Positions 1 through 64,000 of a DNA stretch of 64,000 nt are shown here, piece after piece (position 1 is the first letter of the stretch; each line of letters opens with the position of its first letter). The position numbers and the translations under genes are program-made. The DNA lies in assembly GCA_900314495.1 (NCBI GenBank), contig OMVJ01000007.1, positions 1 through 64,000 of the forward strand. The letters run 5' to 3'. The DNA comes from an uncultured Olsenella sp. Its GTDB lineage: Bacteria; Actinomycetota; Coriobacteriia; Coriobacteriales; Atopobiaceae. The notes under the pieces are model-generated. The model searched no databases. It saw nothing but the letters and a program-made list of their open reading frames with translations, and had not been told where the DNA came from.

Positions 1-2430
1 GGTCTGGGTGAGGTCGTTGGTGCCGAAGGAGAAGAAGTCGGCGTGCTTGGCGATGTCCTCGCTCATGAGGGCAGCGCGCGGCAGCTCGATCATGGTGCCG
101 ATGGGCAGGTCGAACTCGACGCCCTCAGCGGCCATGACGTCCTTGGCGGTCTGCTCGACCAGCTCGCGGACCTGACGGATCTCCTCCTCGAAGCCCACCA
201 GCGGGATCATGACCTCAGGCTTGGGGTCAAGGCCCTGCTTCTTGAGCTCGCAGGCAGCGGACACGATGGCCGTGACCTGCATGACGTTGAGCTCGGGGTA
301 CACGATGCCCAGACGGCAGCCGCGCAGGCCGAGCATGGGGTTGGCCTCCTGGAAGGAGTCGATCTTGGAGAGCAGAGCCTTCTTTGCGGCAACGTCGAGG
401 CCCTTGTCCTCGTCGTGGGCAATCTCGACCTCGAGCTCACGCGGGGAGTCCAGGAACTCGTGCAGAGGCGGATCGAGCAGGCGGACGATGACCGTCTTGC
501 CGTCCATGGCCTTGAACATGCCGAGGAAGTCGCCCTTCTGGGCCTCGCCCAGCTTCTGCAGGACGTCCTTCTTGACGTCCTCGGAGTCGGCCAGGATGAA
601 GTTCTGGATGAGCTGCTTGCGCTCGCCCAGGAACATGTGCTCGGTGCGGTCGAGGCCGATGCCCTCGGCGCCGTTGTCAGCGGAGAGCTGGGCGTCGGCG
701 GGGTTGTCGGCGTTGGCGCGAACGCCCATCACGCGGCCGCGCTCGGGATCCTTGCGGACCGCGTCGGCCCACTCGAGGATGGTCTCGAGGTCGCCGCCGA
801 GCTGCGGACGGACGAGCTTGACCTCGCCCAGGATGATGTCGCCAGTGGTGCCGTCAATGGAGATGATGTCGCCCTCGTGCAGGACGATGTCGGTGCCGGC
901 AACGGCGCACTCCTTCTTGACGGCGTCGATGCGCAGGGCCTCAGCGCCGCAGACGCAGGGAGCGCCCATGCCACGGGCGATGACGGCCGCGTGGCTGGTC
1001 TTGCCACCGTGGCTGGTGAGGATGCCCTCGGCGGCAACCATGCCCTTGAGGTCGTCAGGAGTGGTCTCCCAGCGCACAAGGATGCAGGGCTTGCCGGCCT
1101 CGGCGAAGGCCTCGGCGTCGGCGGAGGAGAAGACGACGGCGCCCACGGCAGCGCCAGGAGAGGCGTTCATGCCCTTGGCGATGACCTCGTACTTGGCGGA
1201 AGTGTCGAACTGCGGGTGCAGGAGCTGGTCGAGCTGCTCGGGAGCGACGCGCATGATGGCCTGCTCCTTGGTGATGCGGCCCTCTTCGTACATCTGCATG
1301 GCGACCTTGAGGGCGGACAGAGCGGTGCGCTTGCCCACGCGGGTCTGCAGCATCCAGAGCTTGCCCTCCTGGATGGTGAACTCGAGGTCCATCATGTCCG
1401 CGTAGTGATCCTCGAGGATCTCGAACACGCGGTAGAGGTCCTTGCCAGCCTGCTCCAGGCCAGGGGTCTTGGGGAGGTCGGCAATGGGCTCCGTGTTGCG
1501 GATGCCGGCCACGACGTCCTCGCCCTGGGCGTTGACCAGGAAGTCACCGTAGCGCTCGTTGGTGCCGTCGGCGGGGTTACGGGTGAAGGCAACGCCGGTG
1601 GCGGAGGTGTCACCCATGTTGCCGAAGACCATGACCTGGACGTTGACGGCGGTGCCCAGGGAGTCATCGATCTTGTTCTGCTTGCGGTACAGGATGGCGC
1701 GCTCGGTGTTCCAGGAACCGAAGACGGCCTGCTCCGCAAGGCGGAGCTGCAGCAGAGGATCGGACGGGAAGACGGCCTTGCCGTCCACGACGACCTCGGG
1801 GTACTTCTCGGGGTCAACGTTGTCGGCGAAGATCTTCTTGAAGACGGCGACAAGGTCCTTCAGGTCGTCGGCGTCGAGCTCGGTGTCAAGCTTGACACCC
1901 TTCTCGGCCTTCTTGGCGTTGATGGCGTCCTCGAAGAGCTGGCCGCTGACGCCCATGACGACGTCCGAGAACATCTGGACGAAACGACGGTAGGAGTCAT
2001 AGGCGAAGCGGGGGTTGTTGGTCTTCTTGATGAGGCCCTGAACGGACTCGTCATTGAGGCCCAGGTTGAGGACGGTGTCCATCATGCCGGGCATGGAGAA
2101 GGGAGCGCCGGAGCGGACGGAGACCAGCAGGGGATCGTCCTTGTCGCCGAGCTTCTTGCCCATGCGCTTCTCGAGGTCCTTGCGGTACTCGTCAATCTCG
2201 TCCAGGACGCCCTCGGGCCACACGTTGCCAGCGCCGGAATACGCGACGCAAGTCTGGCAGGTGATGGAGAATCCCGGAGGAACGGGAAGACCGATGTTGG
2301 CCATCTCGGCGAGGTTAGCGCCCTTGCCGCCCGTAATCCACTTGGCCTCGTCGACGGTAGCGCCAGCAACCTCGGTGACGTTGTTGCCGTTCTCGTCGTG
2401 ACCGAAGCGGTAAACGTGCTTTTCAGCCAT
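1..2430 (-). CDS. ppdK: Pyruvate, phosphate dikinase, C-terminus cut by window edge
   Basis: Interconverts pyruvate + ATP + Pi with PEP + AMP + PPi in the cytoplasm; in anaerobes it often runs glycolytically. 810 codons are visible, and about 70 C-terminal residues, including the catalytic Cys region, lie beyond base 1. The N-terminal nucleotide-binding domain begins right after the start (GGKGANLAEMA). The swivelling phosphohistidine domain carries GGKTSHAAVIARG, with catalytic His480 and the regulatory-type Thr478. The visible part ends in the TIM barrel at SFGTNDLTQT. ATG at 2430 has a GGGAG ribosome site 5 nt upstream. A half-length PPDK regulator lies immediately upstream on the same strand, separated by a terminator, so ppdK probably has its own promoter in the 2431-2595 interval. 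Confidence 0.97.
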   Translation of the reverse strand, partial: MAEKHVYRFGHDENGNNVTEVAGATVDEAKWITGGKGANLAEMANIGLPVPPGFSITCQTCVAYSGAGNVWPEGVLDEIDEYRKDLEKRMGKKLGDKDDPLLVSVRSGAPFSMPGMMDTVLNLGLNDESVQGLIKKTNNPRFAYDSYRRFVQMFSDVVMGVSGQLFEDAINAKKAEKGVKLDTELDADDLKDLVAVFKKIFADNVDPEKYPEVVVDGKAVFPSDPLLQLRLAEQAVFGSWNTERAILYRKQNKIDDSLGTAVNVQVMVFGNMGDTSATGVAFTRNPADGTNERYGDFLVNAQGEDVVAGIRNTEPIADLPKTPGLEQAGKDLYRVFEILEDHYADMMDLEFTIQEGKLWMLQTRVGKRTALSALKVAMQMYEEGRITKEQAIMRVAPEQLDQLLHPQFDTSAKYEVIAKGMNASPGAAVGAVVFSSADAEAFAEAGKPCILVRWETTPDDLKGMVAAEGILTSHGGKTSHAAVIARGMGAPCVCGAEALRIDAVKKECAVAGTDIVLHEGDIISIDGTTGDIILGEVKLVRPQLGGDLETILEWADAVRKDPERGRVMGVRANADNPADAQLSADNGAEGIGLDRTEHMFLGERKQLIQNFILADSEDVKKDVLQKLGEAQKGDFLGMFKAMDGKTVIVRLLDPPLHEFLDSPRELEVEIAHDEDKGLDVAAKKALLSKIDSFQEANPMLGLRGCRLGIVYPELNVMQVTAIVSAACELKKQGLDPKPEVMIPLVGFEEEIRQVRELVEQTAKDVMAAEGVEFDLPIGTMIELPRAALMSEDIAKHADFFSFGTNDLTQT

Positions 2431-2456
2431 ATTACTCCCTCTAATCCGTACGCTTT

Positions 2457-2572
2457 GGCACGCCCAGCGCGTGCCCCAACACAAGTACGCGCGAACAACT
2501 CGCGCACATACTTACGAAACCCAAGTCTAACCGCAAAGATGCCGATTAGACACAACTAATCGACAAATCTTT
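2457..2572 (-). promoter_or_regulatory. Structured leader of ppdK with nested dyads
   Basis: Three perfect inverted repeats lie between the upstream terminator and ppdK. They are GGCACGC/GCGTGCC at 2457-2475, GCGCGA/TCGCGC at 2489-2505, and a nested pair CGATTAG/CTAATCG (2543-2562) inside AAAGAT/ATCTTT (2535-2572). The outermost one is AT-rich and could be an operator; the two proximal ones would fold in the 5' UTR. A weak TTGCGG-16-TAAGTA promoter reading exists near 2530, but no strong promoter is obvious. No ligand or regulator can be assigned. Confidence 0.4.
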
Positions 2573-2595
2573 GGGAACCAACCTGCAAACAAGAC

Positions 2596-2634
2596 GAAGG
2601 GCGGGGAAACCACCCGCAAGCGGCCCCGCCCTTC
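2596..2634 (-). terminator. Rho-independent terminator after the PPDK regulator-like gene
   Basis: A perfect 11-bp GC-rich stem (arms 2596-2606 and 2624-2634) has a 17-nt loop and is followed on the minus strand by a T-rich stretch (GTCTTGTTT). It lies 27 nt past the stop of the regulator-like gene and separates it from ppdK. Confidence 0.75.
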
Positions 2635-2660
2635 GCGCTTCTGCACATATTTGCTACAAG

Positions 2661-3059
2661 CTACTCCGCCAGCTCGTCCCTGAGGGCGCCGACCTTGTAG
2701 CTGGGCTCCTCGCCGGTGAGCGAGGACATGATGGTGATGGCAGGCCCCAGAAGGTCGATGGAGGGGATGGCGCGCTTGTCGAACTCCCTGCGGGCGTCAC
2801 GCCTCAGGTTCTTCTCTGCCAGGGTGTGGAAGACGGCCATGGGGCGGTCCTCCTGCACGTTCTGGTCAAGGAAGGCAGTGATCTTCTCGATGGTGTCGGC
2901 GTTCGCCAGACGAACGATTTCGACCGAATCGTGACCGAACTGTGCTGCGGCGGCCTTCACGACGACGTTTGCCGTCTCGCCACGCGCGTCCGAAATAACG
3001 AACACGAGCGGCTTGATGTCGTCTACAACCTCACCCTTGGTCAAATCTAGTACTGGCAT
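2661..3059 (-). CDS. PPDK regulatory protein-like, N-terminal half only
   Basis: The 132-aa protein matches the N-terminal half of the bifunctional PPDK/PEP synthase regulatory protein (PF03618, about 270 aa), which phosphorylates and dephosphorylates the Thr next to the catalytic His. Visible are the family start (VFVISDARGETANVVVKAA), the middle (VFHTLAEKNLRR) and the LLGPAI...LTGEEP segment. It then stops at an in-frame TAG, before the P-loop kinase half. No P-loop segment follows in any frame before the terminator at 2596. ATG has AGAGGAG upstream. It lies 57 nt after glyS and just before ppdK, so the context fits a PPDK-linked role. Whether it is active, a stand-alone sensor domain or a relic cannot be told. 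Confidence 0.8.
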   Translation of the reverse strand: MPVLDLTKGEVVDDIKPLVFVISDARGETANVVVKAAAAQFGHDSVEIVRLANADTIEKITAFLDQNVQEDRPMAVFHTLAEKNLRRDARREFDKRAIPSIDLLGPAITIMSSLTGEEPSYKVGALRDELAE

Positions 3060-3116
3060 TCATTGCTCCTCTCGCCTGCCCGGAACGGCATTGAAGCCGT
3101 GAGTCCGACCGGTGGC

Positions 3117-5213
3117 CTACTTCTTCCTGGAAAGGGCCCCGATGTCTGCAACACCCGCAAACACGTTTGCGAAGCGGTTGAGCAGCCTGAGGCGGTTCTC
3201 CCTTACCGTAGTGTCCTCGTCCATGACAAGTACGTCTTCAAAGAATCGGTCAATGGGCTCCCGCAGTTCGGCGAGAGCGCTGCAGGCACCCGCATAGTCG
3301 CCGGAAGCGAGTGCGGAGGCCACGTTGCGCTCGCCGTCGGCGCAGGCGTCCAGAAGCGCACGCTCGGCCTCGCCCAGCTTGGAGGCGTCCACGTCCATGC
3401 CCAGGGAGGCGTCGGCAAGGTGTGCCGCGCGGGCGTAGGCGGTCGCAAGGTCGTCGAAGAGCTCGGGCTGGTTCTTGCGCGCGTCCTCCAGGGCGTGGGC
3501 ACGCTGCAGGAACTCCTCCGGGTCGATGACGCCCACCGTGGAGACGGCCTCGATGGTGTCGGGCTCAACGCCCTCGTCACGGGCGATGGAAGCCAAGCGG
3601 CCGGCAAAGAAGGCCTCGACCTGCGCCTGGATGTCCGCGGCGTCGAACTGTATGCCCTGCTGGGCATAGGACTCGAGCGCCATGGAGATGAGAGACTTGA
3701 GCGAGATGCTGGGCAGGGTGCGCAGCATGGCGATGATGCCGATGGCGGAGCGGCGGATGGCGTACGGGTCTGAGGAGCCGGTGGGCGGCTCGTTGATGGC
3801 GAAGATGCCGCAGACGGTGTCCAGCTTGTCCGCGATGGCGACGGCCTTGCCCGTCAGCTCGCTGGGGAGCTCGTCGCCGGCGAAGCGCGGACGGTAGTGC
3901 TCGCGGATGGCCGTGGCCACGGCCGCCGGCTCGCCCGCCGCGGTGGCGTAGTAGCCGCCCATGACGCCCTGCTGGTTGGTGAACTCCACGACCGCCTGGC
4001 TCACCAGGTCGGCCTTGGCCAGGTGGGCGGCGCGCTGCGCAAGCCTTGCGGCCTCGTCGTCACCGCCGGCCTGCCTGGCGACCTCGGCCGCGAGCGTCTC
4101 CATGCGCTCGGTCTTCTGCAGCTCCGTGCCCAGCTTCTCCTGGAAGACGACCGTGCCCAGCTTCTGCACGAAGTCCTCCATGGGGTGCTTGAGGTCCTCC
4201 TCGTAGAAGAACTTGGCGTCGTCGAGGCGGGCGCGGACCACGCGCTCGTTGCCGTCGATGATGCGCTCGTTGTTGACGGGGTTGCCGTTGGAGACGACCA
4301 CGAACTCGCGCGTCAGCTTGCCCTCAGCGTCATAGATCGGGAAGTAGCGCTGGTTGGAGAGCATGGACTCGCAGATGATCTCGTTGGGGACGGCAAGGAA
4401 CTCCTCGTCGAACTTGCCAACCAGGACCGTGGGCCACTCGCAGAGGTTGATGACCTCGTCGTAGATGCGCTTGGGGGTGTCCACGTGGGCGCCGCCGCGC
4501 TCCTCCTCAACCTTCTTGATGCCCGCGCGAATGACCTCGTCGCGGCGCTTCTCCAGAAGGACGCCGTTCTGCTCCAGCACCTTCTCGTACTCGGCGGGAG
4601 ACTTGACCACGTGGTCACCGGGGCCGAGCACGCGGTGGCCGCGGGTGAAGTTGGAGCTGGTGACGTCCGCGTACTTGACGGGCACGAGCTCCTCACCAAG
4701 GAGGGCGAGGATCCACCGGATGGGGCGCACGAAGGTCTGGTGCTCCGACCCCCAGCGCTGGCTGCGGTAGTTAGGCCACTCAAGGCTGCCGATGGTGGTC
4801 TCCGCGAGCTCCGACAGGATGGGCAGGGCGGGCTTGGAGTCAATGTTCTTCTCGGCGAAGACGTACTCGCGGCCGTCTGCGTCCTGCTTGACCGTCAGCT
4901 CCTCCGCGGTTATGCCGTTCTTGCGGGCGAAGCCCTGGGCGGCCTTGGTGGGCTTGCCGTCTGCGTCGAAGGCGATCTTGGCCGCCGGGCCACGGTTGAC
5001 CTCGTGAATGGACTTGGTCTCAACGGCGACGTCGGACACGATCACCGTCAGGCGGCGCGGGGAGGACATCGTCTGCACCTTGCCGTGGTCGAGGCCCGCC
5101 TTCTTGAGGCCACCCTCGATGAGCTTGCCAAGCTGCCTCTGGGCGTTGATGAGCGGCGCGGAGGGCATCTCCTCGGTGCCGATCTCGAACAGGAAGTCCT
5201 TGGTCTCTGCCAT
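3117..5213 (-). CDS. glyS: Glycyl-tRNA synthetase beta subunit
   Basis: Full-length (698 aa) beta chain of the heterotetrameric bacterial GlyRS, which charges tRNA-Gly. The start FLFEIGTEEMPSAPL is the family signature. The central HD-like region reads DLVSQAVVEFTNQQGVMGGYYA. A DALR-type anticodon-binding region closes the protein. ATG (5213) directly follows the glyQ stop with no spacing, so the two are translationally coupled. The standard glyQ-glyS order is kept. The PPDK regulator-like gene follows 57 nt downstream. Confidence 0.97.
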   Translation of the reverse strand: MAETKDFLFEIGTEEMPSAPLINAQRQLGKLIEGGLKKAGLDHGKVQTMSSPRRLTVIVSDVAVETKSIHEVNRGPAAKIAFDADGKPTKAAQGFARKNGITAEELTVKQDADGREYVFAEKNIDSKPALPILSELAETTIGSLEWPNYRSQRWGSEHQTFVRPIRWILALLGEELVPVKYADVTSSNFTRGHRVLGPGDHVVKSPAEYEKVLEQNGVLLEKRRDEVIRAGIKKVEEERGGAHVDTPKRIYDEVINLCEWPTVLVGKFDEEFLAVPNEIICESMLSNQRYFPIYDAEGKLTREFVVVSNGNPVNNERIIDGNERVVRARLDDAKFFYEEDLKHPMEDFVQKLGTVVFQEKLGTELQKTERMETLAAEVARQAGGDDEAARLAQRAAHLAKADLVSQAVVEFTNQQGVMGGYYATAAGEPAAVATAIREHYRPRFAGDELPSELTGKAVAIADKLDTVCGIFAINEPPTGSSDPYAIRRSAIGIIAMLRTLPSISLKSLISMALESYAQQGIQFDAADIQAQVEAFFAGRLASIARDEGVEPDTIEAVSTVGVIDPEEFLQRAHALEDARKNQPELFDDLATAYARAAHLADASLGMDVDASKLGEAERALLDACADGERNVASALASGDYAGACSALAELREPIDRFFEDVLVMDEDTTVRENRLRLLNRFANVFAGVADIGALSRKK

Positions 5214-6125
5214 CTAGGCCACCTCCCCTTCCTTCTTGTTGCTGGCTTTCTTGTTGATGACCACGTCCAGGTAGGACTCGCAGCAGAGCTTGGCCAGCGT
5301 GCGCACGCGCAGCACGTAGTTGGCGCGCTCCGTGGCCGAGATGGCACCGCGGGAGTCCAGCAGGTTGAAGGCGTGGCTGCACTTCATGACGCAGTCGTAG
5401 GCGGGCAGCGGCATCTTGCGGTCGAGGCAGGAGTGGCACTCGCGCTCGTAGTCGTCGAACTTCTCGCGCATCATCTCGACGTTGGCGATCTCGAAGTTGT
5501 AGGTGGAGAACTCGAACTCGTTCTCGTGGAAGACGTCACCATAGGTCATGGGCGTGCCGTCGGGCAGGTAGCTCCAGATGAGGTCGTACACGGAGTCAAC
5601 ACCCTGGGCGTACATGGCAATGCGCTCCAGGCCGTAGGTGATCTCGCACGGTACGGGGTCACACTCTATGCCGCCCACCTGCTGGAAGTACGTGAACTGC
5701 GTGACCTCCATGCCGTTGAGCCAGACCTCCCAGCCAAGGCCCCAGGCGCCCAGGGTCGGGCTCTCCCAGTCGTCCTCCACGAAGCGCACGTCGTGGTCCG
5801 CCGGGTCCAGGCCAATGGCGGCGAGGGAGCCCAGGTACAGGTCCTGGGAGTCCACCGGCGACGGCTTGAGCAGCACCTGGTACTGGTAGTAGTGCTGCAT
5901 GCGGTTAGGGTTGTCGCCGTAGCGGCCGTCGGCAGGGCGACGGCACGGCTGCGGGTAGCAGGTGCGCCAGGCGGCGGGACCCAGCGCGCGCAGCAGCGTG
6001 GCGGTGTGGAACGTGCCCGCGCCCACCTCGCTGTCGTACGGCTGCATCACCGTGCAGCCCCTGTCTGCCCAATAGTGATCAAGTGCCAGGATTATCTCCT
6101 GGAAGGTAAGAGGCTCTTGGCTCAT
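5214..6125 (-). CDS. glyQ: Glycyl-tRNA synthetase alpha subunit
   Basis: Class II catalytic subunit of the alpha2beta2 GlyRS, 303 aa. Family motifs are [34 protein letters not shown] and [13 protein letters not shown] (motif 2 region). I place the start at the ATG at 6125 (MSQEP...) because GGGGAAGGAG sits 7 nt upstream; an in-frame ATG 18 nt earlier lies inside that ribosome site. Only 42 nt separate it from lepB, so there is no room for a T-box; it is probably read through from the rpsP operon. Confidence 0.97.
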
Positions 6126-6167
6126 ACCTTGCTCCTTCCCCATTGCTTCCCTTCCAAGACGCGGAGG

Positions 6168-6701
6168 CTAGAGTCCCCTCGCGTCAGCGAATGGCCAGAA
6201 AATGAACGTTGCCCGCGACGTGACGTTGCTCACGGGAACCGCCCCGAAGTACCGGGAGTCCTTCGAGTTGGTTCTGTTGTCACCCATGACCCAGATGCAG
6301 CCGTCGGGCACCGTATAAGGATACGTTATTCCATACGGAGTCTGCAGGGGCTCGCTCGGTTTTCCAAGGGTGTAGTCCTCGTCCTGGGCAAGGCCGTCTA
6401 TGTAGAGGACGCCGTCCCGCAGGTCCACGGTCTGCCCCTCCGTGGCAATGACGCGCTTTATGAGCGTCGTGCCAGGCTGGATTGGGTCGTCGAAGGTGAC
6501 GACCTCCCCCGCCTCGGGTTCGCGGAAGTGGAACGAGACCTTCTCGCCAACCAGCCGGTCGCCCTCCTGGATGGTCTCCAGCATGGAGCCGGAGGGCACT
6601 ATGTACACCTCCGCCACGAATGCCCTGAACAGGAAGGCAATCACGACCGCCGCGACGAGCACGACCACCCACTCAAGGACGCCCTTCAGCTTCTCGCCCA
6701 T
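6168..6701 (-). CDS. lepB: Signal peptidase I
   Basis: 177-aa membrane serine protease that removes Sec/Tat signal peptides. An N-terminal membrane segment (about residues 7-27) is followed by box B VPSGSMLETIQEGD with the catalytic Ser. Box D contains the general-base Lys in TLIKRVIATEGQ, and box E is GDNRTNSKDSR. Single-TM Gram-positive type. Its ATG overlaps the end of trmD by 16 nt, so it is coupled to the rpsP-khpA-rimM-trmD operon, in the position where many bacteria carry rplS. Confidence 0.95.
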   Translation of the reverse strand: MGEKLKGVLEWVVVLVAAVVIAFLFRAFVAEVYIVPSGSMLETIQEGDRLVGEKVSFHFREPEAGEVVTFDDPIQPGTTLIKRVIATEGQTVDLRDGVLYIDGLAQDEDYTLGKPSEPLQTPYGITYPYTVPDGCIWVMGDNRTNSKDSRYFGAVPVSNVTSRATFIFWPFADARGL

Positions 6702-7459
6702 TCGTCCCCACCTCCGTCCAGGACCGCACGCGAGCCGTCCACCAGCTCCGCGGCATACGCCCGCTCCTCCTCCGTGAGCTCCGCGGACTCCAGCAGGTCT
6801 GGCCTCCACCTGAGCGTACGCTCTATGGCGTTCCTTCTGCGCCACTCCCGGATGGCCTGGTGGTCACCCGAGAGAAGCACCTCCGGCACGCGCCGTCCAT
6901 CATAGTCCGCGGGCCGCGTGTACTGCTCGTACTCCAGCAGCCCGTCCGAAAAGGATTCGTCCTTGGCGCTCATGTCGTCGCCCAGGGCTCCGGGCAGCAG
7001 GCGAACCACCGCGTCCACCACCACCATGGCGGCAAGCTCGCCGCCCGTGAGCACGTAGTCGCCCAGCGAGAACACCTCGTCAGCCAGACTGTACGCCCGC
7101 TCGTCCATGCCCTCGTACCTGCCGCACACCAGGAGCACTCGCTCCTGCTGCGCAAGACGCTCCGCCGCGCGCTGGTCGAAGCGGGCCCCGCAGGGCGAGA
7201 AGAAGACCACGTGCGGCCGGACCTCCCCGCGGGACGAGATGTCGCGCACGGCCTCGAATATTGGCGCGGGCTTCATGAGCATGCCCTGGCCGCCGCCGAA
7301 CGGGGCGTCATCCACCGTGCGGTGCCGGTCGTGCGTCCAGTCACGCAGGTCGTAGGCTACAAACTCCCAGATGCCCTTCTTCTGGGCCCGACCCAGGATG
7401 GAGGCGTCGAAGTACTGGCCGAAGACCCCGGGGAAGACCGAGAGCGTCTCGAACCTCAT
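6686..7459 (-). CDS. trmD: tRNA (guanine37-N1)-methyltransferase
   Basis: 257-aa SPOUT methyltransferase that makes m1G37 in tRNAs reading CUN, CCN and CGG codons; it prevents +1 frameshifting. Visible are the N-terminal start MRFETLSVFPGVF, the knot region VCGRYEGMDER, SLGDYVLTGGELA, and the C-terminal domain with PEVLLSGDHQAIREWRR. The start overlaps the rimM stop by 4 nt (ATGA). Length is slightly above the usual 240-250 because of a short acidic tail. Confidence 0.97.
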   Translation of the reverse strand: MRFETLSVFPGVFGQYFDASILGRAQKKGIWEFVAYDLRDWTHDRHRTVDDAPFGGGQGMLMKPAPIFEAVRDISSRGEVRPHVVFFSPCGARFDQRAAERLAQQERVLLVCGRYEGMDERAYSLADEVFSLGDYVLTGGELAAMVVVDAVVRLLPGALGDDMSAKDESFSDGLLEYEQYTRPADYDGRRVPEVLLSGDHQAIREWRRRNAIERTLRWRPDLLESAELTEEERAYAAELVDGSRAVLDGGGDEWARS

Positions 7460-7992
7460 TGCGCACCACCGTCCTGAATCAGGCCGCCGAGGAAGCCCTG
7501 CGGCATGTGGGTGAGAATGTCCCCCGCGGGTGCGACCTCGGACACCACGTCTGGTATGACGGGCAGAAGGACCTCCCCGAAGGGGCCCTCCAGCACCCAC
7601 ACGTCGTTGGCGGGGCCCTGCATCACCTCTTCCACCGTGCCCAGGGGGCCATAGGTCTCGTCCTCCACCCGGCGCCCCAACAGTGAGTTGGGGTCGTGCA
7701 GGGCGAGGTCTGCGGGAAGCTGGTCCACGGGGGCAAGGACGGTCTTGCCGACCAGCCCTTCCGCCGCGTTCAGGTCCGTCACGCCGGTAAGGCCAACGAG
7801 CTGGCCGTTCTGCTGGTCAGAGACGGAGACCACCCTGTGGAAGCGGTTTCCCTTTAGGGAGGGAGGAACCAGGGCGACGTCGAGCCCCTCCTCCAACAAG
7901 AAGGGAAGGCCGTGGACGGGAACCGCCACGACCTCCCCCCTTTTACCATGTGTTTTGGTCACGCGGGCAATGGCCCTGTATTCAACGCGCAA
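7456..7992 (-). CDS. rimM: Ribosome maturation factor RimM
   Basis: 178-aa 30S maturation factor that binds S19 and helps assemble the 16S 3' domain. The N-terminal beta-barrel starts IARVTKTHGKRGEVVAV; the PRC-barrel half includes LLGRRVEDETYGPLGTVEEV and LLPVIPDVV. The best start is the TTG at 7992, preceded by a GGGG-rich site and placed 5 nt after khpA. It overlaps trmD by 4 nt, in the conserved rpsP-khpA-rimM-trmD order. Confidence 0.94.
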   Translation of the reverse strand: MRVEYRAIARVTKTHGKRGEVVAVPVHGLPFLLEEGLDVALVPPSLKGNRFHRVVSVSDQQNGQLVGLTGVTDLNAAEGLVGKTVLAPVDQLPADLALHDPNSLLGRRVEDETYGPLGTVEEVMQGPANDVWVLEGPFGEVLLPVIPDVVSEVAPAGDILTHMPQGFLGGLIQDGGAQ

Positions 7993-7997
7993 GGCGC

Positions 7998-8303
7998 CTA
8001 CCCCAGAACCTCAACCTCGACGGAAGTGCCAACGCGCTGGCCAAGCGCACGGGCGAGCGTGCGAATGGCCTTGATCGTGCGACCCCTCCTGCCAATGACC
8101 CTGCCTGCGTCAGCCTCAGAGCAGCTGACCTCAATGAGGGACCCATCCTCGCCGTCCGTGACGTCTAGCGAGACGGCATCCTCATCATCGACAAGACCAC
8201 AAACGATGTACTCCACAAGGTCCGCGACCCTGTCGGAGGGCATCTCCTCGGCGTCGTCCTCTTCCTGGGCGACCTCCGCGTTGACCATGTCCTCGGCAGC
8301 CAC
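7998..8303 (-). CDS. khpA: KH-domain RNA-binding protein KhpA
   Basis: 101-aa single-KH protein of the YlqC/KhpA family, which pairs with KhpB to bind RNA and affects cell division and elongation in Gram-positives. The GXXG loop is seen as GRVIGRRGRTIKAIR. An acidic N-terminal tail of about 25 residues precedes the usual start, making it longer than the typical 75-80 aa. It lies 3 nt after rpsP and 5 nt before rimM. Confidence 0.93.
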   Translation of the reverse strand: MAAEDMVNAEVAQEEDDAEEMPSDRVADLVEYIVCGLVDDEDAVSLDVTDGEDGSLIEVSCSEADAGRVIGRRGRTIKAIRTLARALGQRVGTSVEVEVLG

Positions 8304-8306
8304 GGT

Positions 8307-8618
8307 TTACTCTGCAGACGCAGCAGCCTTTGCGGCCTGCTTCTTGGAGACCTTCTGCTTCTTCTCGGGAGCAGGAGCGCCGGTGCGCACGATGTCGATG
8401 AGGTGGGCGACGGCGTTGGAGGGCTGGGCACCCTTGGAGATCCAGGAATCAACCTTCTCGAGGTCGAGCTCGATGGTCTTGGGGTTGGTCAGCGGGTTGT
8501 AACGACCGACCTGCTCAATGTAACGACCGTCGCGAGGCATGCGGCCATCAGCGACGACGACGCGGTAGTAGGGGTGCTTCTTGGCACCGTGACGTGCCAG
8601 ACGGATCTTGACTGCCAA
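8307..8618 (-). CDS. rpsP: 30S ribosomal protein S16
   Basis: 103-aa ribosomal protein with the family start [22 protein letters not shown] and the segment [16 protein letters not shown] Lys/Ala-rich tail of about 20 residues extends the core. Translation starts at TTG 8618 behind a strong GGAGGAG ribosome site 8 nt upstream; no ATG is available in that position. It is the first gene of the operon rpsP-khpA-rimM-trmD-lepB, and probably glyQ-glyS as well. Confidence 0.97.
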
Positions 8619-8694
8619 TTAAAACTCCTCCAGACGAGCGGCGCGCGTGGATGTAGGTGTAGGTTGCGCCGCGTAGCCATACAAGCGGGTAAAT

Positions 8695-8722
8695 ATGATA
8701 CGACTAACCGCAGCTCCCGCAA
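8695..8722 (-). promoter_or_regulatory. rpsP: Candidate promoter of the rpsP operon
   Basis: On the minus strand, TTGCGG (8717-8722), a 16-bp spacer and TATCAT (8695-8700) lie 77 nt before the rpsP start. A 6-bp dyad GCAGTT/AACTGC (8726-8743) sits just upstream of the -35 and could hold a regulator or serve the divergent response-regulator gene. Confidence 0.45.
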
Positions 8723-8877
8723 GGTGCAGTTTTTGTGAACTGCGATGCAAATGTGCAGCACAAACCGCCAGGGCACCCACCCTTAAGGCCCAATTCAGCC
8801 GCGAGCTGTACGATGACATCCATGACTTTACGGTATCGAGTGCACTTTGGTGCTGGCTTCGGACAAAGGAAATCACC

Positions 8878-9555
<678 letters not shown>

Positions 9556-9567
9556 CAAGCCGCCCGA

Positions 9568-9593
9568 AGGGGAGCCACCCGCTCCCCTTTTTT
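9568..9593 (+). terminator. Intrinsic terminator between response regulator and kinase
   Basis: AGGGGAG (9568-9574), a 7-nt loop, CTCCCCT (9582-9588) and six T residues form a canonical terminator 13 nt past the regulator stop. The kinase ribosome site begins about 10 nt later, so the kinase is expressed by read-through or from an unseen promoter. Confidence 0.85.
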
Positions 9594-9615
9594 GTTGAGG
9601 CCAAGGAGTCCCGCC

Positions 9616-10872
9616 GTGCTGAAGAAGCTCAGACACAAGATCATCCTCGTCATCATGCTCCTGGTTGGGGTCATGCTGGCGGGGGTGCTGGGAGGCTCCG
9701 TCATCTCCGCCCGGCAGGCGCAGGAGGGCATACTCGGCGAGTCCCTGGACAAGAGCCTGGAGGGCAACATATACCGGGTCCCCAACATAGTGGACGCCGG
9801 CGGCGGGGTCAGGGACGGCGGCAGCCACGCCAGCCTGTTGGTGCTCTCCGTAGACATAGACGACGAGGGCGGAATCCTCACCAGCAACAACAGCATGGTC
9901 ACCATAGACGCCGACGTCCTGAACGACATCGTCACCACGGTCCTGAGCTCCCAGGAGGACTCCGGCACCATCCCCGACTACCACGTCACGTGGAAGAGGA
10001 GGCTCAAGACCAGCGGCGCCTGGCGCCTGGCCATCGCCGACACGTCCGGCCTGGACACCGCCTTCGAGAAGCTGGTCATCCAGAACTCCGTCATCTTCAC
10101 CATTGCCATGGTCACCCTCTTCGTTCTTGCCTGGTTCCTCTCCGCCTGGCTCATCAGGCCAGTCCAGCAGGCGTGGACCCAGCAGCGCCGGTTCGTGGCG
10201 GACGCCTCGCACGAGCTCAAGACCCCGCTGGCGGTCATACTGGCCAACACGCAGATCCTGGCCAGGGACGAGTCCATACCCCAGGACAGCCGCCGCTGGG
10301 TGCAGAGCACGGACGACGAGGCGCGCCACATGAAGGCGCTGGTGGAGGAGCTGCTGGAGCTTGCCCGCACGGACGAGAGCCAGACGGAGGAGGGTGCCAA
10401 CGTGCTGCACCGCGAGGACGTGGACTTCTCGGAGCTCGTGGAGGACGCCGCCCTGGAGTTTGACGCCATTGCCTTCGAGAAGGGCTCGGAGATAAAGGCG
10501 GAAATCGCTCCCGGCATCCACGTGCAGGGGGACAGGGAGTGGCTGGCCCGCCTGGCCAAGATCTTCATAGACAACGCCTGCAAGTACACCCAGGTGGGGC
10601 AGGCCGTCACCGTGCGGCTGTGGAGGGACGGCAAGACCTGCAAGCTCTCCGTCAACAACAGGGGCAACGTCATAGCCCCAGAGGACCTGGAGCACATCTT
10701 CGACCGCTTCTACCGCACCGACAAGGCCAGGAGCCGCCAGGGCGGGACCGGCGGGTTCGGCTTGGGCCTTGCCATTGCGCAGGGCATTGCCAAGTCGCAC
10801 AAGGGCGACATTGCCGCAACCAGCACGGAGGCGGAGGGAACCACCTTCACGGCCACGCTGCCGCTGGCCTGA
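9616..10872 (+). CDS. Sensor histidine kinase
   Basis: 418-aa membrane kinase paired with the preceding regulator. Two membrane segments (about 9-31 and 156-178) flank an extracytoplasmic sensor region of about 120 residues. There is little or no HAMP: the H-box (FVADASHELKTP, phospho-acceptor His199) follows within 20 residues of TM2. The ATPase domain has N-box IFIDNACKYT (Asn320), G1, F-box DRFYRTDKAR and G2 GGFGLGLAI. I place the start at GTG 9616, with AAGGAG 7 nt upstream. The stimulus is unknown; the sensor region matches no family I recognise. Confidence 0.93.
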   Translation: MLKKLRHKIILVIMLLVGVMLAGVLGGSVISARQAQEGILGESLDKSLEGNIYRVPNIVDAGGGVRDGGSHASLLVLSVDIDDEGGILTSNNSMVTIDADVLNDIVTTVLSSQEDSGTIPDYHVTWKRRLKTSGAWRLAIADTSGLDTAFEKLVIQNSVIFTIAMVTLFVLAWFLSAWLIRPVQQAWTQQRRFVADASHELKTPLAVILANTQILARDESIPQDSRRWVQSTDDEARHMKALVEELLELARTDESQTEEGANVLHREDVDFSELVEDAALEFDAIAFEKGSEIKAEIAPGIHVQGDREWLARLAKIFIDNACKYTQVGQAVTVRLWRDGKTCKLSVNNRGNVIAPEDLEHIFDRFYRTDKARSRQGGTGGFGLGLAIAQGIAKSHKGDIAATSTEAEGTTFTATLPLA

Positions 10873-10896
10873 CGGCCAGGCCCCGTGGCCTATAAT
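10869..10896 (+). promoter_or_regulatory. dinB: dinB promoter giving a probable leaderless mRNA
   Basis: CTGACG (10869-10874), a 16-bp spacer and a consensus TATAAT (10891-10896) sit over the end of the kinase gene. Transcription would start about 7 nt downstream, at or next to the A of the dinB ATG (10903). There is no Shine-Dalgarno sequence. A dyad TGGCC/GGCCA (10865-10878) overlaps the -35. No LexA-type GAACN4GTTC box is seen. Confidence 0.7.
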
Positions 10897-10902
10897 CACC
10901 CC

Positions 10903-12231
10903 ATGGAACAGACGGACCAGACAGACGACGCCGGCCTCGACGGCACCTTCCCCCGCTGGGAGGGCCCCGCCATAGGCCTTCTTGACCTCGACGCCTTCTT
11001 CGCCTCCGTGGAGGTGCTGGACCACCCGGAGTGGCGCGGCAAGCCCGTCATAGTGGGCGGCTCCGCGGACAAGCGCGGCGTGGTCTCCACCGCCTCGTAC
11101 GAGGCCCGGAAGTACGGCGTGCACTCCGCCATGCCCTCCTACCAGGCAAGGAGGCTCTGCCCCAACGCCATATGGACGCAGGGTCACTACGCGCGCTACC
11201 GCCAGGTCTCAGACCAGGTGATGGCAATCATCGACGACGAGACGCCCCTGGTGGAGCAGGTCTCCATCGACGAGGCCTTCTTCGACGTCACGCCCGGCCG
11301 CTACTCGCACGAGAGCCCCGTGCAGATATGCCGCCGCATGCAGCGGCGGGTGGAGGACCTTGGCGTGACCTGCTCCATAGGGCTCGGCGTCAACAAGACC
11401 GTCGCAAAGATCGCCTCGGAGCGCCAGAAGCCGCGTGGGCTCACCGTGGTCCTGCCCGGCATGGAGGCTTCCTTCCTTGCTCCCCTGCCCGTGCGCGCCA
11501 TGAGCGGCATTGGCCAGGCGACGGAGCGCAGGCTGGCCGACATGCGGATTCGCACCCTAGGTGACCTGGCACGCGCCGACGTGAAGCAGATGCGGCGGGT
11601 CTTCGGCGTCCACGGCCCGGCCATGGTGACGCGCGCAGCCGGCCTGGAGCGCAGCCGCGTGCGCCCGGCGGCGGAGCCCGAGGAGCCCAAGTCCGTCTCC
11701 AACGAGAGAACCTTCGAGCGCGACCTGACGCAGCGGGACGAGATCCTTGCCGCCATAGACCACATTGCCGAGATGTGCGGCACCCGCCTGCGCAGGAAGG
11801 GGCTCCGGGGCTACCAGGTGACGCTAAAGCTCAAGTTCGACGCCACGCACGCCCGCACCGCCCAGCGGCAGCTGGACGAGCGCACCGACGACGAGCACGT
11901 GTTCGGCCGCGTTGCACGCGACCTGCTTGACACCCTTTGGAAGCCAGGCACGCCCGTGCGGCTGGTGGGCGTGGGGGTGAGCGGCTTCGGTGCGCGGCCG
12001 GAGCGCCAGCAGGCGCTCTTCAGCCTGGACGACGGCCCCACGCAGAACGGCGGCAGCTCAGGTGCGCCCGCCACCAAGCCGCTTGCAGGACAGCGCGACA
12101 TGCGCGAGCTCTCCAAGGCCAAGGACATGGTCCGCCAGAGGTTCGGCAACGACGCCATCTCCTACGGGCGCGACCTCAGGTTCAGGGACCGCACGTCAGA
12201 CACTGCGCCCATGAACAAGCCGGACTTCTAG
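10903..12231 (+). CDS. dinB: DNA polymerase IV (Y family)
   Basis: 442-aa translesion polymerase. The palm motifs are LLDLDAFFASVE (catalytic Asp28) and SIDEAFFDV (Asp123/Glu124). A helix-hairpin-helix region (MSGIGQATERRLADM) and a little-finger domain follow. QQALF near residue 368 fits a beta-clamp binding motif, and the KAKDMVRQRFGNDAI tail is typical of the family. The first ATG (10903) is preferred because TATAAT lies 6 nt upstream. The gene ends tail to tail with rsfS, sharing a CTAG. Confidence 0.95.
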   Translation: MEQTDQTDDAGLDGTFPRWEGPAIGLLDLDAFFASVEVLDHPEWRGKPVIVGGSADKRGVVSTASYEARKYGVHSAMPSYQARRLCPNAIWTQGHYARYRQVSDQVMAIIDDETPLVEQVSIDEAFFDVTPGRYSHESPVQICRRMQRRVEDLGVTCSIGLGVNKTVAKIASERQKPRGLTVVLPGMEASFLAPLPVRAMSGIGQATERRLADMRIRTLGDLARADVKQMRRVFGVHGPAMVTRAAGLERSRVRPAAEPEEPKSVSNERTFERDLTQRDEILAAIDHIAEMCGTRLRRKGLRGYQVTLKLKFDATHARTAQRQLDERTDDEHVFGRVARDLLDTLWKPGTPVRLVGVGVSGFGARPERQQALFSLDDGPTQNGGSSGAPATKPLAGQRDMRELSKAKDMVRQRFGNDAISYGRDLRFRDRTSDTAPMNKPDF

Positions 12232-12620
12232 AGGTCCTGCTCCAGGCGGTCCTCCTCCGCGGCGCCCTCCAGCGCCAGCTTCACGTGCGGCGCCTCCCCC
12301 CACAGCTTCTCCAGGCGGTAGAAGTCGCGCGTCTCGGGCTGGAACACGTGCACGACCAGCGAGCCGTAGTCAAGCAGCACCCACTTGGAACCCGCGCGGC
12401 CCTCCACGGAGAAGGGCTTGATGCCGGTGTTCTTCTTGACCTTCTCCACCACGTCCTCCACGACGGCATCCATGAGATGCGCGTTCGCCGCCGTGCAGAT
12501 GAGGAAGTAGTCGCAGACGTCCGACTGCCCGCTCAGGTCGAGGAGCATGATGTCCGTGGCCTTCTTGTCATCCGCCGCGGTCGCGGCGACCTTTGCCATC
12601 TCGAGCGGTGTAACTGCCAT
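12228..12620 (-). CDS. rsfS: Ribosomal silencing factor RsfS
   Basis: 130-aa factor that binds L14 and blocks subunit joining in slow growth. Recognised by DIMLLDLSGQSDVCDYFLICTA, VEGRAGSKWVLLDYGSLVVHVF and the terminal FYRLEKLWGEAP. It is the last gene of the group obgE-proB-nadD-yqeK-rsfS. Its stop overlaps the convergent dinB stop. Confidence 0.96.
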   Translation of the reverse strand: MAVTPLEMAKVAATAADDKKATDIMLLDLSGQSDVCDYFLICTAANAHLMDAVVEDVVEKVKKNTGIKPFSVEGRAGSKWVLLDYGSLVVHVFQPETRDFYRLEKLWGEAPHVKLALEGAAEEDRLEQDL

Positions 12621-12659
12621 GTGGTTTCTCCCTTTCCAGGCGCATGCGCGCCGTTCCGT

Positions 12660-13322
12660 CTACCTGCGCGCCCCGTTGCGCGCGGCAGCCAAGTCATTGT
12701 AAACGCTCAGGGTGCCCGGCCACAGGTACCGGCCCGTCTGTATCACGTACACCATGCCGCCCCAGAAGGACTCCCAGTACACGTCGTCCAGGGGCTCCCT
12801 ACCCACCAGGGAGCGGGTTCGCTCTATGCCCTCCGACGCCTTTCGCAGGGGCTCTATGCCGTCCGCCACGAAGACGACCTCGTCCAGCGGGGTCATGTCG
12901 GAGGCGCCCGTGGTGTGGCGGTCTATTGCCTGGAAGACGGCCGGGTCCAGCTCCGGGTAGAGGTCGGCCAGCTCTAGGGCGGCCACCTTGCCGTGCAGGA
13001 GCGGCTCCACCAGGTGCAGGTCAACGCCCATGTCTATGCCCAGGCTCTGGGCGCGCCGAATGAGCTCCTCGTGCGGGACCACCTTGTCCCAGTCGTGCAG
13101 GATGCCCGCGCAGCGCGCCAGGAAGGGGTCGACCCCATACAGGAGGGCCATGTGCTCGGCCGTCCGCGCGACGGAGAGGGAATGCGCCAGCCGCTTGGGC
13201 TTGGGCGCAAGCTGCGCCCGCGCGTCGGCCTCCAGGCGCTCTATCTCGTCCAGCTGGTCCTGGTCGTACTCCGGGTCGTCGCTCTCGCTGGGCATCCACA
13301 TGTCCGCGCCGCTGTGTGACAT
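12660..13322 (-). CDS. yqeK: YqeK-family HD hydrolase (probable diadenosine tetraphosphatase)
   Basis: 220-aa HD-domain protein. Metal ligands are in RLAHSLSVARTAEHMA and GILHDWDK, followed by HGKVAALEL, RHTTGASDMTPLDEVVFVADGIEP. YqeK enzymes hydrolyse Ap4A symmetrically. An acidic N-terminal extension of about 45 residues precedes the HD core. ATG 13322 lies 10 nt after the nadD stop. The nadD-yqeK-rsfS order is widely conserved in Gram-positives. Confidence 0.92.
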   Translation of the reverse strand: MSHSGADMWMPSESDDPEYDQDQLDEIERLEADARAQLAPKPKRLAHSLSVARTAEHMALLYGVDPFLARCAGILHDWDKVVPHEELIRRAQSLGIDMGVDLHLVEPLLHGKVAALELADLYPELDPAVFQAIDRHTTGASDMTPLDEVVFVADGIEPLRKASEGIERTRSLVGREPLDDVYWESFWGGMVYVIQTGRYLWPGTLSVYNDLAAARNGARR

Positions 13323-13332
13323 TGCCTGACCT

Positions 13333-14097
13333 CTATTCCTTCGAACCGAACCACGGTTTTCCCAACGCGCCGTAGGGCCCGCGCTTGGCGCCGTACAGCC
13401 TGTGCTTGTGAATGTAGCCGCCCACCTCGTCCGGCGTGAGGTACCTGACGCTCTGCCCCAGCCGCACGCGTTCCCGCAGGTAGCTGGACGAGATTGCCAG
13501 CGCCGGCACCTCCAGGTAGGTGACGTCGAAGTCCATGCCTGACTCCCGGATGGCCTCCTCCGCGTGCCCAAGGTCGTAGCCCGGCCGCGTGGCGCCCACC
13601 AGCTTGGCCAGGGAGCCTATGCGCCCCGCGTCGTGCCAGCGGACTATGTCCGCAATGGCGTCGGCGCCGGTTATGAAGTAGAGCTCCACGTTGGTGGGGT
13701 AGATCTCCCTCAGCAGGCTGAGGGTGTCCGCCGTGTACGTGATGCCCGTGCGGTCCACCTCGAAGCGACTGGCAAGGAAGTGCGGGTTGTCGGACGTGGC
13801 CAAGAGGGTCATGGCGTAGCGGTCCTCCCCCGCCACCACGTCGCGGTCCTGCTTGAAGGCGGGGTTTCCCGCCGGCATGAACACCACCACGTCCAGGCTC
13901 AGGTCGTCGAAGGCCTGCTCCGCCGTGACCAGGTGGCCGTAGTGTATGGGGTCGAAGGTGCCGCCCATGATGCCCATCCTGTACGTGCGGTTTGGGTCCT
14001 GGCCCAGCAGGGGAAGGTCCCCCCGGTCTATGACGCTCTGTGCGACGCGCTCAATCTCATCGGGGTCGTACCGCATGTGCCAACTGCGCCCTTCCAC
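13333..14097 (-). CDS. nadD: Nicotinate-nucleotide adenylyltransferase
   Basis: Makes deamido-NAD from NaMN and ATP. GIMGGTFDPIHYGHL carries the HxGH nucleotidyl-transfer motif, and ISSSYLRERV is the second ATP motif. The 254-aa reading starts at GTG 14097; an ATG at 14076 (MRYDPDE) is an alternative, and neither has an ideal ribosome site. Either way, about 35-42 residues precede the usual family start. The internal ATG at 13977 lacks a ribosome site, so the extension is probably real. Confidence 0.93.
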   Translation of the reverse strand: MEGRSWHMRYDPDEIERVAQSVIDRGDLPLLGQDPNRTYRMGIMGGTFDPIHYGHLVTAEQAFDDLSLDVVVFMPAGNPAFKQDRDVVAGEDRYAMTLLATSDNPHFLASRFEVDRTGITYTADTLSLLREIYPTNVELYFITGADAIADIVRWHDAGRIGSLAKLVGATRPGYDLGHAEEAIRESGMDFDVTYLEVPALAISSSYLRERVRLGQSVRYLTPDEVGGYIHKHRLYGAKRGPYGALGKPWFGSKE

Positions 14098-14131
14098 GTT
14101 GCCCTATTGAATCCAGCCTACCAGAAGCCCG

Positions 14132-15259
14132 CTAGAAGACCAGCATCTCGTCCCTGTGCACGGCCGGCTGACCCGCCTTCTCGGGCATGAAGCGGGCGAT
14201 TACCTCGCTCTTCAGGCCCCGGATGCGCGTCATGTCGTCAGACGAGAAGCGCGCGACGCCGCGGGCAAGCACCACGCCGTTGAGGTCCACCACGTTGACG
14301 ACGTCTCCCTCGGCGTAGCTGCCGGTGGTGGAGACCACGCCCACGGGCAGCACGGAGGCCCCCTCGCGCGCGATGGCCCGCTTGGCGCCGTCGTCCACCA
14401 CCAGCGTGCCGCGAGGAACCTCCGCCAGGCCAATCCAGAGCTTCCGGCCGCTCTCCCTGGAAGAGCCAGCCGGCGCCTCGAACCGCGTGCCAATCTGCCT
14501 GCCGTGGGCGACGTCCACAATCACCTCGTCCGCCCTGCCCTCGCAGATGACCGTGGGGATGCCGCAGGCCAGCATGGCGCGGGCGGCGCGGACCTTGCTG
14601 GACATGCCGCCGGTTCCCATGGACGTCCCGGCACCGCCCGCCATCGCGGCCACCCGGGAGTCTATGTGGTCCACGTGGCGGACGAGCTTGGCGGTGGGCA
14701 CCTCCTGTGGGTTGGCGTCGTACAGGCCCTCCACGTCAGAGAGGATCACGTACAGTTCCGCCCCCACCAGTGCGGACACGATGGCGCCCAGCATGTCGTT
14801 GTCGCCGAAGGCGAACTCCGCGACGCTGATGGTGTCGTTCTCGTTCACGACGGGAATGGCACCAAGGTCCAGCAGGCGGAAGAGGGTGTTGCGCGCGTTG
14901 AGGTAGCACTCCCTGTCCACGAAGTCGCGCCGCGTGAGCAGCACCTGCCCGCAGGGCACCCCCAGCGCGGCAAGCTCGTGCGCATACACCTCCATCAGGG
15001 CAACCTGGCCGGTGGCGGCGCAGGCCTGGAGGCTCGGCATGTCTGTGGGGCGGCGGGTGAAGCCCAGCCGCTCCCTGCCCGCCGCCACGGCGCCCGAGGA
15101 GACGAAGACGATGTGATACCCCTCCCCCAGGAGCTGCGCGAACTGGCGGGCGAGCGACGTAACGAACTCCCTGTCCACGCCGCCCTCAGCGTCCACCAGC
15201 GTGGAGGAGCCGATCTTTACTACGATGAGCTTGTCCAGCTGCTCCGGCACAGAAGGCAT
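14132..15259 (-). CDS. proB: Glutamate 5-kinase
   Basis: 375-aa first enzyme of proline synthesis. The amino-acid kinase domain reads VVKIGSSTLVD, VSSGAVAAGRERL, PVVNENDTIS and GTGGMSSKVRAA. A C-terminal PUA domain (about 285-365) is present. It starts 3 nt after obgE on the same strand. proA (gamma-glutamyl phosphate reductase), its usual partner, is not adjacent or elsewhere in the window. Confidence 0.96.
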   Translation of the reverse strand: MPSVPEQLDKLIVVKIGSSTLVDAEGGVDREFVTSLARQFAQLLGEGYHIVFVSSGAVAAGRERLGFTRRPTDMPSLQACAATGQVALMEVYAHELAALGVPCGQVLLTRRDFVDRECYLNARNTLFRLLDLGAIPVVNENDTISVAEFAFGDNDMLGAIVSALVGAELYVILSDVEGLYDANPQEVPTAKLVRHVDHIDSRVAAMAGGAGTSMGTGGMSSKVRAARAMLACGIPTVICEGRADEVIVDVAHGRQIGTRFEAPAGSSRESGRKLWIGLAEVPRGTLVVDDGAKRAIAREGASVLPVGVVSTTGSYAEGDVVNVVDLNGVVLARGVARFSSDDMTRIRGLKSEVIARFMPEKAGQPAVHRDEMLVF

Positions 15260-15262
15260 GCG

Positions 15263-16723
<1,461 letters not shown>

Positions 16724-16731
16724 TTACCCCG

Positions 16732-17478
16732 CTAGAAGGCAACGCCCATCGCGATGACGCCCACGCACAGGACAAACATTGCAACGTCCCGTCCCTTGAA
16801 GGGGTAGGTGCGGTAGCTGGACTCCCGCGTGCGCAGGTAGAAGCCCCGCTCCTCTGCCGCCAGGGCGGTGTCGTCCGCCTTGCTCACGGACGAGATGAGC
16901 AGCGGCGCCGCCATGGGCAGCATGAGCTTGAGGCGCGTGAAGGGATTCTTGGAGTCGTACTCCACGCCGCGGGCGGTCTGTGCCTCCATGATCTCTCCCA
17001 TGGAACGCGAGAAGATGGGCACGAAGCGAAGGGCCGTGGTTATGGTGAAGGCATAGCGGTACGGGATGTGCAGCACGCTCACGCAGGCGTTGGCCAGGTC
17101 CGTGAGGGGCGTGAGCGTCAGCATGAGCATGAGCGGCATGGCAAAGGTCAGCAGGCGCAGGGCCACGTGGGCGCCAGTGTCTATGCCCCGGTCCGTGACG
17201 AAGGCGACCACCGGCGTGCCGTCGCGCACGATAATCACCTGCAGCACGAACATGAACAGGGCCAGGACCGTGAAGGCCCCCAGCATGGAGAAGGTCTTCC
17301 TCCCTATGCCCGCGTACACGCCCACCGCGCACACCAGCGCCAGAAGGCCGACCAGCATGACGTAGCCGTTGGCGAAGAAGGTCGCCATGCAGACGCTGAT
17401 GGCGAAGGCGACCTTGGTGATGGGGTTCAGCCTGTGGAAGAGGGAGTCTCCCGGCGCGTAGTCGATGATGCTAGCCAC
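16732..17478 (-). CDS. ecfT: ECF transporter transmembrane subunit EcfT
   Basis: 248-aa scaffold subunit that couples ATP hydrolysis to S-component toppling. Four to five membrane segments come first. The two cytoplasmic coupling helices carry the EcfT Ala-Arg-Gly type motifs, seen as AQTARGVE and AAEERGF. It overlaps the fused S-A-A gene by 8 nt, so it is translationally coupled. The protein contains no tryptophan. As the third gene behind the trp leader it should be expressed with the tryptophan S component. Confidence 0.94.
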   Translation of the reverse strand: MASIIDYAPGDSLFHRLNPITKVAFAISVCMATFFANGYVMLVGLLALVCAVGVYAGIGRKTFSMLGAFTVLALFMFVLQVIIVRDGTPVVAFVTDRGIDTGAHVALRLLTFAMPLMLMLTLTPLTDLANACVSVLHIPYRYAFTITTALRFVPIFSRSMGEIMEAQTARGVEYDSKNPFTRLKLMLPMAAPLLISSVSKADDTALAAEERGFYLRTRESSYRTYPFKGRDVAMFVLCVGVIAMGVAF

Positions 17479-19909
17479 GATCTGCCAACCTTTCCGTTAC
17501 CTCTACAATGTCGTGCACCTCGGTGAGGCCCAGGTACGAGGGGGACACCCTCCGGCCCAGCTCCTCCGAGAGCTGCACCATCTGCGGCGCGGCCACGTAC
17601 GCCTGCGCCATCAGCTCCCCTTGGCGGAAGAGGTCCGAGGGCAGCCCGTCCGCCAGGATGCGGCCGTCGGCCATGACAATGAGGCGCGTGGCGAAGTCCG
17701 CCGCCACCTCCATGTCGTGGCAGACCATGACCACGGCGCAGCCGCGCTCTCGGGCGGCGTTCACGGCGTCCATGACCACCATGCACTCGCGGTAGTCAAG
17801 GCCGCTGGTCGGCTCGTCCAGAATCAGCACGCGGGGCTCCGTCACGATGACCGAGGCCAGAGCCACTATCTGGCGCTGCCCGCGCGAGAGCGCGAAGGGA
17901 GCCGCATCCTCCGGCAGGCCGAAGCGGGCAATGACCTCCCGGGCACGGCACTGGGCCTCCTCCGTCTGCACGCCCAGGAGCTCCAGCGAGAAGGCCACCT
18001 CCTCCAGCACCGTGTTCTTGCAGATCTGCCGGTCCGGGTTCTGGAACAGGGTGGAGACGTAGCGGGCGATCTCGCTGGTGCGGACCTGGGACGTGTCGCA
18101 GCCGGCGATGACCACCCTGCCGCTGGCGGGCTTGAGCAGGCCGTTCATGAGCTTGGTGGCCGTGGTCTTGCCAGCGCCGTTCTGGCCCACGATGCCAACC
18201 AGCTCCCCCGGGCGCGCCTGGAAGGTGAGGTCCGTCACGGACGCCTGGCCTGCGCCGTAGGAGAAGCCCACGTGGTCGAAGACCAGCACCGGCTCCTCTC
18301 CCCCTGCGGCCACGACGGGAGCGGTGGAGGCATACTCCACCGTCTTCCGGGCGTTGCCTCCCACGACGCGCCCGATGAGGGCCGCCGTCTCCGGAACGGT
18401 GACGCAGACCTCGTTCCTGGGGGTGAGCCCGTCCGCGAACAGCTTGTTGGAGACGCGCGTGGTGCGCGGGCAGTCCACGCCCAGCTTGCGCAGCTCGCCC
18501 GCGTGCGCCAGCACCTGCCGAGGGCTGCCGTCGAAGGCGATCCTGCCCTCGGAGACCACCAGCATGCGCTTGCAGAACTCCGTGAGGAGGGCCACCTTCT
18601 GCTCTATGACGACCACCGTGATGCCCTCGCGCTCGTTGAGGCGGCGCAGGGTCTCGAACACCGTGCGTGAGGAGGCGGGGTCCAAGGCGGCCGTGGGCTC
18701 GTCCAGCACCATCACGCTGGGATGCAGGGCCAGGATGGCCGCGATGGCCACCTTCTGCTTCTGCCCGCCGGACAGCGTGGCAATCTCCCTGTCGCGCAGG
18801 TCGGCGATGCCCACCGTGTTCAGGGCGTCGGAGACCACGCCTGGGATCTTATCGTGCGGGACGCCGAAGTTCTCCAGGCCGTACAGGAGCTCGTCCTCCA
18901 CGTTGGAGGCGACCATCTGGGCGTCTATGTCCTGCAGGACCGACCCCACCACCCGCGAGACGTCCGTGAGCGAGATGGTGCACGTGTCCCTGCCGTCCAC
19001 ATAGGCCGCACCGAAGAGGTCACCGGCATAGTGGTGCGGGATGGCACCCGCGAGCACCGCGGCCAGGGTCGTCTTGCCGGCACCGGAAGGGCCGATTACG
19101 CCCACGAACTCCCCGCGGCGGACCTCAAGCGAGACGTGGTCCAGGCCGCGGTGGCCCGACTCGTCGTACACGAACGAGACGTCGTCCAGCCTGATGACGG
19201 CATCCCCGCCGCCCGGCGCTGGGCCGGCAACGGGCGCCACCACGGGAGCGGGGCCCTCCTGCGGTGCCACGTCCCCACGCGCGGGCTCATCCGCGGCCTT
19301 GGCCGACGCCTGCCGCTGGCCCTGCTGCGCCTGGCCCTGCACCCTGGCGCGACTGAAGCGCGCAACCACGGCCTTGAGCGGCACGTAGAGGGCCTGCACC
19401 ACCACGGCGTTGGCGACGGCGGTGCCGAAGACCACCGGGAACATGACCACGATGTTCTGGATGGGCGCCCGCAGCACCACCAGCGTGGAGACGCTTGCGA
19501 AGATGAGGCCGGAGACGACCGTGGTCACGAAGGCAACCACCAGCGGCGCGACGCCGCGGGCGCGAGACCTCAGGAGCGCATGGGCCAGAAGGCCGCAGAC
19601 TATGGACGCCGGGAAGTCGCACAGGTACTCCAGAAGGGGCACCGAGGTCGTGATCTGGATGACGGTCGCTCCCAGCATGCCGATGACCAGCGCCTGGGGA
19701 ACGCCGGGCTCCAGCAGGAGTATGGCCAGGCACACCGACGAGAGCACGAACTCCGGTTGGATGCCCGTCACCGACAGCGCCTTGCCCACCGTGAGGTTGA
19801 GGATGAACCCCGCCGCGAGCAGGATTGCCACCAGGATGAGGGCCGAGACGTCCAGGCGCTGCCGCGTCTGCCGCCCCTGGCCTTCGTTCACACCGTTGCC
19901 ATGTGCCAT
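17471..19909 (-). CDS. Fused ECF protein: TrpP-like S domain plus two ABC ATPase domains
   Basis: 812 aa in three parts. Residues about 20-190 form a membrane domain that aligns along its length with the free S component encoded just upstream (LVAILLAAGFILNLTVG, QPEF, ITTSVP, VTTVVSGLIFA). An Ala/Gln/Pro linker (190-245) follows. ATPase 1 (about 248-480) has Walker A GPSGAGKTT near 273, LSGGQKQ and MVLDEPTAALD. ATPase 2 (about 550-770) has GQNGAGKTT near 575, a variant signature LSRGQRQ, LILDEPTSGLD and H-loop CHDME; ATPase 1 has Gln in place of the H-loop His (VVIEQK). ATG 19909 is chosen because GGAGG lies 8 nt upstream; a TTG 15 nt earlier is in frame. There is no tryptophan in the entire chain. 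The S domain may form a mixed pair with the free S protein or recognise a second substrate. Confidence 0.9.
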   Translation of the reverse strand: MAHGNGVNEGQGRQTRQRLDVSALILVAILLAAGFILNLTVGKALSVTGIQPEFVLSSVCLAILLLEPGVPQALVIGMLGATVIQITTSVPLLEYLCDFPASIVCGLLAHALLRSRARGVAPLVVAFVTTVVSGLIFASVSTLVVLRAPIQNIVVMFPVVFGTAVANAVVVQALYVPLKAVVARFSRARVQGQAQQGQRQASAKAADEPARGDVAPQEGPAPVVAPVAGPAPGGGDAVIRLDDVSFVYDESGHRGLDHVSLEVRRGEFVGVIGPSGAGKTTLAAVLAGAIPHHYAGDLFGAAYVDGRDTCTISLTDVSRVVGSVLQDIDAQMVASNVEDELLYGLENFGVPHDKIPGVVSDALNTVGIADLRDREIATLSGGQKQKVAIAAILALHPSVMVLDEPTAALDPASSRTVFETLRRLNEREGITVVVIEQKVALLTEFCKRMLVVSEGRIAFDGSPRQVLAHAGELRKLGVDCPRTTRVSNKLFADGLTPRNEVCVTVPETAALIGRVVGGNARKTVEYASTAPVVAAGGEEPVLVFDHVGFSYGAGQASVTDLTFQARPGELVGIVGQNGAGKTTATKLMNGLLKPASGRVVIAGCDTSQVRTSEIARYVSTLFQNPDRQICKNTVLEEVAFSLELLGVQTEEAQCRAREVIARFGLPEDAAPFALSRGQRQIVALASVIVTEPRVLILDEPTSGLDYRECMVVMDAVNAARERGCAVVMVCHDMEVAADFATRLIVMADGRILADGLPSDLFRQGELMAQAYVAAPQMVQLSEELGRRVSPSYLGLTEVHDIVEVTERLADRG

Positions 19910-19922
19910 GCCTTTGTCCTCC

Positions 19923-19949
19923 AAAAAGGGCCGGCCCTTGCGGCCGGCC
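19923..19949 (-). terminator. Intercistronic hairpin with T tract, possible partial terminator
   Basis: Self-complementary GGCCGGCC arms (19929-19936 and 19942-19949) around a 5-nt loop are followed on the minus strand by CTTTTT. The hairpin sits between the free S component and the fused S-A-A gene, directly before the latter's ribosome site. It may lower downstream expression so that free S component exceeds the ATPase/T module. Confidence 0.65.
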
Positions 19950-19975
19950 TCCCAACGAGCCGATGAACTACTTTA

Positions 19976-20524
19976 TTACTTCTTCTTCGTGGCGATGCTC
20001 AGGGGCTTGACCAGGGCCTGGACCACGATGGCGTTGAATGCCGCGGTGCCGAAGACGATGGGCAGCTTCACCACGATGTTCGCCATGGGGGCGCCCATGA
20101 CGATGTTGCCGCCAGCGGCGAACAGCAGGCCGGACACCAGGGTGGTGACGAAGGCCGCAACAAGGGGCATGACCTTGGTGTTCTTGAGGGCGCTGCGGGT
20201 GAGCGCGAACATCACCAGGGCACCGACGGACTCCGTGAGGAAGTTGAGGCCGGGGATGGAGGTGGTGAGCTGGATGACCACGGCCGTGAGCAGGCCGATG
20301 ATCACGGACTGCGCGGCGGAGGCGTCAAGCAGAAGGATTGCCAGGCAGTAGGCCGCAATCAGGAACTGCGGCTTGATGCCCACGATGCCCAGGGCGTTGC
20401 CCAGGGTGAGGTTGAGGATGAAGCCCGCGGCGAGGAGGATTGCCACGAGGACGAGCGATGCGACGTCGAACGTGCTCTTGGAGCTGTTGCTGGTGACCTT
20501 GCGTGCCTGTTCCTGCTGTGCCAT
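19976..20524 (-). CDS. ECF transporter S component, TrpP-like (probable tryptophan)
   Basis: 182-aa membrane protein with about six segments. It resembles the TrpP family by length, by GIKPQF followed by an ILLLD segment, and by IQLTTSIPGLN in the next loop. The trp-type leader and attenuator directly upstream is independent evidence for tryptophan as substrate. The protein contains no tryptophan residue. ATG 20524 has AAGGGA upstream. Substrate binding is inferred, not shown. Confidence 0.85.
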   Translation of the reverse strand: MAQQEQARKVTSNSSKSTFDVASLVLVAILLAAGFILNLTLGNALGIVGIKPQFLIAAYCLAILLLDASAAQSVIIGLLTAVVIQLTTSIPGLNFLTESVGALVMFALTRSALKNTKVMPLVAAFVTTLVSGLLFAAGGNIVMGAPMANIVVKLPIVFGTAAFNAIVVQALVKPLSIATKKK

Positions 20525-20600
20525 GATCTGTTCCCTTTCAAACGTAGGATCTGGGATGCCTTCCGGAACAACGTTCCTTGCGCTGCCACGTCTGCGCACG

Positions 20601-20629
20601 AAAAAAGCCCCCGGTCGCAACCGGGAGCT
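20601..20629 (-). terminator. Tryptophan attenuator terminator
   Basis: A 10-bp stem with one G-U pair (arms 20606-20615 and 20620-20629) has a 4-nt loop and is followed on the minus strand by TTTTTT. It lies 28 nt after the stop of the leader peptide and 77 nt before the S-component ATG. Upstream alternatives on the minus strand are a hairpin beginning inside the Trp codons (GGAC 20689-20686 with GTCC 20657-20654, plus inner CAG/CTG) and a TTCGC/GCGAA pairing (20653-20649 with 20634-20630) that reaches the base of the terminator. Confidence 0.88.
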
Positions 20630-20657
20630 TTCGCAAACAAGTGCATGCGCGAAGGAC

Positions 20658-20738
20658 TCACAGCCGACCGACTGAGGGCATACGGGTCCACCACCAGTTC
20701 ATGCTCATGCGCTCGTACGACGCGACGATGCAGGCCAT
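20658..20738 (-). CDS. Trp leader peptide (three consecutive Trp codons)
   Basis: 26-codon reading frame with a strong ribosome site (GGGGAG, 6 nt before ATG 20738), ending in TGA at 20658-20660. Codons 15-17 (20688-20696) are TGG TGG TGG within MNWWWTR. The Trp codons abut the 5' strand of the first leader hairpin, as expected for ribosome-stalling attenuation. It precedes the terminator at 20601-20629 and the TrpP-like ECF transporter. It encodes a regulatory peptide of no expected function of its own. Confidence 0.88.
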   Translation of the reverse strand: MACIVASYERMSMNWWWTRMPSVGRL

Positions 20739-20779
20739 GGTGTGCTCCCCTCTGCCAATCGGTGCGGCCAACGATTGAA

Positions 20780-20808
20780 ATAATAGGTGTCCGCCCATGC
20801 ACACGGAC
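20780..20808 (-). promoter_or_regulatory. Candidate promoter and dyad of the tryptophan transporter operon
   Basis: TATTAT (minus strand, 20780-20785) is a plausible -10 about 40 nt before the leader peptide. No good -35 is present at normal spacing. A dyad GTCCG-N10-CGGAC (20789-20808) lies directly upstream of the -10, in the spacer/-35 area, where a repressor or activator could bind. Confidence 0.4.
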
Positions 20809-20843
20809 TGAGCGAAACAAACGCTTAACACCCAATGTGTACG

Positions 20844-20867
20844 AAAAAGCCCCGCCGTAGCGGGGCT
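20844..20867 (-). terminator. Terminator of the rplU-rpmA operon
   Basis: A perfect 8-bp stem AGCCCCGC/GCGGGGCT (20848-20855, 20860-20867) with a 4-nt loop is followed on the minus strand by TTTTT, 21 nt past the rpmA stop. Confidence 0.92.
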
Positions 20868-20888
20868 GTGAGTGCAACTTGGTGATGC

Positions 20889-21140
20889 CTACTCGGCGGT
20901 GCGAACGTGCACGTAGTGCTTGGCACCCTTGACGAACTCCACCGTGCCGTCTGCCAGGGCGAACAGGGTGTCGTCCTTGCCGCGACCGACATTCTCACCG
21001 GGGGTGATGTGCGTGCCGCGCTGGCGGACGATGATCTGGCCAGTCTTGATGCTCTGGCCGCCGAAAACCTTGGTGCCCAGACGCTGCGCGTGGGAGTCGC
21101 GGCCGTTGCGGGAGGAGCCGAGTCCCTTCTTGTGAGCCAT
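20889..21140 (-). CDS. rpmA: 50S ribosomal protein L27
   Basis: 83 aa, with the family core [19 protein letters not shown] and [17 protein letters not shown]. The N-terminus begins MAHKKG with no Firmicutes-type cleaved extension. It is the second gene of rplU-rpmA, 40 nt after rplU. obgE, the usual third gene in actinobacteria, is about 4 kb further on, behind the tryptophan transporter. Confidence 0.97.
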
Positions 21141-21180
21141 GAAAATACCTGCCTATCTACTTCAAGTAGTGATTCGACTA

Positions 21181-21522
21181 CTAGTCCTCGGAAGAAACGG
21201 TGGTCTCGGCCTCGTCAACCGGGAGCTCCACAACCTGGAGCTTGGTGAGGTTCTGACGGTGACCACGGGTGCGGTGGTAGCGCTTGCGCTTCTTGAACTT
21301 GAACACAATGACCTTCTCGCCCTTGTGCTGGTCCAGAACCTCAGCGACGACCTTCTTGTCTGCGAGCGCGGCGGCATCTGCGACGGTGCTCTTGCCGTCG
21401 TTGAGCATGAGAACGTCAAGGCTAACCTTGTCGCCAGGCTGCGCGTCGAGCTTCTCGACGTCAATGACGTCGCCCTTGGCAACCTTGTACTGCTTGCCAC
21501 CAGTAGAAACGATTGCGTACAT
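21181..21522 (-). CDS. rplU: 50S ribosomal protein L21
   Basis: 113 aa, recognised by MYAIVSTGGKQYKVAKGD and the RNA-binding FKKRKRYHRTRGHRQ, with a short acidic tail. ATG 21522 has GAGGAG 7 nt upstream. A near-consensus promoter lies 42-69 nt upstream. Confidence 0.97.
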   Translation of the reverse strand: MYAIVSTGGKQYKVAKGDVIDVEKLDAQPGDKVSLDVLMLNDGKSTVADAAALADKKVVAEVLDQHKGEKVIVFKFKKRKRYHRTRGHRQNLTKLQVVELPVDEAETTVSSED

Positions 21523-21563
21523 GTGAGAACTCCTCATTGCTGGTCTTAGTGCAACAGCTAACA

Positions 21564-21591
21564 ATTATACGTGCTTGGTCTGCACAGTCAA
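21564..21591 (-). promoter_or_regulatory. rplU: rplU promoter
   Basis: TTGACT (21586-21591), a 16-bp spacer and a consensus TATAAT (21564-21569) on the minus strand make this the clearest sigma-70 type promoter in the window. It starts directly after the T tract of the upstream terminator. Confidence 0.8.
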
Positions 21592-21593
21592 CG

Positions 21594-21650
21594 AAAAATC
21601 CCGTGCACTCGCGGTTGAGAGGACCGAAGTGAGGCACAGGCACACGGGAT
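21594..21650 (-). terminator. Terminator of the radical-SAM gene pair
   Basis: ATCCCGTG/CACGGGAT arms (21643-21650 and 21598-21605) close a long imperfect hairpin with an inner bulged stem, followed on the minus strand by TTTTT. Because it ends before the rplU promoter, it belongs to the upstream genes rather than to an L21 leader. Confidence 0.7.
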
Positions 21651-21713
21651 ATGGTTCAGTTGAGCTGCACAGATTGCGCCTGTGAAAGAATAGACCCTCC
21701 CGCGCGCGTTGGT

Positions 21714-22433
21714 CTAGAACTGGAGCGGCTCCACAAGATGGCCATTTTCCTCCTCGTGCCACAGGCCCACGCGCTTGACCCGCAGGGCGCGCATGCTGGC
21801 ACCCGCAAGCTCCGGCCTGGCCAGCGCCGCCTGCACCAGGATCGCCGGCCGCAGGGCACCCTCGTTGCTGGAGCGGGTGTCCAGGGCCATCCGTAGGCCG
21901 TCCCCTTGGCCCAGCCGGCTGGTCTGCCACGATACCAGGGCGTCCGAGAGCTCGATCCTCTTGGGCTTGTCGCCCCGCATGTACTTGAGGGTGGACTCCG
22001 CCTTGAGCTCCGCCACGGCTGCGTCGAAGGCGCCGGCGTCCAGCCCCGTCCCAAGGAGGTCCAGCTCCCAGGCAGACCGCTGCGCCCAGGCCTCCAGCGC
22101 CGGCACCTTGCGCGGCAGGTAGGCCACCGCCGTGGGGCCCAGCGCCCGTGGCGTGGCCGCGGCAAGCGAGGCCAGCGCCTGGGCCTCCGGCATGCGCCGG
22201 GTGACCATGAGGTCGTAGTACTCGCAGCAGGAGGAGGCGCCGACCGGCAGGGCCTGCGAGAACTGCAGCCTAATGCGCCGCGCAAAGCCGTTGCCCACGG
22301 AGAAGGGCACGTCGGACCGCCTGATGCAGCGGTTGATGGTGTTGATGACCTCCAGGTGGCCCAGGTAGGCCAGCCTGCCGTCCTTCTGGTACCTGACGCG
22401 CAGGCGGTACAGCACGAGCCCGTCGTCCGTCAT
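21714..22433 (-). CDS. DUF2344 / TIGR03936 protein (radical SAM-linked)
   Basis: 239 aa, starting YRLRVRYQKDGRLAYLGHLEV, the hallmark of DUF2344. The family is nearly always fused to, or next to, a TIGR03960-type B12-binding radical SAM protein, as here, where the two overlap by 4 nt. The biochemical function is not established. Its position next to rplU-rpmA is common in Gram-positives. Confidence 0.9.
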   Translation of the reverse strand: MTDDGLVLYRLRVRYQKDGRLAYLGHLEVINTINRCIRRSDVPFSVGNGFARRIRLQFSQALPVGASSCCEYYDLMVTRRMPEAQALASLAAATPRALGPTAVAYLPRKVPALEAWAQRSAWELDLLGTGLDAGAFDAAVAELKAESTLKYMRGDKPKRIELSDALVSWQTSRLGQGDGLRMALDTRSSNEGALRPAILVQAALARPELAGASMRALRVKRVGLWHEEENGHLVEPLQF

Positions 22434-24301
22434 GCCCTCTCCCCCACAATCACGTTGTCAACCCCGAGTGTCGGGCAGACGCCGCAGCCCGTGCAGCTCG
22501 TGCGCGTGCAGTCGGGCGTGGTCACGCCCTGGGCGGCGCGGCGCCACTCCCGCTTCAGGTAGCCCTGGGACACCCCGGGTGAGGTGTGCTCCCAGGGCAG
22601 GCGCGCGTCCACGCTGAAGGTGGTGCTGGCGATGTCCTCCAGGCTCAGGCCCAGGTCCCGCGCGGCCTCCTCCCACCACTCGTAGTGGAACTGGTCCGTC
22701 CAGGCGTCGAACCTGCAGCCCCGCCGCCAGGCGCCGGCAATGAGGTCGAAGCCGCGCCGGCCCATCTTTGAGAGGGCGGCCTCCACCACGGACGTCTGGG
22801 CGCTGTGGTAGGAGACCCTGATGGCGCGGTCCTTGGTGGCGTGCAGCAGCAGCTGCTGGCGCCGCGTGACCTCGCCCAGCTCCAGCTGGGGCGCCCACTG
22901 GAAGGGCGTGTGCGCCTTGGGAACGAAGACCGCGACGGAGATGGACACCGAGACGCCGCTCCTGGGGCCCAGCATCTCACGCCCGATCTGCACCACGCGC
23001 TCCGCCGTCTGTGGAATGCCCAGGATGTCCTCGTCGGTCTCCGTTGGCAGGCCCATCATGAAGTAGAGCTTCATCCTGCGCCAACCGTTGGCGAAGGCGT
23101 TCCTGGCGGCGGTATCTATGTCCTCGTCCGTCACGTTCTTGTTTATGACGTCGCGCAGGCGCTGGGTGCCGGCCTCCGGGGCGAAGGTAAGTCCCGTCTT
23201 CCTGGATGCCCCGACGGCCGCCGCCATGTCCACGCCGAAGGAATCCAGCCGCTGGGAGGGTATGCTCACCTTTATGCCCTTGGCGGAGAGCTCCTCCTTC
23301 AGGCCGTTGAGCATCTCCGCGCACTGTGAGTGGTCCGTGGTGGAGAGGGACGAGAGCGAGCACTCGTCGTAGCCGGTGGTCGCCAGGCCCTGCTCCACGG
23401 CGCCTATGACCTGGGAGGCGGGCCTCTCGCGCACCGGCCGGTAGGTCATGCCCGCCTGGCAGAAGCGGCACCCGCGGGCGCATCCGCGCAGCACCTCCAC
23501 GGTAAGGCGATCCTGCACCAGCCCCATGTAGGGCACGATTTTCTCGCACAGGGGGTCCGTGGCGGCAAAGTCCCCAACGCAGCGCTTGAGCACCCGGGCC
23601 GGCACGTCCTCGCCGGCCTTAGGCACCGCGTAGCCCCACTCCGTGGAGGTCTCGTCCACCACGATGTCGTACAGCCGCGGCACGTAGACGCCCTGTATCC
23701 TGCCGAGGTTGCGCAGGATGTCCAGGCGGCTGAGGCCCGCTGCCCGGCCGTCGCGCACGCAATGGCACATCTCCACTATGGCCTCCTCGCCGTCACCTAG
23801 GAGGATGGCGTCGAACATGGGGGCCATGGGCTCGCAGTTCCACACCGAGGGGCCGCCGCCCAGGACTATGGCGTCGTCCTCCGCACGGTCTTCCGCCCTG
23901 ACGGGAATGCGAGAGAGGTCCAGGGCCTCCATGATGTTGGTGCAGGCCATCTCGAAGGCCATGGTGAAGCCCACCACCTCGAAGGAGGCAATGGGAGAGG
24001 AGGTCTCCAGCGAAAGCATGGGGACGCCGTTCCTGCGCATGAGGTCCGCCATGTCGGGCCAGGGCAGGTAGGAGCGCTCGCAAGAAATGCCCTCGGCCTT
24101 GTTCAGCTCGTTGTACAGGATGGCGACGCCCAGGTTGGGCTGGCCCACCTCATACGCGTCGGGGTAGATCATACACGCGTGGAAGGGACCGGGCTGGTCC
24201 TCCACGGCACCCCACTCGTGGTCAAGGTAGCGGCTGGGTTTCTCAACAAGCGGGAGGAAGGGCTCTATGTCCGCGTAGCGATCCTCGCGGGGAAGCTTCA
24301 T
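22430..24301 (-). CDS. TIGR03960-type B12-binding domain/radical SAM protein
   Basis: 623 aa. A Rossmann-like cobalamin-binding-type region comes first (DAYEVGQPNLGVAILYNELN). The radical SAM domain has the 4Fe-4S motif CARGCRFC (Cys274, 278, 281) and RLRDVINKNVTDEDI. A Cys-rich C-terminus (CTRTSCTGCGVC) may hold a second cluster. It is coupled to the DUF2344 gene by an ATGA overlap. Reaction and substrate are unknown for this family. Confidence 0.92.
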   Translation of the reverse strand: MKLPREDRYADIEPFLPLVEKPSRYLDHEWGAVEDQPGPFHACMIYPDAYEVGQPNLGVAILYNELNKAEGISCERSYLPWPDMADLMRRNGVPMLSLETSSPIASFEVVGFTMAFEMACTNIMEALDLSRIPVRAEDRAEDDAIVLGGGPSVWNCEPMAPMFDAILLGDGEEAIVEMCHCVRDGRAAGLSRLDILRNLGRIQGVYVPRLYDIVVDETSTEWGYAVPKAGEDVPARVLKRCVGDFAATDPLCEKIVPYMGLVQDRLTVEVLRGCARGCRFCQAGMTYRPVRERPASQVIGAVEQGLATTGYDECSLSSLSTTDHSQCAEMLNGLKEELSAKGIKVSIPSQRLDSFGVDMAAAVGASRKTGLTFAPEAGTQRLRDVINKNVTDEDIDTAARNAFANGWRRMKLYFMMGLPTETDEDILGIPQTAERVVQIGREMLGPRSGVSVSISVAVFVPKAHTPFQWAPQLELGEVTRRQQLLLHATKDRAIRVSYHSAQTSVVEAALSKMGRRGFDLIAGAWRRGCRFDAWTDQFHYEWWEEAARDLGLSLEDIASTTFSVDARLPWEHTSPGVSQGYLKREWRRAAQGVTTPDCTRTSCTGCGVCPTLGVDNVIVGERA

Positions 24302-24310
24302 GCTGGGCTC

Positions 24311-25303
24311 CTAGTCATACGTGACGTAGCCCGCGCCGTCACCCGCGGAGGGCGAGGCAAGGCGCGCCGGCTTGGGCGCTTCCGCCGCAGCCGCGCCGGG
24401 ACGCAGGGAGGACACGCGACCCAGCGCCTCCGCCGCCCAGGCCGGGACGTCAGGAAGCTCTATGCCGGGCAGCTGGAGCGTGCCCTCCTCCACCCTGATC
24501 TTTGCCTCCACCACACGGCCGGAGACCACGGTGCCCCCGTAGCCTATGGCTCCGCGCACCACGAACTTCAACGCGGGCACGTGCCCCAGGATGCCGCGCG
24601 CCGACGCCCTGAACACCAGGCCGGCAAGGGCCATGATGGCAGCGTCAACCGCGCGGTCGGCGGAGAGCCCCTTGCCGTGCGCCGCGGCAATGTCGAAGGC
24701 GAGCTTGATCTGGTTACCCGTCATGATGGGCAGGTCCGCCCCGTGAATGAGGTCCACGGCGCCCACGCCCGCGTTCTCCAGCGCGCAGCGGTTGATGAGC
24801 CGGTCCACCTCCAGCTGGCGGCAGAAGGCGAAGTTCGCGGCAGCGGCAACCGGGTCCGGCGAGACGTTGAGCAGCCATTCGGCAAGGGCATCCACCAAGG
24901 CGCCCTTCTCTGACGCGCACACAAGTGAGAGGAGCTGGCGAGCCTCTTCCGTGGCGTTGACGTCTGGGGTGTCCAGCGCGGACTCCGCAACCAGCGCCAC
25001 GTTGACGCCCGAGCCAAGGTATGAACCGGCTGCGGCAGCAACAAGGTCGTCCGAGCCGCCTGCAAGGACGAGGGCGGCGTCCACGCCCGGGGCAACCCTC
25101 ACGGCGCCCACAAGCCCGGACACGTCCACGGTTGCCCCGCCCTGCTCCGGGACGAAGGCGTCCTTGACCGTCTGGGCTATCCAGCGCGGCACCTTGGGGT
25201 CCACCACAATCTGGAAGTGGAGGGGCCTCTCGGCGCTGCTGGCAGACTCGCGCCCCTTTTGCACAAGCTCCAAGACCCTGCCCACAGAGAATCCCGACGG
25301 CAT
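24311..25303 (-). CDS. DUF697-like protein
   Basis: 330 aa. The central part (about 175-270) resembles DUF697: GNQIKLAFDIAAAHGKGLSADRAV, then GILGHVPALKFVVRGAIGYGGT. The first 150 residues resemble a nucleotide-binding-like alpha/beta domain, but I see no P-loop. The C-terminus is Ala/Pro-rich. ATG 25303 has AGGGGAG 4 nt upstream. It lies 9 nt before the radical SAM gene on the same strand, so it is probably co-transcribed. Function unknown. Confidence 0.75.
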   Translation of the reverse strand: MPSGFSVGRVLELVQKGRESASSAERPLHFQIVVDPKVPRWIAQTVKDAFVPEQGGATVDVSGLVGAVRVAPGVDAALVLAGGSDDLVAAAAGSYLGSGVNVALVAESALDTPDVNATEEARQLLSLVCASEKGALVDALAEWLLNVSPDPVAAAANFAFCRQLEVDRLINRCALENAGVGAVDLIHGADLPIMTGNQIKLAFDIAAAHGKGLSADRAVDAAIMALAGLVFRASARGILGHVPALKFVVRGAIGYGGTVVSGRVVEAKIRVEEGTLQLPGIELPDVPAWAAEALGRVSSLRPGAAAAEAPKPARLASPSAGDGAGYVTYD

Positions 25304-25407
25304 AGCTCTCCCCTCGCACGGTGGCCCCACGGGGCCAACAGAGTAATCATCTTACTTTAGCGGATTTGCCTCCCGCTGGCGAAGGCCAAAGCCCGCGGGC
25401 CGCAGGC

Positions 25408-26637
25408 CTAGGCCGCCTTCGTCCGGTGCCGCCACACGGACTGCACCAACCCCATGGACGTGAACTGCGCCACCATGGAGGACGAGCCGAAGCTCACGAA
25501 CGGCAGGGGGATGCCCGTGATGGGCATGATGCCAATGCACATGCCCACGTTCTGCAGCAGCTGGAAGGTCCACATGGCCGTCACGCCCACAAGCACCAGC
25601 TTGCCGAAGGGCGACTCCACCCTCATGGCCAGCGCCACGGTTGAGAAGAGCATGGCGGCGAAGAGGCCGAGCAGCAGGACCGACCCCACGAAGCCGAACT
25701 CCTCCGCCATGAGGGCGAACACGAAGTCCGTGTGGGCCTCCGGCAGGAAGCCCGAGCCCGCCTGGCTGGCGTTGCCTATGCCCTTGCCCACCAGGCCGCC
25801 AGAGCCTATGGCGATCTTGGCCTGCTGCAGGTTGTAGCCGTCACCCGTGGGGTCCACCGACGGGTCCATGAAGACGATCAGGCGGTTGAGCTGGTACTGC
25901 TTCAGGACGTGCGGAAAGCCCTCCGCCATGGAGGTGGCCACCACCAGCGCCGCGCCAACCACGATGAGGGCCACCGTCACCAGCACCCAGCTGCGCTTGG
26001 CTCCCCCGCAGATGATGATTGCGGCACCCATGACCAGCACGATGAGGCCGGTGCCCAGGTCCGGCTGGGTCAGGATGAGCACGAAGGGCACAAGCAGCGT
26101 GCCGCACAGCTTCACGTAGTCCGCAAGGGTGTCCACCTTGCCGTTGTACTCCGCCGTAAGGGAGGCCATCATGAGGATGGTCACGGGCTTGGCGAACTCC
26201 GAGGGCTGGAACCTGAGGCCGATGAGGGGAATCTTCACCCAGCCCGTCATGCCCAGAGCGGAGTAGCCCAGGCCGGGTATGGACGGCATGAGCATGAGGA
26301 CCACGTCCACGATGAGCAGAACCCGCGTCATGCCCTCCAGCTGCCGGTAGTCGAACTGCCAGACGAAGAAGGCGGCCACCAGGCCCAGTGCTATTCCCAC
26401 CATGTGGCGCGGGAACGAGGCGTCCGAGATGGTGAGCGACGCCGACCAGATGACGAGGGCGCCAAAGGCCACCAGAAGCAGGTTGGGGACGAGCTCCGGC
26501 AGGTACAGGTCGCTCGTCGCACCGCGCCGCTGGACCCTGCGGGTGCCGCGTCCGGCCATCCTGCCGCCGATGGAGCCGGAGAGCCTCTCGCCCAGCGAGC
26601 CCTCGCCGCCCTCGTGAAGCGCCTTCTCTGCCATCAT
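25408..26637 (-). CDS. rodA: SEDS peptidoglycan polymerase RodA
   Basis: 409-aa polytopic lipid II polymerase for lateral wall growth, with about ten membrane segments. Family motifs are RFQPSEFAKPVTILM, LTQPDLGTG, AEEFGFVG and PLPFVSFGSSSM. A basic cytoplasmic N-terminus of about 45 residues precedes TM1. It starts 10 nt after mrdA, its transpeptidase partner. ATG 26637 is placed by AGGAGG 6 nt upstream; the next codon is also ATG. It is the last gene of mreB-mreC-mreD-mrdA-rodA. Confidence 0.95.
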   Translation of the reverse strand: MMAEKALHEGGEGSLGERLSGSIGGRMAGRGTRRVQRRGATSDLYLPELVPNLLLVAFGALVIWSASLTISDASFPRHMVGIALGLVAAFFVWQFDYRQLEGMTRVLLIVDVVLMLMPSIPGLGYSALGMTGWVKIPLIGLRFQPSEFAKPVTILMMASLTAEYNGKVDTLADYVKLCGTLLVPFVLILTQPDLGTGLIVLVMGAAIIICGGAKRSWVLVTVALIVVGAALVVATSMAEGFPHVLKQYQLNRLIVFMDPSVDPTGDGYNLQQAKIAIGSGGLVGKGIGNASQAGSGFLPEAHTDFVFALMAEEFGFVGSVLLLGLFAAMLFSTVALAMRVESPFGKLVLVGVTAMWTFQLLQNVGMCIGIMPITGIPLPFVSFGSSSMVAQFTSMGLVQSVWRHRTKAA

Positions 26638-26647
26638 GACCTCCCTC

Positions 26648-28684
26648 CTAGTCGCCCGCCGCCGACGGGTTGCCCATGACCATGGGGTCGGGCTGCCCGA
26701 AGAGCGCGCCAAGCGTGTCTCTCACCACGTACATTGCCGTGTCAGCGCCCCAGGTGGAGTTCTCCACCGTCGCCGCGACCACGTACTTGGGGTCGTCCGC
26801 CGGGGCGTACGCGACAAACCAGCCCAGGGGGTTCTCGTTGGCGCGCTCGGCCGTGCCGGACTTGCCCGCCACGCTCACCGACATGGAGGCGAAGTGGGCG
26901 GCAACGTACTGGGACTCCGTGCTGATGACGCCCTTCAGGCCAGCGTCAACCAGGTCATGGTAGTCATCCTTCTCGTCCACGGTTCGGAGGACCGAGGTCT
27001 TGTAATCAATGACGGAGCCCGTGCCCGTCGCGCTCTTCACGGACTTCAGCACGTGCGGCTTGTACACGGTGCCCCGGTTGGCAATTCCGGCGTACACGCA
27101 GGCCATCTGCATGGGGGTCACCAGCAGGTCGCCCTGGCCGATGGCCAGGTTGGTGAAGTCTCCGCCCTTCCACAGGCGGTCCTCCTCGGGGTAGTTGGAG
27201 TAGTAGTTGTACTTCCACTCCGCGTCGGGCACGCGACCCTGGCCCTCACCGGGCAGGTCTATGCCCGTGAACTCCCCCAGGCCCCACTTGCGGTAGGTTG
27301 CCTGCAGGCCCTCGGGGTTGTCAGAGAGGAAGAAGCCCTTGCCAATCTCGTAGAAGACCACGTCGCAGGAGTAGGTTATGCCCGTCTGCACCGTCATGTC
27401 GCCGTGGCCCTCGTGATCCCAGCACCACTGGCCGGCGGCCTCGCCAAAGCCCGTCCACCAGCCGGAGCAGTAGTAGTGGGACTCCGCCGTGGCAATGCCG
27501 TTCTCCAAGGCGGCAAAGGACGAGAGGGGCTTGATGGTGGAGGCGGAGGGGTACTGGCCGGAGATTGCCCGGTTCATGAGCGGGTTGTCGCTCTCCTCCG
27601 ACTGGAGGTTGGTCCAGTCGTCGCTGGAGATGCCGCCTACGAAGATGTTGGGCGAGTACGTGGGCGCGCTCGCCATGGCAAGGATCTCTCCGTTGGTCAC
27701 GTCCATGGCCACAACGGAGCCGGCGTCGCACGTTGGGCTGACGGAGCTGCGGATCTTCTTGATCACCTTGGCAAGCGACGCCTCCGCCGCCGTCTGCACG
27801 TCAATGTCCAGCGTCAAAACGACGTCCGAGCCGCTCTTGGGGGCGATGGACGTGGAGTAGTCCAGCACGTTGCCGTTGGCGTCCACGTACACGTTCTGCT
27901 CGCCGCGAACTCCCTGCAGCACGCTCTCGTACGTGTACTCGGCACCCGCCTGGCCCACCGTGTCGCCGGACTGGTACTTGATGGCGCCCTCGTCGGTGGA
28001 CTCCTCGCTGGCCTTGAGCTGGTCACTGGAGACCGTTCCCGTGTACCCCACCACGTGGCAGGCAAGCGTCCCGTGCGGGTAGCTGCGCACGGTGCGCTGC
28101 TCCACGCTCACTCCCTCGAAGAGGGAGGGGTGCTCGCCAATGAAGGCCACCACCTGCCGGGTGACGTCCATGGCAACCGTCCGCGCGGACTGGACGCCCT
28201 CCGTGGTGTCCTCTATGTTCCTGCGCACCGCCACGGCGGGCATGCCCAGGATGTCGGCCAAGAGCTGCACCTCCAGCGCGTTGTCCGCCACGCTGGAGTC
28301 CGCCACAACCGTCAGACTCGCGCGGTTGGAGACTATCTCGTTGCCGTTGCGGTCCAGGATGCGGCCCCGCGGGGCGGCAGTGGTGATGGTGCGGGTGCGG
28401 TTGGACTCCGCCTGCTGAATGTAGTCGTCGCTGGAGACCACCTGCATGGAGACGAGCCTGCCCAGCAGCACCGCCACGGTGCCTGCCGCAAAGGCCCCCA
28501 GGCCAATGAGACGGGACCTCATGCCTCCCTCGGGTGAGGTGTCCGTGCCGCCGGAAGCCGTGGGGCCGGCGCCTCCGATGTCGAACTTGAAGCGAGCGTC
28601 GCCGCGGGCGTTCAGGAAGTACAGGACAACCAGGACCGCGATGGCCACGAGCAGGATGATGACGATGACAGTGGAGACGTCCAT
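26648..28684 (-). CDS. mrdA: Penicillin-binding protein 2 (class B, elongasome)
   Basis: 678 aa. The pedestal domain has RGRILDRNGNEIVSN. The transpeptidase motifs are STIK (Ser382-Lys385), SCD in place of SxN (ITYSCDVVFYE), and KSGTAE. There are two N-terminal membrane segments, at about 5-24 and 57-80, separated by a Gly/Ser-rich linker; class B PBPs usually have one. With RodA it forms the elongation synthase. Confidence 0.95.
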   Translation of the reverse strand: MDVSTVIVIILLVAIAVLVVLYFLNARGDARFKFDIGGAGPTASGGTDTSPEGGMRSRLIGLGAFAAGTVAVLLGRLVSMQVVSSDDYIQQAESNRTRTITTAAPRGRILDRNGNEIVSNRASLTVVADSSVADNALEVQLLADILGMPAVAVRRNIEDTTEGVQSARTVAMDVTRQVVAFIGEHPSLFEGVSVEQRTVRSYPHGTLACHVVGYTGTVSSDQLKASEESTDEGAIKYQSGDTVGQAGAEYTYESVLQGVRGEQNVYVDANGNVLDYSTSIAPKSGSDVVLTLDIDVQTAAEASLAKVIKKIRSSVSPTCDAGSVVAMDVTNGEILAMASAPTYSPNIFVGGISSDDWTNLQSEESDNPLMNRAISGQYPSASTIKPLSSFAALENGIATAESHYYCSGWWTGFGEAAGQWCWDHEGHGDMTVQTGITYSCDVVFYEIGKGFFLSDNPEGLQATYRKWGLGEFTGIDLPGEGQGRVPDAEWKYNYYSNYPEEDRLWKGGDFTNLAIGQGDLLVTPMQMACVYAGIANRGTVYKPHVLKSVKSATGTGSVIDYKTSVLRTVDEKDDYHDLVDAGLKGVISTESQYVAAHFASMSVSVAGKSGTAERANENPLGWFVAYAPADDPKYVVAATVENSTWGADTAMYVVRDTLGALFGQPDPMVMGNPSAAGD

Positions 28685-28690
28685 TACGCG

Positions 28691-29248
28691 CTACAGCCCT
28701 CTGGTGTCGTAGTGGCCGCCGTGCTTGCCGAGGCCCTTGCTTCCCCGGCTGGCACCGCCCGAGGCCCGCGTCATGAAGTAGGCAAACGGCAGGAAGGCCA
28801 CGAACGTGAGCGCGAACGTGGGAAGGGTGCGCAGGAAGAGGACGTCCGCGATGGAGCCGGCCTGCCCCATGAGGAGCATGACCAGGTGGTACACCACCGT
28901 GACCACCAGGCTGGAGATTCCGAAGGAGGCCATGGCGTCAGCCATGCCGTCCACCATGCGGTTGCGCTCCTCCAGACCCACCAGGTAGGCCATGCACGTG
29001 AGCAGGAGGGACATGAGCCCCACCGGCCCCGTGGTGGTGAGGTCGAAGACCAGCCCCGCGAGGAAGCCGCAGATGACGCCCTCGCGCCCGCCGACGGAGA
29101 GCGCGAAGCAGGCGGCGTAGACAAGGGCGAAGTTGATGCGGCCGTTGCCGAGGGCGACGTTGGGCGCCAAGGCAACCTGCAGAACGAAGCACAGCACGCC
29201 CATGGTGACCATGGCCGTCCTGTTCCTGTTGTTGTCCTTTACCTGCAC
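28691..29248 (-). CDS. mreD: Rod shape-determining protein MreD
   Basis: 185-aa membrane protein with about five segments. The loop REGVICGFLAGLVFDLTTTGPVG is the recognisable MreD motif. It has a Gly/Arg-rich C-terminus. Position between mreC (15 nt upstream) and mrdA (6 nt downstream) supports the assignment. Part of the elongasome scaffold. Confidence 0.9.
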   Translation of the reverse strand: MQVKDNNRNRTAMVTMGVLCFVLQVALAPNVALGNGRINFALVYAACFALSVGGREGVICGFLAGLVFDLTTTGPVGLMSLLLTCMAYLVGLEERNRMVDGMADAMASFGISSLVVTVVYHLVMLLMGQAGSIADVLFLRTLPTFALTFVAFLPFAYFMTRASGGASRGSKGLGKHGGHYDTRGL

Positions 29249-29263
29249 GTCCTCACCTCCGCG

Positions 29264-30382
29264 CTAGTCGCCCGAGTCCTGCTCGCCCGAGGTACCCAAG
29301 GTACCCTCGGGCTCAGACGAGGATCTCTCCTGGTTGGCAGACCCCTCACCGTCATCCGCGCCGCCGTCCTGGCCCACCTCCGCGGAATCCAGGCCAGAGG
29401 CGGAGCTTCCCTCCGCGGACGAGCCCGTGGAGCTGGCGGAGCTCCCGACGGCAGCGCCGCCGTCCTGCGAGTCCGCCTCACGGATGTCCCCGCTGGAGGC
29501 CTGCTGGTCGTCCGTGAGGGACGTGACCACAAGGACCTCCTCGTAGTCCCCCGTGCTGGAGATGGGGTTAACCTTGATGGTGTAGTACAGGGCGCCCGGG
29601 ACCTTCTGCACGTCGGCCACGGTGCCGATGGGAATGCCCTTGGGGAAGACGCCGCCCAGGCCGCTGGTCACCACGGTGTCGCCAATGCTGACCGTCTGGT
29701 CAGTGTTGATGAGGGTGAGCGAGAGCGTGCCGTCCGGGGACCCGTTCAGCATTCCCTGCGCGCGCGAGGACTGCAGCATGGCCGAGACGGAGGAGTTCTC
29801 GTCGCTCAGGAGGCGCACCGTTGAGGAGGTCGCGCTGCACTCGATTATCTCTCCGATGGCGCCGTTCTGGTCCATGACGGGCATGCCGACGCCCAGGCCC
29901 GCCGAGGAGCCCTTGTCGATGGTCACGGTGGCTGTCCAGGAGTCCGTGGAGCCAGAGATGATGGTGGCCGCCGTGGACTGCAGGTTGTAGGTGCTCTGGA
30001 GGTCCAGCAGCTTCTGCAGGCGCTCCGCCGTGGCGGCCGACTCCTGGAGCTTGGCGTTCTCCGCCGTGAGCTCCGCGTTCCTGGCCTCCAGGTCGGAAAG
30101 CTGCGCCTCGTCCGCCGTCAGGTTGTGCATGACGTTGCCCAGGCCCTGGAAGGGTGCCACGACGGCCGAGCCAAGGTAGCGCACGGGCGTCGTCACCGTC
30201 TGGAACCCGGAGCGGACGGCCGTCATGGGGCCCGAGCCACTCTCGCGGGCACTCAGGACGAACATCACAAGCGAAACGGCCACCAGCGCGACAGCCACAA
30301 GACCGGCGCCGCTGTTCGATTCCGTCCGCTTGAAGCCCCCCGAGTTGCCACGACCTCTGTTTATCGATGGCATTGAAGGCAT
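29264..30382 (-). CDS. mreC: Rod shape-determining protein MreC
   Basis: 372 aa: short cytoplasmic tail, one membrane segment (about 27-47), a coiled coil (about 90-120), then the double beta-barrel extracytoplasmic core (DKGSSAGLGVGMPVM, GDTVVTSGLGGVFPKGIPIG). An acidic Ser/Gly-rich tail of about 75 residues follows the family core and is probably disordered. ATG 30382 has GGAG 5 nt upstream; an ATG 9 nt later is in frame. Confidence 0.92.
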   Translation of the reverse strand: MPSMPSINRGRGNSGGFKRTESNSGAGLVAVALVAVSLVMFVLSARESGSGPMTAVRSGFQTVTTPVRYLGSAVVAPFQGLGNVMHNLTADEAQLSDLEARNAELTAENAKLQESAATAERLQKLLDLQSTYNLQSTAATIISGSTDSWTATVTIDKGSSAGLGVGMPVMDQNGAIGEIIECSATSSTVRLLSDENSSVSAMLQSSRAQGMLNGSPDGTLSLTLINTDQTVSIGDTVVTSGLGGVFPKGIPIGTVADVQKVPGALYYTIKVNPISSTGDYEEVLVVTSLTDDQQASSGDIREADSQDGGAAVGSSASSTGSSAEGSSASGLDSAEVGQDGGADDGEGSANQERSSSEPEGTLGTSGEQDSGD

Positions 30383-30401
30383 GAAGGCTCCGCTTCTGCT
30401 G

Positions 30402-31448
30402 CTACCTGGTGCCCGCGCTCTGGACGAACCCACCCGAGAGCGCGTTCGCCTCCAGAACCCTGGCGCACCCGTTAACCACGTTCTCCAGGGCGGTGGGGCT
30501 CACGTTGACGGGCACACCGGTCTCCTCGCGCAGGCGCTGGTCCAGTCCGCGCAAAAGGCCGCCGCCGCCCGTGAGCAGGATGCCGTAATACATGAGGTCG
30601 CTGGCAAGGTCGGGCGGGGTGGCGTCCAGGGCGTCGCGCACCGCCTTCGTCACCTCGTCCAGGGGCTTGTCCAGCGCGCGACGAATCTCCTCGGACTCAA
30701 TGCGCACCGTCTTGGGCATGCCCGACATGACGTCGCGGCCGTTCACCTCCACGTCAAGCTCCTCCGCCAGCGGCGCCGCGGAGCCGACCTTGATCTTGAT
30801 GTCCTCGGCCGTGCGCTCGCCAATGGAGAGGTTGTAGGCGTCGCGCACGTGCTCCAGGATGGTCTCGTCAAACTCGTCGCCCGCGATGCGAATGGACTTG
30901 GAGACGACGATGCCGCCCATGGCGATGACGGCGACCTCGGTGGTGCCGCCGCCGATGTCCACCACCATGGAGCCCGTTGGGTCCTCGATGGGCAGGTCCG
31001 CGCCAATGGCGGCTGCCATGGGCTCCTCTATGAGGTAGGCCTGGCGGGCGCCCGCCTGGATGGTTGCCTCGAACACGGCACGCTTCTCCACGGACGTGAC
31101 GCCGGAGGGAACGCACACCACGACGCGCGGCCGGGGCGACCAGGGGTACTTGCGCGAACGAGCCTTCTCGATGAAGTACCTGAGCATGACCTCTGTCACG
31201 TCGAAGTCCGCAATGACGCCGTCCTTCAGCGGCCGCTCCGCGATGATGGAGCCAGGCGTGCGGCCGATCATCCGCTTGGCGTCCGCGCCCACGGCCAGGA
31301 CGCGGTCCTCCGTCTTGTCAATGGCAACGACGGAGGGCTCGTTGAGCACGATGCCCTGCCCGCGGGCGGCCACCAGGGTGTTGGCCGTACCGAGGTCAAT
31401 GGCAAGGTCTCCGCCGTACTCCCCGAAGAGTGAATCAAAGAGTCCCAT
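30402..31448 (-). CDS. mreB: Actin-like cell-shape protein MreB
   Basis: 348 aa with actin-fold motifs: AIDLGTANTLV (phosphate 1), VVDIGGGTTEVAVI (phosphate 2), LTGGGGLLRGL (adenosine). It directs insertion of lateral wall. First gene of the shape operon. A candidate promoter overlaps the end of the TPR gene upstream, and a 6-bp hairpin CGTCGC/GCGACG (31464-31481) is in the leader. Confidence 0.97.
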   Translation of the reverse strand: MGLFDSLFGEYGGDLAIDLGTANTLVAARGQGIVLNEPSVVAIDKTEDRVLAVGADAKRMIGRTPGSIIAERPLKDGVIADFDVTEVMLRYFIEKARSRKYPWSPRPRVVVCVPSGVTSVEKRAVFEATIQAGARQAYLIEEPMAAAIGADLPIEDPTGSMVVDIGGGTTEVAVIAMGGIVVSKSIRIAGDEFDETILEHVRDAYNLSIGERTAEDIKIKVGSAAPLAEELDVEVNGRDVMSGMPKTVRIESEEIRRALDKPLDEVTKAVRDALDATPPDLASDLMYYGILLTGGGGLLRGLDQRLREETGVPVNVSPTALENVVNGCARVLEANALSGGFVQSAGTR

Positions 31449-31487
31449 GACACCATTCCTTTACGTCGCTCGCGCGCGACGGCTGTG

Positions 31488-31516
31488 ATCCTAGAACGTT
31501 TAGAGTGCGATGTTAG
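31488..31516 (-). promoter_or_regulatory. mreB: Candidate mreB operon promoter
   Basis: On the minus strand, CTAACA (31511-31516), a 17-bp spacer and TAGGAT (31488-31493). Each box matches consensus at about four of six positions. The -35 overlaps the stop of the TPR gene. Confidence 0.4.
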
Positions 31517-32874
31517 CCTGCGGAGGAAACGGTGCCCGTTGCGGTGGCTGCGGCGCCAGAGGAGCCAGCGGCAGCGGCGGATGCGCCAGCCGGGGTGGTT
31601 GCCAGGTCGAAGTCGCTCACCTTCCAGCCAATGCCGTCACGGGTGAAGGAGACGGTGAAGTTCTGCTGGCCACCCTCTGCGAGCGTGGCCTCAACCGTGG
31701 CGGATGAGGAGTCCATGCTGCGCTGCACGTTGCTGACGACCACGTTCTGCGTGCCGGAGGGGATGAGGGCCACAATCTGCGTGGCGTCCGCCTCAGACAG
31801 GGAGGACGAGAGGTACTGGCCCACGTCGCCCTGGTTGGTCTTGGCGGCGAACATGTCCTCCACCACGTCCTCCTGCATGGGCCAACCGTAGCCACGGTAG
31901 TAGCCGAAGCCGCCCACGCCGCAAAGGAGCACCAGGATGACCAGGATGGTGATCAGCACCTTGCGGCCGGTGTGCTTCTTCTTCCTGCGAACCTTCTTGG
32001 CCTTCTTCTCGTTGTCAACAAGCTCCTGCTCGGACACGGAGAAAAAGCCGGTGTCCTCCGGGGAGGGCATGAGGTTGCCCGTGGTCTCGCCCGTGGGATC
32101 CAGCGGGTCATAGGCAACCGCGCCGTAGCCTGCCGCGGCAAGGAGGTCGTCCGTCTCGGACGCGCGGTGGCCGCTCTTGGCGGCTACGGCGTTGCGGGCG
32201 GCGTCGTAGGAGGCCTGCGCCTCCGGAGTGAGCTTGTAGCTGCCGTCAGCGGTTGCGTGGTCAAAGGCGTCCACGGCCTCCGACATCCTGTTGGCGGCGA
32301 CGTATGCCAGCGCGAGGTCACCGTAGATGGCGTTCTGGTTGGCCAGGGACGTGGAGAAGTCCAGCGCCGTGCGGTAGGCCTCCACCGCGTCGTCCGGACG
32401 GCCCAGGTCCATGAAGCAGCCGCCGAGCTTGCGGAGGGCGCTGCAGGGATCGGGGTTGTTCTCGTCTATTGCGGCGTTGCGGTAGGCAATGCCGGCGTTG
32501 CGAACGTCACCAAGGGAGGAATAGGCGCTGCCCAGGGCGTTGTAGGCCTTGTAGGGGGTGGCGTAGTGCTCGTCCTGTGTTGCGGCAACCAGGGAACCCA
32601 CCGCCTCCTGCACGCGGCCGGCCGCAAGCAGGGCGCGACCGCGGTTGGTGCCAAGGGCGCCCTTCCTGCCGTAGGCCGCGTCGTTCAGGGCGGCGGCGTA
32701 GGCCTGAGCCGCGTCGTCGTAGCGGCCCAGCTTCATGAAGGCGTTGCCGCGCAGGTGGTTGACGCGACCGTTGACCTCCCCCTCGCTCAGGGCCTGGGTC
32801 AGCTGGGCGGCGGCGTTTGCCCAATCCCCACTCTGGTAGGCTGCCACACCAGCTTCGAACAACTGCTGATTCAC
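31513..32874 (-). CDS. TPR-repeat membrane protein
   Basis: 453 aa. About six tetratricopeptide repeats fill residues 1-230 (GRYDDAAQAYAAAL, GRPDDAVEAYRTAL, NRMSEAVDAFDHA). A Lys/Arg stretch (KKAKKVRRKKKHTGRK) precedes one membrane segment near 305-325. An extracytoplasmic domain of about 110 residues and an Ala/Ser/Gly tail follow. It probably exposes TPRs in the cytoplasm and a small domain outside. Adjacent to mreB and the cyclophilin; function unknown, possibly envelope-linked. Confidence 0.85.
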   Translation of the reverse strand: MNQQLFEAGVAAYQSGDWANAAAQLTQALSEGEVNGRVNHLRGNAFMKLGRYDDAAQAYAAALNDAAYGRKGALGTNRGRALLAAGRVQEAVGSLVAATQDEHYATPYKAYNALGSAYSSLGDVRNAGIAYRNAAIDENNPDPCSALRKLGGCFMDLGRPDDAVEAYRTALDFSTSLANQNAIYGDLALAYVAANRMSEAVDAFDHATADGSYKLTPEAQASYDAARNAVAAKSGHRASETDDLLAAAGYGAVAYDPLDPTGETTGNLMPSPEDTGFFSVSEQELVDNEKKAKKVRRKKKHTGRKVLITILVILVLLCGVGGFGYYRGYGWPMQEDVVEDMFAAKTNQGDVGQYLSSSLSEADATQIVALIPSGTQNVVVSNVQRSMDSSSATVEATLAEGGQQNFTVSFTRDGIGWKVSDFDLATTPAGASAAAAGSSGAAATATGTVSSAG

Positions 32875-32907
32875 GGTGAATCCCCTAACCTTCTTGTGCC
32901 CGCGGCC

Positions 32908-33453
32908 TTAGGCCTCGTGCTGAATCCTAATCGAGTTGATGATGTCGCCCGCACGCAGCTTGGAGATGACGTCCAGCCCCTCCAACGTGACGCCGAAGAC
33001 GGTGTAGCCGGAATCCAGGAAGTGCTGGGGGCCAAGGCAGAAGTAGAACTGCGAGCCCGCGGAATCCGGGTTCTGGGAGCGGGCCATGGCAAGCGCGCCG
33101 TCAACGTGGCTGTTGTGCGGGTTGGTGGTGTACTCCTGCCTGATGCGGTAGCCCGGGCCACCCGTGCCGGGAAGGCCGTCGGGGCCGCGCCGGCCGGCAA
33201 CGACGTCCGCGGGGCTCATCTGACGCGTGTTGGGGTCCCCGCCCTGGATGACGAAGTCAGGGACGTAGCGGTGGAACTTGAGGTCGTCATAGAAGCCGGA
33301 CGACGCAAGCTCGCAGAAGTTGGCCACGTGGATGGGGGCACCCTCGCCATCAAGCCTCACCCTGATGGTTCCCTTGCTGGTCTCGAACACGGCCACCTCA
33401 TCGCCCTGCACCTTGTACTCGGGCGTGTACAGAGGATCCCCAAAGAAACCCAT
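32908..33453 (-). CDS. Cyclophilin-type peptidyl-prolyl isomerase
   Basis: 181 aa. Cyclophilin core: FHRYVPDFVIQGGDP with the catalytic Arg region, GALAMARSQNPDSAGSQFYFCLG, and FGVTLEGLDVI. No signal peptide, so cytoplasmic. It lies 33 nt before the TPR gene on the same strand. A substrate cannot be inferred. Confidence 0.95.
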   Translation of the reverse strand: MGFFGDPLYTPEYKVQGDEVAVFETSKGTIRVRLDGEGAPIHVANFCELASSGFYDDLKFHRYVPDFVIQGGDPNTRQMSPADVVAGRRGPDGLPGTGGPGYRIRQEYTTNPHNSHVDGALAMARSQNPDSAGSQFYFCLGPQHFLDSGYTVFGVTLEGLDVISKLRAGDIINSIRIQHEA

Positions 33454-33566
33454 GTGCCTTCTCCTCTTCCGCTCTTAAGACTCGTATGGGAGTTCGTCCT
33501 GATGTTCCAGTTTACAGATTCTACCAGCCGGCACACCCTTTCACACATTCGGCAGACGCATGGCTC

Positions 33567-33595
33567 AAAAAAGCATGCGCCGGGCCGGGCCGCGC
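33567..33595 (-). terminator. Possible terminator after the zinc-ribbon gene
   Basis: A GC-rich segment with imperfect GCGC-based pairing (33577-33595) is followed on the minus strand by TTTTTT (33567-33572), about 10 nt past the upstream stop. The stem is weak, with only four clean terminal pairs. Confidence 0.35.
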
Positions 33596-33604
33596 AAGGG
33601 GCAC

Positions 33605-34549
33605 CTACTGGGCGCCGTTGTCCCCGGCGGGCCCCAGGGCCTCGTAGTTTACGTCAAACTGCTGCTTCCACGCGGCGGAGGTGTCCAGGTCCGCCTGGGA
33701 GTCGTTGGTCCAGGCGCTCTGGATGGCATCCATGCGGTTGCGCAGGTAGTTGCCCAGGGTCGTCACGTTGGAGGCGTCGGCTGCGGCGTCCGAGCTCCCA
33801 CCCGCCAGCTGGCTCATCTGCGAGATGATGTTGCTCACCTCTATTGAGATGTCCTCGGCCTGCTCGTAGCCGGAGTCCTTCACGGACCCGTCCCCGCCCA
33901 GGTACGTTGAGAGGAGGGCCGCGTTCTCGTCTGCCTGCTCAGACAGGGCGCCCAGGCGTTGGTAGGACTCCGTCACCATGTCGGCCGGGGTCACCACCTC
34001 GCCGGCGCTGGAGCCGGCGTTGGCCTTCTTGTCCTGCCCGCTGAGCGACTGAACGAAGCCCGGGAAGCCCTCCATGGAGGTGTCCGCGTCCTCGGTTGCG
34101 TGCGTGACGTAGGCGTCTGGGTCCCAGGGGCGGAAGATGGCCAGGGCTCCCCCGCCCACCACCAGCACCGACGCCACTGCCGCCAGCAGTATGACGCGCC
34201 AGCGCGGGAACCGCTCCATGGCGGCGTCGTCGTGGTAGCCGTCCTCCGGCGTGGGCGGAATGGCGCTCTGGATGCGGGCCATGGAGTGGGTGTCTTCCAT
34301 CTCCTCGTCCGCGGGTTCGATCTTGGAGACGCGCTGGTTCACGATGTCCGCCGCCGTGAGAGCCCTGTCGCTTACGGGCATGCCGCAGTGGGGGCACTCC
34401 GTGGCCCCCACCGGTATGCGCCCGCCGCAGTTGCGGCACCAAACGCTGGGCTCGGTCCCGTTGGGGCCGAGCCCGCGAACGGCGGCGTGGCAGTTAGGGC
34501 AGATTATGGCACCTGCCGGCAACGGCTTTCCACAGGTGGGGCAGTTCAA
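33605..34549 (-). CDS. Double zinc-ribbon membrane protein
   Basis: 314 aa. Two zinc ribbons occupy the N-terminus: Cys3/6/17/20 and Cys38/41/52/55. A charged linker is followed by a membrane segment at about 118-140 and a 170-residue extracytoplasmic helical region. Layout resembles zinc-ribbon-domain envelope proteins of Gram-positives. No signal peptide or lipobox. Function unknown. Next to the aconitase gene, 79 nt downstream of it. Confidence 0.82.
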   Translation of the reverse strand: MNCPTCGKPLPAGAIICPNCHAAVRGLGPNGTEPSVWCRNCGGRIPVGATECPHCGMPVSDRALTAADIVNQRVSKIEPADEEMEDTHSMARIQSAIPPTPEDGYHDDAAMERFPRWRVILLAAVASVLVVGGGALAIFRPWDPDAYVTHATEDADTSMEGFPGFVQSLSGQDKKANAGSSAGEVVTPADMVTESYQRLGALSEQADENAALLSTYLGGDGSVKDSGYEQAEDISIEVSNIISQMSQLAGGSSDAAADASNVTTLGNYLRNRMDAIQSAWTNDSQADLDTSAAWKQQFDVNYEALGPAGDNGAQ

Positions 34550-34628
34550 GATGCGCCTCCGAAAGAGCTCTGCATGGGTGTGTGATTGGGCCTCGTTTGT
34601 AGGTCGTCATGCCCTCGGAAACCGCATT

Positions 34629-37299
<2,671 letters not shown>

Positions 37300-37313
<14 letters not shown>

Positions 37314-39696
37314 ATATGCCCTCCAATTTCTCTACCACCCTGGCGAACCGTTCTTCTCCCCCAGCCAGGGCATCGAATCTCTTGTACAGGATATGGAATA
37401 CCGTCACCGCGCACACGCCTACGCAGGCAAGAAATAACGCCATCGTAATCGTGAGGGGCGCAATGTAGAAGAAGGCGGGAAAGACCATGCTTCCGCCCAG
37501 GATCATGCCCGCGACGGACGCCAGGAGCAGGCCGCGCAAGACGTTCACGGGCTGCGAGAGACGGAACACCAGGTTGAAGCCCACCAGGGCGGTGAGGTAG
37601 AAGCACAGGGTGGACGTCTGGTCAAACGAGAGGCCCAGGATGTGCCTTCCCACCACCGCGGCCGTGAGCGAGAGGATGATGGCAAAGGATGCCGGAAGCG
37701 ACTTCCTGAGCACGTTCACCAGGAAGTAGCCCGAGACTCGGTCGTGGTTGGGCTCCAGAGCCAGCACGAAGGACGGCCAGCCAATGACCGCCGCGGAGAC
37801 CAGCGTCATCTGAATGGGGACGAAGGGGTATGGCGGCAGGAATATGCACACCAGCGCCAGCACCGCCGAGAAGACCGTCTTCACCAGGAAGAGGGATGCC
37901 GAGCGCTGCAGGTTGTTGATGGACCTCCTCCCCTCCGCCACCACCTTGGGCAGATGGGAGAAGTCGTTGTCCACCAACACTATCTCCGCCACGTTGCGGG
38001 CGGCGGCAGAGCCCGCCGCCATGGCGACGGAGCAGTCTGCCTCGCGCAGCGCCAGCACGTCGTTCACGCCGTCGCCCGTCATGGCAACGGTGTGGCCCTG
38101 CGCCCGCAGCGCCCGCACCAGGGACCGCTTCTGTTGGGGCGTCACCCTTCCGAAGATGGTGTAGCGCCCTGCCGCATCCCGAATGTCCTCCTCCGTCACA
38201 AGCGTCGTGGCGTCCACGGCACGCTCCGCCCCGTCCACGCCCACGCGCTGGGCAATGGCGGAGACGGTGTTGGGGTCGTCGCCGGAGATGACCTTCAGCT
38301 GCACGCCCTGCTCCTTGAAGTACCGAATGGTCTGCGAGGCGCTGGGGCGAATCTCATCCCTGATGGTGACGAAGCCAAGCACGCGGGGCTCGCCCACGAA
38401 CCTGTTATCGGGCGAGAAGCCCTCCACCTCCGCCACCACTATTACTCGCTCCATGCGGTCCGCCGAGGCAAGCTGCCCCGCAAAGGCATCATAGGCGGGG
38501 CCGAGCACGAACTGGGCCGCCCCCATGACCAGCGCCCGGCCGCCCTTGGTCACGCAGCCGGAGTACTTGCGCCCGGAGCTGAAGGGGACGACGCGCTCGG
38601 CCCGCTCCGCGAAGGCGTTCAGGCCGTCCGCGTATTCCAGGAGCGCGCGGGACGTCTCGTTGGCGTCACCGGCGTTGGCACGCGCAATGGACGCGAAGGC
38701 CGAGACCAACTGCTCCTCCGCATCCGGCTCCTGCGCCAGGCTGCGCTCCGGGTAGACGCCGGACACCTCCATGGCACCGCTGGTGATGGTGCCCGTCTTG
38801 TCAAGGCAGAGCGTGTCCACGCGCGCCAGCATCTCCACGCAGTAGCTCTGCTGCACCAGGACGCTGTGCCGCCCCAGCCGCGTGGTGGCAATGGCGAAGA
38901 CGCTGGACGTCAGCAGGATGAGGCCCTGGGGGATCATGCCCACCAGGGCCGCCACGGTGGTGAGAATGGCCGCGGACACGCTCACGTGCATGTGGCTGCG
39001 CAGGAAGAGGCCCACGCCCAGGGGGATCATTGCGTACGTGGCGTACTTGATGATCATCTTGAGGGTGCCCATTATCTCCGACCGGACGGGCTTGTAGTGG
39101 CGCGCCTCCGCGTTGATCTTGGCCGCAAAGCCCTCCATGCCCACGTGCGAGACGCGCGCGACGACGGAGCCCGTCTCCACGAAGCTGCCGGAGAGCAGCT
39201 TGTCGCCGGGACGCTTCTCCACGGGCACGCTCTCACCGGTGAGCAGGCTCTCGTCCACCGTGGGGCTGCCCTCCAGAACCTCGGAGTCCGCGGGAATCTG
39301 GTCGCCATGAGCCAGCAGTATGCAGTCGTCCAGCACCAGGTCATGCACGGGAACCTGCACCAGGGCCCCGTCCCGGTATACCCGCACGTCCCTGGCGGTG
39401 AGAATCGTCAGCTTGTCCACCGTGCGCTTGGCGCGAATCTCCTGGAAGGTGCCAATGAGCAGGTTCAGCACCACGACGAAGAGGAAGGTCATGTTCCGGT
39501 ACTGGCCCGTGTACGCAACCAGCAGGCCCAGGGCCACGTTCACGGCGTTGAAGAGGGTGAACGCGTGCTCCGCAAGAATCCTGCTTACCGGCTTGGTCTT
39601 GACGTCGGTATTGGCGTTGACCTCGCCGCGAGCGACACGCTCCGCCACCTGGGCAGAGGTCAGGCCGTACGCGGGCGGGGTCTGGGCGGGTTCCAT
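37300..39696 (-). CDS. P-type cation-transporting ATPase
   Basis: 798 aa. Actuator TGES (SLLTGESVPVEK), phosphorylation site DKTGT (Asp299), and hinge MTGDGVNDVLALREAD. The TM4 motif is GMIPQGLILLTS, where Ca/Mg pumps have PEGL. About ten membrane segments. No N-terminal metal-binding CxxC domain, so it is not a heavy-metal pump. The ion cannot be read reliably. ATG 39696 has GGAGG 4 nt upstream; an earlier ATG at 39711 lacks one. Coupled to acnA. Confidence 0.9.
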
Positions 39697-39739
39697 TTGT
39701 CCTCCAGTCATTGGTGCCTGCCCCTTGCAAGGGCGGGTA

Positions 39740-40024
39740 TCACCGCTGCAATCGTGACAATCTGGTCCAGTCTACCCCTTGGCCAAGCGCGTCGGTGTTG
39801 GTGAAGGAGCACATGGAGACCTCCACACCGTTCCGCAGTATTGACTCCGTCACGCCCCGCGCCGAGCAGCGAACCTGCACTTCCTCCGCCGTGCCCTGCA
39901 CGCGCGCAAAGAGGATGGTCTTGGAGTCGCCTGGGCCCTCCAGCAGCCGCTTGGCCCCCAAACCGGCGGCGTGCAGCACGGCTGAGGTCTGATCCATTGG
40001 CTGGCCCACAAAGATGACGCCCAT
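39740..40024 (-). CDS. Small hypothetical protein
   Basis: 94 aa beginning MGVIFVGQPMDQTSAVLHAAGLG. Codon use in the first two thirds matches neighbouring genes (strong GC at third positions); the end is less biased. A G-rich stretch precedes ATG 40024. It lies between tRNA-Arg and the P-type ATPase on the same strand. No membrane segment or recognisable motif. It may be real but could be a chance frame. Confidence 0.55.
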   Translation of the reverse strand: MGVIFVGQPMDQTSAVLHAAGLGAKRLLEGPGDSKTILFARVQGTAEEVQVRCSARGVTESILRNGVEVSMCSFTNTDALGQGVDWTRLSRLQR

Positions 40025-40065
40025 TCATGCCCCCCGCCGGAGGTACCGCCCACAAGGGGCGCGCA

Positions 40066-40142
40066 TGGTGATCCCGGTGGGGCTCGAACCCACGACCTTT
40101 CGCTCCGGAGGCGAACGCTCTAATCCGCTGAGCTACGGGACC
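40066..40142 (-). tRNA. tRNA-Arg (anticodon CCG)
   Basis: 77 nt on the minus strand with a full cloverleaf. Acceptor GGTCCCG/CGGGATC (one G-U), D-stem GCTC/GAGC, anticodon stem TTCGC/GCGAA with loop CTCCGGA (anticodon CCG, codon CGG), T-arm GTGGG-TTCGAGC-CCCAC, and an encoded CCA. Its product is a substrate for TrmD (G37 after anticodon G36). Confidence 0.96.
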
Positions 40143-40194
40143 CTGCGCAAACCGCAACGGGTTAAGGCCACCCGCCGCGCGAAGCCATATTATA

Positions 40195-40230
40195 GGCAAC
40201 AATTCGTTTTGGAGGCAACTATTCGTTTTG
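40195..40230 (+). repeat. Tandem 17-bp repeats upstream of the aro operon
   Basis: GGCAACAATTCGTTTTG (40195-40211) and GGCAACTATTCGTTTTG (40214-40230) differ at one base and have a 19-bp period. They lie 82-117 nt before the aroF start, in the AT-rich stretch where the promoter should be (a TATTAT at 40189-40194 is a possible -10; another reading is TTGGAG near 40209 with TAGTAG downstream). Paired binding sites for a regulator are the simplest reading. Confidence 0.6.
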
Positions 40231-40263
40231 TGTAGTAGTATCCGCAGATAACGGACTGATAGC

Positions 40264-40301
40264 TTGGCGCGCCGGGCACATCGGCGCGCTTTTTTGCCAA
40301 G
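40264..40301 (+). terminator. Leader terminator of the aro operon
   Basis: GCGCGCCG (40267-40274), a 7-nt loop, CGGCGCGC (40282-40289) and six T (40290-40295) form a strong terminator 17 nt before the aroF ATG. No plus-strand gene lies upstream for 28 kb, so it must act as an attenuator of this operon. Flanking CTTGGC and GCCAAG (40264-40269, 40296-40301) can pair across the T tract and would tie up the start of the aroF ribosome site. Confidence 0.8.
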
Positions 40302-40311
40302 GGGGACGCTC

Positions 40312-41331
40312 ATGATCGTCGTCGTCAAGGACAGTGCAACCAAGGACCAGCTTGCAAGCTTCACCGCCTGGATCGAGGGTCGCGGCTTCAAGACCAACCT
40401 CTCGCAGGGCGACAACGAGACCATCGTGGGCATCATCGGCGACACCACGCAAATCGACCCCTTCCTGCTGGAGTCCATGGACATCGTGGAGCGCGTCCAG
40501 CGCGTCTCGGAGCCCTTCAAGAAGGCCAACCGCAAGTTCCACCCGGAGGATACGGTGGTGGACTGCGGCCATGGGGTCCTCTTGGGCGGGGGGCACTTCC
40601 AAGTCATGGCCGGCCCCTGCTCCGTGGAGGGCGCCAACCTCATCCAGATTGCCCGCGCCGTGCACGCCTCCGGCGCCACCATCCTGCGCGGCGGCGCCTA
40701 CAAGCCCCGCACCAGCCCCTATTCCTACCAGGGCATGGGCGAGAAGGGCCTGGACCTTTTGCTGGAGGCCTCGGCGGAGCTGGACATGCCCGTGGTGACC
40801 GAGGTCATGGACCCGCGCGACGTCCAGCTCTTCGTGGACAAGAAGATCGACATCATGCAGATCGGCGCCCGCAACGCCCAGAACTTCTCGCTCCTCAAGG
40901 AGGTTGGCAAGACGCAAACGCCGGTCCTGCTCAAGCGCGGCCTGGCGGAGAGCGTGGACGAGCTCCTGATGGCTGCGGAGTACATCATGAGCGAGGGCAA
41001 CGCCAACGTCATTCTGTGCGAGCGCGGCATCCGCACCTTCGAGACGCGCACCCGCAACACCTTCGACGTGAACGCCATCCCCGTGCTGCACCAGCTGACC
41101 CACCTACCCGTCATTGGCGACCCCTCCCACGCCACGGGCTACACCCGCTACGTGCGACCCATTGCCTACGCCGCAACGGCGGCCGGCGCCGACGGGCTGG
41201 AGATAGAGGTTCACAACAAGCCCAGCGAGGCCTGGTCCGACGGCGCCCAGGCCCTCACGCCGGACCAGTTCAGCGACGCCATGAAGCGCATCGGCCTCAT
41301 CCGCGCGGCCGTGACGGCGGAGGTGGAGTAG
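40312..41331 (+). CDS. aroF: 3-deoxy-7-phosphoheptulonate synthase (DAHP synthase)
   Basis: 339 aa; first step of the shikimate pathway, PEP + erythrose 4-phosphate. It is a type I-beta enzyme: an N-terminal ferredoxin-like regulatory domain (about 1-70, MIVVVKDSATKDQ) precedes the barrel. Motifs are VMAGPCSVE, RGGAYKPRTSPYS, IGARNAQNFSLL and PVIGDPSHATG. The N-terminal domain implies feedback control, usually by Tyr or Phe. First gene of the aro operon; ATG 40312 has AGGGGG upstream. tyrA follows with no spacing. Confidence 0.96.
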   Translation: MIVVVKDSATKDQLASFTAWIEGRGFKTNLSQGDNETIVGIIGDTTQIDPFLLESMDIVERVQRVSEPFKKANRKFHPEDTVVDCGHGVLLGGGHFQVMAGPCSVEGANLIQIARAVHASGATILRGGAYKPRTSPYSYQGMGEKGLDLLLEASAELDMPVVTEVMDPRDVQLFVDKKIDIMQIGARNAQNFSLLKEVGKTQTPVLLKRGLAESVDELLMAAEYIMSEGNANVILCERGIRTFETRTRNTFDVNAIPVLHQLTHLPVIGDPSHATGYTRYVRPIAYAATAAGADGLEIEVHNKPSEAWSDGAQALTPDQFSDAMKRIGLIRAAVTAEVE

Positions 41332-42267
41332 ATGGCCCCCAAGTCCAACACCACCGCGGACGAGCGCCTTAACGCCATGGCGCCGTCCTCCCCCACCATT
41401 CCCAACGAGCACTCCTTCGTAGCGGGCCGCGTCGGCATAGTGGGGCTGGGCCTCATGGGCGGCTCCTTCGCGCGGGGCCTGCACCAGGGCGGCCGCGAGG
41501 TCTACGCCTGGAACCGCACCCACTCCACCGTGGAGCTGGCACAGATCGACACCATTGACGGCGAGCTCACGGACGACGTCATACCCACCTGCGAGCTCAT
41601 AATCCTGGCAGGCTACCCCCAGGTCAGCATAGACTGGCTCACGGACATGGCACCCAAGATCTCCGCCGGCGCCATCGTCATTGACGCGGTGGGCGTCAAG
41701 CGCCTCATCTGCGAGAAGTGCCAGGCCATAGCCAAGGGCCGCCCCTGGTACTTTGTGGGCTGCCACCCCATGGCTGGCACGCAGTACTCGGGCTTCGCCC
41801 ACTCGCGCGCCAACATGTTCCACAACGCGCCGCTGGTCATGGTACCGCCCGCAGACCTGGACGACCTCTCCCGCGTGGACCTGCTGGACCGCGTGGAGCG
41901 CCTGGTGGAGCCCTGCGGCTTCGGCCAGTTCACCGTCACCACGGCCGAGCACCACGACGAGGTCATCGCCTTCACCTCCCAGCTGGCGCACGTGGTCTCG
42001 AACGCATACGTGAAGAGCCCCTCCGCGCGCGTGCACAAGGGCTTCTCCGCGGGCTCCTACCGGGACCTGACGCGCGTCGCCCGCCTGAACGCCCCCATGT
42101 GGACGGAGCTCTTCCTGGACGACGCTGACAACCTCTCGCGCGAGATCGGCATCCTCATAGACAACCTGCAGCAGTACAAGGACGCCATCGACGCGCACGA
42201 CGCAGGTCGCCTGCAGGAGCTGCTGGCAGAGGGCGACCGCCGCAAGAGGGAGATCGAGGGCCGATGA
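41332..42267 (+). CDS. tyrA: Prephenate dehydrogenase
   Basis: 311 aa; oxidises prephenate to 4-hydroxyphenylpyruvate for Tyr. NAD-binding GIVGLGLMGGSFARGL is followed by the substrate region CHPMAGTQYSGF. A helical C-terminal dimer domain follows; there is no ACT domain. A disordered N-terminal extension of about 30 residues precedes the Rossmann fold. It starts on the base after the aroF stop and overlaps aroB by 4 nt. Confidence 0.95.
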   Translation: MAPKSNTTADERLNAMAPSSPTIPNEHSFVAGRVGIVGLGLMGGSFARGLHQGGREVYAWNRTHSTVELAQIDTIDGELTDDVIPTCELIILAGYPQVSIDWLTDMAPKISAGAIVIDAVGVKRLICEKCQAIAKGRPWYFVGCHPMAGTQYSGFAHSRANMFHNAPLVMVPPADLDDLSRVDLLDRVERLVEPCGFGQFTVTTAEHHDEVIAFTSQLAHVVSNAYVKSPSARVHKGFSAGSYRDLTRVARLNAPMWTELFLDDADNLSREIGILIDNLQQYKDAIDAHDAGRLQELLAEGDRRKREIEGR

Positions 42268-43352
42268 GCGAGAAGACGATCCATGTGAACACCCCTTCGC
42301 GCGCCTACGACGTGCATGTGGGGCACGGAATCCTGGACGGCACGGGCCAGCTGGTACGCGAGGCCTGCGGCGGCGGCGTTGCGGCCGTAGTATCAGACTC
42401 CAACGTGGCGCCCCTGTACGCGGACCGCGTGCTGGCCTCGCTGGGGGCCGCCGGCTACCGCACGGCGCTGCTGACCTTCCCCGCCGGGGAGCAGAACAAG
42501 CGGCTGGGCACCCTGGGCACCCTGCTGGAGGGCCTGGCACAGGCGGAGCTTTCCCGCGAGGACGTGGTGGTGGCCCTGGGTGGCGGCGTCACCGGGGACA
42601 TGGCCGGCCTTGCCGCCTCCATGTACCTGCGCGGATGCCAGGTGGCCCAGGTCCCCACGTCCCTGCTAGCCATGGTGGACTCCTCCGTGGGCGGCAAGAC
42701 GGCCGTGGACCTGGAGGCCGGCAAGAACCTGGCCGGAGCCTTCTTCCAACCGTCCGTCGTGGTGGCGGACGTGAGCTGCCTCCGGACCCTCTCGCACGAG
42801 CTCTTCACGGACTCCTGCGGGGAGGTGCTGAAGCACGGCGTCATCGCCGACGAAGACCTGTTCGAGCGCGTGGCGGCAAGGCCCATAAACGCTCCCGGGT
42901 ACAGCCAGGAGGAGCTGGCCGAGGTCATTGCCCGCAACGTGCAGATCAAGCGCGACGTGGTGGACGCGGACGAGCGCGAGCGCGGCCTGCGCCAGACCCT
43001 GAACTTTGGCCACACCCTGGGCCACGCCATAGAGGCCGCCAGCGACTTCCGGCTGGGCCACGGCACCTGCGTGGCCACCGGCATGTGCTGCATTGCCCGC
43101 GCCTCCGCCAGCCTTGGCTGGTGCACGGAAGAGACCTGCAGCCGCATAGAGTCCGCTGTCAGGGCCTACGGCCTTCCAACGGACACCCAGCTTGCCCACG
43201 ATGTCATCTTCCACTACGCCACTCACGACAAGAAGCGCCACGGCTCCACGGTGAACGTGGTCGTGCCCTGCTCCATCGGCAGCGTCCAGGTGCGCAAGGT
43301 CACCCTGGACCAGCTCAGGACCATCATCGACGCCGGCTGCGGCACCGCCTAG
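42264..43352 (+). CDS. aroB: 3-dehydroquinate synthase
   Basis: 362 aa; cyclises DAHP to 3-dehydroquinate using NAD and a divalent metal. Motifs are ALGGGVTGDMAGLAASMYLRG, PTSLLAMVDSSVGGKTAVD, GEVLKHGVI and LNFGHTLGHAIEA (metal ligands). Start overlaps tyrA by 4 nt (ATGA). Confidence 0.97.
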   Translation: MSEKTIHVNTPSRAYDVHVGHGILDGTGQLVREACGGGVAAVVSDSNVAPLYADRVLASLGAAGYRTALLTFPAGEQNKRLGTLGTLLEGLAQAELSREDVVVALGGGVTGDMAGLAASMYLRGCQVAQVPTSLLAMVDSSVGGKTAVDLEAGKNLAGAFFQPSVVVADVSCLRTLSHELFTDSCGEVLKHGVIADEDLFERVAARPINAPGYSQEELAEVIARNVQIKRDVVDADERERGLRQTLNFGHTLGHAIEAASDFRLGHGTCVATGMCCIARASASLGWCTEETCSRIESAVRAYGLPTDTQLAHDVIFHYATHDKKRHGSTVNVVVPCSIGSVQVRKVTLDQLRTIIDAGCGTA

Positions 43353-43367
43353 CGGGAAGGAGCCCAG

Positions 43368-44681
43368 ATGCAAGCGACCGTCAGCCCCAGAGAGCTCTCC
43401 GGGGCCATACCCGCAATCTCGTCCAAGTCCGTGGCACACCGCCTGCTGATTCTTGCCGCGCTTTCGCCCTCGGTGACGACCGTCGGCTGCAACACCACCT
43501 CACGGGACATCGAGGCCACGGTCTCCTGCCTGCAGGCGCTTGGCGCCCGCATCACACGCACCTCCGCCGGCTACCGCGTGGTGCCCCTGCGCGGCTGGTC
43601 GGTCTCTGACAACCACCCCCTGGCCACGCCCGACGCCGTCCTGGACTGCGGGGAGTCCGGTTCCACGGAGAGGTTCCTCCTGCCCATCGTCGCGGCGCTG
43701 GGCGGCGGCGCCTCCATCGTGGGCCACGGCCGCCTTGCGGAGCGGCCCCTCTCTCCCCTGTACGAGGAGCTCGTCTCCCACGGCGTGGAGCTTGGCCCAC
43801 AGGGGTCCTTCCCCCTAAGGGTCGCCGGCAGGCTGCGCCCGGGCCGCTTCCTGCTGCCCGGCAACGTCTCCTCCCAGTTCGTGAGCGGCCTCCTCATGGC
43901 GGCGCCCATTCTTGGCGCGCCCATGGAGGTCGCCGTGACGGAGCCGGTGCAGTCCATGCCCTACATAGCGCTCACCACGGACGCCCTGGCCATGTTCGGC
44001 GTGGACGTGGCCGTCTCGCACGAGGTCATTGCCGGCACTCCCTGCACCTGCTACTGCACGCCCTCCAGCAGGCTCGCCTCCCCCGGAAGCTGCGAGGTTG
44101 AGGGCGACTGGTCCAACGCGGCCTTCTGGCTTGCGGCGGGCGCCCTCTCGCACGAGGGCGTCACGGTGCAGGGCCTGAACCTGGCCAGCACACAGGGGGA
44201 CCGCGTGGTCCTTGCCGCGCTCGCCTCCTTCGGCGCGCGCGTGGCCCGCAAGGGAAGCGCCGCCCGCGTCACGCTGGACGCCCCGCACGCGGCCTCCATG
44301 GATGTCTCCAACTTCCCGGACCTCGTCCCGCCGCTGGCGGCGGTGGCGGCGGTCTGCCCGGGAACCTCCGAGCTCAGGAACGCCGGCCGTCTGCGCCTGA
44401 AGGAGTCTGACCGCTTGGAGACGGTCTGCGCCGCGCTCCGCGCCCTGGGCATAGAGGCGCGCACCCGCGGAGACGACCTCCTGGTCACGGGCGGCACCCC
44501 CACGGGCGGCGTGGTGGACTCCGCCAACGACCACCGCATAGCCATGCTGGCCGCCGTGCTTGCCACGCGTGCCACGGGCCCCGTCACAATCCAGGGCGCC
44601 GAGTGCACGGCCAAGTCCTACCCCGCCTTCTGGGAGGACTTTGCCAGGCTCGGCGGCACCGTCAGCACAAGGGAGGCATGA
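43368..44681 (+). CDS. aroA: 3-phosphoshikimate 1-carboxyvinyltransferase (EPSP synthase)
   Basis: 437 aa; adds PEP to shikimate 3-phosphate. The start has SGAIPAISSKSVAHRLLILAAL (substrate Lys-Ser). LDCGESGSTERFLLPI replaces the usual SGT...R motif, and RLKESDRL and DHRIAMLAAVLA follow. It lies 15 nt after aroB. The end overlaps the aroC start. Confidence 0.95.
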   Translation: MQATVSPRELSGAIPAISSKSVAHRLLILAALSPSVTTVGCNTTSRDIEATVSCLQALGARITRTSAGYRVVPLRGWSVSDNHPLATPDAVLDCGESGSTERFLLPIVAALGGGASIVGHGRLAERPLSPLYEELVSHGVELGPQGSFPLRVAGRLRPGRFLLPGNVSSQFVSGLLMAAPILGAPMEVAVTEPVQSMPYIALTTDALAMFGVDVAVSHEVIAGTPCTCYCTPSSRLASPGSCEVEGDWSNAAFWLAAGALSHEGVTVQGLNLASTQGDRVVLAALASFGARVARKGSAARVTLDAPHAASMDVSNFPDLVPPLAAVAAVCPGTSELRNAGRLRLKESDRLETVCAALRALGIEARTRGDDLLVTGGTPTGGVVDSANDHRIAMLAAVLATRATGPVTIQGAECTAKSYPAFWEDFARLGGTVSTREA

Positions 44682-45814
44682 TGCCCTCTACCTTTGGCAC
44701 GGCCCTCAAGGTAACCGTCTTCGGTCAGTCCCACTCCGAGGCCATCGGCTGCGTGGTGGAGGGCTTCCCCTCCGGTTTTGCCGTCAACATGGACGATCTC
44801 AACGCTTTCATGGCGCGCCGCGCGCCAGGCCAGGGCTCCTGGACCACCCCGCGCAAGGAGACGGACGTGCCCCACATCGTGGGCGGCCTCAACCCGCTGG
44901 GCGCCACCTGCGGCGCCCCCTTCGCGGCCGTCATCCAGAACACCAACAGGCACTCCGCCGACTACGACAACGTCCTGGCCGTGCCGCGCCCGGGACACGC
45001 GGACTTCACCGCCTGGGCAAAGTGGCACGGCAACCAGGACGTGCCGGGCGGCGGACACTTCTCCGGCCGCCTGACGGCACCCCTGTGCGCCGCCGGGGGC
45101 GTGGCCCTGCAGATGCTGGCGGCCAAGGGGGTTCGCGTGTGCGCGCACCTCTCGCAAATAGGCACGGCAAGGGACCAGGGCTTCGACGCCCTGGACAACA
45201 CGCCAGAGGGGCGGTCGCGCCTTGCCGCGCAGATGGACGCCGTGGGGCGGGACTCCGTGCTCGCCACCATAGACCCCGCCGCCTCAGAGGCAATGCTGGC
45301 CCAGATAGACGCCGCCCGCCGCAGCCTGGACTCCGTTGGCGGCGCCATAGAGTGCGTGGCAACCGGCCTGCCCGCGGGCGTGGGCTCGCCCATGTTCGAC
45401 GGCATGGAGAACACCATCGCCCGCGCGGCCTTCGGCATCCCCGCCGTCAAGGCTATCGAGTTCGGCCGCGGCTTCCAGGTGGCGGGCCTTCTGGGCAGCC
45501 AGAACAACGACCCCTACCAGGTGCGCGACGGCGCCTGCACGCCCGTCTCCAACAGCTCAGGCGGCATCCTGGGCGGCATCACCACGGGGGCGCCCCTCCT
45601 GTTCCGCCTTGCCATCAAGCCCACGCCCAGCATCTCCAGGCCCCAGCAGTCCGTGGACCTGGCCACCATGACTCCGGCCCCGTTGCAGGTGCACGGCCGT
45701 CACGACCCCTGCGTGGTCACCCGGGCAGTCCCCGTGGTGGAGGCCGTCTGCGCCCTCTGCATCCTGGACTCCTGGCTGGCATGGCCGCCCGAGGGCCAGC
45801 CGTTCCAGCTCTAG
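44681..45814 (+). CDS. aroC: Chorismate synthase
   Basis: 377 aa; FMN-dependent trans-1,4 elimination giving chorismate. Motifs are FGTALKVTVFGQSHSEAIGCVVEG, GHADFTAWAKW, and SGGILGGITTGAPLLFRLAIKPT. GGGAGG overlaps two adjacent ATGs (44678 and 44681); the second has the better spacing (4 nt) and shares one base with the aroA stop. Several positions where the signature normally has Arg read otherwise (for example GQDVPGGGHFSGRLT), so activity should not be taken as certain. Confidence 0.94.
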   Translation: MPSTFGTALKVTVFGQSHSEAIGCVVEGFPSGFAVNMDDLNAFMARRAPGQGSWTTPRKETDVPHIVGGLNPLGATCGAPFAAVIQNTNRHSADYDNVLAVPRPGHADFTAWAKWHGNQDVPGGGHFSGRLTAPLCAAGGVALQMLAAKGVRVCAHLSQIGTARDQGFDALDNTPEGRSRLAAQMDAVGRDSVLATIDPAASEAMLAQIDAARRSLDSVGGAIECVATGLPAGVGSPMFDGMENTIARAAFGIPAVKAIEFGRGFQVAGLLGSQNNDPYQVRDGACTPVSNSSGGILGGITTGAPLLFRLAIKPTPSISRPQQSVDLATMTPAPLQVHGRHDPCVVTRAVPVVEAVCALCILDSWLAWPPEGQPFQL

Positions 45815-45841
45815 CCGCCATCCCTACCAGAAGGAAGTCAC

Positions 45842-46987
45842 ATGAGAGAGCTCAAGGACATCCGCAACAGAATCGACGAGATAGACGGGACCATCTTCGA
45901 CCTCTTCGAGGAGCGCATGCGGTGCGCCTCCGAGGTGGCGGAGTACAAGCGCGGCACGGGCAAGCCGGTGTACGACGCTGCTCGCGAGCGCGACAACATA
46001 CAGCGCGCGTCCGACCACGTCAGGCCGGACCTGGCGCACTACGCCGCCGTGCTGCAGTCCCTGCTCATGGAGGCCTCGCGAGACCAGCAGTACCGCCAGC
46101 TGGGCATGAGCTCGGACGCGGCAACCGTCGTGGCGGCGGCGCTGGCCTCCCAGCCGCCCTACTTCCCCGAGCGAGCCTTCGTGGCCTGCCAGGGCGTGGA
46201 GGGCGCCTATGCCCAGATTGCGGTTGACCGCCTGTTCAAGCACGCCAACATCGCCTACTTCGAGAACTGGGAGAACGTCTTCGAGGCGGTGGAGCGCGGC
46301 GTCTGCAAGTTTGGCGTCCTGCCCATAGAGAACTCCACCGCCGGCTCCGTCAACCACGTCTTCGACCTCATGCGCCAGCACGACTTCCACATCGTGAGGA
46401 CCTGCCGGCTCAAGATTGACCACAACCTGCTGGTGAAACCCGGCACGAAGAAGCAGGACGTGCACATCATATACAGCCACCAGCAAGCCATAAGCCAGTG
46501 CGCGGACTACCTGGCCCAGTTCAGGGACGTGCGCGTGCACGTGACGGAGAACACCGCCATGGCCGCCCAGATGGTGGCGGAGTCGGACCGCGACGACGTG
46601 GCGGCTCTGGCCTCCGCGGACTGCGCCGACCTCTACGGCCTGGAGCTTGCGGAGCGCACCGTGCAGGACATGAAGAACAACTACACGCGCTTCGCCTGCA
46701 TTGCCAAGGACCTCACCATCTACCCGGGCGCGGACCGGTCCACCTTCATGATCGCCACTCGGCACGAGCCTGGCGCCCTCTACAAGGTGCTGGCTCGTTT
46801 CTACGCCCTGGACATCAACATAGTCAAGTTGGAGAGCCGCCCCATACCGGAGCGCGAGTTCGACTTCATGTTCTACTTCGACGTTGACTGCCCTGCCGCC
46901 GCACCGGAGTTCCAGACCCTCATGAACTCCCTCACGGACGTCTGCGAGGACTTCCGCTACCTGGGCTCCTACTCGGAGGTCGTGTGA
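45842..46987 (+). CDS. pheA: Bifunctional chorismate mutase / prephenate dehydratase
   Basis: 381 aa; P-protein for Phe synthesis. An AroQ-class chorismate mutase domain (about 1-90; RNRIDEIDGTIFDLFEERM) is followed by prephenate dehydratase (about 108-285; GVEGAYAQIAVDRLF, LPIENSTAGSVNHVFDLM, NNYTRFACIAKD with the catalytic Thr) and an ACT domain (about 295-375) with the Phe-binding ESRPIP motif. Feedback by Phe is expected. It lies 27 nt after aroC. Confidence 0.96.
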   Translation: MRELKDIRNRIDEIDGTIFDLFEERMRCASEVAEYKRGTGKPVYDAARERDNIQRASDHVRPDLAHYAAVLQSLLMEASRDQQYRQLGMSSDAATVVAAALASQPPYFPERAFVACQGVEGAYAQIAVDRLFKHANIAYFENWENVFEAVERGVCKFGVLPIENSTAGSVNHVFDLMRQHDFHIVRTCRLKIDHNLLVKPGTKKQDVHIIYSHQQAISQCADYLAQFRDVRVHVTENTAMAAQMVAESDRDDVAALASADCADLYGLELAERTVQDMKNNYTRFACIAKDLTIYPGADRSTFMIATRHEPGALYKVLARFYALDINIVKLESRPIPEREFDFMFYFDVDCPAAAPEFQTLMNSLTDVCEDFRYLGSYSEVV

Positions 46988-48273
46988 TGGCCGCGCGGGA
47001 GCTGACGGGCCTGGCCCCATACGGCCTCCTGGGCCGCGTGCTGGGCCACAGCTGGTCGCCCAAGATCCACAGCCTCCTGGGCAGCGCCCCCTACGACCTG
47101 CACGAGCTGGAGCCGGAGGAGCTCGCGCCCTTCGTGCGCCAGGGGGACTGGAAGGGCCTCAACGTCACCATTCCCTACAAGCGGCCTGCCTTCGAGCTCG
47201 CGGACGAGGTCTCTGACGCCGCCCGCCGCCTGGGCGTGGCAAACACCCTGGTCAAGCGGGCCGACGGCACCATCTTCGCGGACAACACGGACCTGCCCGG
47301 CTTTGCCTGGATGCTGGACCGCTTCTGCCGCAACAACCTTGGGGGGACCTCTGCGCAGGCGCTGGGCGGGCGCCCCGTCCTCTTGCTGGGGTCGGGCGGC
47401 GCCAGCAGGGCCGTCGGCGCGGCGCTGGCAGACGCCGGCGCGCAGGTGACGGTCATCTCCCGCAAGGGGCCGGAGACCTACGAGTCCATTGCCACCCGCC
47501 ATGCGGACGCTGAGCTCGTGGTCAACACCACCCCCGTGGGCATGTTCCCCAAGTGCCCAGCCTCGCCGCTCGAAGACGCCACCTTCGACGCCCTCACTCA
47601 CCTGCGCGGAGTGGTTGACGTAGTGTACAACCCCACCCGCACCGGCATCTGCCTGCAGGCGGAGCTCCGCGGCCTGCCCTACCAGAGCGGCCTCGGCATG
47701 CTCGTGGCACAGGCACGCTTCTCAAGCCAGAGCTTTCAGGGCCGCGAGCTCCCAGACGCCCTGGTGGAGAAGATCGAGCGCCAGCTCCTGCGCGAGACCG
47801 GCAACGTCATCCTCATAGGCATGCCTGGCTCCGGCAAGACCTCCACCGGCAGGCAGCTGGCGCGCGCGACGGGCCGCCCCTTCATAGACTTGGACGACGC
47901 CTTCACCGTAGACCACGGCATCACCCCCGCCGACTGCATCCGGGAGCGTGGCGAGGACGCCTTCCGGGAGCTGGAGACCCAGACGGCGGCGACCCGCTGC
48001 GGCAGGTCCGGGCTCATCATCGCCTGCGGCGGTGGCATCGTCACACGGCGGCGCAACTACCCCCTGCTGCACCAGAACGGCACCATAGTCATGATCAACA
48101 GGCCCCTTGAACAGCTTTCCAGCGCGGGACGCCCCCTCTCGCAGTCCGCGGGCGTGAACAGGCTAGCCCAGGAGCGGCTCCCCCTCTACCGCAGCTGGGC
48201 GGACGTGGCAATAAGCTGCACGGGCTCCGCCGCGGGAGACGCGCGGATGATCCAGGACCTCCTGCGCATATAG
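46987..48273 (+). CDS. aroEK: Fused shikimate dehydrogenase - shikimate kinase
   Basis: 428 aa. The AroE part (about 8-265) has LGHSWSPKIHSLL, NVTIPYK (catalytic Lys65), FADNTD (catalytic Asp102) and LLGSGGASRAV for NADPH. The AroK part (about 273-428) has Walker A GMPGSGKTSTG, FIDLDDAF and ACGGGIVTRRRN. Pathway steps 4 and 5 are thus on one chain. The join reads straight through with no frameshift. ATG 46987 has GGAGG 7 nt upstream and shares a base with the pheA stop. The symbol given is descriptive. Confidence 0.94.
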   Translation: MAARELTGLAPYGLLGRVLGHSWSPKIHSLLGSAPYDLHELEPEELAPFVRQGDWKGLNVTIPYKRPAFELADEVSDAARRLGVANTLVKRADGTIFADNTDLPGFAWMLDRFCRNNLGGTSAQALGGRPVLLLGSGGASRAVGAALADAGAQVTVISRKGPETYESIATRHADAELVVNTTPVGMFPKCPASPLEDATFDALTHLRGVVDVVYNPTRTGICLQAELRGLPYQSGLGMLVAQARFSSQSFQGRELPDALVEKIERQLLRETGNVILIGMPGSGKTSTGRQLARATGRPFIDLDDAFTVDHGITPADCIRERGEDAFRELETQTAATRCGRSGLIIACGGGIVTRRRNYPLLHQNGTIVMINRPLEQLSSAGRPLSQSAGVNRLAQERLPLYRSWADVAISCTGSAAGDARMIQDLLRI

Positions 48274-48367
48274 GGGCACCCCTCGTTCCAGCGTTCCATT
48301 ACCCATGTGAGATAGTCACTCGTTCCGCGTTTGTTCTCACTCGCAACTTCCATTCGTCCGTTCGTCC

Positions 48368-48415
48368 GCCCCACTCGGTATCTTCGGATTGCCGCGTGGG
48401 GCGAGCCCTTATACT
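48368..48415 (+). promoter_or_regulatory. Dyad and weak promoter between the aro operon and EIIB-aroQ
   Basis: Within the 204-bp gap (48274-48477), GCCCCAC/GTGGGGC (48368-48374, 48396-48402) forms a 7-bp dyad. It overlaps a possible promoter TTGCCG (48389-48394) with TATACT (48410-48415) at a short 15-bp spacing. The dyad would cover both boxes' spacer, as an operator might. There is no T tract, so it is not an obvious terminator. The rest of the gap shows nothing recognisable. Confidence 0.35.
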
Positions 48416-48477
48416 TGCGAGCGATTGCATATACGTGAGCATTGGTACGATGGCGGAATGCCATCTTGGGGAGCCGG

Positions 48478-49443
48478 ATGACGAACGAGGACATCGCGCC
48501 TCGCCTCCTGAGCGCTTTGGGCGGCCGCGCGAACATAGAATCCAACAACGTGTGCCTGACGCGCCTGCGGGTCACGGTGCACGACATCGGTGCCGTGGAC
48601 AACGACAAGCTCAACGACGTCCAGGGCGTCCTCGGCACCATCGACCGCGGCGACAACCGGCTGGAGATCGTGTTTGGCCCGCGCGTCATAGAGGACGTGT
48701 ACCGGTCCTTCGTCTCGCTCTCGGGGGTGGAGCCCACGGAGCAACCCATATTCTCAGTCCAGGCGCGCGGGCAGGACCCCATCTCCGTGCGCATCAGCCC
48801 CGGCAAGAAGCGCTCCTTCAGGGCGCAGGCCGAGGCCCTGGCGCAGTTCGCCCCGGACTTCATGAAGCCCATTCTGGGCGAGTCGCAGAGGCCCGCCCCC
48901 GCGGACGCCCCCTCCCAGCGCACCGCACAGGAGGATGCGGATTCCGACCGCACCATGCTCATGCACATGTTGGAGGAGGACCCGACCTCGAGCCCCGCAA
49001 CCCAGCGCAGCGTCCTCGTCATCAACGGGCCCAACATCAACATGTTGGGCATTCGGGAGCCCGCCATCTACGGCAAGGAGGACTTCCCCGCCCTGCTGGC
49101 CCTCTGCCGCCAGTCCGCCAAGGAGGCCGGCTTCAGCCGGTGCGACTGCTACCAGTCCAACCACGAGGGCGACCTGGTGGACAAGATCCAGGATGCCTAC
49201 GGGGTCTTTGACGGCATAGTCATCAACCCGGGCGCCTACACGCACACCTCCATCGCCATTCTGGACGCGCTGAAGGCGGTGTCCATCCCCACCGTTGAGG
49301 TGCACATCTCCAAGGTGAGCGAGCGCGAGGACTTCAGGCAGGTCTCCTACGTGCGCGCCGCGTGCTTCGAGACCATAACCGGCCTTGGCATCCAGGGCTA
49401 CCGCAAGGCAATCCTGGACCTTGCCGCCCACCTGGGCATGTAG
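48478..49443 (+). CDS. aroQ: PTS EIIB domain fused to type II 3-dehydroquinate dehydratase
   Basis: 321 aa. Residues about 4-82 match the glucose-family PTS EIIB domain: LLSALGGRANIESNN, then the phosphocysteine motif CLTRLRVTV with Cys26 in place, then LEIVFGPRVIEDVY. A 95-residue linker includes a Lys/Arg patch and EALAQFAPDFMKPILGE, faintly like the start of an EIIC domain. Residues about 178-321 are a complete AroQ: VLVINGPNINMLGIREPAIYG (catalytic Tyr), YQSNHEGDLVDKI, INPGAYTHTSIAI and EVHISKVSERE. There is no EIIC, EIIA or HPr gene nearby. Enzymatic role: dehydration of 3-dehydroquinate. A phosphorylation-dependent control by the sugar PTS is inference. Confidence 0.92.
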   Translation: MTNEDIAPRLLSALGGRANIESNNVCLTRLRVTVHDIGAVDNDKLNDVQGVLGTIDRGDNRLEIVFGPRVIEDVYRSFVSLSGVEPTEQPIFSVQARGQDPISVRISPGKKRSFRAQAEALAQFAPDFMKPILGESQRPAPADAPSQRTAQEDADSDRTMLMHMLEEDPTSSPATQRSVLVINGPNINMLGIREPAIYGKEDFPALLALCRQSAKEAGFSRCDCYQSNHEGDLVDKIQDAYGVFDGIVINPGAYTHTSIAILDALKAVSIPTVEVHISKVSEREDFRQVSYVRAACFETITGLGIQGYRKAILDLAAHLGM

Positions 49444-49467
49444 CGCCTGGAGCGCAAAGCCTGAGCG

Positions 49468-49489
49468 CGGCACCGGGGACCCGGTGCCG
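49468..49489. terminator. Perfect hairpin between convergent genes
   Basis: CGGCACCGGG and CCCGGTGCCG (49468-49477, 49480-49489) form a near-continuous 10-bp palindrome, 24 nt past the EIIB-aroQ stop and just before the stop of the convergent gene. No T tract on either strand, so it would be a U-less bidirectional terminator. Confidence 0.5.
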
Positions 49490-49494
49490 AACCC

Positions 49495-50172
49495 CTACAC
49501 GCGAATGTCCGCCTTTGAGAATGCCTTTGCCTGTGGCAGGTCAAGCACCAGGCCGTCGAACCGGGTGATCTGGCAGGCAAGGGTCATGTCCGAGCACCCC
49601 AGCAAGTGACCCAGGCACCCGCCGTCCTCCGCAAGGAAGACGAAACGCCAGCGGGACTTGCCACCCACCTCCAGGTAGTTGGGGCGCCGCACGCCCAGCA
49701 CCGTACCCTCTACGTCCCGGTGCTCCTGCACCGTCTTGCGGCAGGAAGCCGCCTGCCCGCCCTCCGGGCCCTCGGCGCTCGTCTCGCTCAGGAAGGCATG
49801 GCCAATCCTGCCGGCCCCCAGAACCATGTGAACGGAGTTCCTGGTCTTCGCAATCTCCGGCCGGCCCTCCAGAACCTCCTGGAAGGCGGCGATGCTCCCC
49901 ACCTGGCTGCACAGGAAGACGGAGGCGTAGTGGTCGAAGTCCCCAACGGTGGCCTGGCACAGCTTTATGTCGTCCGCCGCAAGCACGCCACCCTCCGTGC
50001 AAGACGTGCGGCACACGCCGTTCACGATGCACGCCAGGCCACCTGTGCCCGCAACCGAGCAGATGCCGGAGTCACCGTGCGATGAGGCCTCCCCCACCGT
50101 GGTAACGGGCGAAACGAAGCCACTGCTGACGGCCGGGAGAACGGAGGCTTGCCACAGGTAGCGCTTTTCCAT
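49495..50172 (-). CDS. Unknown Cys-rich protein
   Basis: 225 aa. Not recognised. It contains ten cysteines, four of them clustered (GICSVAG..LACIVNGVCRTSC), a Gly-rich stretch VLGAGRIGHAFLSE, and GGCLGHLLGCSDMTLAC near the end. No membrane segment or signal peptide. ATG 50172 has GGAAGG 8 nt upstream. A metal- or flavin-dependent role is possible but unsupported. Upstream neighbour on the same strand is 5-formyltetrahydrofolate cyclo-ligase, 160 nt away. Confidence 0.75.
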   Translation of the reverse strand: MEKRYLWQASVLPAVSSGFVSPVTTVGEASSHGDSGICSVAGTGGLACIVNGVCRTSCTEGGVLAADDIKLCQATVGDFDHYASVFLCSQVGSIAAFQEVLEGRPEIAKTRNSVHMVLGAGRIGHAFLSETSAEGPEGGQAASCRKTVQEHRDVEGTVLGVRRPNYLEVGGKSRWRFVFLAEDGGCLGHLLGCSDMTLACQITRFDGLVLDLPQAKAFSKADIRV

Positions 50173-50332
50173 TGGAACGACCTTCCTGCTGCCGAGAGGT
50201 GCGGACGAATGCTTGCCACACCTTGCATACCCAGGTCGCGCCAAAAAAGAACCATGGTATACCGCGAACGGTAGTGCGCGGGAGCCAGTCCTGTGCTAGG
50301 GGCAACGGCGGCGGCTCTTGCGCACGGTTGCG

Positions 50333-50980
50333 CTACTCGCTCCTGCGGCAGCGCCAGATGCTCCCCTCGGTCACCAGCACGTCCACGGGAACGTCGTGGT
50401 CAGTGTGCGGCAGCGGGTTGGAGCTCACCTGAACGGAGCGAACCAGGCCGACCTTCTGGCCGGGGTAGAACATGAGGAAGTTGTCGTAGTAGCCGGCGCC
50501 GTAGCCCACGCGCTGGCCCTCGCCGTCGAACACCAGACCGGGAACCAGGCAAACGGAGCCCAGCATGTCCTTGGTGGTAAGGGGCTTGGCATCCGCGGAG
50601 GGGGCCCGCTTCAGGCCGCGGGAGCCCGCCACCACCTGATCCGGGGAACCCACCTCGTAGAACTCCAGCGTGCCCTCGCGCGTCAGCAGCGGCAGGGCGA
50701 CGCGCTTGCCGTCCTTCCTGGCGTTCTGGATGACGGCGGTGGTGTCTATCTCCTCGTGGAGGGGCAGGTACGCCAAGATAAGCTCCGCCTGGCGGTACTC
50801 GCCGAGCATGCGCAGCATGCTGCACACCGTCTTGTCAGTCCGCTTGCGGAACCCAGTTGGCATGGTGCCGCACAGGTTGAGGTACCCGCTCCTGAGCGCG
50901 GACTTGCTTGCATCAGTTCCGTACGTGCTCGCCACCTGGAACCACCTCTCCGAGCGACATCCCCTTGCCGTTGCTTTCAT
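50333..50980 (-). CDS. 5-formyltetrahydrofolate cyclo-ligase
   Basis: 215 aa; converts 5-formyl-THF to 5,10-methenyl-THF with ATP. The signature VPGLVFDGEGQRVGYGAGYYDNFL is intact, and YLPLHEEIDTTAVI and KRVALPLL fit the family. The basic N-terminus carries the phosphate-binding area (FRKRTDKTV). ATG 50980 is chosen; a GTG 24 nt upstream is in frame. The 160-nt gap to the next gene downstream has only a GGTATACC palindrome. Confidence 0.9.
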   Translation of the reverse strand: MKATARGCRSERWFQVASTYGTDASKSALRSGYLNLCGTMPTGFRKRTDKTVCSMLRMLGEYRQAELILAYLPLHEEIDTTAVIQNARKDGKRVALPLLTREGTLEFYEVGSPDQVVAGSRGLKRAPSADAKPLTTKDMLGSVCLVPGLVFDGEGQRVGYGAGYYDNFLMFYPGQKVGLVRSVQVSSNPLPHTDHDVPVDVLVTEGSIWRCRRSE

Positions 50981-51067
50981 ACAATGGTACGTCCTACGTT
51001 CCACGTTCGTGTATCATGCCGCCCAAAATGCGCAACAGTTTAACAGAGAGGTAGCGCCGCGCCCCGC

Positions 51068-51811
51068 ATGTCCGCATCCACTTCAAACAGCACGTACGTC
51101 GTCTGGCTTGGCGATGTTCCCATACGGGTCACGCGCAAGGCCGTCAGGAACGTCAACATTCGCATAAGGTCGGACGGGTCTGTGCACATGAGCGTTCCCT
51201 GGCGCACGTCCCGCGCCCAGGCGCTGGCCCAGGCGCAGATGCGGGAGGAATGGATTCTCGCCAACCGCCAAACGGTCCTGGCGCGCAGAGCCAGCTCGCC
51301 CCGCCTGTGGGCCACCGGAGAGTCCATCCGCGTCTGGGGACGGGAGGCCGTCATCCGCCTTTCCCCCACGGACGGCCAGGCGCGCGTGGAGCTGGTGGGC
51401 GACGAGCTCGTCATCCTCGCGCCAGCACGCCGCATGCAGGACGACGCGGAGTCCGTGGCGTGGCGGGGAAAGCTCGTCGAGGGGTGGCTCAGGGAGCAGG
51501 TTGCGCAGGAGCTGCGGCAGGTGCAGGCCGCCTGCGAGCAGAGGGTTGGCCACAGGGCCACGGCCATAACCCTGCGCCGCATGAAGACGCGGTGGGGCTC
51601 CTGCACGCCGCGCACCGGCAGGATCCGCCTGAACACCGCCCTTGCGGAATGCCCCAGGCCCTGCTTGGCCATGGTGCTCACGCACGAGCTCTGCCACCTG
51701 GAGGAGGCCAACCACGGCCCGCGCTTCCACGCCCTCATGGACCGCGCCTGCCCCAACTGGCGCAAGCTCCAGGCCTACCTGGACCAGCATCCGCCGCGGT
51801 GCGACGGTTAA
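51068..51811 (+). CDS. YgjP-like zinc metallopeptidase (PF01863)
   Basis: 247 aa. The C-terminal catalytic region reads RRMKTRWGSCTPRTGRIRLN and THELCHLEEANHGPRF, giving HExxH with a third His ligand. N-terminal beta-rich half (VTRKAVRNVNIRIRSDGSVHMSVP) is typical. Substrate unknown. Divergent from the folate gene; a GAGAGG ribosome site precedes ATG by 14 nt, which is long. Confidence 0.88.
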   Translation: MSASTSNSTYVVWLGDVPIRVTRKAVRNVNIRIRSDGSVHMSVPWRTSRAQALAQAQMREEWILANRQTVLARRASSPRLWATGESIRVWGREAVIRLSPTDGQARVELVGDELVILAPARRMQDDAESVAWRGKLVEGWLREQVAQELRQVQAACEQRVGHRATAITLRRMKTRWGSCTPRTGRIRLNTALAECPRPCLAMVLTHELCHLEEANHGPRFHALMDRACPNWRKLQAYLDQHPPRCDG

Positions 51812-51893
51812 CTGTCGGCCGCCTTTCTACCAACCAGCCCTTCTTTGGTTTAGCATAGGGGCTTGCACTGCACCAAGACGTTTGGAGAAGCAC

Positions 51894-52946
51894 ATGCCCA
51901 ATGAGGGAAGCTACGAGGCGGCGCTCAGGCGCAGCCAGGAGATTGAGGCCGACATTGAGGCCGGCAACGTTGGCAAGTACGTCATGCTCACGGGCGACCG
52001 CCCAACCGGCCGCCTGCACATGGGCCACTACTTTGGCACCATCAAGGAGCGCGTCCGCCTGCAGAACCTGGGCGTCAACACCAACATCATCATCGCCGAC
52101 TACCAGGTGATCACTGACCGCGACACCACGGAGCACATCCAGGACAACGTGTACAACATGGTCATGGACTACATGGCCTGCGGCATTGACCCCCAGAAGA
52201 CCATGATCTACACCCACTCCGCCGTGCCGGCAGAGAACCAGCTCATGCTGCCCTTCCTCTCGCTGGTGACTGAGGCGGAGATGGAGCGCAACCCCACCGT
52301 CAAGGCCGAGCAGATCGCCTCCGGCCACGCGCTGACGGGCCTGCTCCTCACCTACCCCGTGCACCAGGCGTGCGACATCCTGTTCTGCAAGGGCAACATC
52401 GTGCCCGTGGGCCGCGACCAGCTCCCCCACATTGAAATCACGTCCAAGATCGCCCGCCGCTTCAACGAGCGCTACGGCAAGGTCTTCCCGGAGGTCGCGG
52501 GTCTGCTCACCTCCACGCCCCTCATTCCCGGCCTGGACGGCCGCAAGATGAGCAAGTCCTACGGCAACGCCATCTCCATCTCCATGACGGAGCAGGAGAC
52601 CGCCAAGCTCATCAAGAAGTCCAAGACGGACTCGGAGCGCTTCATCACCTTCGACCCGGAGAACCGCCCCGGCGTGTCCGCCCTGCTCATCACCGCCGGC
52701 ATCTGCAGCGGCCGCGACCCCAAGGAGATTGCGGACGAGATTGGCAACGGAGGCTCCGGCCAGCTGAAGAAGTACACCACCCAGGTGGTGAACGACTACT
52801 TCGCGCCCATTCGCGAGCGTCGTCACCAGTACGAGAACGACCTGGACTACGTGAAGGACGTCCTGCACGACGGCAACCGTCGCGCCAACGAGATTGCCGA
52901 GAAGACCCTCTGCGAGGTTCGCGAGGCGATGGGCATGGTGTACTAG
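51894..52946 (+). CDS. trpS: Tryptophanyl-tRNA synthetase
   Basis: 350-aa class I synthetase. HIGH variant RLHMGHYFGTIKERV, KMSKS as DGRKMSKSYGNAI, and VGRDQLPHIEIT. The protein itself contains no tryptophan. ATG 51894 has GGAG 6 nt upstream. No Trp leader or T-box is visible in the 82-nt gap before it. arcA follows 42 nt downstream on the same strand. Confidence 0.96.
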   Translation: MPNEGSYEAALRRSQEIEADIEAGNVGKYVMLTGDRPTGRLHMGHYFGTIKERVRLQNLGVNTNIIIADYQVITDRDTTEHIQDNVYNMVMDYMACGIDPQKTMIYTHSAVPAENQLMLPFLSLVTEAEMERNPTVKAEQIASGHALTGLLLTYPVHQACDILFCKGNIVPVGRDQLPHIEITSKIARRFNERYGKVFPEVAGLLTSTPLIPGLDGRKMSKSYGNAISISMTEQETAKLIKKSKTDSERFITFDPENRPGVSALLITAGICSGRDPKEIADEIGNGGSGQLKKYTTQVVNDYFAPIRERRHQYENDLDYVKDVLHDGNRRANEIAEKTLCEVREAMGMVY

Positions 52947-52988
52947 GCGCCTCGGCACACTTGCGGCGACGTCACGGGAGGGGTAGCT

Positions 52989-54242
52989 ATGGCACAGGGC
53001 TTGCACGTCTGTTCCGAAATCGGCAGGCTGAGGACGGTCATGCTTCACCGGCCCGGGGAGGAACTCCTCAACCTCTCGCCAGACAACCTCTCGCCGCTTC
53101 TTTTTGACGACATTCCCTTCCTGCAGGTCGCGCAGCAGGAGCACGACACCTTCGAGCACATGCTGCGCGACCAAGGGGTTCAGGTCCTCTACCTGGAGGA
53201 CCTGGTCACGGAGGCGCTGGACGCAAGCGCCGGCGCACGCGAGGAGTTCACGGACCAGTGGCTGAGGGAGTGCAACGCCACGGGCAAGCGCGTCCTGGGC
53301 GCCGTGCGCGAGCGGCTGAACGCCATCGAGGACACCTCGGAATTCGTGCGCAAGACCTGCGAGGGCGTGCGTGCGGACGAGCTGGACCTGACTCCCTCGC
53401 AGGCGAGCTCCCTGGCGGACCTGGTGAGCATAGGGGGCGACTACTCGGGTGCCCTGGTGGTGGACCCCATCCCCAACACCTACTTCACGCGCGACGACTT
53501 CACCATCATCGGCCGCGGCGTGAGCATCAACCGCATGCACACCTACACCCGCAGGCGCGAGACCCTGTACGGGGAGTTCATCTTCCGCCACCACCCAGTG
53601 TACGGCGGCGCGCCCCGCTGGTACGACCGCTCCCTGCCCTACCACATAGAGGGTGGGGACATCCTCATTCTGAACGCCAACACCCTGGCCGTCGGCATGA
53701 GCGAGCGCACCGAGCCGGCCGCCATAGACCTCTTGGCACATGAAATCCTGATGCGGTCGGAAACCTCCGGCATAGAGCACATCTACGCCTTCTCCATCCC
53801 GCACAAGCGCACCTTCATGCACCTGGACACCGTCTTCACCCAGGTGGACGTGGACACCTTCACCGTGCACCCCGGCATCCTGGGCACCCTGCGCGTGTAC
53901 GAGCTGACCCGCGGCCGCGGCCGGGGAGATGTGCGCATACGCCAGATGGAGGGCGACCTGGACCAGATACTGGCCCGTGCGCTGGGCCTGCCCGCAGTGC
54001 GGCTCATCAAGTGCGGCGGCGGGGACGTAATAGCCGCCGCGCGCGAGCAGTGGAACGACGGTTCCAACACGCTTGCCGTGGAGCCTGGCAAGGTCTTCGT
54101 GTACCAGCGCAACAGCGTCACCAACGACATCCTGTACAAGGCGGGCATAGAGCTCTTGGAGGTGCCTTCTGCCGAGCTCAGCCGCGGCCGGGGCGGCCCC
54201 CACTGCATGAGCATGCCCTTCTGGAGGGACGACTTGGCTTAG
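52989..54242 (+). CDS. arcA: Arginine deiminase
   Basis: 417 aa; hydrolyses arginine to citrulline + ammonia, first step of the ADI energy pathway. Motifs are PNTYFTRDDF, HIEGGDILIL, HLDTVFTQVD and GRGGPHCMSMP with nucleophile Cys406. ATG has GGGAGGGG upstream. Its pathway partner, ornithine carbamoyltransferase, is 8.4 kb away on the other strand; carbamate kinase and the arginine/ornithine antiporter are not in the window. Confidence 0.97.
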   Translation: MAQGLHVCSEIGRLRTVMLHRPGEELLNLSPDNLSPLLFDDIPFLQVAQQEHDTFEHMLRDQGVQVLYLEDLVTEALDASAGAREEFTDQWLRECNATGKRVLGAVRERLNAIEDTSEFVRKTCEGVRADELDLTPSQASSLADLVSIGGDYSGALVVDPIPNTYFTRDDFTIIGRGVSINRMHTYTRRRETLYGEFIFRHHPVYGGAPRWYDRSLPYHIEGGDILILNANTLAVGMSERTEPAAIDLLAHEILMRSETSGIEHIYAFSIPHKRTFMHLDTVFTQVDVDTFTVHPGILGTLRVYELTRGRGRGDVRIRQMEGDLDQILARALGLPAVRLIKCGGGDVIAAAREQWNDGSNTLAVEPGKVFVYQRNSVTNDILYKAGIELLEVPSAELSRGRGGPHCMSMPFWRDDLA

Positions 54243-54299
54243 CCGCTCAGCGCGTCAGGCGCCGTCGAGCGCCCAGCGAGGCCATCCAACCCCCAGTAT

Positions 54300-54959
54300 T
54301 CAGGCCAGCCTTCCCTTGCGCATGCCGAGCGTACGGTCGCACTTGGCCGCCATGGCCATGTCGTGCGTCACGACCACAAGCGTCTTCCCCGCCTCTTGTG
54401 AGGCGGAGACCAGCGAGTCCATGACAGTTCGTGCCATGCGCGCGTCCAGGGAGCCCGTCGGCTCGTCGGCAAGCACGAGGTTGCCCGGCTTGAGCATGGC
54501 GCGGCATATGGCCACGCGCTGTTTCTCCCCGCCCGAGAGCTCGCTCACCACCGCATCGAGCTTTTGGGAGAGCGAGAACCTCCCCAAGGCCTTCTCGATC
54601 GCGTCCTGCTTCTGGCTCTTGGAGAGCCTGGTGTAGTGCAGGGCAAGCAGGAGGTTGTCCCGCACCGTCCTGGAGTCGATGAGGGCAAACGACTGGAAGA
54701 GATAGTTTATCTCGCTGCGACGCAGCAGCATCGCCTGCCTGGTCTCTATGCCCGGGCACCCCTTGCCCGCCAGGCGTACGCTGCCCGAGTCAAATGTCTC
54801 GAGCAGCCCCAGGATGTTCAGCAGCGTCGTCTTGCCGCAGCCGGACGGCCCGGTGATCGCCACGGTCTCCCCTCTTCCTATTGCCAGGTCCAGGCTGGAC
54901 AGAACCCGATGCCTCCCAAAGGACTTGGATAGGGACTCAATCTGGATGTAGGGCTGCAT
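54300..54959 (-). CDS. ABC transporter ATPase of a MacB/bacteriocin-export type pair
   Basis: 219 aa. Walker A GPSGCGKTTLLNILG, signature LSGGEKQRVAICRAML, Walker B LVLADEPTGSLD, H-loop VTHDM. Short single-domain ATPase of the type paired with FtsX-like permeases. KPGNLVLADEPTGSLD resembles the lactococcin-972-group ATPases. ATG 54959 has AAGGAG 5 nt upstream and lies 2 nt after the permease stop. Substrate unknown. Confidence 0.9.
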   Translation of the reverse strand: MQPYIQIESLSKSFGRHRVLSSLDLAIGRGETVAITGPSGCGKTTLLNILGLLETFDSGSVRLAGKGCPGIETRQAMLLRRSEINYLFQSFALIDSRTVRDNLLLALHYTRLSKSQKQDAIEKALGRFSLSQKLDAVVSELSGGEKQRVAICRAMLKPGNLVLADEPTGSLDARMARTVMDSLVSASQEAGKTLVVVTHDMAMAAKCDRTLGMRKGRLA

Positions 54960-54961
54960 CG

Positions 54962-57136
54962 CTACTCCTTGGAGACGGCTTCCAGCACGACGCTTGCGGA
55001 TCTTCCGCGCGACACGGCAACAATCATGAGGTTCGAGATGGCCAGCAGTGCCACACCAACAAGCACGCCCACCTTGCTGGCAAAGAGGGCGCACACGCCA
55101 ACGCCCAGGAGCGCGGTAACGGTCACGAAGAGGATCTCCCTTCGGTAGAGTTCCCACGTCCCAAAGCCCAGGACGTACTTCACGGCAATCTCCCGCGCAC
55201 TCACCCGGTTGACCACGCCCACAAGGCACGCGACCAGAGCGCAGACGGTGACCACCAAGACGGCAAGGACTGCCGAGAAGAGCGCGAAGAGCTCCTTCAG
55301 GGTCTTCTGCAGGCCGTCGATGTAGTTCCCAACCGTGGTGAATCGTGCACTGACCGAGCCGTCGAGGGCAGCCCCGCCGTCGGCGTCGAGCAGCCTCGAC
55401 GCCGCGCGCTCGTCAAGCTTCACGTACGCGTTCTCCAGGCCAGAGGCCACAAGGCTCTCGGACTCGAAGGGCACCATGTTGTTCGCCGTGACTACCGCTA
55501 TGACAAACCCGTTCGCCGTGACCGGGGCAGAGGCGTCGGTACCCCACGTGAAGAGCTCCCCGGAAGCGTCGTAGGAAACGAACTCGTACTCGGGGTTCTC
55601 CATGAAGGGGGTAACGATGTTGGAGTCGTAGGGCCTTCGTGCGGCAACGAGGAGAGTCTTCATTTGGTCAGTCTCGTTCGCGCTCAGAGTGTCCGGCAGC
55701 AGGTAGACGCGGACGCCACGCTCGGCCCTCTCCACAACGCCTGCGGGCACGTCCACCCCCATCCGCTCAAGATAGGAGGGCGATGCGGCCAGGTACCAGA
55801 AGGGCGTCAGCCTAGTACCCGTCCCTCCGTACGCCTGTATGGTCGATTCCCCAAAGCGGTTGGCGTTTGCCAGGTACACGCCATCGTCGTGCTCGTGGTC
55901 CGCATACCACGAGTACATATCCTCGCTATATTCCATGGGGTTGCCACCGAACTGGGCGCCGCCAAGCTCGAAGTCCCTCAGCACGTACCACCCCTCGTAT
56001 TCCCGCCATGCCAAGCGCGTACGGGCAAGGTCCGCATACATGGAGAGGGGCTGGTCAATGTAGAGGCAACCGCCAAAGATGGCAACCAAGCAAAACAGGT
56101 AGACCACGACGGTCAAGCCGTAGAATCCCCGCCGAGAGTACCGCCCGTGCATGGCCGCGACCGGCCTTACCGAGACAAGCGGGATGGCCGCGACCGCCGC
56201 GGAGAGGAGCGTTAAAACAAGCGCGGGCACAACTGCAGCAAGCGCAAACCCCAGGAATGCGAGATTGATCGCGAATCCGTCCAGAATGGCAAGCGCGCCC
56301 AGCACTCCCAGCGGAATGAGAACAAGGGACTTGTGGACCTGTGGGAAAAGCAGCTGGCGCGCAAAGTCGAGCTTGCTCCATCCCAGCATGAGGTGCACCC
56401 CCAGCGTCTTGAGCTCCAGCAGCGAGCGCGTCACCATGAGCAGGCAGAGCACGAGCGAAAGGAGCGCGAACGCCCCCGCGCTGTACAGGTAAATCAGGCC
56501 GAACTCCGAGGCGGAGCCAGACATCTTGGTAGTCAGCGTGTCCGGGGTGACTCCAAGGGCAGACGAAAGGTCATCCACAAGCGCTTCGAAATCGTCGTCC
56601 CCCATGTTTGGAAATGCACAGGCATCCCCGAGGTCACTTCCAGAGCCCATCTTTTGCACGCGGAAATACAAGCCAGACCGAACGCTGGGCAGGTCGGACA
56701 CCCGCGAGAAGGCGTCGTTTCCATACCCGGCATAGCCGTCTGGCCCCCAAGAGCTCACGCCCCTTATGAGAGCATCGTCGATCACGGTGGTCCCAAGAAT
56801 GACCAGCGGATTGACAGGAAGATGGACAGCCTGTTCCTCGTAGGCCGCAGGCGAGAGAACGCTAAACGTGTAGAGGGTCGCGCCAGACCTCAGGACCTCA
56901 CTGTCTTGGCCAATTACGCCGATGCCCTTTTTGTTCGCTAACGACTCGAGCTCAGAGGCAAGGCCGTCCCTCTGCGCATCGGTCAGCTGCGAGGTATAGA
57001 TTGTCGGATAACCTGCAAGCCAGTTGCCTACCTGCCGAGCAGCGAGGCCTTCAAAGACCCCCTTGGTGCAGACAATTGACGTGACGCCCAAGAGCGCAAT
57101 CAGCAGCAGACTAGCAGTGGACCAAGCCTTCTTCAT
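54962..57136 (-). CDS. Large ABC permease, bacteriocin-associated (DUF1430-like)
   Basis: 724 aa. An N-terminal membrane anchor is followed by a 200-residue outer domain, a block of membrane segments (about 215-365), a second outer domain and a C-terminal block of three or four segments (about 625-715). Layout and the partner ATPase resemble the bacteriocin-associated integral membrane (putative immunity) family. It is less GC-biased than its neighbours in places. No small peptide gene of the lactococcin 972 type is seen upstream. It could instead be a peptide-resistance exporter. Confidence 0.75.
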   Translation of the reverse strand: MKKAWSTASLLLIALLGVTSIVCTKGVFEGLAARQVGNWLAGYPTIYTSQLTDAQRDGLASELESLANKKGIGVIGQDSEVLRSGATLYTFSVLSPAAYEEQAVHLPVNPLVILGTTVIDDALIRGVSSWGPDGYAGYGNDAFSRVSDLPSVRSGLYFRVQKMGSGSDLGDACAFPNMGDDDFEALVDDLSSALGVTPDTLTTKMSGSASEFGLIYLYSAGAFALLSLVLCLLMVTRSLLELKTLGVHLMLGWSKLDFARQLLFPQVHKSLVLIPLGVLGALAILDGFAINLAFLGFALAAVVPALVLTLLSAAVAAIPLVSVRPVAAMHGRYSRRGFYGLTVVVYLFCLVAIFGGCLYIDQPLSMYADLARTRLAWREYEGWYVLRDFELGGAQFGGNPMEYSEDMYSWYADHEHDDGVYLANANRFGESTIQAYGGTGTRLTPFWYLAASPSYLERMGVDVPAGVVERAERGVRVYLLPDTLSANETDQMKTLLVAARRPYDSNIVTPFMENPEYEFVSYDASGELFTWGTDASAPVTANGFVIAVVTANNMVPFESESLVASGLENAYVKLDERAASRLLDADGGAALDGSVSARFTTVGNYIDGLQKTLKELFALFSAVLAVLVVTVCALVACLVGVVNRVSAREIAVKYVLGFGTWELYRREILFVTVTALLGVGVCALFASKVGVLVGVALLAISNLMIVAVSRGRSASVVLEAVSKE

Positions 57137-57214
57137 GGGGCACCGCCATAGATGGTCATTACTTACACAGTCGAGCGGTTACCCATGCACATTACCAGAA
57201 CCCCAAAGCGCGCC

Positions 57215-57405
57215 GCGCGAGCCCTTCGCAGACGGAAACAACCCACGAAGAGGCCCCCTGGGCTTGGTCCTTGCGAATGCGAGCGCGCAAGCGCGAGCCC
57301 TTCGCAGCCAGGTCCACCACCCACAGAGAGGCCCCCTGGGCTTGGTTCTGGCGAATGCGAGCGCGCAGCGCGAGCCCTGAGCCAAGAACCAAGCCCAAGG
57401 GGCCT
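57215..57405. repeat. Tandem 76-bp repeats ending in an inverted copy
   Basis: The unit starting GCGCGAGCCCTTCGCAG occurs at 57215 and 57291 (period 76), and begins a third, degenerate time at 57368. Each unit contains GAGGCCCCCTGGGCTTGG. An inverted copy of that segment (57381-57405) pairs with 57329-57352 through 7 + 13 + 3 bp. This fills most of the 282-bp gap (57137-57418) between the FemAB-like gene and the ABC permease. The terminal hairpin may serve as terminator of the FemAB-like gene, but it lacks a T tract. No gene is supported here despite open frames in all directions. Confidence 0.8.
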
Positions 57406-57418
57406 CCCCTCTTTGTGG

Positions 57419-58426
57419 TTAGTGACCCAAAATCTTGGTGCGTGCCTTCTTCGCCGTAACGAGCAGCCCGTATCGGCCCTTGTTGACCACCAGGTCGCGG
57501 TCAGGCGCAACCTCGTGGACCTCCTTGGAGAACTTGCACTTGAACTCGTTCAGGCCCATGAGCGTGGGCGAGAAGTCGGAACCGATGCCCATCATGTCGT
57601 AGTCCGTGCAGCCAAGGTCGTGCAGCATGCAGCACTCCTCGTACACCAGCTTGTCCGTCACATGCATACGCATGGTGTTGCTGCGGGAGGCCGCGTAGTA
57701 GCGCACGGCACGCCCGCCAGAGATGGTGACGATGGACCACGTGACCACGGTGCCGTCCTCGGTGCGGCCGGCAAAGACGCGGCAGTGCTTCTCGCCTAGG
57801 ATGCGGATCATGTCCTCGTAGTCGGAGATGGGCGCTGGCACGAAGCCGTCGCGCTCGCCCGTCTCCACCATGATCTGGTAGTACTCCTGGAAGCTCTGGG
57901 CGGCACGCTCCGTCTCGTCCGCGCAGGTCACGGGGGACTCGCGCAGGGCCTTGCGCACGTCGCGGCGACCGCGGGTCTTCATGCGGGAGAGTATGTCCTC
58001 CGCGCCGCCGTTGAGGTCGATGATGACCGTCTGGTCGTAGGGTACGGTGGAAAGCGTGGGGCTGGTGCAGGCGACGTCGTTCTTGACCGCGATGCGGGCA
58101 AAGACCACCTTGCCGTCCCGCTTGTGGATGGCAGTTGCCAGGCCCTGCAGCAGCTCCTGCTCGCGCGCGGCGTCAGGCTGCTCCAGCCACATGGGGCCGT
58201 GTGCGGAGCGCAGGTAGTGGTAGCCGTGGGTCTCGTAGTCCAGGAAGGAGACGAAGCCCACAGTGGCGTTGCCGTCTGTGATGCGGAAGCAGCCCCAAGG
58301 GGTGCGGCCGGGAATGGTGGCCTCGTACTCCGCCCAGCAGGCGCGCTGCTCGATGGGGACGTAGCCAACCTCCGCCTCCGCAGCCGCCTCGAAGTCGCTG
58401 CGTGCGAGCTCCACAAGCTCAACCAT
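57419..58426 (-). CDS. FemAB-like peptidoglycan bridge aminoacyltransferase
   Basis: 335 aa of the FemX/FemAB double-GNAT family, which uses aminoacyl-tRNA to build peptide bridges on lipid II. Features seen: TPWGCFRITDGNATVGFVSFLDY, DQTVIIDLNGGAEDILSRMKTRGRRDVRKAL (the W/F-x-K-RRD-like motif), and the C-terminal YDMMGIGSDFSPTLMGLNEFKCKF. ATG 58426 has AAGGG 8 nt upstream; a CTGCGA/TCGCAG hairpin (58445-58461) lies in the leader. Added amino acid unknown. Confidence 0.88.
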   Translation of the reverse strand: MVELVELARSDFEAAAEAEVGYVPIEQRACWAEYEATIPGRTPWGCFRITDGNATVGFVSFLDYETHGYHYLRSAHGPMWLEQPDAAREQELLQGLATAIHKRDGKVVFARIAVKNDVACTSPTLSTVPYDQTVIIDLNGGAEDILSRMKTRGRRDVRKALRESPVTCADETERAAQSFQEYYQIMVETGERDGFVPAPISDYEDMIRILGEKHCRVFAGRTEDGTVVTWSIVTISGGRAVRYYAASRSNTMRMHVTDKLVYEECCMLHDLGCTDYDMMGIGSDFSPTLMGLNEFKCKFSKEVHEVAPDRDLVVNKGRYGLLVTAKKARTKILGH

Positions 58427-58644
58427 ATGAAATCCCTTTCGTCGCTGCGAGCGCCTCGCAGAAGAAATCGCTTTGCCTGACCATTTTGCTGCACGCCAGC
58501 CCCGGGGTGGCAAACATCACCGAAAGGCCATTCGGCATGTCGCGCACGGTTTGTCAGCTGCCAGTAAGCCGCATCAACACTTTCAGATAACATAAGGCCA
58601 CAAGACTGAAATACGGAAGAAAAGTTGCACGTCCATACTTCACG

Positions 58645-58679
58645 TTGTGCAGTGTTGTGCACATCCTGAGGCATTGTGC
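58645..58679. promoter_or_regulatory. TTGTGC repeats and dyad before the amino acid importer
   Basis: TTGTGC occurs three times (58645, 58655, 58674). The first two form a dyad GTGCA-N6-TGCAC (58647-58662), 54 nt before the importer ATG. A TTGCAC at 58625-58630 could be a -35. This is the most repeat-rich part of the 289-bp divergent region 58427-58715; no strong promoter was found elsewhere in it. Confidence 0.35.
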
Positions 58680-58715
58680 GGTCTACACAAGGCCACCTAC
58701 CAGAAGAGGAGTGAC

Positions 58716-60191
58716 ATGAAAAGAACGAAGGAAGGTTCATCCACCCGTCGGTGCGGCGGGCTCATGGGCGTCATCGCCGCCCTGATGGCAGTGCTCATGC
58801 TGCTGCCCACGCCAGCTCTGGCCGACGCCAGCGCGGTCCAGGGCAAGACCTACGTCATCGCCACGGACACAACGTTCGCGCCGTTCGAGTACCGTGACGG
58901 CGGCGACCTTGTCGGCATCGACATGGATCTTATCCGCGCCATTGCCGAGGAGGAGGGCTTCTCCGTTGAGATTCAGTCCCTCGGCTTCAACGCGGCACTC
59001 CAGGCCGTCAGCTCCGGCACCGCGGACATGGCAATCGCCGGCGCCTCCATCACGGACGAGCGCAAGCAGATGTACGACTTCTCCGACCCCTACTTCGACT
59101 CCGGCGTTGTCATGGCCGTTCCCAAGAGCTCCGACGTCGAGACGTATGACGACCTGAGCGGCAAGACCGTCACCGTGAAGACGGGCGCCGTTGGCGAAGA
59201 GGTGGCCAAGTCCATGGCCGACCAGTACGGCTTCAGCATCTACTCCGTTGACCAGGCGTCCACCATGTACCAGGTACTTGCCTCCAACAACGCCCAGGCG
59301 GTCTTCGACGACTACCCGGTCATCGCCTACGGCATCACCCAGGGCCAGGACCTGAAGATCGTCGGCGACAAGCAGGCGGGCAACAGCTATGGTGCCCTGG
59401 TTGCCAAGGGTCAGAACCAGGACCTGCTGGAGGCCTTCAACGAGGGCCTGGCCAAGCTGCAGGCCAGCGGCAAGTACGACGAGATACTCCAAAAGTACTT
59501 GGGTGACGCGGCAGAGTCCGGCTCCACCGCAGCGGAAGTCGACACCTCCTTCTTCGGCCTGGTGAAGACCTCCCTGCCCGCCCTCTTGCTCGGCCTCAAG
59601 AACACGGTCCTCATCACCCTCATTTCCTTCGCGTTTGCGCTGGTCATCGGCATCATCCTGGGCCTCTTCCGCGTCTCCCCCGCCCCCGTGCTGCAGTGGA
59701 TTGCCAAGATCTTCGTCTGGCTCTTCCGCGGCACGCCGATCCTTGTTTGGGCCTTCTTCTTCTACTTTGGCATCCCGCAGCTGACTGGCCACCCCATCAA
59801 CATTTGGGTCGCCGGCGTGCTCACGCTCTGCCTCAACTCTGGTGCCTACATCACGGAGATCGTTCGCGGCGCCATCGAGGCGGTGGACCCCGGCCAGATG
59901 GAGGCCTCCCGCTCCCTGGGTGCCCCCTACGGCCTGACCATGCGCAAGGTCATCCTTCCGCAGGCCGTGCAGATTGCCGTCCCCTCGGTCATCAACCAGC
60001 TCATCATCATGGTCAAGGACTCGTCCCTGCTGCTTGCCATCGGCTTCGCGGAGCTCCTCTACCAGGCCCAGCAGATCTACGCCGCAAACTTCCGCGTCAC
60101 GGAGACGCTCATCATTGTTGCGGCCATCTACCTTGTTGCCATCTCCATCCTGACCTGGCTCGCCAACATGGCTTCTAGGAGGCTGAAGTAA
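58716..60191 (+). CDS. Polar amino acid ABC importer, fused binding protein and permease
   Basis: 491 aa. A Sec signal peptide (about 1-37, ending ALADA) is followed by a type II substrate-binding domain (about 45-265; [36 protein letters not shown]) and a His/Glu/Gln-type permease domain (about 285-490; EAA loop [20 protein letters not shown]). Architecture matches GlnP-type glutamine/glutamate importers. It works with the ATPase encoded 1 nt downstream. Exact substrate (Gln, Glu, Arg, His) cannot be fixed. Confidence 0.92.
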
Positions 60192-60192
60192 C

Positions 60193-60954
<762 letters not shown>

Positions 60955-61005
60955 AGCACGGCGCGACGAGCCGTCTTCCGCCGCCAGTGGCGGTGCGCAA
61001 GAATA

Positions 61006-61126
61006 CTCGCTACCCCACAACCGACCGCGTTCGGTTGTGGGGTATTTTCATGCGCCACGCTTTACCTGCGGAAACACCAGATTTTCTCGCTACCCCACAA
61101 CCGAAAGGCGCCGGTTGTGGGGTAGC
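61006..61126. repeat. Duplicated long hairpins downstream of the importer
   Basis: CTCGCTACCCCACAACCGA occurs twice (61006-61024, 61086-61104), each time followed by its inverse. Hairpin 1 has a perfect 14-bp stem (61011-61024/61031-61044), a 6-nt loop and TTTTC. Hairpin 2 has a perfect 15-bp stem (61089-61103/61112-61126) and an 8-nt loop. They lie between convergent genes; hairpin 1 is a good plus-strand terminator. The conserved arms and variable loops suggest a copied element. Confidence 0.85.
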
Positions 61127-61151
61127 GGCTTCGCCATTCAAGGCCGCAAGC

Positions 61152-61349
61152 TCACCGGTACCGCTCCGCCACGGTCTGCATCTCCTCGGCACCGTCAATG
61201 TAGTCCTTGAAGGCCAACATGGGGTCCTTGCCGTGGAAGATCCTGCACAGGCCGCACATGTCGCAGTCAGAGATGCAGTGGTACTTGGAATCCACGTATG
61301 CGGCGCGCTCCTCCCGCGTGGAGTTTGCGATACTTGGCGCCTGGATCAT
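61152..61349 (-). CDS. Small Cys-rich protein
   Basis: 65 aa. Cys25, 29, 32 and 35 (CISDCDMCGLC) could bind an Fe-S cluster or zinc. The rest is charged and soluble. ATG 61349 has AAGGAG 8 nt upstream, so it looks like a real gene. No family recognised. Divergent from the EamA permease across a 139-bp gap in which no clear promoter was found. Confidence 0.72.
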   Translation of the reverse strand: MIQAPSIANSTREERAAYVDSKYHCISDCDMCGLCRIFHGKDPMLAFKDYIDGAEEMQTVAERYR

Positions 61350-61488
61350 GATGATTTCTCCTTGTGTTGAGAGTCTTCTTCGTTTTGCCAACTCTTGACC
61401 CAGTATTCCCCTTCTCGCGCTGGGAAACACCCTCACCACGCTAGACTGTTGCACGTTTGCCCACGCCAAACAAAGGGGAGTCAGGTTC

Positions 61489-62436
61489 ATGAGCGCGTTC
61501 GCACGAGGTGTCATCATCACCCTACTGGGTGCCAGCATGTGGGGTTTCTCCGGCTCGTGCTCACAGTACCTGTTTGCGAACACGGACATAACGTCGCTCT
61601 TCCTCACCACCGCACGCATGCTCTGCTCTGGCCTGCTCTTCCTGGCATTCCTTCTGTGGCGGCGGCGCGATGACGTGCGCGGCATCCTGTCGGACCCAGA
61701 ATGGCGCCGCCAGCTGCTAATCTTTGGTTGCCTGGGGCTCTTCCTCTGCCAGTTCACCTACGTGGTGCTGGTGAGCTACACCAATGCCGGCACGGCGACG
61801 GTCCTGCAGAGCTTCAACGTGGTCTTCTGTCTCATCATCACCTGCGTGCAGGAGCGGCGGCCCCCACGCCTGCACGAGCTTGCGGCCATAGCCCTCGCGC
61901 TCGTGGCCACGGTGCTCATTGCTACCAAGGGCAACCTGACCAGCCTGAGCCTTCCCGTGGAGGGCCTGGTCTGGGGCCTCTTCAACGCGCTCTCGTGCGC
62001 CCTGTACATCACCTACCCCAAGCGGCTCTTCGCCCGCTGGGGCAGCCTGCCCGTCACCGGGTTGGGTATGCTCTTCGGCGGAATCACGGCGCTGGCGGTC
62101 TCTGTCGCGTCCAGCGGGCTCGCGCTTGCCACCTCCGGAACCATCGGCCAGCTCGTGTCGTTCCCGGCGCTGGACGCCCCGGCAGTGGGAGTTCTGCTCA
62201 TCGTGATCCTGGTGGGCACATTCGGTGCCTTCGGCCTATACCTGCACGGCGTTTCCGTGGTGGGCGGCGTCAAGGGCAGCCTGCTGGGCACCATGGAGCC
62301 CGTCTCCGCCATGGTGTTCTCCTCCCTGTGGCTGCGCACCAACTTCGTTTGGGCGGACTGGGTGGCTCTCTTCCTCATGATAGGCACCGTCTTCTTGGTG
62401 TCTTTGCAGGGAGGCAAGGGGCAGCGGCAGGGCTAG
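61489..62436 (+). CDS. EamA/DMT-family permease
   Basis: 315 aa with ten membrane segments in two EamA halves (GASMWGFSGSCSQYL, NAGTATVLQSFNVVF; ALSCALYITYPKRL, GTMEPVSAMVFSSLWL). Family members export or import metabolites such as amino acids; substrate unknown. ATG 61489 has GGGGAG 8 nt upstream. Confidence 0.93.
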   Translation: MSAFARGVIITLLGASMWGFSGSCSQYLFANTDITSLFLTTARMLCSGLLFLAFLLWRRRDDVRGILSDPEWRRQLLIFGCLGLFLCQFTYVVLVSYTNAGTATVLQSFNVVFCLIITCVQERRPPRLHELAAIALALVATVLIATKGNLTSLSLPVEGLVWGLFNALSCALYITYPKRLFARWGSLPVTGLGMLFGGITALAVSVASSGLALATSGTIGQLVSFPALDAPAVGVLLIVILVGTFGAFGLYLHGVSVVGGVKGSLLGTMEPVSAMVFSSLWLRTNFVWADWVALFLMIGTVFLVSLQGGKGQRQG

Positions 62437-62467
62437 CTGGGCCTCGCTACGCTTTCTGCACAAAGAA

Positions 62468-62507
62468 GGCGCCCGCAGCCCATCCGGCTGGATGCAACTG
62501 CGGGCGC
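62468..62507. terminator. Bidirectional terminator between EamA and ornithine carbamoyltransferase
   Basis: A perfect 11-bp stem GGCGCCCGCAG/CTGCGGGCGCC (62468-62478, 62497-62507) encloses an inner CATCC/GGATG stem. On the minus strand it is followed by TTCTTTGTG. It separates two convergent genes. Confidence 0.65.
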
Positions 62508-62596
62508 CAGACTATGGCACTTGCCGTCGGGTGGCGTGTCGGAAGGAAACGTCACCCCTTGACACGCCAATGAGTCACGAGAACCGTCCCTCTGAC

Positions 62597-63595
62597 TCAT
62601 TTCAGGGTGGCGTACATGACGGCCTTGATGGTGTGCAGGCGGTTCTCGGCCTCGTCGAAGACCTTGGAGGCCGGCGAGCGGAAGACCTCGTCCGAGACCT
62701 CCATCTCCTTCACACCGAACTTCTCGAACATCTGCAGGCCAACGGTGGTCTTGGTGTCGTGGAAGCTGGGCAAGCAGTGCAGGAAGATGGCGTCGGGCTC
62801 CGCCAGCATCATGAGCTGCTTGGTCACGCGATAAGGCGAGAGGATCTGAATGCGGTGCTCCCAGATCTCCGCCGGCTCGCCCATGGAGACCCAGATGTCC
62901 GTGTACAGGATGCTGGCACCGCGGGCGCCCTCCTCCGGGTCCTCCGTCAGCGTGATGGTGGAGCCGGTCTCCTCCGCCACCTTGCGGCACTGTGCCACCA
63001 GCTCCTCCGCAGGCATCTGCTCCTTGGGGCCACAGGCGCAGAAGTCCAGGCCCAGCTTGGCGCACACGACCATGAGGGAGTTGGCCACGTTGTTCTGGGC
63101 GTCGCCAAAGAAGGTGAGCTTGCGCCCCTTAAGGTTGTGCTTGCCAAAGACCTCCTGCGCGGTCAGGATGTCTGCCAGCATCTGCGTGGGGTGGAACTCC
63201 GTGGTGAGGCCGTTCCAAACGGGCACGCCGGAGTACCTGGCAAGCTCCTCCACCTTTTCCTGCGCAAAGCCGCGGTACTCTATGCCGTCGTACATGCGGC
63301 CCATGACGCGGGCGGTGTCCTCCATGGACTCCTTGGCGCCCATCTGGGAGGTGCCGGGGCCAATGTAGACGGCGCCCATGCCCAGGTCCATGGCACCAAC
63401 CTCGAAGGCGCTGCGGGTGCGCGTGGAGGTCTTCTCAAAGATGAGGGCCACGTTCTTGCCCTCCAGGTAGCGGTGCGGCACGCCCGCGCGCTTGAGGTGC
63501 TTGAAGTCCGCGGAAAGGTCCAGCAGGTAGTTGATCTCTTCCGGGGTGAAGTCCAGAAGCTTGAGGAAGCTGCGGCCGCTCAGGTTGACGCCCAT
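62597..63595 (-). CDS. arcB: Ornithine carbamoyltransferase (probably catabolic)
   Basis: 332 aa. Carbamoyl-phosphate site [35 protein letters not shown], and the ornithine/catalytic motif HCLPSFHD. With arcA in the window and no other arginine-synthesis gene, the catabolic citrulline phosphorolysis role is likely; length (332 aa) also fits ArcB. ArgF is the alternative name. ATG 63595 has AAAGGA upstream. Confidence 0.93.
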
Positions 63596-63796
63596 GTGAA
63601 GTCCTTTCAGTCGAAGGTACATGAATTGTAGCCCGTACGGCACCGTCTGGCCACATGGCCCGGGCCGCGGCCCCAGCTTTTAACCCAACTCCTTACCCAC
63701 GCTTTCCACAACAAGCCGCCGTCACTGATACCATGGAACCATCTGAACGTTTCCGCCCAGTACTCGCGTATCGGCAAGGAATACCAAGGGGAGACT

Positions 63797-64000
63797 ATGA
63801 GCAAGAAGACCGAGAAGAACCGCAAGGAAGACGTGGACCAGAAGGAGGCCCCGGAGGCAGAGGCGCAGGCAGCCGCCGTCGCCGCAGAGCCCGCGGAGGA
63901 GCCAGAGCAGGAGGACAAGCCCAAGAAGGAGCGCGACTTCTCCTACACCCAGAACCGCGAGGTCAGCTGGCTGCAGTTCGACAACCGCATCCTGGACGAG
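63797..64000 (+). CDS. ppk1: Polyphosphate kinase 1, N-terminal fragment (cut by window edge)
   Basis: 68 codons visible. A 50-residue charged Ala/Glu/Lys-rich extension is followed by YTQNREVSWLQFDNRILDE, the start of the PPK1 N domain. The gene continues beyond base 64000. ATG 63797 has AAGGGGAG upstream. The 201-bp gap before it (63596-63796) contains a GC palindrome cluster (GGCCCGGGCCGCGGCCC near 63658) but no clear promoter. Confidence 0.85.
   Translation, partial: MSKKTEKNRKEDVDQKEAPEAEAQAAAVAAEPAEEPEQEDKPKKERDFSYTQNREVSWLQFDNRILDE

Follow-up and report, generated by a model that had tools for sequence, protein, structure and literature searches.

Cognate bias is the tendency of proteins that end an amino acid shortage to hold less of that residue, as described in PMC4209129, which cites Alves and Savageau 2005 and Yanofsky 1988. 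In the available portion of that study, the protein measured is the last biosynthetic enzyme, the main text does not use the word "transport", and the Trp bias is low in almost every genome. In Chlamydiales, Up-Trp/Down-Trp selection has been described, and TyrP, which transports Trp, is reported to be rich in Trp and self-limiting (PMC3937554, consulted portion). In Corynebacterium and Streptomyces, actinobacterial trp attenuators have been reported before trp operons and trpS; neither "Coriobacter" nor "Atopobium" occurs in the portion of this source consulted (PMC1262725). The T-box-controlled Trp transporters named in the available portions of PMC9382623 and PMC2494555 belong to the ABC, NSS and similar types and come mainly from Firmicutes.

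Here, we analysed a 64,000-nucleotide stretch of contig OMVJ01000007.1 (the window) from an uncultured Olsenella sp., which contains an operon that we interpret, with a probability of about 0.72, as a dedicated, leader-controlled ECF importer of Trp that has been purged of Trp codons for translation during Trp shortage.

Operon organization and predicted substrate

The genes of the operon are located on the reverse strand. The first encodes a free S component of 182 aa (19976..20524) matching the TrpP family, PF17099, with 30.1 bits (cut-off 27.2); when the same profile was applied to five orthologues, three scored above the cut-off and two below it. The structural model of this protein shows six long helices (mean pLDDT 79), and its top six PDB matches are all S components, with probabilities of 0.97-1.00 and TM-scores of 0.51-0.62, but with E-values above 0.06. 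The AxxxA motif defines S components. Residues A28 and A32 of helix 1 are invariant in 19 sequences, so that the six-helix S fold and the AxxxA motif occur together in this protein; the available part of PMC11109136 supports AxxxA as an S-component motif.

The second gene (17471..19909) encodes S-A-A, an 812-aa protein in which a second S component is fused to two EcfA ATPase domains, which match TIGR04520 and TIGR04521 with 422.7 and 402.4 bits, respectively, both above the cut-off. The third gene (16732..17478) encodes a 248-aa EcfT of the CbiQ family (PF02361, 87.1 bits), with E-values of about 1e-20 to the PDB EcfT chains 4hzu_T and 4huq_T. A hairpin followed by a T run between the S and S-A-A genes (19929..19949) is, by its match to the consensus, a possible partial terminator.

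From sequence, the operon is predicted to encode a Trp importer behind a leader peptide with three consecutive Trp codons (WWW). A trpB gene scored above the cut-off in 12 of 69 genomes with the S gene, versus 32 of 71 without it. The genome studied here has a complete trp operon and hence does not depend on the importer alone for Trp. The trpEGDCFBA enzymes of the same genome are also Trp-poor, with 6 Trp in about 2,206 residues.

Leader peptide, proposed attenuator and T-box-like variants

The leader peptide ORF (20658..20738, reverse strand) has 26 codons counted from the first ATG, with inner ATGs in frame, and the three Trp in a row noted by the first-pass annotation are present at 20688-20696. 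Within the last codons of this ORF, the sequence CGGTC (20666..20670), the putative antiterminator half, is complementary to GACCG (20612-20616) in the 3' arm of an intrinsic terminator on the same strand, which consists of a hairpin and a T run (20601..20633). A short ORF with a run of Trp codons upstream of a terminator is thus present, which is the arrangement of a ribosome-mediated trp attenuator. Comparison among loci shows that this anatomy recurs: the WWW leader precedes 35 of the 41 operons of our first set (27 found by scan, including the window, and 8 read from the upstream sequence) and 78 of 80 named loci, while the pairing of CGGTC with the terminator 3' arm was found in 244 of 250 cells, with at most 106 in slid controls; its core is nearly invariant and shows little covariation. 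When the window leader was folded alone, its stability was not significant (z -0.73), and it matched no Rfam family, a tRNA being the sole match of the window at the gathering threshold. This WWW leader was the only one of its form that a pattern search of the genome returned, which means that the trp operon lacks such a leader.

Under our reading, the two TrpP-like S components would bind Trp, with uptake driven by the two EcfA ATPases and one EcfT. When Trp is plentiful, the ribosome would pass WWW and reach the leader stop, masking CGGTC, and the terminator would end transcription; under a shortage of charged tRNA-Trp, the ribosome would instead stall on WWW, CGGTC would pair with GACCG, and the operon would be transcribed. 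The importer would therefore be translated when Trp codons are slowest, so that these codons would have been eliminated from the S components and ATPases and prevented from returning, and would have been reduced in EcfT.

Most orthologues of a sister family, by inference Eggerthellaceae, carry a T-box-like element instead of the WWW leader, with a T-box-like core in 15 of 20 fetched loci. All six scanned loci of this family matched RF00230 with 62-73.8 bits (E-values 4e-11 to 3e-14, below the gathering threshold of 93 bits) and have UGG at the specifier position; judged by this core and specifier, the upstream RNA looks like a T-box despite its score below the curated threshold. Locus L111 matches RF00230 with 66.5 bits (gathering threshold 93).

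Trp depletion in the importer and its orthologues

The S component, S-A-A and EcfT contain no Trp in 1,242 residues, as the first-pass annotation had it. TrpS (350 aa; 51894..52946, forward strand), in the same window and outside the operon, also has none, and RodA, aconitase and arginine deiminase, named there as having several, have 6, 7 and 4 Trp codons, respectively. TGG is lacking in frame 0 only and out-of-frame TGG is ordinary in the operon genes, on which basis we rejected a DNA-level cause.

In Coriobacteriia, Trp is absent from 159 of 167 S orthologues and from 92 of 102 paired ATPases, whereas it occurs in 30 of 30 control S components of other ECF transporters; these controls come from a different S family, and some of them are orthologues of one another. 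Relative to other ECF transporters of the same genome group, the Trp content of the orthologues is 0.02% versus 1.35% for S, 0.02% versus 0.26% for A and 0.47% versus 0.93% for T. Controls dropped for their length were 2 of 30 EcfT, 2 of 30 TrpS and any ATPase piece not within 215-290 aa. No residue is more depleted than Trp in S and A; in T it ranks second, behind His. Trp is thus below both the proteome and the homologues, as cognate bias requires. TrpS follows the pattern of the operon (28 of 28 kept relatives Trp-free).

Among the named loci, S is Trp-free in 102/102, the paired ATPases in 71/77 and T in 24/77. Whole-operon totals are 0-2 Trp in 76 of 76 named operons, leaving out the frame-broken L272, and 0-3 in each of the 35 complete first-set operons; in the first set, T was counted for the window and for 37 of 40 loci, and the split ATPases of L111 were left out. 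No orthologue under a WWW leader with an ordinary Trp content, which would have contradicted the starvation argument of the first-pass annotation, was found in these two sets. In the 20 sister-family loci, 14 of 20 S components and 33 of 37 single ATPases are Trp-free, and near-equal Trp avoidance was observed in relatives from three bacterial families. No S relatives were found on plasmids.

EcfT departs from the pattern. One to three Trp are present in 88 of 120 EcfT orthologues, mostly at two nearby positions, where the EcfT of the window has V91 and F93. We therefore rejected the generalization that every subunit is Trp-free: a whole transporter free of Trp holds for this species and a minority of its relatives. 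EcfT usually keeps one Trp; operons with no Trp at all are thus the less frequent condition, and a Trp-free importer is not required.

Maintenance of the depletion and alternative explanations

The first alternative is that the ancestral S, A and T proteins were Trp-poor by happenstance and kept this composition through descent and structural constraint, with no starvation-linked selection. All orthologues form one clade, and the original Trp purge may have been a single event; EcfA proteins generally contain little Trp (none in 9 of 29 control domains), and the conserved EcfT sites indicate that Trp is tolerated where it fits. However, the number of Trp gains per 1000 changes inferred on trees is 1.02 in S versus 8.29 in other ECF transporters (about 8-fold lower, p 0.0002), 0.50 versus 3.77 in A (about 7.5-fold, p 0.004) and 5.76 versus 15.19 in T (about 2.6-fold, p 0.004; p 0.11, not significant, in the first, smaller set). 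This test covers later gains only and counts changes as independent; the ATPases of L272, with 6 Trp after a frame-breaking ambiguous base, and 37 ATPase ORFs from the 20 sister-family loci were left out. Phe and Tyr gains per change are within twofold of the controls, and the pattern extends over three unrelated proteins of one operon, with TrpS also Trp-free. We consequently regard inherited composition as unlikely.

Two separate causes could be combined instead: S, whose pocket and helices handle Trp as substrate, would avoid the residue for that reason, and the ATPases would be ordinary Trp-poor EcfA proteins. The depletion is indeed strongest in S, and the Trp content of control EcfA is low; nevertheless, the paired ATPases lie about tenfold below these controls, gains are also lowered in EcfT, and T-box-regulated relatives behave alike, which makes this combination very unlikely. 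A shade less probable still is the idea that Trp codons were removed from S and the ATPases while selection kept a single one in EcfT in most species. EcfT would then be finished last in severe starvation, and the remaining Trp-tRNA would gate importer assembly, so that translation would add a brake in series to that of the leader; lineages whose EcfT has no Trp (this species and many Collinsella) would have lost this brake.

As genome background, 413 ORFs (150,001 residues) called in the window plus 40 genome stretches have a mean Trp content of 1.14%, from which about 14 Trp would be expected in the three proteins; matched ECF controls give about 8.7. The Trp-free ORFs number 8/29 at 182-219 aa, 5/46 at 220-279 aa, 0/24 at 600-799 aa and 2/16 at 800 aa or more. 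S-A-A is one of these two; the other, window ORF 43-2559 (838 aa, no Pfam match), is taken as spurious, being antisense to a frame that, from sequence resemblance, is presumably pyruvate-phosphate-dikinase-like. Proteins as large as the fusion are thus not commonly devoid of Trp in this genome; in the length-matched comparison, neither S nor T stands out by itself, but the fusion is exceptional and the combination striking. Chance or a Trp-poor genome, for which the Trp-free ORFs at the lengths of S and T might speak, was rejected as scarcely credible in view of the 1.14% mean, the empty 600-799 aa class and the recurrence of the pattern in orthologues.

The starvation-linked avoidance proposed by the first-pass annotation therefore stands in part. 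The depletion is Trp-specific, confined to the reading frame, maintained along the tree and common to orthologues with a different Trp sensor; EcfT does not fit as well, and a benefit during starvation would be the cause of the depletion. The best reading is cognate bias acting on an importer rather than on biosynthetic enzymes.

Comparison with known systems

Cognate bias has been published for biosynthetic enzymes; these results extend it to an importer of several subunits, using controls matched within the same genome group. The view that an ECF importer of common gut Coriobacteriia has Trp as its substrate gains support, one operon type is found with two different Trp-sensing leaders, and a Trp-free importer offers a clean test bed in which recoded Trp could be related to recovery from Trp starvation.

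As in the cognate bias described in PMC4209129, proteins predicted to relieve a shortage are low in the cognate residue; here, in addition to what the available text of that study covers, a multi-subunit importer is near zero Trp, partly in genomes without trpB. The tuning of the Trp content of a proteome part to the Trp supply is shared with Chlamydiales, although the sign is opposite to that of TyrP, the importer here being Trp-free (PMC3937554, consulted portion). Leader peptides with double or triple UGG, a GC-rich terminator and, putatively, an antiterminator are shared with the actinobacterial attenuators in the consulted portion of PMC1262725, but here the leader lies upstream of an importer. 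The S component matches the TrpP family above the cut-off, like TrpP of the Bacillus subtilis type, but occurs with its own EcfA, EcfA and EcfT, the ATPases being joined in one protein to another S copy. Finally, as with the T-box-controlled Trp transporters named in the available portions of PMC9382623 and PMC2494555, predicted Trp uptake genes are under a putative Trp-tRNA sensor; in our case, the transporter is an ECF importer, and the sensor is a T-box or a leader peptide depending on the lineage.

Trp content of the importer proteins

The predicted ECF Trp importer operon is encoded on the minus strand and comprises a free S component (19976-20524, 182 aa), a second S component fused to two EcfA ATPases (S-A-A; 17471-19909, 812 aa) and EcfT (16732-17478, 248 aa). 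As claimed in the first-pass annotation, whose coordinates are also correct, none of these proteins contains Trp, and neither does TrpS (51894-52946, plus strand, 350 aa). The free S component matches the Pfam TrpP profile at 30.1 bits (cut-off 27.2), EcfT matched CbiQ in the profile search, and both ATPase domains of S-A-A exceed the cut-off for ECF ATPase 1 and 2. AlphaFold predicts six long helices for S (mean pLDDT 79), and the six best PDB matches of this model are all ECF S components, with probabilities of 0.97-1.00, TM-scores of 0.51-0.62 and no significant E-value; with the window EcfT as query, solved EcfT chains were found at E about 1e-20. Additionally, the stretch separating the free S gene from S-A-A contains a strong hairpin followed by a T run (19929-19949, minus strand), which may act as a partial terminator and raise S above the ATPases.

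The first-pass annotation also proposed a length-matched comparison within the genome, for which a custom-made ORF caller that lets in some antisense ORFs supplied 413 ORFs, drawn from the window together with 40 stretches of its genome. Trp makes up 1.14% of their residues, and the Trp-free ORFs were 8/29 at 182-219 aa, 5/46 at 220-279 aa, 0/24 at 600-799 aa and 2/16 at 800 aa or more. Because of these counts, the absence of Trp is not remarkable for S or EcfT singly, but it is for the S-A-A fusion, at whose size Trp-free ORFs are rare, and for the whole set. S-A-A is itself one of the two longest cases; the other (window 43-2559, 838 aa) is antisense to a credible coding frame and has no Pfam match.

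Conservation among orthologues

S homologues were found in 69 of 140 genomes of the window's family, which probably includes Olsenella porci (Atopobiaceae). In 40 loci fetched around them (first set) plus the window, 53/55 S domains are Trp-free (2 Trp in 10,290 residues), as are 31/36 paired ATPases (5 Trp in 21,371) and 4/38 EcfT proteins (44 Trp in 9,428). In 80 loci with genus names (named set: Olsenella, Collinsella, Thermophilibacter, Enorma, Slackia and others), the corresponding values are 102/102, 71/77 and 24/77; six of the 11 ATPase Trp residues come from a single locus (L272), in which an ambiguous base disrupts the reading frame. Operons entirely without Trp number 2/35 in the first set, window excluded, where the remainder hold 1-3 Trp, and 21/76 in the named set, where they hold 1-2. 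Thus, the initial claim of a wholly Trp-free transporter stands for this species but not in general, given the EcfT counts. Most EcfT orthologues keep a Trp, usually the only one of the operon; it mostly occupies one of two nearby sites (V91 and F93 in the window), and a further site lies near residue 232. The general rule is that Trp is absent from S and the ATPases, with about one in EcfT. TrpS is Trp-free in all 28 relatives kept of 30 (loci L146-L175).

Gene organization varies. A fusion of S with both ATPases occurs in the window as well as in loci L072, L074 and L109, whereas L328 and L329 have S joined to the first ATPase only. In locus L103 (genome G036; 6163-7733, minus strand), EcfT directly follows S, and we found no ATPase ORF of the importer type within the fetched stretch.

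Comparison with control families

Other S components (PF12822), EcfT proteins and EcfA domains from the same group of genomes served as controls. Trp is present in 30/30 control S components (1.35%), 21/28 control EcfT (0.93%) and 20/29 control EcfA domains (0.26%). Relative to the controls, Trp shows the strongest depletion of all 20 residues in S (log2 -5.8; next -1.7) and in the ATPases (log2 -3.2; next -0.8), and ranks second, behind His, in EcfT. TGG is missing only from frame 0 of the genes and ordinary in frames 1 and 2, indicating that the target is the amino acid.

To account for descent, Trp gains were counted by parsimony on trees built with FastTree. Per 1000 inferred changes, they came to 1.02 (4/3,928) in S vs 8.29 (10/1,206) in its control (Fisher p 0.0002), 0.50 (4/7,978) vs 3.77 (5/1,328) in the ATPases (p 0.004), and 5.76 (21/3,647) vs 15.19 (18/1,185) in EcfT (p 0.004), the p-values assuming independent changes and the control families being smaller; the S control is related only distantly to the importer S and is in part a single orthologous group. 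The EcfT difference was not significant on the smaller first set (p 0.11).

Trp-specific leaders

The first-pass annotation described a leader peptide with three consecutive Trp residues, and we located it upstream of S as an ORF of 26 codons (WWW leader) with a strong terminator. WWW leaders precede 35/41 operons of the first set plus the window, 27 detected by scanning together with a terminator and 8 read off the upstream sequence, and L094 has WW. A Trp-run leader was not found in the remaining 5/41 (L079, which is near a contig end, L090, L109, L110 and L111). L090 retains the terminator upstream of S, and L109 has an RNase P RNA upstream. In the named set, WWW occurs in 78/80 loci, WW in one, and one is cut by a contig end. 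In an alignment of 50 of the 78 distinct leaders, 244/250 cells allow pairing between CGGTC, located before the stop codon, and GACCG in the terminator 3' arm, vs no more than 106 after a shift of 1-3 columns; this core is almost invariant, hence covariation is slight. The geometry appears to match classical attenuation: CGGTC would remain free while a ribosome sits on WWW and be covered by one at the leader stop codon.

A class-wide search found relatives in 164/296 genomes. The third set comprises 20 loci, 19 from one other family, which we take to be Eggerthellaceae, and one from a third family. Upstream of S, 15 have a T-box-like core (L316-L325, L327-L329, L331 and L332), four WWW and one WAW (L335, the only such leader; here S holds one Trp and the ATPases together another). 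The six T-boxes that were scanned all match RF00230, with scores of 62.0-73.8 bits (E 4e-11 to 3e-14), below the gathering score of 93, and all carry UGG at what is presumably the specifier codon, a position assigned from the Rfam alignment and the general architecture of T-boxes. L111 of the first set (1505-1763) is likewise T-box-like, with the same picture. The importer proteins of the third set are poor in Trp as well, the Trp-free ones numbering 14/20 for S, 33/37 for ATPase ORFs and 5/19 for EcfT. Judging from these leaders, the regulators have probably been exchanged on orthologous operons, with a T-box in the sister family vs the WWW leader in the window's family. Near the importer operon of genome G290, L326 has an azaaromatic (yjdF) riboswitch match (6152-6252, minus strand, 61.9 bits).

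Substrate and relation to known systems

The TrpP match, the two kinds of Trp-specific leader and the lower frequency of trpB in genomes with S support Trp as the predicted substrate; trpB exceeded the cut-off in 12/69 genomes with S vs 32/71 without (p 0.0005, kinship ignored). The absence of Trp from S and the ATPases is a conserved rule of this predicted Trp-sensing importer operon. Its most likely cause, in line with the first-pass link to Trp starvation, would be selection that disfavours Trp codons in a transporter that has to be made during Trp shortage.

In titles and abstracts of the open-licence literature, we found neither a Coriobacteriia ECF Trp importer or its leader nor cognate bias of an importer; subscription journals may differ. 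Trp attenuators of Actinobacteria have been described upstream of trp operons and trpS (PMC1262725), and the Trp transporter of Chlamydiae has been reported as Trp-rich (PMC3937554). Cognate bias of biosynthetic enzymes is an established phenomenon, with Trp among the clearest cases (PMC4209129, whose main text does not contain the word 'transport'). Although it has the S gene, the genome studied here carries trpE, G, D, C, F, B and A clustered together; with start positions set approximately, their products hold 1, 0, 0, 3, 1, 1 and 0 Trp, respectively, among roughly 2,206 residues. These Trp-poor enzymes represent the published kind of cognate bias, and the importer operon would place this known principle in a new setting.

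Follow-up and report, generated by a model that had tools for sequence, protein, structure and literature searches.

The window analysed here, a 64,000-nucleotide stretch of DNA from an uncultured Olsenella sp. (contig OMVJ01000007.1), carries on its minus strand an ECF transporter operon preceded by a short open reading frame with three successive tryptophan codons. Is this reading frame the sensor of a tryptophan switch, and what does it tell about the cargo of the transporter? A preliminary description, made from the letters of the DNA, had proposed ribosome-mediated attenuation of the transporter genes. Our analysis indicates that the ECF importer operon is very probably controlled by a classical transcription attenuator of the ribosome-mediated kind, which responds to tryptophan.

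The leader region and the importer operon

Between the upstream gene and the end of the operon, the following features were found.

20848..20867, minus strand: terminator of the upstream rpmA-like gene, which insulates the leader (computed)
20745..20753, minus strand: Shine-Dalgarno sequence of the leader ORF, AGAGGGGAG (sequence)
20658..20738, minus strand: leader peptide ORF, MACIVASYERMSMNWWWTRMPSVGRL, 26 codons plus TGA, with the ATG at 20738 and the TGA at 20660-20658 (sequence; conserved in relatives)
20688..20696, minus strand: TGG TGG TGG, three Trp codons, codons 15-17 of the leader (sequence)
20656..20698, minus strand: 1:2 (protector) hairpin starting at the Trp codons (fold; cognate pairing in relatives)
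20607..20679, minus strand: predicted antiterminator (2:3) fold, with the ribosome stalled at Trp (folding and species-swap test)
20601..20632, minus strand: intrinsic terminator, 13-bp stem (20632-20603) plus six T (20606-20601) (fold; paired changes in relatives)
19976..20524, minus strand: TrpP-family ECF S component, 182 aa, ATG at 20524 (PF17099; S-component fold)
17471..19924, minus strand: second TrpP-like S domain fused to two ECF ATPases (S-A-A), 817-aa ORF with a provisional start codon (profiles)
16732..17478, minus strand: ECF T component, CbiQ family (profiles)

An ORF led by a Shine-Dalgarno sequence, tandem Trp codons, a protector hairpin, an antiterminator and a terminator together have the makeup expected of a ribosome-mediated Trp attenuator. 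The core of the antiterminator joins GGUC (20669-20666) with GACC (20616-20613), in addition to GAGU with GCUC, and the terminator lies about 76 nt ahead of the importer operon. No sigma-70 promoter consensus was found at the leader locus. The length of the leader, its strong ribosome site, the place of the Trp codons, the hairpin that begins in them and the canonical six-T terminator in front of the TrpP-like gene had all been given in the preliminary description, and each was found again here, the hairpin by folding.

The operon encodes the parts of an ECF transporter, namely an S-component fold, two ECF ATPases and a T component. The first S component scored 30.1 bits against PF17099 (gathering 27.2), and the second S domain gave no match to this family. 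The predicted structure of the first S component reached a pLDDT of 91.5, and its eleven best PDB structure matches in Foldseek were all ECF S components, with probability up to 1.00, TM up to 0.74 and weak E-values; a sequence search of the PDB with the same protein found none. Long open frames resembling the S-A-A fusion were also seen in G042, G047 and G008.

Conservation and competing RNA pairings

Since TGGTGGTGG is frequent in the window (10 occurrences against about 1 expected from dinucleotide shuffles, an about tenfold excess), the triple TGG alone is weak evidence for a leader. Given the same excess, Trp runs called from the raw sequence of the window are prone to false positives. 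The 211 nt around the leader have a fold z of -3.0, and none of 200 shuffles was as stable. As far as sequence allows a judgement, we regard conservation, rather than the triple TGG, as decisive for the reality of the element.

Of the 140 genomes of the family, 69 have the importer, and 64 of these carry the Trp leader, with its conserved Trp codons, together with the terminator. Among 71 distinct TrpP loci, nearly all are preceded by a Trp leader with a Shine-Dalgarno sequence. Typically this is a short ORF with WWW, of the form NWWWR...GR(S/W/L) before the stop, followed by a terminator just past the stop. A covariance model (R1) built from 58 leaders of the family matched the importer loci of 63 genomes with E <= 1e-10; the 64th, G017, has a divergent version. 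Strong matches were also obtained in two other families of the order, which consists mostly of gut bacteria, and among 396 genomes sampled over the phylum they were confined to Coriobacteriia. Named importer-bearing relatives include Olsenella, Tractidigestivibacter and Atopobium. Four weak matches in the phylum outside the class were rejected as terminators without Trp leaders, and several weak R1 matches within the family (for example L127, L129, L131-L135, L137-L139 and L144) were set aside, being ordinary terminators or neighbours of tRNA genes.

Homologues without the Trp codons or the terminator had been named beforehand as grounds for abandoning the proposal. The leader is missing from only five of the 69 importer genomes, and in two of the five a T-box stands in its place, which leaves the proposal intact. 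Of the other three, G039 and G040 (L028 and L030) have lost the leader ORF and retain the terminator upstream of trpP, perhaps as decaying attenuators, and G008 has neither leader nor terminator before the importer, with an RNase P gene just upstream. All three possess trpA.

The predicted alternative pairings were compared across the leaders. In the terminator, double changes were found at 8 of 11 pairs. On a fixed alignment the antiterminator pairs were 87.9% paired, and their covariation was not above that of shuffles; the antiterminator core is largely invariant, and column statistics therefore add nothing for it. For this reason we used a species-swap duplex test, in which strand pairing within the same leader is compared with that of strands exchanged between species, for 33 divergent representatives and with kinship ignored. 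The Trp-codon (1:2) hairpin and the antiterminator GGUC...GACC each gave z=-3.5 and the terminator z=-12, whereas non-pairing control segments stayed at |z| <= 1.4. The competition between antiterminator and terminator was also followed by folding. With a ribosome on the Trp codons, the antiterminator of the window RNA was calculated at -35.3 kcal/mol against -32.4 kcal/mol for the enforced terminator, a lead of 2.9 kcal/mol in the stalled state. When the RNA was folded up to the 3' arm of the terminator, the 5' arm was captured with a probability of 0.99 in the window, as compared to 0.50 in shuffles. Across the full set of 59 leaders this contrast was smaller (mean 0.70 versus 0.56 shuffled), and folding during transcription went towards the antiterminator in 45 of them. 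Three putative, mutually exclusive pairings (1:2, antiterminator and terminator) are thus supported.

From this anatomy, its conservation and the competing pairings, we infer the following behaviour of ribosome and terminator. When charged tRNA-Trp is plentiful, the ribosome would pass the three Trp codons and reach the UGA, where it would cover GGUC...GAGUC; with the antiterminator blocked, the terminator at 20632-20601 would halt transcription. When charged tRNA-Trp is scarce, the ribosome would stall on the Trp codons and mask strand 1, and the free strand 2 (GGUCGGCUGUGAGUCCUUCGC) would pair with the terminator along its 5' arm, through the loop and into the beginning of its 3' arm, allowing the importer genes to be transcribed. 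In 56 of the 59 leaders the stop codon comes 12 codons past the first Trp, so that a ribosome completing the peptide would cover the 5' strand of the antiterminator; the E. coli trp leader shares this logic. The divergent RNA of G017, albeit unrelated in sequence, has an equivalent layout, in which WWW is followed by a pairing of ACTCTGA with TCAGAGT that the terminator GGACTTTCA/TGAAAGTCC overlaps.

Other modes of control and the cargo of the importer

Could the conserved peptide, rather than the starved codons, be the sensor? In a TnaC-like system the nascent peptide would bind free tryptophan and stall the ribosome, and the conservation of the peptide around NWWWR...GR would be in keeping with this. 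Within that very motif, though, 57 of 58 leaders encode the conserved Gly by GGT despite the preference for GGC (of the 208 Gly codons counted in five genes of the window, 16 are GGT), and the retention of GGT in the GGUC strand suggests that it is the RNA which has been selected, not the peptide. Furthermore, the reading frames of L029 and L031 end two codons early, and the leader L182 of an NSS-type symporter ends earlier still, yet all three retain the RNA, and G017 keeps the layout with an unrelated RNA sequence. Tandem Trp codons with an intrinsic terminator suit starvation attenuation, whereas induction by free tryptophan would raise the importer with supply. We therefore consider peptide sensing highly improbable. 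An ordinary constitutive terminator, which would lower expression without any switching, is just as poor a candidate: in many leaders no other structure is as stable as the terminator, the stalled state included, and G039 and G040 keep it without a leader, but such a terminator would account neither for the conserved Trp codons, the fixed stop distance and the competing helices nor for the sequence-unrelated equivalent in G017.

The preliminary description had remarked, fairly, that trpP-type genes of Gram positive bacteria are better known for T-box or TRAP control. In B. subtilis, trpP is under TRAP, again a TrpP-family gene answering to tryptophan, albeit by protein-mediated RNA control with no leader peptide. 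T-boxes precede the trp operon of this genome and, elsewhere in the family, the trpP or trpB2 orthologues of other genera. If either system controlled the importer, the Trp-rich ORF would be incidental, and an incidental ORF would not persist in 64 of 69 genomes. Moreover, no T-box (RF00230) match was found at the locus up to E=10, and only a few (G/U)AG triplets are visible by eye in 20738-20601, as opposed to the about 11 closely spaced ones of a TRAP leader. Control of the importer by T-box or TRAP hence seems scarcely credible. Tryptophan attenuation by a translating ribosome, as put forward in the preliminary description, thus draws support from the conserved leader, the three competing helices, the constraint at the RNA level and the T-box replacement on orthologues, and remains our preferred, sequence-based reading.

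The cargo is a separate matter. The attenuator may hold and the importer nevertheless carry another Trp-related compound (indole, a precursor or a derivative), or its two S domains may differ in cargo; we consider this unlikely. The substrate is deduced solely from the regulation and from the name of a Pfam family, PF17099, which the second S domain does not match, and trpB2, whose product would use indole, is under like control and in G298 lies within the operon. On the other side, indole crosses membranes without a transporter, and PF17099 is a tryptophan transporter family. Importer genomes are also more often without trpA (56 of 69, against 39 of 71 others; p=0.001, kinship ignored). Among the weaker matches of the leader model, similar Trp leaders stand in front of trpB2 (TIGR01415), both in this genome and in three other families. 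The second Trp-leader attenuator of this genome (L126, G000:C17:89421-89520), with the peptide MICRHNIASLGALACAGAWWWHKD, precedes trpB2 and lies outside the window. In family f2, similar leaders precede NSS-type sodium symporters (PF00209), and the known Trp transporter TnaT belongs to the NSS family (PMC2494555). G203 has an NSS gene in tandem with the ECF operon, each with its own leader, and in G298 a single leader is followed by trpB2 and then an ECF gene. The leaders before trpB2 and the sodium symporters, along with the more frequent absence of trpA, support a role in tryptophan supply. L-tryptophan is therefore the likely cargo; the earlier assignment of tryptophan as the probable substrate has gained indirect support.

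Trp leaders and T-boxes in Coriobacteriia

In addition to its two Trp leaders, this genome contains a complete trp biosynthesis operon with a T-box of specifier UGG.

L124:11437-11734 (= G000:C36:56436-56733), minus strand: T-box before the trp operon, 53.6 bits, with the core GGUGGCACCGCG

Its score is below the Rfam gathering cut-off of 93, as are those of most T-boxes found in the order. No Trp leader was seen before trpE of this genome. The two importer genomes in which a T-box replaces the leader, G067 and G073, belong to genus g30, and the specifier of this T-box was read as UGG. At both loci (L087 and L088) the T-box terminator is followed, ahead of trpP, by a short ORF with a Shine-Dalgarno sequence (MASKRVFHRLRRHEWRLWS in L088), possibly a second leader. 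Each of the 13 trpB2 loci tested in genera g30 and g35 has a T-box, and none was found at three leaderless or unclear trpB2 loci from other genera. In a trpB2 tree, from which a motif filter had removed ten rows including the trpB2 of this genome, at least two changes between leader and T-box fall on well-supported branches, and the leader-bearing G008 falls inside the T-box side. It is thus reasonable to suppose that the Trp regulon of Coriobacteriia is split between two sensors of charged tRNA-Trp, with translated leaders on salvage genes (ECF trpP, trpB2 and NSS) and UGG T-boxes on the trp biosynthesis operon, and that the sensors have been exchanged on orthologues within one family, at least twice for trpB2; we hold this to be probable.

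How does the element compare with known systems? Like the E. coli-type trpL attenuator (RF00513), it has a short ORF led by a Shine-Dalgarno sequence, tandem Trp codons, 1:2, 2:3 and 3:4 hairpins and a terminator with a U-run, but it would control an importer instead of biosynthesis, and its antiterminator extends through the terminator loop into the 3' arm. Scoring does not place it in RF00513, because the Trp_leader model gave no match at the locus, either at gathering or at E <= 10. No known RNA family of Rfam was found at the locus at gathering or at E <= 10, a His_leader candidate being rejected at 16 bits against a cut-off of 49, and NCBIfam has no family for the leader peptide. Among actinobacteria, Trp-codon leaders with GC-rich terminators are known on the trp operons and trpS of Corynebacterium and Streptomyces, with a gGCC-rGCy-GGCC core (PMC1262725), whereas those of Coriobacteriia have a GGUC/GACC core and stand on trpP-ECF operons, trpB2 and NSS genes. 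T-boxes (RF00230) likewise read tRNA-Trp charging and control Trp synthesis and transport, NSS transporters included (PMC2494555), but without the translation on which a leader depends. Swaps of T-box and leader-peptide sensors between orthologues have been described for hisS, among other genes, both across phyla and inside the Firmicutes (PMC2965389); here the exchange concerns Trp genes within one family of Actinomycetota. In the open literature searched, we found no account of Trp leaders from Coriobacteriia, nor of any before ECF genes. The mechanism is classical, and against that literature what is new is its occurrence in Coriobacteriia and in front of an ECF operon.

The element adds to the known RNA switches a large one absent from Rfam, and provides regulatory grounds on which an ECF system so far uncharacterised, that of Coriobacteriales such as Olsenella, Atopobium and their relatives, may be named a tryptophan importer. 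Many Coriobacteriales are without trpA and must depend on their host or neighbours for tryptophan. The swapping of T-box for leader on the same genes in one family is a natural experiment on sensor choice, and the split of the Trp regulon between two sensors of tRNA charging would make this element more than a new instance of a known mechanism.
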